Shown here: piece after piece, positions 1 to 35,411 of the stretch
How positions within the stretch are numbered: the stretch's first letter is position 1
How the letters are laid out: each line of letters begins with the position of its first letter
Assembly (NCBI GenBank): GCA_009781515.1
Contig: WQXY01000023.1
Location: 1 to 35,411, forward strand
Origin: Oscillospiraceae bacterium
GTDB lineage: Bacteria; Bacillota; Clostridia; Oscillospirales; Oscillospiraceae
Direction: 5' to 3'
Length of the DNA: 35,411 bases
The notes under the pieces: model-generated
Seen by the model: the letters and a program-made list of their open reading frames with translations, nothing else
Told to the model about the DNA's origin: nothing
Databases searched by the model: none
Position numbers and translations under genes: made by a program

Positions 1-10
1 AAGCCCAAAA

Positions 11-145
11 AGTCTCATTTTTGCAGAAAATGAGACTGCAAGCATAGCAAGTGGTGCCCCACTTGCACAAAATGACCCGCTTAATCGCAGTTCATTTTGT
101 TCTTGGGGACACCCCAAACCCCGAGTTTCTTGGGGTAAACCCCAA
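11..145. other. oriT-like cluster of inverted repeats before mobC
   Basis: Four inverted repeats lie just upstream of the mobC relic: an 11-bp perfect hairpin (11-21 with 27-37, 5-nt loop), an 8-bp one (47-54 with 59-66), and two copies of TTGGGG/CCCCAA (103-108 with 112-117; 130-135 with 140-145). Relaxosome origins of transfer typically sit immediately upstream of mobC-type genes and carry such repeats near the nick site. The assignment is inferred from position and structure; I do not recognise an exact nic sequence. Confidence 0.45.
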
Positions 146-180
146 ACCCCAAAAGCATAAAATATGAGGAGTTTACTAAA

Positions 181-551
181 ATGGAAAATTTACAAAAACT
201 ACCAGTAAACAGAAAGCGTCCTATAGAGATAAAGTTCCGAGTTAATGAAAAAGAACGTGATTTAATACGCAAAAAATGCAGCAGATTAAAACAAATAATC
301 TTGCTGCATATATGAGAAAAATGGCTATTGACGGATATATCGTTGAGGTTGATTATTCTGACCTAAAAGCAGTCTGCGCCGAGATGCAGAAAATTGGCAC
401 AAATATCAACCAAATCGCCAAGCGAGTTAATAACACGAATATCGTCTTTAAATCTGATATGGCAATAATTGATGCCAGTGTAAAAGAAATCTGGAATTTG
501 CTAAGGTTGAGTTTGTCAGCGTTTTTGAAGGAAGGTATTTCAAAAGGATAG
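181..551 (+). pseudogene. mobC: mobC-like relaxosome accessory protein, frameshifted
   Basis: Reading from the ATG at 181 (preceded by TGAGGAG-like SD at 164-171) gives about 40 residues with a basic ribbon-helix-helix-like start (KRPIEIKFRVNEKERDLI). It then hits A6 at 271-276 and runs out of frame to an early stop. The remainder continues in the -1 frame from 276 to 551 and has the MobC signature NLAAYMRKMAIDG followed by EMQKIGTNINQIAKRVN. Joining the frames gives a normal MobC of about 122 residues, so one A is missing from the tract. MobC proteins bind oriT and help the relaxase open the DNA. No relaxase gene follows; only a 23-codon reading frame at 558-629 remains. The gene is most likely a decayed mobilisation relic. 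A sequencing error or -1 slippage on C-AAA-AAA-T could also explain it. Confidence 0.75.
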
Positions 552-782
552 TGTTTCATGTCTTTTTTATCCAAAATTGCCACTGTTCGTTATTTTATAA
601 GCAGGGTGTATACTTTTATATCTGATTAATAAATCGTTGCTCCTGCGGAACAAAATGCTTAAAATACGCACCTAAAAGGCACACTAAATCAGGAGGGTAT
701 ATAGTAGAATTCACACAGCATCTCGCAGGGCGGAAAATTTAAAAAATTGTGTGGGCGCTTGCAATGCAGCATTTATCATATG
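552..782. other. interval without a recognisable gene
   Basis: A short frame (558-629, 23 residues, begins MSFLSKIATVRYF) starts 7 bases after the mobC stop, at the position where a relaxase gene would begin, and then stops. It may be the stub of a lost relaxase, but this is weak. A good SD-like AGGAGG at 691-696 is not followed by a usable frame, another sign of a deletion junction. The R-M helicase ends at 783 on the other strand. No clear terminator was seen. Confidence 0.35.
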
Positions 783-3683
783 CTACTCAACACTTAAAAA
801 ACCATTTTCAAATGCCGCCGGAAATATAAACTTCTTTTCTGCTGTCCCGAATGCCACAGTTATCATGCTATCTGATATATCAAGAACAATACCAGAACCA
901 AACACTTTGTGTATTACAACAACCCCGTTAGAAATGCCGGATAAATCAATTTCCGGTTTTTGTGGTGTTGTTACTACCGTAAGAGGTTTTGCCATAGTAC
1001 CGGGTTTCCATTCCGGAGTTTTTTCGGCGACAGCAGATAGCTTTTTACGATGATCACTTATATTAGTAATATTTGACTTATATTCTTCTTCACTTTCATC
1101 TATTACATCGTAATTAGCAACATTTTCACTTGATATTTCATCAAACAACTGTGTAATACCGGACATCGATGCTTGTTGCGAGCCGAATAATTTATCATAC
1201 TCATCTCGTGTTAGAACTGTATCATATCCGCCAACTGCTTCATCTGCATGTTTATCAATTCCTGTATATGAAAGACTGGCATCTTCGTATCTTTTGAATT
1301 TATAAACTGCATCATTCATTAATGCACCGTTAAAAACATCAAGCGATACTAAAAGTTCAAAGTCTTTCACATCCAAACCGGTTACTCTTTTAAATAAACC
1401 CGGTTCAAGTTGGGTAATAACATCTTTTAGGCAATATTCACGATGATCAGTCAAGTACATAAAAACAGGTATACGTGTAGCAAATTTAATTAGTTTTTCC
1501 TGTATCATTTTACGCTTGGACTTATATTCTTTTTCTTCCTCGGTAAGTTCTTTTTTCTCTTTAGCTGTGAGTTTTTCGCCCTTTGATTTTATCTTTTTTA
1601 CCTTTTCGGAAGCTATAATAATATCATTTATATCTTTATTAAGACTACGAAAACCCTCAATGCTTTCAAGAGCTCGCATTGCATCAGCATTGTTCATAAG
1701 TCTCATTAATGTTTCATTATCAACGTTTACAAGCAGTGCGCTTTCCCAACGTCTGGCAAGAAGTGTAGCGGAAGTACCTGCCATTGCAATATCAAGAATA
1801 TCGCTTGCATTAATCTGTTTCATTGTGCTGCCGTCATATGCTATAACAGGCAAGAAATTTATAAATTCTTCAACTTTTTTCTCCGGATTGCTTTCGTTTA
1901 TGTTTAGTCTGCAGCTATAATCTGCTATTTGTTTTAATGCTCGGTCAAGTGCAAAATCAAAAATATAACACTCGTGTTTCATTATCTCCCGTTTTCCTAT
2001 ATCTGTATCTACTTCCCACGGGCTTTGAACGCGAAATGCTGCTTGAAAATACGTCTCCGGACTGGATAAATTCCGGAGCATAAAAATCCCTGACCACGGT
2101 TTAACGGTGACTCCTGTTGTAAGCTTTCCGCAGGTCAGAGTAATAGTCTTTGTCATTAGTGGATTTCCCATTGATTTTTGTACGGGATTGAGTGCATCAA
2201 CTCCTATTCCTGCACCTGTGCCTGCACAGACATTTACTTCATAAGCATTAAAAAACGTATTGTGCTTTTGCAGAAGCAGGTTTTTCATTGCAAAACAAGA
2301 TGCCACATTCGGTAAAAACCATATTGTATGTGTGAGTATAGATAATAACCGGGTGTTTGAAAACGGCATGTCAGGCTTTTTTGCTCCAAGTTTTAAGTCA
2401 TCAGTAGTCGTTCCAAGATAAGCACCACGTATTAAGTCGAGCCATTTTTGTACATAGTCTTCATATTTAAACTTTGCTGCACCTCCTCTACCTTCGGCAG
2501 AGAAAAACACGTTTAAATCAAACTCGTCAAATTCTCCTTGCATAGCAATTCGTCTTATACTGTCCGGTATCTTATATGTCATCATCACCATTCGCGGGAG
2601 TGCAGCATAAGGGCTGTCCGGTGGTTCTATCCAGTTTTCCTTTGCTCTTTGTTCATCTGAATATGTCCAGTTGTATATTTGATCTTCAATAAATTCTCCG
2701 GAGTTAATGGCACGAAATGGTGTGCCTGAAAGATACAAATAACGCGAAGTTGTCATTGGCAACCATGATTCGTTAATCGCGTTGCCTTCTTCATCTCTTG
2801 CATATTTTTCAAGATCAAGAGCTTCATAATCATCTTCATCTTCGCTGTCAAAAAGCTTTTTAGCATTTTCACGCCATGCTCCAAAGTGATATTCATCAAA
2901 AATAACCAGGTCCCAGTTTGTTGTATGTACCCATTCATTTTTTGCTTTTATCCCACCGGAATCGTTAGTACCAAGATAATCTTGAAATGAACCAAAACAA
3001 ACTATCGGTCTTGATTTATCTGCAGTTTCCCATATTAAATCCGATGTTCTGCTTATGAATTGCCAACCTTCAAAGTCAACGTGCGTTTTTATATCTTCCT
3101 CCCAGGCACTTTGTACTGCCGGCTTGAATGTAAGAATTAGTATCTTTGATAATTCCATACGTTTAGCAAGCTGATAGGATGCAAAAGTTTTACCAAAACG
3201 CATTTTAGCATTCCAGAGAAACTTAGCTCTCCGGGTTGATTTTTCGCTATCAGCATGTTTATAGTATGCAATTGTTTTATTAACAGCTTCCTCCTGCTCG
3301 GGGCGCATATAAAAATCACGGGTTCGGTTTTCTACATTTTCTACACGGTCACGGACAGCTATGTATGCTGCTGTTAAATCCTCCACTTTACAACGAAACC
3401 ACTCACCGCCTTCATTAAGAAAACCACGTTTTGATAAAACACGATGAACATCACGATCATTAAAATTACCACCATCCTGATACATTGCGGATTCTGAAAA
3501 TACAATTTTATATGGAGATAATTTATCCGGTCGCTTTGTCGGATATTGTTGTGCTACTCGTTTATCTGTGCCTATTGTTGTATAACCGACTTTTAACAAT
3601 CCTTTGTAATCAGGATTGTTGTCTTCATAAGCATATATAGTTGGGTGTGCTTCAGACCGAAGTGGAAAGAACTCTTTGTCCAT
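783..3683 (-). CDS. R-M restriction subunit: GIY-YIG (T5orf172-like) nuclease fused to DEAH helicase
   Basis: This 966-residue protein is the likely DNA-cutting and translocating subunit of the R-M operon. Residues 14-110 look like a T5orf172/GIY-YIG nuclease: IYAY (16-19), KVGYT (31-35), Arg42 and GEWF (93-96). A superfamily-2 helicase follows: Walker A-like AKMRFGKT (159-166), DEYH box (263-266), SGTP (319-322), TTGVTVKPW (522-530) and QAAFRVQSPW (547-556). A Lys/Glu-rich helical stretch lies near 700-750. The last 50 residues (HKVFGSGIV...ITVAFG...) resemble the Tudor-like tail of PcrA/UvrD helicases. Its ATG is 2 bases after the upstream methyltransferase stop, with SD AAGGA inside that gene, so the genes are co-translated. 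The helicase and nuclease calls come from motifs. No HsdS-type specificity subunit is nearby. Confidence 0.85.
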   Translation of the reverse strand: MDKEFFPLRSEAHPTIYAYEDNNPDYKGLLKVGYTTIGTDKRVAQQYPTKRPDKLSPYKIVFSESAMYQDGGNFNDRDVHRVLSKRGFLNEGGEWFRCKVEDLTAAYIAVRDRVENVENRTRDFYMRPEQEEAVNKTIAYYKHADSEKSTRRAKFLWNAKMRFGKTFASYQLAKRMELSKILILTFKPAVQSAWEEDIKTHVDFEGWQFISRTSDLIWETADKSRPIVCFGSFQDYLGTNDSGGIKAKNEWVHTTNWDLVIFDEYHFGAWRENAKKLFDSEDEDDYEALDLEKYARDEEGNAINESWLPMTTSRYLYLSGTPFRAINSGEFIEDQIYNWTYSDEQRAKENWIEPPDSPYAALPRMVMMTYKIPDSIRRIAMQGEFDEFDLNVFFSAEGRGGAAKFKYEDYVQKWLDLIRGAYLGTTTDDLKLGAKKPDMPFSNTRLLSILTHTIWFLPNVASCFAMKNLLLQKHNTFFNAYEVNVCAGTGAGIGVDALNPVQKSMGNPLMTKTITLTCGKLTTGVTVKPWSGIFMLRNLSSPETYFQAAFRVQSPWEVDTDIGKREIMKHECYIFDFALDRALKQIADYSCRLNINESNPEKKVEEFINFLPVIAYDGSTMKQINASDILDIAMAGTSATLLARRWESALLVNVDNETLMRLMNNADAMRALESIEGFRSLNKDINDIIIASEKVKKIKSKGEKLTAKEKKELTEEEKEYKSKRKMIQEKLIKFATRIPVFMYLTDHREYCLKDVITQLEPGLFKRVTGLDVKDFELLVSLDVFNGALMNDAVYKFKRYEDASLSYTGIDKHADEAVGGYDTVLTRDEYDKLFGSQQASMSGITQLFDEISSENVANYDVIDESEEEYKSNITNISDHRKKLSAVAEKTPEWKPGTMAKPLTVVTTPQKPEIDLSGISNGVVVIHKVFGSGIVLDISDSMITVAFGTAEKKFIFPAAFENGFLSVE

Positions 3684-3685
3684 TC

Positions 3686-5239
3686 TTAATCGTCCTTGCT
3701 GATTATATCGTCGTTATTTTCTATGTCACTACTATAGTTATGAATACGCGAATCAATATACTCCCATTCATCATCTGTTATACTCCATCTCTCACGTAAT
3801 GTAGTGTCTGAGTATATAGTATTATAATCTTCAAGAGCAGGTATAAAACAAAATTTATTTCTTAACACATCTTGTGATATTACTGTTTGTAGAAGTAAAA
3901 AACGAACAGTTTTTGTAAAAAGGTAGGATTTGAAAGATAGCACCTGTGTTTCAGTTTCAAAAGCACCCGCAACAATCCATGACTCTGTACAGCAGACTCC
4001 CGGTTCAGCTATTCTTGTATTACCTTCATAATAAAATCCAACAGGTTTAGTAAAATCTGTTTGTCCGGCAATTGGTGCTTTTGGAACAAGCAGCTTCCAT
4101 TTATCTAAATATCTGCCAGAATCAATTATATCGTTCCTATTTGCATATTTTCTTCCGATTCTTTGTATAAACCAACATGGCACTCCAGATTTTTCTGGTT
4201 TGTAATTTGTTGGAAGTCCAAATGGCTTTTGAACTGAAACAGTATTTTCTAACGTGAGTCTTGGTTTTTCTTTACAAAATATTTTCCTGACAATAGGCAC
4301 AGCTCTACTATCTCTAATGAACGTTGGATACTCATCAAGTTGTCTTTCTTCTGATGTTTCAACACCATTAATAATATTTGTTACTTTACAAAGACCTTCA
4401 GAATCTCTATTCCATAAAAAATAGCAAATACCACCAGCTATATCTACACCCGTAAATACATCTGCCGAGTTAGGGAAATCAACAATTTCTCTCATGCGTT
4501 TATCGCCTAGCATAATTTTTCTAAACTCATCCAAACCAAATCCACCAGAAAACCACCTTGAAGGAATTATCATTGATAAATAGCGAGGTTTTAGCTTTTT
4601 TGCTTGATTAACAAATAGGTTATATATAGGTTTAGCTTGCCTACCTGCTCCTCCAGTTTCCAATTGATAAGGCGGATTACCTATTATCACATCAAATTTC
4701 ATATTAAAAACCTCCTCGGGGTTGTCCGTATGAATAAATTCATAAGCATGAGATTCCAATGACGCATCACGGTCATACTCAGATTTAGATGCACCACAGG
4801 AGGTACACTTCTCTCCTCGCCAGTTATGCTTAGTTTTCTTAAATCGGATATTTCCTTCAGCATCATTGAAATTAGTAACAGAATACTTACTATTTGGAAA
4901 TTTTGAACAATAAACACTACGACGTGATAGAAGTGATGTTATTTCTGTAATTGCTATTCCGTATAATTGCTTCTGAAAAATATGGTCTATACGTTCCTGT
5001 AGGTCAGGAATTTCTTTTTTAAGACCTGTTAGGAGTCGCTTGGCTATTTCACGCAAAAATACACCGGATTTACAAGCGGGGTCGAGAAATGTTGTGGTTT
5101 TATCATTAAATATTTCCTGAGGTAGCATATCAAGCATATTATTAACAATATCCGGTGGAGTAAAAACCTCATCATTGGATAAATTTGCAAGACAGGATAA
5201 AACATCAGGATTATAAGTGTTAGCATAAAAATCACTCAT
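3686..5239 (-). CDS. Eco57I-type N6-adenine DNA methyltransferase
   Basis: A 517-residue SAM-dependent DNA methyltransferase that should protect host DNA by adenine methylation. The SAM-binding motif is FLDPACKSGVFL (51-62), and the catalytic motif IV is NPPY (188-191) in FDVIIGNPPYQLETGG, the gamma-class/Eco57I arrangement. A small Cys pair, CTSCG (145-149), lies between them next to SKSEYDRDASLESHAYEF and may bind zinc. The C-terminal half (about 300-490) lacks methylase motifs and ends KFCFIPALEDYN...WSITDDEWEYIDSRI; this is where Eco57I-like enzymes carry target recognition, so it may set the site in the absence of a separate S subunit. The start overlaps the end of the upstream gene by 8 bases (ATGAGTGA), indicating translational coupling. 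Confidence 0.88.
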   Translation of the reverse strand: MSDFYANTYNPDVLSCLANLSNDEVFTPPDIVNNMLDMLPQEIFNDKTTTFLDPACKSGVFLREIAKRLLTGLKKEIPDLQERIDHIFQKQLYGIAITEITSLLSRRSVYCSKFPNSKYSVTNFNDAEGNIRFKKTKHNWRGEKCTSCGASKSEYDRDASLESHAYEFIHTDNPEEVFNMKFDVIIGNPPYQLETGGAGRQAKPIYNLFVNQAKKLKPRYLSMIIPSRWFSGGFGLDEFRKIMLGDKRMREIVDFPNSADVFTGVDIAGGICYFLWNRDSEGLCKVTNIINGVETSEERQLDEYPTFIRDSRAVPIVRKIFCKEKPRLTLENTVSVQKPFGLPTNYKPEKSGVPCWFIQRIGRKYANRNDIIDSGRYLDKWKLLVPKAPIAGQTDFTKPVGFYYEGNTRIAEPGVCCTESWIVAGAFETETQVLSFKSYLFTKTVRFLLLQTVISQDVLRNKFCFIPALEDYNTIYSDTTLRERWSITDDEWEYIDSRIHNYSSDIENNDDIISKDD

Positions 5240-5903
5240 TCAGATGAACCCTCCTGTAATGAACTGGTGGGTACTCACCGGTTGAGTGTGGTATAAAAAC
5301 AGATTCTCCTTTATCGTTTATATGAATATCATTACTATTAAATAATGAAGAAGTTTGGTCATTTAGCAACTCTGCGAAAATATATTCATGTCGTTTGATT
5401 TTATATCCATCGGGAGATGTCCATTCGGAAAAAACGATTGGTGCTTCATCAGATGTATCTTCATTACACTTCATTGTTAATGCGTTACCACACAGAATAT
5501 TCCTTCCAAGTATGAAACGTACTGCATCACGTGTATCGTTATTAGCAATTTTTCGGCATCTTGTACTATATTCGCTATCAAAAATAGTAAATAACCGACT
5601 TTGACACTCTTCCACATTATCTTGAAGTATATCTATGCCATATATGCTACTGACAGCAACGACTGCATAACGTTCATAGTCATCTGCATTTTTTCCATAC
5701 CTGGAATTAACGACTGCAAGTTTTCGCCGGAGAATTTCCACAAGAAAATTACCGTTTCCACAAGCAGGCTCAAGGAAACGGCTATCTATTCGCTCTGTCT
5801 CATGTTTTATAAGATTGAGCATGGCATTAACTTCACATTCGGCTGTAAAAACCTCACCGTGATTAACAACACGCTGTTTTGACTTAGTCTGCTTGTTTTC
5901 CAT
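5232..5903 (-). CDS. small methyltransferase-like R-M subunit (motif I only)
   Basis: First gene of the R-M operon, 223 residues. It begins like the N-terminus of an N6-adenine methylase: GEVFTAECEVNAMLNLI (16-32), then SAM motif EPACGNGNF (45-53), later GIDI around 115. It lacks an NPPY/DPPY motif and stops where a catalytic half would begin (VFSEWTSPDGYKIKRHEY...). The same operon encodes a full Eco57I-type enzyme, so this protein is more likely a partner subunit than an independent catalyst. The translation overlaps the next gene by 8 bases. It is probably a normal short family member rather than a truncation, since the frame is intact and coupled. The ATG at 5903 is supported by GGGAG 8-9 bases upstream, itself inside a hairpin. 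Confidence 0.8.
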   Translation of the reverse strand: MENKQTKSKQRVVNHGEVFTAECEVNAMLNLIKHETERIDSRFLEPACGNGNFLVEILRRKLAVVNSRYGKNADDYERYAVVAVSSIYGIDILQDNVEECQSRLFTIFDSEYSTRCRKIANNDTRDAVRFILGRNILCGNALTMKCNEDTSDEAPIVFSEWTSPDGYKIKRHEYIFAELLNDQTSSLFNSNDIHINDKGESVFIPHSTGEYPPVHYRRVHLNE

Positions 5904-5932
5904 AAAAAAATCTCCCGGGGTTTCCCCCGGGA
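5904..5932 (-). promoter_or_regulatory. terminator-like hairpin that holds the R-M operon Shine-Dalgarno
   Basis: On the minus-strand transcript an 8-bp GC-rich perfect stem (5932-5925 with 5920-5913) closes a GAAA tetraloop and is followed by GAUUUUUUU and directly by the AUG at 5903. The shape is that of an intrinsic terminator, and the 3' arm ends in GGGAG, the only good SD for the first R-M gene. Folding would therefore end transcription or hide the ribosome site. Sequence shown directly; attenuation is inferred. Confidence 0.65.
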
Positions 5933-5940
5933 AACGAAAA

Positions 5941-6279
5941 AATGCCGTGTACAGAGCGCAGTTAAACGCTTTACATACACAGCACGTATTGTGCTACACA
6001 TTTATCTACCTACAATGTGCTTGCGAATAATTGCAAACAGTTGTAAAATAGCGTTGGTGTTGCAATATGCAATTGTGTATGTGGTATGACACATATGCAG
6101 GGCGGGGAGGTCTAGATCACCTTCTCGCCTGCCGCCACAAAGGTGGCGAGGCACTAATCGTTTCCTTAAGAATTAGTATATAACTATGCAGGAATTATTG
6201 CAAGTATTTTATCGAAATACATGACGAACTATGTTTATAGGACAGCACTATTTAATAAAATGACTAATTGGGGTAAGGT
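5941..6279. promoter_or_regulatory. divergent intergenic region rich in palindromes
   Basis: No gene is seen between the minus-strand R-M operon and the plus-strand nuclease gene. The stretch holds several small inverted repeats: AGCAC/GTGCT (5981-5995), TTGCA/TGCAA (6060-6072), TATGTG/CACATA (6078-6095) and a larger hairpin at 6127-6152 (GCCT plus CGCCAC pairing with GTGGCG plus AGGC, 2-base bulge, loop AAAG). Both promoters must be here or just outside. I found no clean -35/-10 pair. An 8-codon frame (6260-6283) ends over the GTG start at 6280. Confidence 0.5.
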
Positions 6280-9200
6280 GTGAAAAGAGCATTCAAGCAA
6301 ATAACTACTCCATCCTCATCTGGAGGTTTGGGAAATAATTTTGAAAACCGTGTTCAAGCGTCATTTGCTGTTCTTATGCTTGCAAATGGGTTTTCTCCAT
6401 GCTTACCTTCTTGGCCTATATATAAAATAAAGTTACAAGGAAAATATGAAGGTTTCGAAACTGATGATTTAATAGTATATGTAAAAGATCAATACTCAGA
6501 TAAAAAAGCAAAACTACTTGGACAGGTTAAACATTCATTATGTATTACAAACAATAATTCTGATTTTAATGATGTAATTCGAGCAGCGTGGAGAGATTTT
6601 AATAATTCCAGCTTATTCAATGCAGAAGCAGGTGATATTATCGCTCTTATTACATGTCCGCTTTCTTCAACTGATACAAATAATGTCAGAGCATTGCTTA
6701 GACAAGCGGAACATTCGTATGACTCCGACGATTTTTTAATGCGTGTTGAAAAAGAAATTTTTACCAGTAACAGGCAGCGTGAAAAGTTAAAGGTATTCAA
6801 AAATGTATTAAAAAAAGCAAATGACAACAATGAAATTTCAAACGATCAATTATGGCTGTTTTTAAAGTCGTTTCGCTTACTAATTTATGACTTAGATATA
6901 GAAGGAGTAATAATTTCGTTACTGAGAACAATTTTACAACAACATACTCTTGGAGATGTTGAAGGCATTTTAGCAAAACTTATTGAGATTGCTGCTTGGG
7001 AAAACGAAAATGCTGGTTACATTACACTAGAATCTATATCTGATGAAATACGGTCAAAATTTTCTGTTAAGCCAATGGAAGTCATTCCCAAGAAGTTTAC
7101 TATAAAAAGCGATGAAGTTGATTGGAATATTTCTCAGTATGGTCAGGAACTCTCATATATGGCATTGTTAGGAGCTTGGAATGAAAACTCAGAATATGAT
7201 GTAGATATAGTAAAAAAACTAATGGGAAAAAGTGATGCTGATTGGATTCGAATTTATCGAGATATTTTACAGCTTCAAAACAGTCCACTTGACCTAAAAA
7301 ATAGTATATGGAGAATTAAAGACCAATCAAGCATGTGGGATATATTTGCACCAAGGATGTTCGATGAAACATTAAATATTTTCTGTGAATGTATTGTTGA
7401 AGTGCTTAGCGAAAAAGATCCGCAATTCACGTTACCTACTGAAAAAAGATATGCCGCAAGCATATATGGAAAAAATCTTAACTATTCATATCCGTTAAGA
7501 AAAGGTCTTGCTAATAGTCTGGCTTTAATTGGATGTTATCCTGAAAAGTTAAAGAGAGGTACAGATAATAAAGCTGAGTTAATAACATCGCAATGTATTA
7601 GTAAGATACTTGATGATGCAGATTGGGTGTTATGGGCAAGCTTGAAAGATCTGTTACCCACTATAGCAGAAGCTTCTCCCCAAGCATTTCTCGAGGCAGT
7701 TAAAAAAGGTTTAGATAGTTCTGACGCTCCATTTTTAACACTTTTCAAACAGGAATGTGGCGGTATAACAGGAAGAAATTATCTAACTGGATTGTTATGG
7801 GCTTTAGAAGGGCTAGCGTGGGATGAATCATTACTTGTTCAAGTGACTATGATTCTGGGTGAGCTTGCTAATATAGACACTGGCGGGAATTGGGGTAATC
7901 GACCGAAAAACTCTCTTACAACAATTTTTCTTCCGTGGTATCCACAAACATTAGCACAAGTTAGTAAGAGATTTGCTGCTATTGAGGTGTTGATAAAGGA
8001 GTTTCCAAGTGTTGCTTGGAGTTTACTAATCAGCTTACTACCAAATAACCATCAAACATCAATGGGATCGAAAAAACCTCTTTATAGAAATCACATAAGT
8101 AATGATTGGAAACCCGATATATCAAACAAGGATTATTGGAATCAAATTTCTGCATATGCAGAGTATGCTGTTGAGCTAGCAAATAACGATCCTCAAAAGC
8201 TTCAAGAAATCATAGGAAGCTTAGGTAACCTACCTGAGAAATCGTTTAACAAAGCTCTTTTGCAATTAAAGTCCTGCTCAAAGATGATAGGAGAGGATGA
8301 AAAGGTTGCTCTTTGGACTAAATTATTACACTTTACAAAAAGACATGAACGATTTCCTGATGCAAATTGGTCGTTAGATTCCAGTATTATCAAAAGAATT
8401 AAAGAAACTATGGTAGTCCTACAACCAACAAGTCCAATAAACTACTATCAATTTTTGTTTAGTAATAGAGATTGGGAATTATATGAAAAAGATGACGAAA
8501 ATGAAGACTGGCAGACACAAAGTAATCGCTTAGAAGAGCGTCGAAAATCAGCACTCTTAGAGATAATTGAGTTTGGAGGTACAAATTCTTTATGTGACTT
8601 TGTTAAAAAAGTTGAGCAACCTCAAAAAGTAGGAAGCACATTAGCTGGTTTTGCGGACAAATCCTACGATAAATTATTTCTTCCAAATTTTATGTTGAAT
8701 GAAGAAACTTCTATAGATATTTTTGTTAGTGCATACATATATAGAAAATATTTTCATATAGGCTGGGAATGGTTAAATACACTGGAAATTGATAAATGGG
8801 ATGACTGCCAAAAAATTGAATTCTTTCTCAGAGTTCCCATATCATCCGAAGTATGGAATCTAATTGATAAATCTTTTTGTAATTTAAAGACGCAATATTG
8901 GAAAAGAGTTAATGTAAATGTATACACGGTTAATATTTCTGATTTAGGTGTCGTTATCGATAATTTAATTGAGTTTGATAGACCATTGGCAGCTGTGAAT
9001 TGCTTTCATCATTACATATTTGAAAAAGTGTCGTTTGATAAAGATAAACTTGTTAATGCGTTACTTTGTGGTATATCATCCAGTGAATCTATTTCTGCAA
9101 TTGATCAGTACAATTTTGTAGAATTAATTAAATTTTTACAAAATGATGAAACAGTAAATGAAGACAATTTGTTTCGTATTGAATGGGGATATTTTAACTT

Positions 9201-9834
9201 ACTAAATAAATACGATGGAGCACCACATATAACACTCGATAAAAAATTAGCGAATGATCCTGACTTTTTTAATGATATAATTTGCTTAGTTTATCGATCA
9301 AAAGATGATAATACTCAATCGCATGATGATATAGATGATGTAACAAGAGCTATTGCCCGGAATGCTTATACATTATTAACCGAATGGCAAACACCGCCTG
9401 GAGTGGATAGTGATGGTAATTTTGATTCCAATCAGTTTATGAACTGGCTTGTCAATGTAAAAAGTCTTTGTGATGAATCAGGTCGGCTAGATGCTGCACT
9501 TACTTATATTGGAGAAGTTCTTTTTTATACTCCACCTGAAATAGATGGTTTTTGGATAAATAAAGTAGTAGCAGAAGTGTTAAACGAAAAGGACGCAGAA
9601 CGAATACGAAATGGATTTAAACTTAAAGTATATAATTCTCGAGGGGTACATTCAGTAGATCCTACTGGAAAACCAGAAAAAAAGTTAGCATCAAAGTATC
9701 AGGTGCACGCTGAAGAAACGGAGAATGCAGGATATCCGCGATTTGCAAACACACTTAGAGAAATAGCACGTAATTATGAAAGAGATGCAGAACGTATAAT
9801 TTCAGAACATTTATTGCCAGAAGATGAGATATAA
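6280..9834 (+). CDS. large defence-type protein with Cap4/DUF4297-like nuclease domain
   Basis: An 1184-residue protein that I place among anti-phage effectors without a firm family name. The N-terminus has a PD-(D/E)xK layout as in Cap4/DUF4297 nucleases: GGLGNNFENRVQA with Glu22, ETDDLIVY with Asp62-Asp63, and GQVKHS with Gln82 and Lys84. The remaining 1000 residues look all-helical, rich in Trp and Leu, with stretches such as DADWVLWASLKDLLP and GGNWGNRPKNSLTTIFLPWY typical of long helical-repeat scaffolds. I found no Walker A/B pair, so it does not look like a STAND/Avs protein. The GTG at 6280 is poorly supported: AAGG is 1 base upstream and GGGG 6 bases; no better start precedes the nuclease domain. 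It is divergent from the R-M operon and 62 bases before the AlbA_2 gene, so may be cotranscribed with it. It probably senses an invader through the helical part and cuts DNA. Confidence 0.65.
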   Translation: MKRAFKQITTPSSSGGLGNNFENRVQASFAVLMLANGFSPCLPSWPIYKIKLQGKYEGFETDDLIVYVKDQYSDKKAKLLGQVKHSLCITNNNSDFNDVIRAAWRDFNNSSLFNAEAGDIIALITCPLSSTDTNNVRALLRQAEHSYDSDDFLMRVEKEIFTSNRQREKLKVFKNVLKKANDNNEISNDQLWLFLKSFRLLIYDLDIEGVIISLLRTILQQHTLGDVEGILAKLIEIAAWENENAGYITLESISDEIRSKFSVKPMEVIPKKFTIKSDEVDWNISQYGQELSYMALLGAWNENSEYDVDIVKKLMGKSDADWIRIYRDILQLQNSPLDLKNSIWRIKDQSSMWDIFAPRMFDETLNIFCECIVEVLSEKDPQFTLPTEKRYAASIYGKNLNYSYPLRKGLANSLALIGCYPEKLKRGTDNKAELITSQCISKILDDADWVLWASLKDLLPTIAEASPQAFLEAVKKGLDSSDAPFLTLFKQECGGITGRNYLTGLLWALEGLAWDESLLVQVTMILGELANIDTGGNWGNRPKNSLTTIFLPWYPQTLAQVSKRFAAIEVLIKEFPSVAWSLLISLLPNNHQTSMGSKKPLYRNHISNDWKPDISNKDYWNQISAYAEYAVELANNDPQKLQEIIGSLGNLPEKSFNKALLQLKSCSKMIGEDEKVALWTKLLHFTKRHERFPDANWSLDSSIIKRIKETMVVLQPTSPINYYQFLFSNRDWELYEKDDENEDWQTQSNRLEERRKSALLEIIEFGGTNSLCDFVKKVEQPQKVGSTLAGFADKSYDKLFLPNFMLNEETSIDIFVSAYIYRKYFHIGWEWLNTLEIDKWDDCQKIEFFLRVPISSEVWNLIDKSFCNLKTQYWKRVNVNVYTVNISDLGVVIDNLIEFDRPLAAVNCFHHYIFEKVSFDKDKLVNALLCGISSSESISAIDQYNFVELIKFLQNDETVNEDNLFRIEWGYFNLLNKYDGAPHITLDKKLANDPDFFNDIICLVYRSKDDNTQSHDDIDDVTRAIARNAYTLLTEWQTPPGVDSDGNFDSNQFMNWLVNVKSLCDESGRLDAALTYIGEVLFYTPPEIDGFWINKVVAEVLNEKDAERIRNGFKLKVYNSRGVHSVDPTGKPEKKLASKYQVHAEETENAGYPRFANTLREIARNYERDAERIISEHLLPEDEI

Positions 9835-9896
9835 GCATTCGTGAGATTAATCTGTAGTTTCTATAAAAACACATGTGATTAGGAGGCTTTTTAATA

Positions 9897-11360
9897 ATGC
9901 CATTTGAACACGATAGTATTATAAACATAATAAACGAAGCACGCAGGTATAACACAGAAAAGCCTTGGATTGAGTTTAAGGTTAATAATTCCAATCCTCA
10001 GGAAATCGGTGAATATATTAGTGCATTGTCAAATACCGCAGCTCTTTTTAACCAAAATTATGGATTTGTAATATGGGGCATTAATAATGTCACTCACGAA
10101 ATTGAAGGTACGAAATTTATTCCGGAAAAAGAAAAGAAAGGCAATCAGTCTCTAGAGCTATGGCTAAGTACTTTGATTGAGCCACAAGTACAATTCTATT
10201 TTCATACTGTAAAAATTGAGGGAAGAAGTGTTGTTCTACTGGAAATTGCAGCAGCATTTTCATCGCCTATCAAATTCCAAGGGATTGAATATATAAGGAT
10301 AGGTTCTAATAAAAAGAAACTTAAAGATTTTCATGATACTGAGCGCCAGTTGTGGTCGATATTTTCCAGAGAAGTATTTGAACAAATTGTAGCAATAGAA
10401 AGTGCATCTTTGGACACTGTATTACGAATGCTTGATTATAGGGATTATTACGAAAGATTGAAAGAACCACTTCCGAGTAAGGATGATTCCATAATTGAAA
10501 GATTCATAGAAGAAAAGATGATTGCTCATAATGAAGCAGGCAGTTACAACATTTTAAACTTAGGTGCGATACTATTTGCTCACAGACTTTCTGATTTTCC
10601 TACATTAGAACGTAAAGCAATTCGCATCATAAGCTACAGTGGAGAAGGAAAAGCATCAAGTTCCAGTAGAGAAACAATTCTAAATAAGGGTTATGCCAAT
10701 GGATTTGAAGATTTAATAAGTTTCATATTTGGTATGGTTCCCGATAATGAAGATTTTAGTTCTCCACTTAGAAAAGATATTCCGGTATATCCGGAAGAAG
10801 CAGTAAGAGAGCTTATGGGTAATTTAATTATTCATCAAGATTTTCACATGCGGGGTACCGGACCTATGGTGGAGTTGTTTAAGAATAGGATGGAGGTTAC
10901 TAATCCCGGTGCGCCATTAATTGAAAAAGATCGTTTCGTTGACCATCCGCCGGTATCACGCAATGAAACAATGGCAGGATTACTCAGACGGCTTGGCATT
11001 GGTGAAGAACGCGGATATGGATTTGATAAAATCGTTTTAGAAACAGAATCGCACCAGCTACCTCCTCCTCATATAATGGCGTATGATACTCATACTAGAG
11101 TGACACTCTATGCACATAAATCATTTTCAAAGATGAGTAAAACCGAAAGATTACAGGCATGTTATCTTCACGCTTGTGTAAAATGGGTTCTACAGGAAGA
11201 TATGACGAATTCGTCCTTGCGTGAACGGTTTGCAATTGATGAAAAAAATAAAGCAATGGTGTCCCGTTTACTGGGTGATGCTTGTAAAGCAGAGTTGATT
11301 AAAAAACATACAGAAGTTACTTCAGATAAATATCGGAGATATATACCTTACTGGGCATGA
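9897..11360 (+). CDS. AlbA_2 (Schlafen-like)/GHKL ATPase/winged-helix protein
   Basis: A 487-residue protein of the COG2865 type often called an RNA-binding or transcription-regulator protein. Residues 24-130 form an AlbA_2/Schlafen-like domain (WIEFKVN, GEYISALSNTAAL, GFVIWGI). A HATPase_c_4 (GHKL) region covers about 290-400: N-box-like ELMGNLIIHQD (305-315), then VTNPGAP and GYGFDKIV. The last 90 residues look like winged-helix DNA binding. ATG at 9897 has AGGAGG 10 bases upstream. Such genes are frequent in R-M and defence islands. It could regulate the island, for example through the repeats just downstream. Animal Schlafens use a related fold to cut tRNA, so a nuclease role cannot be excluded. 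Confidence 0.8.
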   Translation: MPFEHDSIINIINEARRYNTEKPWIEFKVNNSNPQEIGEYISALSNTAALFNQNYGFVIWGINNVTHEIEGTKFIPEKEKKGNQSLELWLSTLIEPQVQFYFHTVKIEGRSVVLLEIAAAFSSPIKFQGIEYIRIGSNKKKLKDFHDTERQLWSIFSREVFEQIVAIESASLDTVLRMLDYRDYYERLKEPLPSKDDSIIERFIEEKMIAHNEAGSYNILNLGAILFAHRLSDFPTLERKAIRIISYSGEGKASSSSRETILNKGYANGFEDLISFIFGMVPDNEDFSSPLRKDIPVYPEEAVRELMGNLIIHQDFHMRGTGPMVELFKNRMEVTNPGAPLIEKDRFVDHPPVSRNETMAGLLRRLGIGEERGYGFDKIVLETESHQLPPPHIMAYDTHTRVTLYAHKSFSKMSKTERLQACYLHACVKWVLQEDMTNSSLRERFAIDEKNKAMVSRLLGDACKAELIKKHTEVTSDKYRRYIPYWA

Positions 11361-11365
11361 TTTTT

Positions 11366-11584
11366 AGTTGACTGGCTTTTGCATTAATTATATTAATGTT
11401 ACGGATGACCCTTGCAATTAGGCGATATTTTTAGTTGACTGTCAGTTGACTGAATAGTTATTGATATTGCAGAATTATAATATGTAATTGTTAATGTTAG
11501 TTGACTGAACATTCTGTTTTTCTATTATAAATATCATTCTCCATTGCTATTGGGAAACATTTTTAGTTGACTGTCAGTTGATTG
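11366..11584 (+). promoter_or_regulatory. six phased AGTTGACTG repeats upstream of rloC-like gene
   Basis: AGTTGACTG occurs at 11366, 11433, 11444, 11499 and 11565, and with one mismatch (AGTTGATTG) at 11576. Start-to-start steps are 67, 11, 55, 66 and 11 bases, nearly all multiples of 11, so the sites would lie on one face of the helix. Most sites extend leftward as TTTTTAG or GTCAG; CAGTTGACTG is an imperfect palindrome (CAGT-N2-ACTG). The block fills the 266-base gap before the anticodon nuclease gene. A multi-site operator is the simplest reading. The promoter is probably near the last pair (GGTATATAAT at 11584-11593 resembles a -10). Confidence 0.75.
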
Positions 11585-11626
11585 GTATATAATTGTTTTT
11601 ACTTTGGAATATTTTAAGGAGATAAA

Positions 11627-13834
11627 ATGTCGATAAAAATAAATCTATCTAAACACGCTGATAAATTTACTACAGAAAGCAATGAATTTCTTATCGAAAA
11701 AAAAGTAAACTTTATTTTTGGTAAAAATGGTACAGGTAAGACAACAATTGCTGATGAAATTGTTAATCAATTTTCTAATGAATACGATATATGTGTGTTT
11801 AAAGATTTTGACGGAGTTGCTGAAAATGCACGCTTAGATGCAGTTGCACTAGGAGTTGAAAACAAAAATATACAAAAGAAAATTGATGTTATAGATGTAG
11901 AGATTATTAACATCAAAAGTGAAATTTCACAACCAAAGGCAGATGATAAAGAAGCAACCAATCTATATACGCAGGCTACAAAAACACAAATAGCCTTTAG
12001 CGATGCAGAAAATGCACTCTCAAAATTCTTTACCAATTCAGCTGCACAAATAAAAAAGCAAACAAAACCACAAATTACAACATCTGGATATAATAAGAAT
12101 AATTTCGAACACGATATTAATAATGCCAGTTTATTATCAGATGATTTTATTGCTTCTCATAAAATTACTATTGCCGCAGAGAAGAAATCTGATGTTTCAA
12201 GATTTTCATTTTCTGAAATCGATTTTGCTTCATACTTAAAATCTGTGAATGAAATTATTCAACTATGTGTTGAACAACCTCAAAACATACCTGAGTTAAA
12301 AGATAATGTAGATAAACAAAATTTTGCGAAACTCGGAACCGAGATTCATGAACACAAAAGTGGTGAAGTATGTGCTTTTTGTGGTAATGAAATTAAAGAA
12401 GAGCGCTGGCAAGAACTTGCTCAATACTTTAATGAAGAATATAGTAAACTTGATAAACGAATTACTAAAGGATTATCTGTTATTGATGCCGGATTTGAAG
12501 CTGTACGCAATGTAGGAAAATTGAATGAACGCGACTTCTATGATAGATTCATACAAAATGTAGAAAACATTAATTCCCAACTTGAAGCAAGAAAAAATGA
12601 ATATTACCACTTTTTAGAGTTTCTTAAAACCACACTTGAAGAAAAACGTCAGAATATGTTCTTCAAGTCGGACGCAATTATAGTCGACATACCACAAAGT
12701 TTCGATGATATTAAACAGGTTAGCGATGACTTAGTTACGAAGCATAACACGTTGACAAAGAACCTCAACGCTGAACAAGAAAAGGCTAGAGATGCGTTAC
12801 GTTGCCACGAAGTAAAGAAAATATTAGATAACTATAAATTTGACAAAAAAAACAAAGAACTTGTATCTTTAAAAGCTGCCAATGATTATACACAAAGCTT
12901 ATTAATGAATAGAAAAAGTGATCTTACAAAAAAATTAAATGAACGTAATAATTTACTTTTACAAACAAGAGATGAAGAGAAAATTGCAAACAAGATTAAC
13001 GACAGAATGGCAAGCATGGGGGTCGCTTCTTTTTCGTTAAAATTAGTTGAAAATGATGTTGAAAATCAAAAAGGACAATACCAAATAAAAGGTAATGATG
13101 ATGAAATCCGACCAATTACACAACTAAGCAAGGGCGAAAAAAATATTATTGCGTTTCTTTATTTTATTTTTAGCTTAGAAAATATAGAAAATAATAGTAA
13201 ACATAGAATAATTGTGTTTGATGATCCAATGACGAGTAACGACGATACAACGCAATATCTGATGATTGGAGAACTCCAAAATCTTTATCAGAATTTAAAA
13301 GATGGTAATTATTTTATTCTGCTTACGCATAATTGTCATTTTTATCTTAATGTTCGTCCATCGACAATGCCAACATATAAAGAAATTAAAAAGGGTACTA
13401 GAAAAGGATTATACGAAGAAGTTGGGTTATATGATAAATATGGAATTTACCACTTACTTCATGATAGTAAGCGTTCAACAATAAAAAATATTGATAAGTA
13501 TCAAAAAGACTTTAGAACAAATTATGAAGCTCTTTGGAAGGAACTTGTATATCTATATAAATCTGATGACGCTACTTCTGATATCATGTTAAATCCGTGC
13601 AGACGAATTTGTGAAACATACTTAAAATTCACAAAACAGAATGTAATGGATTTTTACTCTGAAAATAAAAGTGCAAAAAAACTATTTGATGTTAACCAAC
13701 ATTCGATAGATGATTTTGAAGCAGAGCAAAACGGGAGAAGCAAAGAAGACATAAAAACAATTCTTGAAGAACTTTTTAAAGTAAACAATGCAGAAAACCA
13801 TTTTAATGATCATTGGAAAGGTGGAGAACAATAA
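11627..13834 (+). CDS. rloC: RloC-like zinc-hook ATPase anticodon nuclease
   Basis: A 735-residue AAA_13/SMC-like ATPase whose layout fits RloC, the long zinc-hook relative of the PrrC anticodon nuclease. Walker A is GKNGTGKT (32-39). Coiled-coil arms flank a CAFC hook (Cys249, Cys252). The ABC signature is LSKGEK (500-505), Walker B ends VFDDP (530-534), and an LTHN switch follows. The C-terminal domain carries the PrrC-type triad: Arg659 and Glu663 in CRRICE (RxxxE spacing) and His692 in NQHSIDD, 29 residues on. PrrC/RloC enzymes cut or excise tRNA wobble-base positions when phage blocks restriction or DNA is damaged. The R-M operon sits in the same island, as in many rloC loci. The ATG has AAGGAG upstream, and a strong terminator follows. 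The family call is from motifs; tRNA target unknown. Other AAA_13 ATPases are the main alternative. Confidence 0.72.
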   Translation: MSIKINLSKHADKFTTESNEFLIEKKVNFIFGKNGTGKTTIADEIVNQFSNEYDICVFKDFDGVAENARLDAVALGVENKNIQKKIDVIDVEIINIKSEISQPKADDKEATNLYTQATKTQIAFSDAENALSKFFTNSAAQIKKQTKPQITTSGYNKNNFEHDINNASLLSDDFIASHKITIAAEKKSDVSRFSFSEIDFASYLKSVNEIIQLCVEQPQNIPELKDNVDKQNFAKLGTEIHEHKSGEVCAFCGNEIKEERWQELAQYFNEEYSKLDKRITKGLSVIDAGFEAVRNVGKLNERDFYDRFIQNVENINSQLEARKNEYYHFLEFLKTTLEEKRQNMFFKSDAIIVDIPQSFDDIKQVSDDLVTKHNTLTKNLNAEQEKARDALRCHEVKKILDNYKFDKKNKELVSLKAANDYTQSLLMNRKSDLTKKLNERNNLLLQTRDEEKIANKINDRMASMGVASFSLKLVENDVENQKGQYQIKGNDDEIRPITQLSKGEKNIIAFLYFIFSLENIENNSKHRIIVFDDPMTSNDDTTQYLMIGELQNLYQNLKDGNYFILLTHNCHFYLNVRPSTMPTYKEIKKGTRKGLYEEVGLYDKYGIYHLLHDSKRSTIKNIDKYQKDFRTNYEALWKELVYLYKSDDATSDIMLNPCRRICETYLKFTKQNVMDFYSENKSAKKLFDVNQHSIDDFEAEQNGRSKEDIKTILEELFKVNNAENHFNDHWKGGEQ

Positions 13835-13845
13835 ATAGTAATTAA

Positions 13846-13874
13846 GGCTGAACAGCTCACTGTGCTGTTCAGCC
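13846..13874 (+). terminator. terminator of the rloC-like gene
   Basis: A perfect 11-bp stem (13846-13856 with 13864-13874, GGCTGAACAGC arm) with a 7-nt loop begins 11 bases after the stop codon. The tail is only moderately T-rich (GATTTTGTTT from 13881), so efficiency is uncertain. Confidence 0.65.
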
Positions 13875-13898
13875 AAGTTCGATTTTGTTTCTGGAGCG

Positions 13899-13957
13899 GT
13901 GTCAAGGATACAGCCGCGTAAAAACGCGGCTTATGAACGCTGACGCGTCCTTGACAC
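13899..13957. repeat. nested palindrome at the end of the defence island
   Basis: An outer 10-bp perfect inverted repeat GTGTCAAGGA (13899-13908) / TCCTTGACAC (13948-13957) encloses a 7-bp hairpin AGCCGCG/CGCGGCT (13912-13918, 13925-13931, loop TAAAAA). The structure is GC-rich in AT-rich surroundings and has no T-tract. It may be an element end, a recombination or replication site, or a structured RNA. Confidence 0.6.
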
Positions 13958-14022
13958 AATTAGTGCTTAGAAGGAAGGAAACTGCCAAAATACGCACCAT
14001 AATGATACATATCCGGTATATA

Positions 14023-14057
14023 AACAGCGATTATATTGTTATGATATAGTCGCTGTT
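14023..14057. repeat. imperfect hairpin
   Basis: AACAGCGA (14023-14030) pairs with TCGCTGTT (14050-14057), and the pairing continues inward through TTATAT/GATATA with one mismatch. TTTTG follows on the plus strand, so it could serve as a weak terminator. It belongs to the palindrome cluster at the island edge. Confidence 0.45.
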
Positions 14058-14087
14058 TTGCAAGATTGAGTCTGTTGTTTATTTCTT

Positions 14088-14123
14088 ACTTATTCGTGTA
14101 CAGTTCGTGTACATAGTCTCCGC
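14088..14123. other. attachment-site-like repeat (left copy)
   Basis: CGTGTACA occurs twice 11 bases apart (14095, 14106). The 36-base stretch matches 28 of 36 positions at 34399-34434, right beside the partial integrase gene, where CGTGTA is again repeated with 11-base spacing. This fits an att site or integrase arm site. The similarity is moderate and could arise by chance; position is the main argument. Confidence 0.4.
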
Positions 14124-14158
14124 TTCGCGGAGCCATTAAGAAAATACTTCGTATTTTC
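14118..14158. repeat. two back-to-back TTC-loop hairpins
   Basis: CTCCGC-TTC-GCGGAG (14118-14132) and GAAAATAC-TTC-GTATTTTC (14140-14158) are perfect hairpins with the same loop, separated by 7 bases and directly beside the CGTGTACA repeat. One is GC-rich, the other AT-rich. Such paired hairpins are common at mobile-element borders. Confidence 0.5.
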
Positions 14159-14351
14159 AAGGGTTTCAAGCATCGCTGATAAACGAACGGCAGGGATAGA
14201 CCATTGTGCGGGTTCTTATAGTTCACTATTTTTTTGGGAATTACAATACATTTTTACTATTCTGCGTTATTTGTAGTGTAAGATGCATAAAGGTATTACA
14301 ACATACCTACCTTTACATGCTATTTCTCAGAACTGTTAGGTATAATATTTT
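14159..14351. other. interval without a recognisable gene
   Basis: Only a hydrophobic low-quality frame (GTG at 14206, 62 residues, no SD) is open here, and I do not consider it a gene. TATAAT at 14341-14346 may be a -10 element for the following pair. Confidence 0.4.
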
Positions 14352-14452
14352 AGTTGTACCACATTATATAATTTTTCAACTAATTGTGGTATAACTTCTT
14401 TGAAGAACTGTTGTACCACATACTTGACATTTTTACTGAATTGTGGTACAAC
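14352..14452 (+). promoter_or_regulatory. duplicated operator with embedded promoter for the toxin-antitoxin-like pair
   Basis: A 57-base unit is repeated. Each copy has a left arm GTTGTACCACA (14353; 14410) and a right arm TGTGGTAYAAC (14385/14386; 14442), with the same 21-base spacing, so each copy is an inverted repeat. The second copy contains a promoter: TTGACA (14424-14429), 17 bases, TACAAC (14447-14452), with the -10 inside the right arm. A bound repressor would block RNA polymerase, as in self-regulated toxin-antitoxin operons. Confidence 0.7.
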
Positions 14453-14472
14453 TTCACCATGAGGTGATATTA

Positions 14473-14778
14473 TTGAATACAGTATTTTACGGGGTTGTTG
14501 AAGAAGAAAAAGAACGCAATCTCGAGAGACAGGAAGTATATAAAGATGAAATAGATAAGCTTCCGAAGGGATATCTTAACAAAAGAAAGAGTAAAGGTAT
14601 TTATTATTTCTACTTACAACGTAGGGATGGACAGCAATTCATATCAGAGTATATTGGAAACGACGAAGCTAAAGTCGAAGAAATAAGAAAGTTAATTGCC
14701 AAAAGAAAACATTACGAAGATCTTGTAAAGCGTCTCAAGTTAGAATACAAGCAAATGTGTAAAGTAGTCAAGGAGTGA
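14473..14778 (+). CDS. small DUF6788-like protein, putative antitoxin partner
   Basis: A 101-residue protein starting at TTG 14473, chosen because GAGGTG (14461-14466) lies 6 bases upstream; the longer frame from 14443 starts inside the operator. The middle (LPKGYLNKRKSKGIYYFYLQ...YIGN) resembles a small beta-rich domain seen in proteins encoded next to nucleotidyltransferases, which I associate with DUF6788. The last 40 residues (ELRKLIAKRKHYEDLVKRLK-like) form a helix rich in Lys and Glu. It overlaps the SD of the next gene (AAGGAGTGA), showing tight coupling. It may bind the operators upstream, but I see no classical DNA-binding motif. Function is inferred from context only. Confidence 0.6.
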   Translation: MNTVFYGVVEEEKERNLERQEVYKDEIDKLPKGYLNKRKSKGIYYFYLQRRDGQQFISEYIGNDEAKVEEIRKLIAKRKHYEDLVKRLKLEYKQMCKVVKE

Positions 14779-14780
14779 GT

Positions 14781-15341
14781 ATGAACTCAAAACAAGAAAA
14801 AGAGTTTTGGAACATAATTGAAGTATTCAACGCTGAAGATTTATTAAAGCATGTTATGATTATAGGCTCTTGGGCAGAATACCTTTATCAATATTTCATA
14901 AAACCCGAATTTAAAGCAAATCTCCGAACAACTGATGTTGATTTCTTATATTATAACCTTCAACGACCCGTTGGCAAAAAGATTGAAATAGTAAGAGCAT
15001 TAGAAAATAAGGGTTTTGTTTCTACTCAAAACCGATATTCCGGTGTTACAAAATTCATTAAAGAAGGTGTCCTCGATATCGAATTTCTAATCCGTGTACT
15101 TGGCGAGGGAAATCCTCAACATCAAAAAATTCCGAGTCTTGGAATTGTTGGTATTGGCTTACGTGATGTAAATATGTTGGAGCAATACCCTTTAGAAATT
15201 GAAATTAATGGTTACTCATTAATTGTCCCTGCACCTGAAATATTTGTACTACATAAAACGCTAATCAGTTCCAAACGACAAAAGCCGGAAAAAAGAGAAA
15301 AGGATTTAGATACTGTACGTAAAGGTATTACCACATGTTAA
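14781..15341 (+). CDS. nucleotidyltransferase (AbiEii/GSNTP-like), C-terminus frameshifted
   Basis: A 186-residue protein with a minimal nucleotidyltransferase fold: IIGSWAEYLY (glycine-serine motif), then TTDVDFLYY with the metal-binding Asp pair, and later LDIEFLIR as the third acid. ATG 14781 is preferred over GTG 14775 because AAGGAG ends 5 bases before it. The frame stops at 15341 just after KDLDTVRKGITT, while the natural ending continues in the +1 frame (separate entry). It follows the small partner gene without a gap, which suggests a toxin-antitoxin or nucleotidyl-modification pair. The catalytic half is intact, so the truncated protein could still work. AbiEii-like toxins modify RNA or nucleotides, but the actual substrate here is unknown. 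Confidence 0.65.
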   Translation: MNSKQEKEFWNIIEVFNAEDLLKHVMIIGSWAEYLYQYFIKPEFKANLRTTDVDFLYYNLQRPVGKKIEIVRALENKGFVSTQNRYSGVTKFIKEGVLDIEFLIRVLGEGNPQHQKIPSLGIVGIGLRDVNMLEQYPLEIEINGYSLIVPAPEIFVLHKTLISSKRQKPEKREKDLDTVRKGITTC

Positions 15342-15441
15342 TAAAGCAGCGATGCTTGAAATGTTCAAAAAATTAACAAAGAAACAGCAAACTGCAATTG
15401 AAAAAGTCAATGAAGAAAACTTCATTGATCTCTGGTTGTGA
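15334..15441 (+). pseudogene. out-of-frame C-terminal end of the nucleotidyltransferase
   Basis: From 15334 the +1 frame reads HVNKAAMLEMFKKLTKKQQ and ends FIDLWL at the stop 15439-15441. It is a plausible 35-residue helical ending for the preceding gene, with consistent amphipathic composition and no start codon context of its own. An indel between about 15318 and 15336 explains the break. Confidence 0.6.
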
Positions 15442-15473
15442 ATATTAATATATGTTCAGTTTCGGTATGACGT

Positions 15474-15496
15474 AAAGCAGTGTTTTTCACTGCTTT
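15474..15496 (+). terminator. hairpin terminator after the nucleotidyltransferase
   Basis: AAAGCAGTG (15474-15482) and CACTGCTTT (15488-15496) form a 9-bp stem with a TTTTT loop, followed by TCC. The stem begins with AAA and ends in TTT, so it could act on both strands; on the minus strand it would serve the Cys-rich gene ending at 15530. Confidence 0.55.
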
Positions 15497-15529
15497 TCCG
15501 TGTAAGGTCATGCTTGTCGTTTATAGTCC

Positions 15530-15709
15530 TCAAACCCCGCCTACATGCAGTTTCACGCATTTGCTGCAGTCTTTTAGCCCCTTTGGGGTAAACGAAAACA
15601 CACCGCCGCACTCCGCCTCGTCATACAGCGGACAAAAGCAAAACTCGCATGAAAAGCTGTCTAAATCATCTACTTCATGGCAAGGAAAGTATTCACAATC
15701 TTTTTTCAT
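15530..15709 (-). CDS. cysteine-rich small domain protein
   Basis: A 59-residue protein matching the Cys-rich small domain family (PF04071 type). It has the order DCEYFPCH, FSCEFCFCPLYDE, ECGG, then GLKDCSKCVKLH, giving eight cysteines and two histidines likely to bind metal. Family members occur alone in anaerobes or fused or adjacent to cobalamin-salvage genes such as adenosylcobinamide amidohydrolase; none is nearby here. The ATG at 15709 was chosen; GTG at 15712 is an equal alternative, with GGGAAG a few bases upstream of both. A -10-like TATAGT lies upstream (15787-15792 on this strand). Function unknown. Confidence 0.75.
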   Translation of the reverse strand: MKKDCEYFPCHEVDDLDSFSCEFCFCPLYDEAECGGVFSFTPKGLKDCSKCVKLHVGGV

Positions 15710-15886
15710 CACAACTTCCCTACAGATACATTTTCATGCGGTCGGCGGCCGCAAAGGTGTCGGGGAATATTTTTTATTGCCACTCTACTATACCATAAAT
15801 TATCGTATATTTGATACAATTAATGCATAATATTTTTATTACGAAAAATAAAATGTGAAAATTTGTATTTTTTTACACAAAAACGC

Positions 15887-15913
15887 TAAAGTTTGGTAAA
15901 ATTATACCGATAT
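15887..15913 (+). promoter_or_regulatory. SigD (sigma-28) promoter
   Basis: TAAA (15887-15890), 15 bases, ACCGATAT (15906-15913) matches the SigD consensus TAAA-N15-GCCGATAT in all but one base. It lies 79 bases before the ATG of the 189-residue protein. SigD drives late flagellar and motility genes in Firmicutes. Confidence 0.75.
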
Positions 15914-15934
15914 ACTCCATAAGGTGTATTATCC

Positions 15935-15959
15935 GTATTGGCAGAAGGATCGCCAATAC
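15935..15959 (+). promoter_or_regulatory. inverted repeat in the 5' leader
   Basis: GTATTGGC (15935-15942) and GCCAATAC (15952-15959) form a perfect 8-bp stem with a 9-nt loop between the SigD promoter and the SD (GGAGGG, 15978-15983). It may stabilise the mRNA or bind a regulator. Confidence 0.5.
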
Positions 15960-15991
15960 TACATCAAAACTAAAAATGGAGGGATCCTAAA

Positions 15992-16561
15992 ATGAAAACC
16001 GGAAACATCGGAAACGTACCTAACCCGTACAACAATTTCCAAAACAAGACAGAACCCAAAAAGGTGCCCGACCCGAGTATCGCCGATATCTTAAAGCCAC
16101 CGGTCGACACCTACACCCCCTCTGTAAAGGGAGCAGCAAACCCCGCAGCAATCAACAGCTTGTGGAAAGAAACCAACCACATGGGCGATGCAGTCAGAAA
16201 ACTTATTGCATCGGCGCTTGGCGTTGAAGACGCAAACGGTCAAGGTTTCTGGGCAAACAGAGTAAAAAACGGCAAACTCAGTGAAGCCGACAGAGCTCAG
16301 GCTCAGCAGCTTATCAGCGAAGACGGCTTTTTTGGCGTCAAGCAAACGACAGACCGTATTATGAATTTTGCCAAAGCTTTAGTTGGCGAGGGTGCAAGTG
16401 ATGCCCAAATCGAAACCATGCGCAAAGCCGTTCAAAAAGGTTTTGACGAAGTCGGCAGAATGTTCGGCGGATTTGATAAACTGCCTGATGTCACAAAGAA
16501 AACACATGAGTCAATTATGAAAGCATTTGACGATTGGAAATCCGGCGGCGCCTCAGCGTAA
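15992..16561 (+). CDS. conserved clostridial hypothetical protein under SigD control
   Basis: A 189-residue soluble protein with a Pro/Asn-rich disordered N-terminus (to about residue 45) and a helical C-terminal domain: INSLWKETNHMGDAVRKLI, SEADRAQAQQLISEDGFFGV, TTDRIMNFAKALVGEGAS and a Gly-rich KGFDEVGRMFGGFDKLPDV segment. I know similar sequences as hypothetical proteins from Clostridia but no function. It has no signal peptide or membrane segment. It stands alone between a SigD promoter with GGAGGG SD 8 bases before the ATG and a strong terminator, so it is a monocistronic gene of the motility regulon. A flagellar or surface-associated export role is possible but not shown. Confidence 0.75.
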   Translation: MKTGNIGNVPNPYNNFQNKTEPKKVPDPSIADILKPPVDTYTPSVKGAANPAAINSLWKETNHMGDAVRKLIASALGVEDANGQGFWANRVKNGKLSEADRAQAQQLISEDGFFGVKQTTDRIMNFAKALVGEGASDAQIETMRKAVQKGFDEVGRMFGGFDKLPDVTKKTHESIMKAFDDWKSGGASA

Positions 16562-16583
16562 ATAACTTTACTTATAAACTAAT

Positions 16584-16613
16584 ACAGGGACAGGGTTAAA
16601 ACCCTGCCCCTGT
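16584..16613. terminator. bidirectional terminator
   Basis: A 14-base arm ACAGGGACAGGGTT (16584-16597) pairs with 16600-16613 with one mismatch; the effective loop is the central A/T stretch. TGTGTTTTCTTTT follows on the plus strand. It separates the 189-residue protein gene from the convergent signalling gene ending at 16625. Confidence 0.75.
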
Positions 16614-16624
16614 TGTGTTTTCTT

Positions 16625-18049
16625 TTACTCTTCCGCCTGCGGTGTTTCACCGCTCTTGTCTGCTTCAATCGTCCGAATGTAGTTTATGATTTTTAACTGA
16701 TTTTCAACTCTCAGTTTTACCAAATCCAAATTAAACGGCTTTGGTATAAAGTCAATCGCACCGAGCTGCAGGCTCTTCACTTCAACATCGGCGTCGCAGT
16801 GTCCCGTAATGATTATTATCGGTATATCGCTTGTTTTTGATGAAGTTTTTAGAGCTATAATTACCTCATATCCGTTCATGTCCGGCATTATGACATCAAG
16901 CAAAATTATGTCGGGCATAATCTCCTTTGCGACTTCAATGGCATCAATACCGCTTGTCACTGCATACACTCTGTGTTTGTTTTCAAATGTTTTTGTGAGA
17001 ACCGCTATGGTCTGCGGGTCGTCGTCTACTATCAAAATACTGCCTGCACGAACTTTGACATCGGCAAGTATTTCTTCCTTGCTGTTTGCGGCTATCGCTA
17101 TCTTTTCATATGCAACACGCTTTTCAAAGCTTGCCACGGCAAGTGCCATCATATCGGCAAGCGACGAAGCATAGCTTTGCTCCTCCAATGTCCACTCACG
17201 CCCGTCAGGATAATCATCACTGCGGTTTTGCTCGATACTGATAACACCGTAGAGCTTGCCGCCTGCATATATCGGCGCTTCAAGATAAGCACAAAGCCCG
17301 ACATTGTACGGGTCGTCTACTTCATATTCGTATGCATTTACATTATTGACTACTATCAAGCGCTGTGTTTTGAGCCTTGAAGTATATTTGGGATTGCTTT
17401 CCATATCATAATCTTCTGCAACGGAATGTTTACCTGTGCCCGAGTGATAATATGAAATGCAACGCAGCGCAGTTCCGCTTGGAGCAAGGCGCCAAACACC
17501 CGCACTTCGCACATTAAGAGCCGTACAACCCTCCTGCGCTATGAGCATTGCTACAGTTTCCAAATCGCCTATTGTAATTGCCGGCGACCTTGTAATACGC
17601 ACAAGGGACTCACTGAGCAGTTTTGCATACTCAAAGCTGTTTGCAATCGCTTTTTCTCTATCTTTATATTCTGTCACATCAGACCCTATTCCTACTACGC
17701 CGCTGATTTCACCATTTACCCATATTGGCATTCTCGTTGTGTTGAACGAACGCACTTCACCGTAAGAGTTAGCAATGTATTCCTCACGGACAACCATCTG
17801 CTTTTCATCAACAACTTTATGGTTAATCTCGTCAAAATGCTCGCTTATTTCGCCGCCGTGCCATATTTCATCATTTGTTTTCCCGATAAAATCCTCTCGG
17901 GTTAAATCATAGAAATTTACCATGGCATTGCTGACATGCGTATAACGCATATCCAAATCCTTCGCATAAAACAGGTCTGGAATTGTATCAAGCAGTGTTG
18001 AGAGAATATTTTCCTGTAGTGATTGATTGTCTTTGCCTGAATTACTCAT
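16625..18049 (-). CDS. PAS-GAF-receiver signalling protein
   Basis: A 474-residue cytoplasmic signal protein. A PAS domain spans about 15-128 (LLDTIPDLFYAKDLDMRY ... GVVGIGSDVTEYK), a GAF domain about 150-310 (AYLEAPIYAGGKLYGVISIE), and a receiver domain about 336-460 with Asp342-Asp343, phosphoacceptor Asp385 (ILLDVIMPD), Thr415 and Lys437. There is no kinase core, no GGDEF/EAL and no DNA-binding domain, so it must pass its signal through the receiver or by protein contact. It overlaps the upstream HPt gene by 8 bases. The HPt is its obvious phosphotransfer partner. ATG 18049 lies within the end of that gene. Confidence 0.88.
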   Translation of the reverse strand: MSNSGKDNQSLQENILSTLLDTIPDLFYAKDLDMRYTHVSNAMVNFYDLTREDFIGKTNDEIWHGGEISEHFDEINHKVVDEKQMVVREEYIANSYGEVRSFNTTRMPIWVNGEISGVVGIGSDVTEYKDREKAIANSFEYAKLLSESLVRITRSPAITIGDLETVAMLIAQEGCTALNVRSAGVWRLAPSGTALRCISYYHSGTGKHSVAEDYDMESNPKYTSRLKTQRLIVVNNVNAYEYEVDDPYNVGLCAYLEAPIYAGGKLYGVISIEQNRSDDYPDGREWTLEEQSYASSLADMMALAVASFEKRVAYEKIAIAANSKEEILADVKVRAGSILIVDDDPQTIAVLTKTFENKHRVYAVTSGIDAIEVAKEIMPDIILLDVIMPDMNGYEVIIALKTSSKTSDIPIIIITGHCDADVEVKSLQLGAIDFIPKPFNLDLVKLRVENQLKIINYIRTIEADKSGETPQAEE

Positions 18050-18602
18050 ACTCTTTTTTTAGTTCCTCCAAAATAATACGCGCTTCCTTAAATTGATAAT
18101 TCTCAATAAGCTCTATTAGCTCATCAGTTTTCGGTATTGACGAAAGCTCCGAAAGATAGTCAAAGCATCTTGTGTCTCTGCTTTTCAATAAATAATCTAA
18201 GCGGCTTAATAACTGTGCGGTTTCTTTTTTGCCGATTGCTTTCTTAGCGCTTTTTTTCGTTTCTTTTTGATATAAATGTGCAAGCTCCGATAAAATCCTA
18301 TCAAGCTCGGTTTTGATAATTTCCAGATGCTCGCCGATTGGTTCCGGCGGTGTTTTTGCTAAAGCTTCTTCGGCGATTTTTGCCGCTTCTTGTAACTGCT
18401 TTTCCTGTATCTGCCCTGCGTTGCTCTTAAGGGTGTGGATAATCCTGTGGGCTTTTCTATCATCACCGGCTTTAAGCGCTTCCATGATATTCGCATAGGT
18501 TGATTGATTGTATTGCACGAAAATCTTTTGCATTTCTATAAGCAATGTAACAAACACTCCTATTTTTCGTGGCTCCGCCCAACATATTTTATCTGCCTCC
18601 AT
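18042..18602 (-). CDS. free HPt phosphotransfer protein
   Basis: A 186-residue protein with a histidine phosphotransfer domain around [15 protein letters not shown], phosphorylatable His56. It matches the last 160 residues of the hybrid kinase encoded at 26292-28979, which has [15 protein letters not shown] at the same place and the same tail logic (SRDTRCFDYLSEL here, [13 protein letters not shown] there; both end EFKDA/QFKEA-like). The two are paralogous modules. ATG 18602 has no good SD; a TTG at residue 20 or ATG at residue 24 may be the true start because AGGAG precedes them and the first 19 residues do not match the paralogue. It is translated in a coupled fashion with the PAS-GAF-receiver gene. 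Confidence 0.82.
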   Translation of the reverse strand: MEADKICWAEPRKIGVFVTLLIEMQKIFVQYNQSTYANIMEALKAGDDRKAHRIIHTLKSNAGQIQEKQLQEAAKIAEEALAKTPPEPIGEHLEIIKTELDRILSELAHLYQKETKKSAKKAIGKKETAQLLSRLDYLLKSRDTRCFDYLSELSSIPKTDELIELIENYQFKEARIILEELKKEYE

Positions 18603-18611
18603 ATTAAACTA

Positions 18612-18629
18612 TTGCGTTACACAACGCAA
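18612..18629. promoter_or_regulatory. perfect palindrome before the HPt gene
   Basis: TTGCGTT-ACAC-AACGCAA, a 7-bp perfect inverted repeat with a 4-base spacer, ends 10 bases upstream of the HPt ATG. It could be an operator or a leader hairpin. No regulator can be assigned. Confidence 0.45.
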
Positions 18630-18667
18630 GAAGAAATTACCGACAAATGTGTAATTCTAACGGCATA

Positions 18668-18696
18668 TTGACAGCTTCTGCAAATTATTGTATACT
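18668..18696 (+). promoter_or_regulatory. sigma-A promoter of tupABC
   Basis: TTGACA (18668-18673), 17 bases, TATACT (18691-18696), close to the consensus. Transcription would start near 18703, leaving a leader of about 105 bases before tupA. I could not recognise a riboswitch in it. Confidence 0.75.
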
Positions 18697-18809
18697 TGCC
18701 GCACAATTGAATTAGTGAAATGTAGCTTCAGTACGGTATGTGGACGAGCAATCTGCTGTTGTAAAATTTACTGCGTTCATGCGGATAATTTTTTACAAGG
18801 AGTAGAAAG

Positions 18810-19628
18810 ATGAAAAGAAAAATCGCTTTATCCACCGCCGTTATTGTTATTTTAAGCATGATGTTAATGCTGCTTTGTGCATGCGGCGACGCAAAAAACG
18901 AGAGTGGCACTATCACTCTTGCAACCACCACCAGCACATATGACTCCGGACTGCTCGACTTTATCCTGCCTGTATTTACAGAAAAAACAGGCTGGGAAGC
19001 TCTTGTGGTGTCTGTGGGTACGGGAGCGGCAATGCAGCTTGGACGTGACGGCGAGGCTGATGTGCTGCTCGTACACGCACGCTCACAGGAAGATGCGTTT
19101 GTTGCAGACGGCTTTGCCGAAGCAAGGTTTGATGTCATGTACAACGACTTTGTTGTCGTCGGACCCTCGGACGGAGCACTTTCGTACAGCAGGGACATAT
19201 CCGAAACGTTTACAGCCATTTCTGAGCAGAATTTACTCTTCATTTCTCGCGGCGATGAGTCAGGCACACATACAAGAGAGCTTTCGCTTTGGTCTAAGCT
19301 CGGATTGACCCCCGAGGATAACTCGGGATATCGCGAGTCCGGACAAGGCATGGGCGCCACTCTCGGCATGGCAGCAGAGCTTAATGCTTATACACTCGCC
19401 GACCGTGCCACATGGCTCTCATACTCAAACAAAGGAAATCTCGTTATTATTTGCGAAAATGACCCCGACCTGCTCAATCCTTACGGTGTTCTCATCGTCT
19501 CTTCAACACTCGAGCCTGTCGGCGCTCAAAAATTTGTTGATTGGATAAGAAGTGCGGAGACGCAAGCACTTATCGGCAGCTTTGGCGTGGAAGAATTTGG
19601 TCAGTCACTGTTCTTCCCCGATGCTTAG
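18810..19628 (+). CDS. tupA: tungstate ABC transporter, substrate-binding lipoprotein
   Basis: A 272-residue extracytoplasmic binding protein. It begins with a lipoprotein signal (lipobox LCAC, Cys25). The mature part has the TupA hallmark ITLATTTSTYDSGLLD (the TTTS oxyanion loop), then VSVGTGAAMQLGRDGEADV and FISRGDESGTHTRE, the second ligand loop. Family members bind tungstate with high selectivity over molybdate, though WtpA/ModA-type alternatives cannot be fully excluded without structure. AAGGAG is 7 bases before the ATG. It is followed after 15 bases by the permease gene. Tungstate supply points to W-dependent enzymes such as formate dehydrogenase or aldehyde oxidoreductase elsewhere in the genome. 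Confidence 0.9.
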   Translation: MKRKIALSTAVIVILSMMLMLLCACGDAKNESGTITLATTTSTYDSGLLDFILPVFTEKTGWEALVVSVGTGAAMQLGRDGEADVLLVHARSQEDAFVADGFAEARFDVMYNDFVVVGPSDGALSYSRDISETFTAISEQNLLFISRGDESGTHTRELSLWSKLGLTPEDNSGYRESGQGMGATLGMAAELNAYTLADRATWLSYSNKGNLVIICENDPDLLNPYGVLIVSSTLEPVGAQKFVDWIRSAETQALIGSFGVEEFGQSLFFPDA

Positions 19629-19643
19629 TCACATAGGATTATT

Positions 19644-20315
19644 ATGTTTAATTTTCTCAGCACGGAAACACTCGGAATAATCGCGTTATCGCTGCGGATG
19701 ACTTTGTTATCCACAGCGATAGCTTCAATTATCGGGGTGCCGTTCGGGCTGTGGCTCGATAAGGCACATTTTCCCGGCAAACGTTTCATCGTGCTTTTCA
19801 ACCGCTCGCTTATGGCAGCTCCGCCTGTGGTTGTGGGACTCGTTGCTTATTTGCTTTTGATGCGCAGCGGACCTCTCGGCTTTATGGGTCGTCTGTTCAC
19901 TTTTGAGGGAATGGTTTTTGCGCAGGTGCTGCTACTGACGCCTATCATCAGCGGTCTTGTATATAATGCGGCACATCGAAGCGCGGCAAATATCCGTGCG
20001 TTTGCAAAAACTATGGGTGCGACAAAAATGCAAACGCAGATTTTGCTTATCCGAGAGCTGAGTAACGATATTTATTTTGCGGCAGTCACGGGTTTCGGTC
20101 GTGCAATGAGCGAGGTTGGTGCCGTCATGGTCGTCGGCGGGAACATCCGCTACCATACGCGTGTTATGACCACAACGATATCCATGCTGCGAAACAGGGG
20201 CGAAATTGATGTTGCAATTTTCCTTGGAGTTGTGCTTCTAATCGTAGCATTTGCCGTGCAGCTTATCGCAGGATTTTTACGCAAGAGGGAGCATCGGACT
20301 GATGAAAATTTTTAG
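19644..20315 (+). CDS. tupB: tungstate ABC transporter, permease
   Basis: A 223-residue inner-membrane permease with five or so hydrophobic segments and the ABC-permease EAA-type loop (AFAKTMGATKMQTQILLIRE ... GFGRAMSEVGAVMVVGGNI), which contacts the ATPase. Its length is normal for TupB/WtpB-type subunits. It starts 15 bases after tupA and overlaps tupC by 14 bases, so the three are one operon. The NH2-terminal sequence runs directly into the first membrane helix. Confidence 0.88.
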   Translation: MFNFLSTETLGIIALSLRMTLLSTAIASIIGVPFGLWLDKAHFPGKRFIVLFNRSLMAAPPVVVGLVAYLLLMRSGPLGFMGRLFTFEGMVFAQVLLLTPIISGLVYNAAHRSAANIRAFAKTMGATKMQTQILLIRELSNDIYFAAVTGFGRAMSEVGAVMVVGGNIRYHTRVMTTTISMLRNRGEIDVAIFLGVVLLIVAFAVQLIAGFLRKREHRTDENF

Positions 20316-20973
20316 ACTAAAAAAAGATTTTGAAAAATTTTCACTGAATATCGACAGCCTTGACATGTCTGAGCAGAAGATTTACGGCATTATAGGCCCG
20401 AACGGCTGCGGCAAAACCACTGCCATGAAACTTATGGCAGGTATTATGCAGCCCGACAGCGGCGTTGTAGACAGCGGGGGGCTGACCGCAAGGGACATAA
20501 CCATGGTGTTTCGCAAGCCTTATCTTATGCACGAGAGCGTTCTCAAAAACCTGCTTTATCCTCTGAAAATCCGCGGCATAACGCCCGATATGCAGTATAT
20601 CGAGCACCTGCTTGAGCTGTCCGGTTTGCAGGCACTGCGAGATACATATGCACTGACACTCTCGGGCGGCGAGCAGCAAAAGCTCGCACTTATGCGTGCT
20701 GTTGTTTTTTCGCCGAAGCTTGTTTTTATTGATGAGGGTTTTTCAAACATGGATATTGAAAGTATCGCCGTGTTTGAAGAGTTTATATTAAAAATGCAAG
20801 CTAAATCAAAGCTTACATGGGTGATTACAAGTCATCAGTTATCTACAATTCGCAGGTTGTGCGAGCATGTGATTTTTATGCACGCAGGCGAAGTAAAAGC
20901 ACAAGGCAACACCGAGGAAATCCTCTCATCTCCGCAGCTGCCCGAATTGAAACAATATTTGCAGTTTGTGTAA
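20302..20973 (+). CDS. tupC: tungstate ABC transporter, ATP-binding protein
   Basis: A 223-residue ATPase. Walker A is GPNGCGKTT, Q-loop region is MVFRKPYLMHESV (Arg where Gln is usual), signature LSGGEQQ, Walker B LVFIDEG (Gly-Phe after Glu) and H-loop TSHQ. I start it at ATG 20302, not at the upstream ATG 20251, because GAGGGA lies 11 bases before it and homology-like sequence (MKIFRLKKDFEKFSLNID) begins there. It lacks a C-terminal regulatory mop domain, typical for TupC. It ends 12 bases before the convergent mntP gene without a visible terminator. Confidence 0.88.
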   Translation: MKIFRLKKDFEKFSLNIDSLDMSEQKIYGIIGPNGCGKTTAMKLMAGIMQPDSGVVDSGGLTARDITMVFRKPYLMHESVLKNLLYPLKIRGITPDMQYIEHLLELSGLQALRDTYALTLSGGEQQKLALMRAVVFSPKLVFIDEGFSNMDIESIAVFEEFILKMQAKSKLTWVITSHQLSTIRRLCEHVIFMHAGEVKAQGNTEEILSSPQLPELKQYLQFV

Positions 20974-20985
20974 GTTGCATACCAC

Positions 20986-21558
20986 CTACCACCCGTCATA
21001 TACTCCCAAGTGGTCGAGCAGGATGTTCACACCCGTCAGCACCAAAATAACCCCGCCGACAAGCTCCGCCTTTGACTTAAACCTCGTGCCAAATACGCTG
21101 CCGATTTTCACACCTGCCATTGACACTAAAAACGTAGTGATACCAATTAGCAGCACTGCCAAAACTATATCAACATGCAAAAATGCAAATGAAACACCAA
21201 CAGCAAGCGCATCAATGCTTGTTGCTATTGCAAGCGGGAGCATCTGCTTCGGTCGGAGCGAATTTTCTTTTTCCGCCTGCTCCTCGCTCGATAAGCTGCC
21301 GAAAATCATCTTCCCGCCCAAAAAGCTGAGCAAAGCAAAGGCTATCCAGTGGTCATATGCAATTATTATGTCGGCAAAACGGCTTGCAACAAAAAAGCCG
21401 ATGAGCGGCATAACAGCTTGGAAAACGCCAAAATACAATCCCGCAATCAGCGCCTTTCTCAGCGTTGTTTTTGCCGTGGACAGACCCAAACATATTGATA
21501 CCGCAAATGCGTCCATTGACAGTCCGACTGCGAGTGCAATAAGCACAAAAAGGTTCAT
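20986..21558 (-). CDS. mntP: manganese efflux pump MntP
   Basis: A 190-residue membrane protein with six hydrophobic segments in two repeats, each with the MntP Asp motif: LSMDAFAVSICLGL near the start and ATSIDALAVGVSFAFL in the second half. The two DA motifs are the key acidic residues of the family, which exports Mn2+. Length and topology are standard. It is convergent with tupC and divergent from the niaX-like gene. I found no yybP-ykoY manganese riboswitch in the 172-base upstream gap. Confidence 0.9.
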   Translation of the reverse strand: MNLFVLIALAVGLSMDAFAVSICLGLSTAKTTLRKALIAGLYFGVFQAVMPLIGFFVASRFADIIIAYDHWIAFALLSFLGGKMIFGSLSSEEQAEKENSLRPKQMLPLAIATSIDALAVGVSFAFLHVDIVLAVLLIGITTFLVSMAGVKIGSVFGTRFKSKAELVGGVILVLTGVNILLDHLGVYDGW

Positions 21559-21612
21559 TTTCTCGTATTTCGCTCCTAAAAATAAGTCGGATCAATTCTA
21601 ACATGCGGCAAA

Positions 21613-21646
21613 AAAAAATGCAAAAATCATTTTCTTTGCATTTTTT
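21613..21646. repeat. AT-rich hairpin between mntP and the niaX-like gene
   Basis: AAAAAATGCAAA (21613-21624) pairs perfectly with TTTGCATTTTTT (21635-21646), 12 bp with a 10-nt loop. A TTGACA (21645-21650) overlaps the right arm and could be a -35 for the downstream gene, but no good -10 is at the right spacing. Confidence 0.4.
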
Positions 21647-21730
21647 GACAGCTTGTGGTAGTATTTGTGTTTGCAGAAACTGTAAAGTTATTTATTGCAT
21701 GATGATATGCAAAAAGGAATGGTCACTTAA

Positions 21731-22288
21731 ATGAAAAACCCCAGAGTTATTAAGATTTGTGTATCCGGTCTGCTTATTGCAATCGGACTCATTATACCGA
21801 TTTTTTCACCTGTAAAGGTTGTGCTTGAGCCTGCTTCTTTTACTTTGGCAAGTCATGTACCGATTTTTATCGCAATGTTTATTTCACCGGTTATGGCTGT
21901 GGCAGTTGCACTCGGCACAACACTCGGCTTTTTTATGGGAGGTTTTCCGATAATTATAGTCATACGGGCGTCTACCCACATTTTCTTTGCACTGGCAGGG
22001 TCGTTTTTACTGCATAAAGTGACAAAAAAAGAGCTCTCAGCTCTGCATTTGAGAATATTTTCATTTTATATCGCTGTAATTCATGCTCTCGGCGAGCTTA
22101 TTGTTGTCAGTGTGTTCTATTTTGACGGAAATATCAGTCAGGCTCATCTCGACCAAGGGTTTTTAACGTCCGTTTTGCTCCTTGTCGGGGTTGGAACGGT
22201 CATACACAGCATGATTGACTTCGAGATTGCCCGTCTAATCATACTTCCGCTGAAAAAGCAAAAAAACCTCGCACAATACATTAAGTGA
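21731..22288 (+). CDS. niaX: ECF transporter S component, niacin type (NiaX-like)
   Basis: A 185-residue protein with five or six membrane helices. The stretch FTLASHVPIFIAMFISP followed by ALGTTLGFFMGGFP is what I recall from NiaX-type niacin S components of energy-coupling factor transporters. S components bind the vitamin and use the shared EcfA/A'/T module, which is not in this window. The identity rests on recognition of this motif, so another vitamin is possible. AAGGA lies 12 bases before the ATG. The 3' end overlaps the convergent kinase gene by 8 bases, and no terminator is visible. Confidence 0.65.
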   Translation: MKNPRVIKICVSGLLIAIGLIIPIFSPVKVVLEPASFTLASHVPIFIAMFISPVMAVAVALGTTLGFFMGGFPIIIVIRASTHIFFALAGSFLLHKVTKKELSALHLRIFSFYIAVIHALGELIVVSVFYFDGNISQAHLDQGFLTSVLLLVGVGTVIHSMIDFEIARLIILPLKKQKNLAQYIK

Positions 22289-24092
22289 CGGCAGGCGTTA
22301 TTTCTTGACCTCCGTAAACAGGGACAGTGAAAGTTATTGTTGTGCCCTTATTTTTTTTGCTCTCAACCTTAATAGTACCGCCATGGGCTTCCACAATGGT
22401 CTTACATATGTAAAGACCATATCCCGTGCCGCCTTTTCCCGACATACCCCGCTCAAAAACATGCGGCACAACGATGCTCTCTATTCCCGCACCCGTGTCA
22501 CTAAGCTTTACGGTTATAAACGCATCATCAAAAGTTGCGGAAAGTATGATTTTGCCGTTTCGTGTGTGCTCTGACGCATTGGTCAAAAGATTTGTCATAA
22601 TCTGTGCAAATCTGTCAGCTTCAACATATACATCGGGCAGGTTTGGCGCAATATTCACATTTATTTCATTTTTGTGTCTTTCCAACGTAAGTCTGAATAC
22701 CTCGGCACTGTCATGCAGCAAAGCCGAAAAATCCGTCCGCTTTCTGTTTTCATCTGTATCTTTGTTTATAGACGCGAGCTTGAGCATACCGCTAACCATA
22801 CGTCCGAGTCTTTGAGTTTCATTTCTGACAATATTCAGTGTACCTCGGATATCGGATACATCACTGCTGTTTAGGGCTTGCTCATCGGCAAAGTCTATGC
22901 CCGTTGCAATAACTGTCAGCGGGTTTCGTATTTCATGCGACATCATCGCGAGAAAACGCGTCTTTTCATCACTTACTGTTTTTGTATAATGGATTTCCCG
23001 CTCCATTTCTTTTCGCACAACGGCACCCGCACATAAATGAGCCGCCGATTGAAGCAGGTCAATTATTTTATCGTCAAAATATTTATACTCCTTATGGTCT
23101 TCCAATGTAATAACACCCCATAAGCTGCCTGACACAAAAACAGGTGCAAAGTATATGGCTTTAATTCCGAAGCGGCTCAAGTATGCCACCTCATCTTCAT
23201 ACATATCAGCTATATTGGCATTTATACATTCACCCTTGATAAAATAATCATACCAACGTAACACCGGATTAACCATAGGCATATCCAACATAAATTCCTC
23301 AAGCGGCATGGTTTTTCCAATCCAAAGGTACACTTGACTAAAACGTTCTTTTTCTTCGGCAAATCTGTAAACGGCAATCCGGTCAAGCCCCACTGTCGCT
23401 GCAATCGGTTTTATGCCCCTGTCCATAACATCATCAAAGTTTTCAGCCTCGTGGGATAATAGAATAATTGCCATTTTGTTGAGCGCTGTTACCATGTCTT
23501 CGCGATATTTCAGCACCTCTGCCATTGTTGCAACAGCACTGGCTTCGTCATATTTTCTTACCCATTCGTATGAAAAAACGCATACGTAATAAACCAATGC
23601 ATTAATAAAATTGCAGGCTACAAATTGGATTGTCTGCGTGAGAGCACTTGTACTCTCGGGCAAAAGAGTGAGATTAAACACATAGATTGCAAGTATAACG
23701 TATACATTTGCAGTGATTAAATATAACGTAAGTGCTTTTTTATCCAAAAATGTCAGTGACAGTAGTGAGCAGCCTATCATAAAAAAGAAAAACAGACTGT
23801 CTCCGCCCAAAATGGCAGCAACTGTTATGTTAATCAACATAACAAATGTCGGTGTCAAATATGCCGCGTAAAAACGACTCAGCTTTCCTATTTTGTTGAG
23901 CCAAAACACAATCCAAATAGAAGCAAGCAGTAAAGTTCCCGAGACAAGTCTGATGAACCCATCACTTGGAGGATAAAAAATGAAATTATATCCTGTAGTT
24001 AAAATTACATAAGCAAGCGCTGTTATTTTTGTCGCAACTTCCGAATAGCGTCCGTACTTCCCTCTATCTTTTTCAGATACTTCTTCGTTCAA
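22281..24092 (-). CDS. membrane histidine kinase with GAF domain
   Basis: A 603-residue sensor kinase. The N-terminal 180 residues have six hydrophobic segments (MASE-like, no extracellular domain of note). A GAF domain covers about 205-360 (GLDRIAVYRF, YFAPVFVSGSLWGVITLED). The HisKA H-box is LAMMSHEIRNPL with His386, followed by N-box TNLLTNASEH, G1 SDTGAGI and G2 GKGGTGYGLYICK. It has no receiver domain and no cognate response regulator next to it. The start is TTG at 24092, supported by GGAGG 8 bases upstream. Its GAF WGVI motif resembles that of the PAS-GAF-receiver protein. Confidence 0.88.
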   Translation of the reverse strand: MNEEVSEKDRGKYGRYSEVATKITALAYVILTTGYNFIFYPPSDGFIRLVSGTLLLASIWIVFWLNKIGKLSRFYAAYLTPTFVMLINITVAAILGGDSLFFFFMIGCSLLSLTFLDKKALTLYLITANVYVILAIYVFNLTLLPESTSALTQTIQFVACNFINALVYYVCVFSYEWVRKYDEASAVATMAEVLKYREDMVTALNKMAIILLSHEAENFDDVMDRGIKPIAATVGLDRIAVYRFAEEKERFSQVYLWIGKTMPLEEFMLDMPMVNPVLRWYDYFIKGECINANIADMYEDEVAYLSRFGIKAIYFAPVFVSGSLWGVITLEDHKEYKYFDDKIIDLLQSAAHLCAGAVVRKEMEREIHYTKTVSDEKTRFLAMMSHEIRNPLTVIATGIDFADEQALNSSDVSDIRGTLNIVRNETQRLGRMVSGMLKLASINKDTDENRKRTDFSALLHDSAEVFRLTLERHKNEINVNIAPNLPDVYVEADRFAQIMTNLLTNASEHTRNGKIILSATFDDAFITVKLSDTGAGIESIVVPHVFERGMSGKGGTGYGLYICKTIVEAHGGTIKVESKKNKGTTITFTVPVYGGQEITPAVT

Positions 24093-24204
24093 ACTAATTT
24101 CCTCCGTTTTTGTCTATGCGCTATTTTATATTGTATCGTCATCAATGTCTCAAATCAACACTAAATGACCTTACATTTAAGACAGCTTATCTCATCATTT
24201 CATA

Positions 24205-24233
24205 TTGATAATGTGTAAATTTGCGTATATAAT
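24205..24233 (+). promoter_or_regulatory. sigma-A promoter of the nucleotidase operon
   Basis: TTGATA (24205-24210), 17 bases, TATAAT (24228-24233), 46 bases before the ATG at 24279. Near-perfect vegetative promoter. Confidence 0.75.
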
Positions 24234-24278
24234 AATCATCTACGCGACAAAATAGCTCAAATAGGAGAACTTATTTTC

Positions 24279-25850
24279 ATGAAAAAGACTGTTTTTATAT
24301 TACTCTTTGCAGTTGTGCTCTTTCTCGCACTTGCCGCTTGCAGCGCACAAACGAAACCAACGGCGGAAATTGTCATCCTGCACACCAATGATATTCACGG
24401 GCGTGTAGCATCAAACGATTATGACATAATCGGCATCGACCGCATTGCCGCAATACACAAAAATACACCAAACGGGGTTCTTGTTGACGCGGGCGACGCT
24501 CTGCACGGACTTCCGGTTGCTACGCTCAGCAGAGGCGAGGATATTGCCGCGCTGATGAAAGCTGCCGGATATGCAGCCATGGCAATCGGCAACCATGAGT
24601 TTAACTACGGCACAGCGCGCCTTAAAGAGCTTCGCGATATCGCAGGTTTCCCGTTTTTGACGTCAAATGTAACGGCAGACGGCGAGAAATTTCTTGACGA
24701 TACAACGATTATTAATATCGACGGTGTAAAGGTCGGAATATTCGGTATTGTCACTGAAGCTACGGCAGGCTTGGCAATGCCGGGGCTTGTCAGCGGACTT
24801 GTTTTTAACGACCCTATACAAACAGCGCGTGAAAAAACAGATTATTTACAAGGGCAAGGTGTGCATTTGATTGTTGCACTTTGCCACTTAGGCAGCGAGC
24901 CGTACAGCGGGACACTGTCTACACAGCTTGCCGCCGCAGTGCCCGAAATTGATATTATCATTGACGGACACAGCCATACAGAGCTCTCAGACGGGCTTGT
25001 CGCAAACGGTGTGCTCATCGCTCAAACGGGAGGACACGGGCAAAATCTCGGCAAGATAGTAATTTCGATAGAAAACGGCGAAGTTGTCACAAAAACCGCC
25101 TCGCTCATAACATTTGAAGACGTGCAGGATGTCGCGCCCGATGAAGAGGTCGCACAGATGCTTATAGATATATCGAATACAATCTCCGCCATATTGGAAG
25201 AACCGATTGGCGAGAGCCTCGTTTCCATGTCAAGTGACAGAAGCCCGGGCGTCCGCACACAGGAAATGCCGATTGGAAATCTTGTCGCCGATGCTTACCG
25301 TGCGGCTGCAGATGCCGACATTGCAATAGCAAACGGCGGTGATATCCGCGCCGATGTTATCACGGGGATTATTACAAAAGGTGATATTATCAGTATACTT
25401 CCGTTCGGAAATACACTTATGGTTAAAAACATCACCCCTGCCGTGCTCTTTGAAGTGCTTGAAAACGGCGTAAGCGGAATTGTTGCCGTAGATGAACATA
25501 CCATAGACTATGAACTGTCGCCGCAAGGGCGCTTCCCTCAAATATCGGGCTTTAATTTTGTCTACGACCCGACGGCACCAATCGGCGAGCGTATTATTTC
25601 GGTTGCTCTCGATAACGGCACACTACTTTCAGCAGGTGATAATACAACCGTACTGACTCTCGCAGGCTCAAACTATGTAATGACAGGCGGCGATTATTAT
25701 TCAATGCTTGAAACGCTCCCCGTACACCGCGAGCTCTCCAGCGCAGATGAAGCACTGTCGGAATATATCAGAAAAAATTCACCAATCAACACTTCGGTAA
25801 CAGGCAGAATTACCCTTTTGGCGCAGCTGATAGATAATATAGCTGCATAA
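24279..25850 (+). CDS. 5'-nucleotidase/metallophosphoesterase lipoprotein
   Basis: A 523-residue surface lipoprotein (lipobox LAAC, Cys21) of the UshA/5'-nucleotidase family. The metallophosphatase motifs are HTNDIHG (35-41), DAGD (70-73), GNHEF (104-108), CHLG near 206 and DGHSHTE near 232, all present. The C-terminal half is a 5'-nucleotidase substrate domain (NGGDIRADV, GNTLMVKNITP, YVMTGGDYY). It would release nucleosides and phosphate outside the cell; 2',3'-cyclic nucleotides or UDP-sugars are alternative substrates. AGGAG lies 10 bases before ATG. The next gene follows after 13 bases and is probably cotranscribed. Confidence 0.88.
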   Translation: MKKTVFILLFAVVLFLALAACSAQTKPTAEIVILHTNDIHGRVASNDYDIIGIDRIAAIHKNTPNGVLVDAGDALHGLPVATLSRGEDIAALMKAAGYAAMAIGNHEFNYGTARLKELRDIAGFPFLTSNVTADGEKFLDDTTIINIDGVKVGIFGIVTEATAGLAMPGLVSGLVFNDPIQTAREKTDYLQGQGVHLIVALCHLGSEPYSGTLSTQLAAAVPEIDIIIDGHSHTELSDGLVANGVLIAQTGGHGQNLGKIVISIENGEVVTKTASLITFEDVQDVAPDEEVAQMLIDISNTISAILEEPIGESLVSMSSDRSPGVRTQEMPIGNLVADAYRAAADADIAIANGGDIRADVITGIITKGDIISILPFGNTLMVKNITPAVLFEVLENGVSGIVAVDEHTIDYELSPQGRFPQISGFNFVYDPTAPIGERIISVALDNGTLLSAGDNTTVLTLAGSNYVMTGGDYYSMLETLPVHRELSSADEALSEYIRKNSPINTSVTGRITLLAQLIDNIAA

Positions 25851-25863
25851 TGAGGTACATCAT

Positions 25864-26283
25864 ATGTTTATGATAAAAATTCCGGCGAAAGTCGGCAGAT
25901 TAAATGATATGCTTGAGTTTCTCGGCTTGGCAATGGACAAAGCAGGGGTCGACAGCAGACAGCAAAAAAATGTATTCATTTCTGCCGAAGAAATTTTTGT
26001 CAATATATCCAGCTACGCCTACCCGCACGGCGACGGCGACATCACGGTGTGCATGGAAATATCACCGGAAAACATTTTTATTGAATTTATTGACCGCGGA
26101 GTTACATATAATCCCTTGGATAGAGAAGACCCCGACACCACCCTCTCCCTTGAGGAGCGTGAAATCGGCGGTCTCGGTATTTTTATGGTAAAAAACCTTA
26201 TGGATCATATGAGCTATCGGCATGAAGACGGGCGCAATATCCTGACAATTCAAAAAAACTTTGGCGCGCCACATGGGAAATAA
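25864..26283 (+). CDS. RsbW-like anti-sigma/serine kinase ATPase
   Basis: A 139-residue HATPase_c_2 domain protein. Visible parts are the N-box SAEEIFVNISSYAY, G1-like FIDRGVTYNPL and glycine loop GGLGIFMVKNLMD. Such proteins phosphorylate STAS anti-anti-sigma factors or bind sigma factors (RsbW, SpoIIAB, RsbT), but neither a STAS protein nor a sigma factor lies beside it. The neighbours are a nucleotidase gene (same strand, 13 bases) and the convergent hybrid kinase (8-base gap). Start ATG 25864 has GAGGT 7 bases upstream; a second ATG is two codons later. Confidence 0.85.
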   Translation: MFMIKIPAKVGRLNDMLEFLGLAMDKAGVDSRQQKNVFISAEEIFVNISSYAYPHGDGDITVCMEISPENIFIEFIDRGVTYNPLDREDPDTTLSLEEREIGGLGIFMVKNLMDHMSYRHEDGRNILTIQKNFGAPHGK

Positions 26284-26291
26284 TACCGCAC

Positions 26292-28979
26292 TTATATTAA
26301 TTTATTTTTTAAGCTTTCAAGTTCCAGTATTGCATCTTTGAATTCGAATTCATCAATGAGTGTGATGAGCTTTTCCGAGTTTGGAATGGTATCGGCAATC
26401 TCACTTATAAACTCCATGCACTTAGTGTCTCTGTTTAGAAACAGAGGCTCTATTTCTGCAATCAGTTTCTGTACTTTTTCCTTATCATAGGTATCTGAGG
26501 TGACAACAACTGTCTGCTCATCCAATAGCGGAGCGAGTTCTGCAAGCACTGCATCTAACTCTTTTTCAATGATTTGCATTTGCTCGCCCGTCAGCTTATT
26601 TTCTTCATCTACAAGCATTGCTTCCGCAACAGCCGCAGCTGCTTGCAGACGCTTTGCCCCTATTTGACCTGCATTACTCTTTAAGGTATGTACCATTCTG
26701 TGAGCCGCTTTAATATCACCGGCTTCCAAAAGCTCCGAGAAATCCGCAAGCAGGGTTTGGTTGCTTTTTACAAAATTTGTTTTTAGCAACTTTTGTATTT
26801 TTTGATTTTCTGCACTGTCTTTGTCCCTGTCAACAATCGTGTAATTTTTAACAGGTATGTATTTAATCAGGCATTTCCACAGCGCATTTGTCGTCAAAGG
26901 TTTACTGACAATATCCGACATTCCGCTGTTTTTATACATATCCAAATCGTTGGTCATAATGTTGGCAGTCAAAGCAACAATAGGCGATTGCACACCAAGC
27001 TCGGTGATTTTTAACGCAGCTTCCAAGCCGTCCATCATCGGCATATGGATATCCATAAAAATCAAATCAAACGGTTTTTCATTTTTTCTGATTTTCTTTT
27101 CGACAGCTTCAACGCCCTCAATACCATTATTTGCCACAACGGTTTCAAGCCCGACTCTCGCCAAGTGTTCACATACAACCTGCTGGTTTAATCCATTATC
27201 CTCACAAACAAGCACTGTTCCCTCAAAGTTTGGTCTTTCAATGTCGTCAATAACGGAAATTGCAACCGTATCATCCTGCGCCTCACGGTCTATGAGGTCA
27301 AATACTATCTCAAAGCTGAACCTGCTGCCGACACCCGGAGCGCTCTCAACACTCAAAATACCGCCCATCAGTTCAATTATGCTTTTTGTTATTGCAAGCC
27401 CAAGCCCCGTGCCGCCGAATTTACGCGAAATACTGTCATCAGCCTGCTTAAACGGCTCAAATATCCGCTCAATTTGCTCCGGTGTCATGCCGATGCCGCT
27501 GTCTTTAACTTCAAAGTGGATAGCAGCTTGGTCTGCTGTGACAGTAATTAGGGACGCAAGCAGCTTGACCGTTCCGGTATTGGTGAATTTCACGGCATTT
27601 GACAGTAAATTTGTTATTATCTGCCGAAGCCTCACAGGGTCGCCAATCAGCAGCTTGCCTATAGACGGCTCGGCATAACAATACATCATTATGCCCTTTT
27701 CAATCGCTTTTGGTGCAATCGCCGAGTGACAATGTGCAAAGATATCCGGCAGGTCAAAGGGAATGTGCTCAAGGTCAATTTTGCCCGACTCCACCTTGGA
27801 TATATCAAGAATATCATTTATTATGCTCAGAAGCCACTTTGCACTGTCTTGAATGTTGGTTATATATTCTCTTGTAATAACGGGAAGCTCACCGTCTTGA
27901 GCAAGCTCCGAAAAGCCGATGATACTGTTCATGGGCGTGCGGATTTCATGGCTCATATTTGCAAGGAATGTTGATTTTGCCATGCTCGCCATTTCCGCCG
28001 CGTCTCGTGCCTCGCGCAGCTCTTCACGGGTTTGGCGAATTCTGTCAATCATAGCTTCGAGCCTGCGCTCGATAAACAAGGATATATATGTTGCGAGAAC
28101 TAAACATACGGCGAGAACTGCAAGTGTTAAAAATGTTCCCGCAATCATAAAATAAACTGTTTTATTTGTATCATCGGCAGTATAAAATCCGATTGATAAC
28201 ATTCCCAAAATATCACCATCTGCACCGTATATCGGCGAATAATGAGCGAACATATCTTCGCCGTAGAAGTCGAGGCTGCCATACCAGTTGCCGCCTGCTA
28301 ACACAATATCGCTTATTTCCTCAGATGCCTGCGACCCCAAGGAAAATACTCCGTCAGTGTCCGTCACGGTTGAGGAAATACGGATATCGTTTCGGAATAT
28401 TGAAACTTCACATCCCGTAAGTTCTTTCATTTTATATACAAAATCCTGTATATCCAATCTGTATCCCAATGACACAACACCAATCATATCCATATTGCTG
28501 TTGTATATCGGCGTGCCGGCATAAACACCGAGTACAATAACGGCACCTTGCGTAATGTTGGAGGTTCTGTACCCCTCAAGCGCTCTTCCTACATGGGGCT
28601 GATTTGATATATTATCACCGAAAAGAGTGGGCTCATGCGTTCTTGTTATGACATAGCCCCTATTGTCAATAATATTACAAAAATCAATCTGCGTCATGCT
28701 TTTGAGGGAATTTGCCATGGTAATGATACCTTGCAAATCATCTCTTTCAAGCACTCCAATCAGTTCCGGATTGTTCGCCATTCCAAGCGCTGCAACCTCT
28801 GCCCTTATAAGCAGGTCTTGCATCTCATTTTCGACAACATTTTTCGCCACGTCCATTTTTTCACGCATCGAGTTGTTAAGTTCTCTGGTGAACAGCACGA
28901 TTGCCGCAATAAGCACTGCAATACAAGCAACGACTGTGAGCGAAATCATAGGAATAAAGATTTTACTTCTTATGCTCAT
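26292..28979 (-). CDS. hybrid sensor histidine kinase (Cache-HisKA-receiver-HPt)
   Basis: An 895-residue membrane kinase with complete phosphorelay. Residues 1-31 hold a first membrane helix, 35-270 an extracellular Cache-type sensor ([30 protein letters not shown]), and 275-300 a second helix. HisKA has MSHEIRTPM with His344, HATPase has N461, DSGIGM (493-498) and GTGLGL (523-528). The receiver has phosphoacceptor Asp643 ([11 protein letters not shown]), the HPt domain has His764 ([10 protein letters not shown]), and a 90-residue tail follows that also ends the free HPt protein at 18042-18602. The sensor type resembles those detecting small organic ligands. No output protein is adjacent. Confidence 0.9.
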
Positions 28980-29126
28980 AATTTCTCCGCAAATTTATAC
29001 CGAATTTTAATATTATACCATAAAGTCTGACGTTTTTCACTAACAAAAATGACACACCTCTACACTGTCTATTCCCTTGTTTTTAAGATTTTTGTGGAAT
29101 TTTTTCACATTTTTTAAGATTTTCTC

Positions 29127-29155
29127 TTGATTTTATGTTTTTCATAGTGTATACT
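29127..29155 (+). promoter_or_regulatory. sigma-A promoter of the S24 repressor gene
   Basis: TTGATT (29127-29132), 17 bases, TATACT (29150-29155), 34 bases before the ATG. Two TTTTTAAGATTTT-like direct repeats just upstream (about 29090 and 29112) could be operator sites for the repressor itself. Confidence 0.65.
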
Positions 29156-29188
29156 GCGCTTATAACATCACAGTCAGGAGGCAGGTAA

Positions 29189-29935
29189 ATGAATATTTCA
29201 ATCGGTTCCACTCTATCCTCACTTCGCAAAGAAAAAAAGCTCATGCAAAAAGATGTCGCCGAAAAACTTTCAATCTACGGTTTCAAAGTCGGTGCAAAAA
29301 CAATATACAACTGGGAAAAGGGGCTATCTCAGCCAAATATCCCGCAGTTTATTGCACTTTGCGATTTGCTCGATGTTGACGACGTGCTCTGGCAGTTTGC
29401 AGGCATGAGAAAAGGCCCATACGCCGTGCTCAACAGCGACGGCCGCAAAAAAGCCCGCGAGTTTGTTGATCTCCTGTTCCAAATCGACAAATACAGGTTC
29501 AACACACCTATCATCTTACCTCAAATAATGCCGGCTCAAGATACAAACGACTACGACGATGAGTATATCGCCCCTCGCATTTTGCGCCTGTACGATATCC
29601 CCGTTTCGGCAGGCACAGGAAACTTCCTTGACGACAGCAGCTATGAAGACATCGAAGTCCCCTCATATATCCCTATCGCCGTCGACTTTGCACTTCGCCT
29701 CTCAGGCGACAGCATGGAGCCCCTGCTCACAGACGGTCAGGTCATTTGGGTTCGGGAGCAGGACGTTCTCGACAGCGGCGACATCGGAATTTTCGCCTAT
29801 TCCGACAATGTCTACTGCAAGAAACTCATCGCCGACGGCAAAAAAGCATATCTGCGCTCACTAAACCCATTATACAGCGACATCGAAATCAAAGAAGACT
29901 TCGGATTTAAGGCAATCGGCAAGGTAGTGTCGTAG
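29189..29935 (+). CDS. XRE/S24 LexA-like self-cleaving repressor
   Basis: A 248-residue transcription regulator. The N-terminus is an XRE helix-turn-helix (LRKEKKLMQKDVAEKLS ... AKTIYNWEKGLSQPN, about 10-65). After a linker, an S24 domain has an Ala-Gly cleavage site (SAGTG, Ala141-Gly142), nucleophile Ser175 in GDSMEP and Lys211 in VYCKKL; the 36-residue Ser-Lys spacing is near that of LexA (S119-K156). It should cleave itself on RecA activation, or be a phage-like repressor domesticated here. SD AGGAGG is strong. It is followed 8 bases later by a HAD phosphatase and there are no phage genes around. The targets are unknown. Confidence 0.85.
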   Translation: MNISIGSTLSSLRKEKKLMQKDVAEKLSIYGFKVGAKTIYNWEKGLSQPNIPQFIALCDLLDVDDVLWQFAGMRKGPYAVLNSDGRKKAREFVDLLFQIDKYRFNTPIILPQIMPAQDTNDYDDEYIAPRILRLYDIPVSAGTGNFLDDSSYEDIEVPSYIPIAVDFALRLSGDSMEPLLTDGQVIWVREQDVLDSGDIGIFAYSDNVYCKKLIADGKKAYLRSLNPLYSDIEIKEDFGFKAIGKVVS

Positions 29936-29943
29936 GAGCATCT

Positions 29944-30759
29944 ATGAAATACAAACTAATCGCATCAGACATGGACGGCACGCTCGTAAACAGCAAATCA
30001 GAGCTTACGCAGCGGACAAAAGACGCTATCGTCAGTACAGTTAAAGCGGGTGCGCTTTTTGTCACCGCCACAGGTCGTCCTTTCTGTAATATTAAAAACG
30101 TCAACAGCTTATTTACCGAGCATCAGGATATGCCCTTTATCGTTTTTAACGGTGCTGCCGCATATATGGGAAAATCCGAACTGCTCTTATTTGAAAGATT
30201 TCTCGATTTTGAGCTTGCAAAAGAAGCTTTCGACATCGGTCAGCAGCTCGGCATTGCTCAAATCACATGGACGGGCTCACGCCTTTGGTGCAACCGCATT
30301 TGTGACGAAACCTTGAAATACAGAAATTTTTCTGACAGTCCCGATTTGGCTCTGACCGCTGTGTCAGACTTGGCAGATATAAAAGACGAAGTGCCCGGGT
30401 TTTCAAAGGTGCTTTGGATAGCAGACCCCGCAGAGATAAAAGAGCACCAAGTAAAAATGAGCGCACATTTTGCCGACAAATTAAATTGCTTCTCATCTAT
30501 GGCTCACTTTTTGGAGTTTGTCAGCCCTGCGGCGGGCAAGGGCAGCGCTCTCGCCGAGGTTGGCAAGCTCTTTAACATCGACAGCAGCGAAATGATTGCA
30601 GTCGGCGACGCTTTCAACGACGTTTCAATGCTTGAGTACGCAGGCTTTTCCGTTGCAATGGACAACGCACATGACGACATCAAGGCTATGTGCGACTACG
30701 TTACGCTCTCTAATGATAATGACGGCGTTGCCGCCGTCATCGAAAAGTTCATCCTATAG
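29944..30759 (+). CDS. Cof-type HAD phosphatase
   Basis: A 271-residue HAD superfamily hydrolase of the Cof/YidA type. Motif I is SDMDGTL near the start, motif II TATGRPF, a C2 cap of about 100 residues follows, and motif IV is VGDAFNDVSM followed by AGFSVAMDNA. These enzymes dephosphorylate sugar phosphates, FMN or related metabolites; the substrate cannot be read from sequence. The AGGAG SD overlaps the end of the S24 repressor gene (8-base gap), so the two form an operon. Confidence 0.88.
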   Translation: MKYKLIASDMDGTLVNSKSELTQRTKDAIVSTVKAGALFVTATGRPFCNIKNVNSLFTEHQDMPFIVFNGAAAYMGKSELLLFERFLDFELAKEAFDIGQQLGIAQITWTGSRLWCNRICDETLKYRNFSDSPDLALTAVSDLADIKDEVPGFSKVLWIADPAEIKEHQVKMSAHFADKLNCFSSMAHFLEFVSPAAGKGSALAEVGKLFNIDSSEMIAVGDAFNDVSMLEYAGFSVAMDNAHDDIKAMCDYVTLSNDNDGVAAVIEKFIL

Positions 30760-30767
30760 TACTCACT

Positions 30768-30861
30768 GTCATTGCGAGGAGCCGTAGGCGACGTGGCAAT
30801 CCAGACCCTACGTTTCTATCAGTGCTTCTTCTGGATCACCACGCGTATGTCTCGTGATGAC
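30768..30861. repeat. palindromic interspersed repeat (MITE/REP-like)
   Basis: A 94-base element folding into a long imperfect hairpin: GTCATTGCGAG (30768-30778) opposes CTCGTGATGAC (30851-30861) with 9 of 11 pairs, and GTGGCAATCCAG (30793-30804) opposes CTGGATCACCAC (30831-30842) with 10 of 12. The GTCATTGCGAG...GTGGCAATCC wording is a widely dispersed bacterial repeat. It lies between convergent genes 8 bases after the HAD stop, and could stop transcription. Confidence 0.75.
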
Positions 30862-30868
30862 GAAATCT

Positions 30869-31597
30869 TCAAGCAAAAAGCTGTATTTTCCCCTTTGCTT
30901 TTGCCGATGTGATAAAGTCCAAAAAGCTTTGCGTTATTATCTTTTGCCCTTCTGTGTTCGGATGTGTCCCGTCTGCACACAGAAGCGGCTCTATTTTCCT
31001 GTGTTTCAAAAACGCACCGCGAATATCAACAAGCAAAGCGCCCGTTTCTTCTGCAAGCTTTTCTATAGTGCGCGAATAGTTCTCCTGCCAGCGGTAAATT
31101 GCTTCCACACCACCAAGCCATTTGAGAACATTAGCTTTGTTTTCCAAGCCTCCGCAAAACCAGTTAAAAAACTTTTCCGCATCAAGCGGCGGCAGGGTTG
31201 TTATAATCGGGCGTATCCCCTTTTCCTTAAGAAACTCAATTATCTTGCGGTAAGTTTCAACAAATGCATCAAGCGGTGTGTTTGGCTGATGCTCGATATC
31301 GGGATTTTCGGAAACAGCTTTCCAGTCAAAGTCACAGTCATTTCCGCCCAAGTTTAATATGATTGCATCGCATTTTTCTTTTTCATCGTTATTTTTGAAG
31401 CGTTTTTCTATGAGCGAAAACGCTTTTGTTATTGTGCAGCCGAACTTTGAAAAGTTGCTTATACTCAGGCGAAACTTCTTTTCAAGCAGGTCAACGTCGA
31501 TATTATTGTCAATACGGTAACGCTTTTTTTCATCGTCAAGCTGAACGCCACGCAAAATAGAGTCGCCATATACCTCTACATATCTTTGCTGCTCCAT
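30869..31597 (-). CDS. SGNH/GDSL-type hydrolase
   Basis: A 242-residue soluble hydrolase. Block I is VYGDSILRG (nucleophile Ser in GDS), block III LGGNDCDFD, block V DGTHPNTEG with the catalytic Asp and His. No signal peptide is seen, so it is intracellular. Start ATG 31597 was selected because GAGGA lies 7 bases upstream; an ATG 19 codons earlier has no SD and the extra residues do not belong to the fold. Substrate (ester, acyl or acetyl group) is unknown. It is flanked by the MITE at its 3' end. Confidence 0.82.
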   Translation of the reverse strand: MEQQRYVEVYGDSILRGVQLDDEKKRYRIDNNIDVDLLEKKFRLSISNFSKFGCTITKAFSLIEKRFKNNDEKEKCDAIILNLGGNDCDFDWKAVSENPDIEHQPNTPLDAFVETYRKIIEFLKEKGIRPIITTLPPLDAEKFFNWFCGGLENKANVLKWLGGVEAIYRWQENYSRTIEKLAEETGALLVDIRGAFLKHRKIEPLLCADGTHPNTEGQKIITQSFLDFITSAKAKGKIQLFA

Positions 31598-31830
31598 TGC
31601 AATTTCCTCATAGATCTTGCGGTTTATACCTTCTTGGATTATAGAGTATATCACGCTGCACAGTCATTGTCTATAGCGTGATAATGGCAAAATATGGTGA
31701 GTTATTTCCGCAGTTAAGACATTCTTTTCTTTTCTTCATAATATCTTAAGGTTTTTACATACATTATCTTTAAGTTTCCTTGTTACATTCTCTGATAGAA
31801 AAAATTAAATTCTATTTGGGAAGTGTAATT

Positions 31831-33129
31831 ATGGAAATTTTTGACTTGGTATGCTCGGCGCTGCTTATTCTCACAGGTATTTTGGTTGTACACAGGCATA
31901 TTTATACCATCATCGGTTTGTTTATTAAACCCGTGGTTTACCCTGAAACAAACAAGCTTGGACGCTATGCTATCGTAATCGCCGCCCGTAATGAAGAAGC
32001 GGTCATAGGCAATTTGATTGACAGTATCCACGCTCAGGATTATAACCCGTCACTTTTGACAACCTTTGTTGTGGCGGACAACTGCACAGATAATACAGCG
32101 AGGGTATGCCGCGACAAAGGAGCTGTAGTATATGAGCGCTTTAACAAAGAAAAAGCCCGCAAGGGTTACGCTTTGGAGTTTTTGTTTGAGAATATTAAAG
32201 CGGACTACGGCATAGAAGCTTTTGACGGGTACTTTGTTTTTGATGCCGATAATCTGCTTATGCCCGATTATGTATCGCAGATGAACAAAGCATTTTCTAC
32301 CGGCAAGGATATCGTCACCTCATATCGGAAAAGCAAAAATTTCGACACAAACTTTATTTCGGCAGCATATGGCATACATTTTCACCGAAACTCCATGGCA
32401 CTTCATCGCCCGCGCGCGGTCATGGATATCGGCACTCACATAACAGGCACGGGCTTTTTGATTGCTTCTCACCTGCTCGCTGACGGCTGGAAGTTTCATA
32501 ACCTTACCGAAGATGACCAGTTTACAAGCTATATAAGCTCAAAAGGCTACAAAACCGCTTTTTGCGATAATGCAGAGTTTTATGATGAGCAGCCGACTGA
32601 TTTTCAAACCTCATACAAACAGCGTTTGCGCTGGGCTAAAGGTCGCTTTACGGGCTTCTTTCAGCATGGCTCCTCGCTGCTCAAAGGAATTTTCAAGCAT
32701 AAAAGTTTTACCTGCTATGACATGTTCTCTCATTATTTCCCCTACGGGCTTATCAGTCTTTTGGTCGGTGTGATATATCCTCTCAGCGGCGTACTGTATA
32801 ACCTTTTCAGCCAAGGAGCATATGATTTTCAAAACATGGCTGAAAATATAATTGCCGGTGTGCTCGGACTTTATTTATCAAGCTTGCTCATGGGAATTCT
32901 TACGGTTATCAGAGAATATAACCGTATCAACTGCAGCCCGTTCAAGCTGCTTTTATACACATTTTTATTTCCTTGGTTTGACCTGATATCACTGCCGGTT
33001 CTTACGCTCTCATTATTCCAAAAGGTCAAATGGGCGCCTATCGTACACAAGGATACCACCCGCATTGCCGATATTCCTGTTTTGGAAGAAGCTCCCTGCA
33101 CAGGTACTTTGCAACGAAATGTGGTATAA
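31831..33129 (+). CDS. membrane glycosyltransferase family 2
   Basis: A 432-residue GT2 enzyme. A membrane helix is at the N-terminus, then the catalytic domain IVIAARNEEAVIG, VADNCTDNTA, FDADN (metal/nucleotide sugar), TEDDQFTSYI (catalytic acid) and QRLRWAKG (Q/RxxRW) typical of processive beta-glycosyltransferases. Two to four helices close the C-terminus. It resembles N-acetylglucosamine or cellulose/hyaluronan-type synthases, but no partner subunit is seen. The ATG 31831 was chosen over the upstream TTG 31780 on SD grounds (GGGAAG upstream). Monocistronic. Confidence 0.85.
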   Translation: MEIFDLVCSALLILTGILVVHRHIYTIIGLFIKPVVYPETNKLGRYAIVIAARNEEAVIGNLIDSIHAQDYNPSLLTTFVVADNCTDNTARVCRDKGAVVYERFNKEKARKGYALEFLFENIKADYGIEAFDGYFVFDADNLLMPDYVSQMNKAFSTGKDIVTSYRKSKNFDTNFISAAYGIHFHRNSMALHRPRAVMDIGTHITGTGFLIASHLLADGWKFHNLTEDDQFTSYISSKGYKTAFCDNAEFYDEQPTDFQTSYKQRLRWAKGRFTGFFQHGSSLLKGIFKHKSFTCYDMFSHYFPYGLISLLVGVIYPLSGVLYNLFSQGAYDFQNMAENIIAGVLGLYLSSLLMGILTVIREYNRINCSPFKLLLYTFLFPWFDLISLPVLTLSLFQKVKWAPIVHKDTTRIADIPVLEEAPCTGTLQRNVV

Positions 33130-33138
33130 CGCTCAATA

Positions 33139-33570
33139 TTATTTTACCTGAAGCTTTGCGACACCCTTGATATTATCCTCTTCGGGCGTTCTTTCCCTTT
33201 GCTTTGGTCTTTTTACGGGAGCTGCCGCTCTGACATTTTCCTGCATTGCATGCATAACTTCTTTTTTGCAAGCTGCACACATTCTGCCGGTGTTAATGGG
33301 TTTTCTACATGCCTCGCATTTTAATACTCCGCCACCGTCGCTGCTATCACCGCCCACAATAAGGCGTTCTTCTTTTAGCAGGTGTAAAATTGTTTTTCTC
33401 GATACTCCCGTTGCTTCGGATACTTCCTCTATGCCCGCACCGTCGTTGTCATATAGGTATTCTCTGATTTTAATAAAATCCTTATCAAGCTCAATAAGGC
33501 AGTCGCGGCATATTTTATTTCCCGTTGTCTGGTACGGCATTCTGCAAAAATCGCATTGTCTTACTTGCAT
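33139..33570 (-). CDS. yvyF: YvyF-type flagellar-operon protein
   Basis: A 143-residue protein matching the YvyF/TIGR03826 family. It has an N-terminal Cys motif (CDFCRMPYQTTGNKICRDC), a helix pair (DKDFIKIREYLYDND), a helix-turn-helix like EEVSEATGVSRKTILHLLKEERL, and a second Cys pair (CEACRKPINTGRMCAACKK). Family members are encoded in the flgM-flgK region of Bacillus and Clostridia. Here no flagellar gene is adjacent, so it is separated from its usual operon. A basic C-terminal tail (KRPKQRERT) follows. ATG 33570 has AGGAGGG 6 bases before it. The -10 TATAAT lies upstream at 33629-33634. Confidence 0.82.
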   Translation of the reverse strand: MQVRQCDFCRMPYQTTGNKICRDCLIELDKDFIKIREYLYDNDGAGIEEVSEATGVSRKTILHLLKEERLIVGGDSSDGGGVLKCEACRKPINTGRMCAACKKEVMHAMQENVRAAAPVKRPKQRERTPEEDNIKGVAKLQVK

Positions 33571-33628
33571 TTTAAACCCTCCTGACACTGTGTTTATATA
33601 CTAACTGCACATTGCTGACATTAACTCT

Positions 33629-33657
33629 ATTATAGCACATAATATAAATAATATAAA
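33629..33657 (-). promoter_or_regulatory. probable promoter of yvyF
   Basis: On the minus strand, TTTATA (33657-33652), 17 bases, TATAAT (33634-33629). The -10 is perfect, the -35 poor, and the -10 is preceded by TGC (extended -10 type). Confidence 0.45.
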
Positions 33658-33660
33658 AGA

Positions 33661-33701
33661 AATAATCCGAGACTGTTTTTACAGCCCCGGATTATTTTTT
33701 T
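33661..33701 (-). terminator. terminator of the coiled-coil lipoprotein gene
   Basis: AATAATCCG (33661-33669) pairs with CGGATTATT (33688-33696), with an inner CTGT/ACAG pairing. On the minus strand it lies 16-56 bases after the lipoprotein stop and is followed by a U-rich TCTTTTATATT tail; TTTTT on the plus strand makes it bidirectional. Confidence 0.7.
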
Positions 33702-33716
33702 GATTGAAACTATTGA

Positions 33717-34163
33717 TTAGCCGCGAAGCTTGTTTTCAAGCTCTTGAACTTTACTTTCCAGTGCTGAAATCAGGGTGTGCAGCTCTTCAACTGCGTCGCC
33801 TTCAAGGACTTGTGCTTTTGCTTTCAATGTACCAAGCTCGGTTTTAACATTTGCGAGTATGTCTTTTGCTTCATCTACGCCTGCTTGTGTTTCTTTGGCA
33901 ACAGCAGCTTCGACTTTTGTAAATTCGTCGCCTACTTTGCCGATTGCAACATGAATTTCTGCTTCTGCGTCTGCTTCAAGCTCTGTTGCTTTTGTTCCGA
34001 CTTTGCCTAATTCTACTTTAGCATCGGCAATTGCACCTTTAAGTGCGTTTAAGAAATCCTGCTCCAGCTTGGCTCCTGCAGCATCACCGCAAGCGACAAG
34101 TGCTACTGTCAGCATCATTACAGCCATAATAATGCTTATTGTTTTTACGCTAATTTTTTTCAT
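33717..34163 (-). CDS. coiled-coil lipoprotein of unknown function
   Basis: A 148-residue lipoprotein: signal MKKISVKTISIIMAVMMLTV, lipobox LVAC with Cys25. The mature part is one long amphipathic helix rich in Ala, Lys, Glu and Val with 7- and 11-residue periodicity (KVELGKVGTKATELEADAEA; KVGDEFTKVEAAVAKETQ; ...KVQELENKL), without cysteines or a globular core. The apolipoprotein/surface-tail-like pattern suggests membrane or peptidoglycan association. I chose ATG 34163 because it starts a typical signal peptide and has GGAC 10 bases before it; the longer frame to 34217 adds no signal features. Function unknown. Confidence 0.78.
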   Translation of the reverse strand: MKKISVKTISIIMAVMMLTVALVACGDAAGAKLEQDFLNALKGAIADAKVELGKVGTKATELEADAEAEIHVAIGKVGDEFTKVEAAVAKETQAGVDEAKDILANVKTELGTLKAKAQVLEGDAVEELHTLISALESKVQELENKLRG

Positions 34164-34220
34164 TTTAATAATCGTCCTTTCATTTTGTGCCATTAATGAC
34201 ATTTTTACCGAGAGCACTAT

Positions 34221-34250
34221 ATAATACCTATAGTGTCAACACCGTGTCAA
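34221..34250 (-). promoter_or_regulatory. sigma-A promoter of the lipoprotein gene
   Basis: On the minus strand, TTGACA (34250-34245), 18 bases, TATTAT (34226-34221). A palindrome CACTATA/TATAGTG (34215-34221 with 34229-34235) covers the -10, a possible operator. Confidence 0.6.
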
Positions 34251-34398
34251 TGTGCACATTGGAGCTTCCGACCGGACTTGATTATAGTGTTTTTTGGCAT
34301 TTTCCGCTTGTTTAACTACCCATCATTCTTCTTTGCGTTGTAATGGTTTGCGGTCATTTTGCCATATCTGCCGTTTTTACATATATGCACGGTTTTTA
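34251..34398. other. gap without a recognisable gene
   Basis: Nothing coding was seen between the lipoprotein promoter and the attachment-like repeat. No tRNA gene, the common integration target, is visible here. Confidence 0.4.
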
Positions 34399-34434
34399 GC
34401 TTAATCGTGTAAAAATCGTGTACAGATTTTCCGC
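34399..34434. other. attachment-site-like repeat (right copy)
   Basis: CGTGTA at 34406 and CGTGTACA at 34417, 11 bases apart, 28 bases beyond the integrase stop. It matches 28 of 36 bases at 14088-14123. Position just past the 3' end of an integrase gene fits an element end or integrase binding sites. Confidence 0.45.
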
Positions 34435-34461
34435 CGAAGCCTTATTATTTTACTGTTTATC

Positions 34462-35411
34462 TTATGCTATTTTGTTAAGGATATCAACCGCTTTTTCTTC
34501 CTCACGCGGATATAAGTGTGAATATGTGTTCCATGTCTCCTCTACCTTTGCGTGACCCAAACGGCGGGCAATTTCTTGGATATTGATACCTTCATTGGCA
34601 AGTAATGAAACATGACTGTGGCGAAATCCGTGTATCTTTATTGGTTTCAGTCCTGCTTTGGTTGCATAATTAATGTTTTTTACAAACAATGTGGAATCCC
34701 GTAAGCTTCTCGTACATCCGCATATCCGGCAATCATCGGTAAAATGTTCCAATTGTTGCTGCCTTAACTTATGCTCATTCAGAATTTTCATTAGCGGTAG
34801 AGGGATTTGCAATGTCCTTACCGAGGATTTATTCTTTGGCGGTGTTTCTCTGTCTGCACCTTGCAACTTCTGAGCAATACTGCGGGTTACCGACAATAAC
34901 GTTCCGCTTATATCGCTCCATTTCAAAGCATGTATTTCACCCTTGCGGAGTCCGGTGTAGAAAGCGATGTTAAAGAAAACATAGAAGTCCCATTCAGACA
35001 TATCGTTATGTTTTTTCTGTCTTCCTTCCGCTGCTTGCTTTGCGGCGCTTATGTAATGCATAAACTCTTGTGCCGTATAGAAAACTAACTCTGTTTTCTT
35101 GTCTGTTTCAAAAGCATTTATAAAGTTCCCGACTTTTAATATAGGATTTCTCGGAATATACTCCATGTGTACCGCATAATTGAGAATTGCCCTTAATGCA
35201 CTGTATGCTTTTTTCTTTGTTGCAGGCGCCAGATTTCTTTCTTCAACCGTAAGCTTCCATCTCTGCAGCATTGCTGTTGAAAGTTTATTTAACTGTACAT
35301 TTTCCATTATCGGCTGAATATACAACTCATAAAGCTGCCTGTTAATGCGGATACTTGTTTCCCGAAGCTCATATTTTCTTACATTAGTATATTCTTCATA
35401 GAGTCTTTGCA
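34462..35411 (-). CDS. tyrosine recombinase/integrase, N-terminus cut by window edge
   Basis: A tyrosine integrase of Tn916/phage type; the frame is open to the window edge, so the true start lies beyond 35411 and 316 residues are visible. An arm/SAM-like core-binding domain (LSTAMLQRWKLTVEERNLAP) precedes the catalytic domain with Arg in TGLRKGEIHALKWSD, HGFRHSH (HxxR) and LGHAKVEETWNTYSHLYP with the nucleophile Tyr. All catalytic residues are present, so it should be active. Its 3' end faces the att-like repeat at 34399, and the element it belongs to probably extends right of this window. Confidence 0.88.
   Translation of the reverse strand, partial: QRLYEEYTNVRKYELRETSIRINRQLYELYIQPIMENVQLNKLSTAMLQRWKLTVEERNLAPATKKKAYSALRAILNYAVHMEYIPRNPILKVGNFINAFETDKKTELVFYTAQEFMHYISAAKQAAEGRQKKHNDMSEWDFYVFFNIAFYTGLRKGEIHALKWSDISGTLLSVTRSIAQKLQGADRETPPKNKSSVRTLQIPLPLMKILNEHKLRQQQLEHFTDDCRICGCTRSLRDSTLFVKNINYATKAGLKPIKIHGFRHSHVSLLANEGINIQEIARRLGHAKVEETWNTYSHLYPREEEKAVDILNKIA

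Follow-up and report, generated by a model that had tools for sequence, protein, structure and literature searches.

Arrays of 11-bp direct-repeat doublets follow bacterial Schlafen-type genes and are candidate DNA sites for the encoded proteins

The DNA sites of PhoB/OmpR-type regulators are built from head-to-tail half-sites with an 11-bp step. An array of direct repeats in a 35,411-nucleotide stretch of DNA from an Oscillospiraceae bacterium (hereafter the window) resembles such sites in having two tandem half-sites one helical turn apart, but no response regulator is implicated here, and the doublets, which are conserved in phase, occupy a fixed place after one gene. That gene encodes a protein of the bacterial Schlafen type. 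Bacterial Schlafens with SLFN_AlbA_2, HATPase_c_4 and winged helix-turn-helix (wHTH) domains have been named among backup effectors, and bacterial Schlafens are linked to BREX and related systems in at least 1,017 taxa (PMC12839542, in the sections available). The protein considered here shares their domain order and their defence neighbours; those sections describe no DNA sites, operator or intergenic element, whereas here a conserved 3' array accompanies the gene. RptR, a 9-kDa repressor of Type I restriction–modification (R-M) islands, recognises TAGCTA repeats in the promoter that precedes its gene (PMC12255303, available in part). Direct repeats controlling a defence island are the point of likeness. 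In the present case, by contrast, the owner is a 487-aa Schlafen, the sites lie 3' of the gene and the motif varies by lineage; TAGCTA is absent from positions 11361-11626, which therefore do not form an operator of the RptR type. The gene downstream of the array specifies the ABC ATPase, CxxC hook and R-E-H triad described for RloC, and the available part of that description mentions no operator, direct repeat or promoter (PMC2610378); the array is not RloC-specific. In a literature search at the level of titles and abstract openings, with bioRxiv and most subscription journals outside its scope, none of the papers listed described such an array beside Schlafen genes, and the doublet letters matched nothing in the literature text.

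The features of the locus, in window coordinates, are these:

9897..11360, + strand: gene for a 487-aa protein with SLFN_AlbA_2, HATPase_c_4 and a C-terminal winged helix; owner of the array and its likely reader
11361..11584, + strand: whole array, starting directly after the AlbA_2 stop codon; homologues have it similarly placed
11366..11374, + strand: single half-site AGTTGACTG
11433..11452, + strand: doublet 1, two half-sites with an 11-bp step
11499..11507, + strand: single half-site AGTTGACTG
11565..11584, + strand: doublet 2, with AGTTGATTG as second half-site, 132 bp after doublet 1
11588..11593, + strand: TATAAT just 3' of doublet 2, a possible but weak -10 element of an RloC promoter
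11616..11621, + strand: AAGGAG, read from the sequence as the likely ribosome-binding site of the RloC-like gene
11627..13834, + strand: gene for a 735-aa RloC-like ABC-ATPase/anticodon-nuclease homologue, the downstream neighbour and not the owner of the array

A preliminary description of this DNA had reported five exact copies and one near copy of a 9-base motif, restricted to the gap before the RloC-like gene. Both observations were reproduced. Exact copies of AGTTGACTG lie at 11366, 11433, 11444, 11499 and 11565 and AGTTGATTG at 11576, all on the + strand, with steps of 67, 11, 55, 66 and 11; across the 35 kb of the window the exact motif occurs five times on the + strand, never on the - strand and nowhere outside the array. 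The copies form a single-double-single-double layout with elements 67, 66 and 66 bp apart, and a 132-bp duplication may account for the stretch that holds both doublets. Sixty shuffles of the window yielded no 9-mer containing all four letters that occurred more than twice within 219 bp. Exact AGTTGACTG pairs separated by 40-70 bp are confined to the array in the whole genome (four in forward orientation, none for the reversed pattern). With up to three mismatches, AGTTGACTGNNAGTTGACTG occurs in three places in the genome, two of which are the array, against four for the reversed control, so that the looser count alone gives no excess. A promoter scan of the array returned two sites compared with 2.1 in shuffles, and the TATAAT at 11588..11593 was not one of the two. 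The exact window motif was also considered as a widespread element and rejected: AGTTGACTGTCAGTTGACTG occurs in no viral contig searched, and AGTTGACTGNCAGTTGAYTG in two genome contigs and one viral contig, none with the single-double layout. A DNA search of E. coli genomes and plasmids with the array region gave no match. A cyanobacterial contig from Kaiparowitsia (L013, 5163-5204) carries four tandem 11-bp units of nearly the window motif, without the single-double layout.

The assignment of the upstream gene draws on domain matches and a predicted structure. SLFN_AlbA_2 (Pfam PF04326, E 5.4e-19) and HATPase_c_4 (residues 320-404; PF13749, E 4.3e-18) are followed in an AlphaFold2 model (pLDDT 85.5) by a C-terminal wHTH at residues 415-484, with helices at 415-431, 438-445 and 449-464 and strands at 468-470 and 482-484; Pfam gave no match over this segment. 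Foldseek placed DIP2311 (3lmm) first; SLFN11, SLFN5, SLFN13 and SLFN14 domains came next, at low TM scores. The product of 9897-11360 thus appears to be a bacterial Schlafen with SLFN_AlbA_2, HATPase_c_4 and C-terminal wHTH, its tRNA or RNA cleavage being putative. The downstream product matches AAA_13 (E 4.2e-92), PADLOC PDC-S06 (E 1.7e-225) and PrrC (E 1.4e-5). It has a CxxC zinc hook, CAFC, at 249-252, with CxxC in all four aligned homologues, and R659, E663 and H692 are in register with the same four; a fifth homologue (G193), translated out of frame, was excluded from both counts. These residues correspond to the R-E-H anticodon-nuclease triad reported for RloC (PMC2610378, in the part available), and 11627-13834 can be assigned to RloC on its ATPase, CxxC and R-E-H features, with a putative nuclease activity. 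The defence-rich stretch also has, at 6280-9834 and just ahead of the AlbA_2 gene, a gene for a 1184-aa protein that matched nothing at E 0.001 in searches of Pfam, NCBIfam and PADLOC. Further downstream, four GTTGTACCAC-like sites alternate in orientation (14353 +, 14386 -, 14410 + and 14443 -, spanning 14353-14452) at the start of a 111-aa ORF (14443) that has an NTP_transf_8 partner; they resemble the operator of a toxin-antitoxin-like unit.

Although the array lies in front of the RloC-like gene, which had suggested an operator of RloC genes, the evidence from relatives assigns it to the gene before it. A DNA search of 19 genomes of the same genus gave matches with E up to 1 in 18 of them, mostly background. 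One genome, G009, showed three collinear weak matches. Here an array of the same kind directly follows an AlbA_2 gene 67% identical to that of the window, and a gene of the opposite strand converges on the array; RloC is not next to it, and a search of the whole G009 genome at E 0.001 gave no RloC match. The array thus goes with AlbA_2. The converse check covered 300 bp upstream of each of five RloC homologues that have no known AlbA_2 neighbour, although the plasmid gene tables used are incomplete and one contig (G193) offers only about 540 bp upstream. The 11-bp doublet was absent in four, and the fifth had a single A/T-rich match. These five rloC homologues thus show no such array, an outcome that the preliminary description had itself named as refuting its suggestion. 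On both grounds the RloC operator was rejected.

The 3' flanks of AlbA_2 homologues were then surveyed at 46 loci, for 45 of which flank sequence was available; the loci came from plasmids, phages, IMG/VR contigs, a single E. coli genome and other genomes. Relatives in viral contigs (21 loci) were found with an alignment as query, the AlbA_2 protein alone having found none. A doublet was scored when an 8-mer recurred, one mismatch being allowed, in the 250 bp that follow the stop codon; the count was made after removal of three near-duplicates from 30 near loci, of one from 15 far loci, and of L057, which has no flank. Head-to-tail doublets of period 11 were present in 22 of 27 non-redundant homologues with at least 39.5% identity, a cut chosen after a first look at the flanks, and in none of the 14 homologues below it. 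Other periods from 8 to 30 were found in 0-7 of the 27. An in-gene control for period 11 gave 0/27. Two further controls, one taken before the start codon and the other 600-850 bp downstream, each gave four loci in subsets of the 27. By a strict count over 34 loci, 14 have at least two doublets, ten have one and ten have none; some of those with one strict doublet, such as L068, L042 and L050, have a weaker second copy at a significant shift of 120, 99 and 98 bp. The first doublet often begins within 15 bp of the stop codon, and at 43-106 bp in other loci. The half-sites in the first 250 bp are on the gene strand, apart from two minus-strand near matches in L052, and the 300 bp upstream of the Schlafen gene hold a single near match in only 5 of 24 loci.

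The sequence of the half-site changes with the lineage. Desulfosarcina has a TTATGTGACTGGTATGTGATT doublet twice, Providencia and E. coli have TTGCTTGAT-type doublets, also twice, Rhodobacterales have TTGATCGGGTTTTGATY-type doublets, and Aliarcobacter has TTGCTTCACCGTTGCTTCACTG and TTGTTTGACCGTTGTTTGACTG; the named hosts with doublets belong to Pseudomonadota, Campylobacterota and Thermodesulfobacteriota. Matches to the doublet pattern are confined to the array in all nine records searched (three plus six, with up to two or up to one mismatch). The exact 30-base D2 stretch was found in four of 5,426 E. coli genomes, those with the Schlafen gene; ten others have a 21-base match of 95% to it, within a hypothetical protein. 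In E. coli YZ22PE67 (L078, 121-3813) the Schlafen gene and its array lie beside genes for a retron St85 family effector and a reverse transcriptase. Two distant homologues, from Acidovorax and Hymenobacter (L076 and L072), lack doublets and carry after the gene a pair of single direct repeats, with spacings of 66 and 71 bp, and in the viral contig L160 a motif like that of Acidovorax adjoins a TTGATCGGG doublet. Taken together, the array is very likely real and conserved beside Schlafen genes in several bacterial phyla. The idea of a phased multi-site array of the cooperative-binding type is strengthened, such arrays following AlbA_2 homologues across phyla.

It had further been proposed that all sites lie on one face of the helix. 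At 10.5 bp per turn this does not hold for the window, since 66 bp corresponds to 6.29 turns, and the only sites in phase are the two members of a doublet. Phasing itself survives in another form. The best self-match shift within flanks ranges from 66 to 132 bp, and 21 of the 45 loci have a significant repeat shift, one of which (L077) was left out as a duplicate of L042. For the remaining 20 loci a scan from 9.5 to 13 gave a best period of 10.70 bp with R 0.72. Fourteen stricter matches gave 10.75 with R 0.87, and fourteen hand-picked loci, one per lineage, 10.75 with R 0.88. Over all sets the best period is 10.65-10.75 bp and R runs from 0.72 (n=20) to 0.89 (n=12), with p about 5e-5 relative to random spacings. 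When the period is fixed at 10 or 12, R is lower, at 0.56-0.74 and 0.37-0.54 respectively. All of these statistics ignore common descent. They suggest that doublet spacings keep one helical phase across relatives, which is not the same as lying on one face, and to this extent the earlier hint of phasing was good.

Later searches of 391 and 398 genomes supplied held-out loci. All five held-out genome loci (L270, L272, L273, L274 and L277) have two doublets, spaced by 98, 108, 96, 96 and 111 bp respectively, the first of them lying only a few bases after the stop codon. A held-out viral sequence (L265/L266, with identical flanks) has only a period-10 doublet and no significant second copy, so that 11-bp doublets are present in five of six distinct loci. 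The five share related TTAACTTG-type half-sites and are thus not five independent motif types. Taken alone, their spacings fell short of significance (R 0.63, p 0.13; p 0.07 when projected on the earlier phase). Together with the strict set (n=19) they gave a best period of 10.80 with R 0.79, reached in none of 20,000 simulations. In one of these loci (L277, with L278; G151:C2:190633-192088) the Schlafen gene is split over two reading frames and the 3' doublets are still present.

The preliminary description had also named the AlbA_2/winged-helix protein as a candidate binder, a suggestion favoured by the association of the array with AlbA_2 homologues and by the C-terminal wHTH of the model. 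Hand-picked half-sites were compared with the proteins, leaving out L064, which lacks the N-terminus. Half-site similarity follows protein similarity (Mantel test, none of 500 permutations as high). The correlation is present in every domain and is higher for the AlbA_2 segment than for the wHTH (Spearman 0.61 vs 0.56; partial 0.35 vs 0.19), so that common descent alone could explain it. When residues 10-405 are controlled for, the four variable 5' bases are best tracked by the wing at 474-487 and the helix at 421-438, and the TTGAY core by residues 441-455; for the whole half-site the top window is residues 154-168, outside the wHTH. L032 and L052 have one common half-site and are 45% identical over residues 10-405, 38% over the helix part (406-465) and 74% over the wing tail, the last being the highest value among all pairs under 50%. 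The half-site therefore differs between lineages and tracks the Schlafen protein, with a suggestive link to the wHTH in particular.

On balance, judged from sequence comparison and the structural model, the array is probably a cis DNA site of the Schlafen-type protein encoded upstream, whose wHTH would bind the doublets and loop the DNA at the 3' end of the gene encoding it; both of these steps, wHTH binding and looping, appear likely. The C-terminal winged helix would contact each half-site, two monomers sitting side by side on a doublet, and a dimer or oligomer of the protein could bridge the doublets to form a DNA loop. Such a loop would restrain transcription through the end of the Schlafen gene into the next gene. 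Where the layout is operon-like, the distance from the end of the last repeat to the next start codon is 10-45 bp: 42 bp for RloC, 12 bp for HsdS, 44 bp for a PLD anti-phage protein, 45 bp for a gene annotated as a pseudomurein-binding repeat protein, 36 bp for an HsdR-like gene, 31 bp for a gene we name MazE-like on our own reading, and 10 bp for HsdR in the single-repeat Acidovorax relative. With this placement, loss of binding during attack would release the closely following gene, which in the window is that of the RloC-like nuclease. In Burkholderia (L035) the next gene lies outside this range, 309 bp after the last doublet. Other loci have no gene closely 3' of the array, a terminator-like hairpin following it in L270, L273 and L274 and none in L277. 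Control of the next gene therefore cannot be the whole story; where no close downstream gene exists, the target of the loop might be the Schlafen gene, or the loop might keep the protein at the locus that encodes it. For the purpose of the array, the main options are transcription control and DNA tethering.

Bending between the doublets may assist loop formation in many proteobacterial loci. The consensus of the bending protein IHF is WATCAANNNNTTR. When one mismatch is allowed, 11 of 18 proteobacterial or phage loci match it between the doublets, where 2.3 would be expected; the controls gave 4/23 in genes and 2/22 downstream. The result is exploratory, since the motif was seen before it was named and five intervals (L035, L036, L038, L048 and L051) have no called first doublet. 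The window array has no good IHF-like site, the best having two or three mismatches.

It has also to be considered that the repeats act as RNA, forming a 3' untranslated element of the Schlafen mRNA that serves as target or guide for the Schlafen RNase domain. In favour are the location of the array, at the transcript's 3' end, the link of Schlafen domains to RNA, and the terminator-like hairpins after the last doublet in the three held-out loci. The folding z of 21 flanks averages -0.48, with only the window (-2.70) and L052 (-3.47) as outliers, and there is no common structure, which speaks against an RNA element; the 11-bp step and a spacing phase near 10.7 bp fit double-stranded DNA instead. 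We regard this explanation as unlikely.

A second alternative takes the doublets as sites for a third protein, for example another regulator of the defence island. It draws on the covariation, which overall is no stronger for the wHTH than for other domains, and on doublets in phage contigs. The TTGATCGGGTTTTGATYS doublet, of the TTGATCGGG class, occurs in 94 viral contigs against eight for the same letters with one inserted base, a period-12 control made for TTGATCGGGTTTTGATYS only, and IMG/VR phage contigs (L079-L138 and L139-L218) carry scattered single doublets of the same sequence classes. AlbA_2 was found near TTGATCGGGTTTTGATYS doublets in none of 80 examined viral stretches and near TTGCTTGAT-pattern doublets in 2 of 60. 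The bases before the first TTGATC are biased to TTTC (42, 52, 63 and 51 of 75 contexts), and the middle-motif pattern is absent near the dispersed doublets (0/41 and 0/79 sites). Binding by the Schlafen protein does not explain the viral doublets that have no AlbA_2 in the examined stretch. A third protein would nevertheless have to contend with the Schlafen gene as the constant partner where neighbours differ, as in G009 and the E. coli locus, and with the restriction of the exact D2 stretch in E. coli to Schlafen carriers. Its chances seem small.

One variant of Schlafen binding would accommodate the phage doublets. Here the array would be a parking place, not an ordinary operator, with the Schlafen RNase held inactive in a bent loop where its own gene ends and freed when invading DNA breaks or competes for that loop; the same protein would read the scattered doublets as triggers or decoys. 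The variant is rather improbable.

A recombination site, with arm-type repeats around an IHF site as at phage attachment sites, is very improbable. The order of doublet, IHF-like site and doublet does recall an arm-and-bend layout, and integrases are found about 0.5 kb from the AlbA_2 gene in an array-bearing viral contig (L108, the contig of L047), elsewhere in another (L127), 2.3 kb before the match in phage Musica, and after the AlbA_2 gene in satellite-phage relatives. Those last relatives (L044 and L045) lack the array, however, and among the window ORFs scanned with Pfam no integrase gene adjoins it, the only tyrosine integrase (34462-35409) lying 23 kb away. Within R-M operons, moreover, both doublets are preserved, and the analysis revealed no crossover core. 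Least credible of all is a role as regulatory region for rloC: the array does end 42 bp before the RloC-like start codon in the window, but it follows AlbA_2 where RloC is missing, precedes genes for HsdS, the PLD anti-phage protein, an HsdR-like protein and others, and was not seen upstream of the five RloC homologues examined.

The finding that the array belongs with the Schlafen-type gene moves the question of regulation from RloC to that gene. No account of how this type of Schlafen is controlled was found in the literature searched. A conserved, lineage-specific DNA site beside each gene predicts a target for the wHTH, candidate specificity residues, and a required helical phase for the spacing of the doublets.
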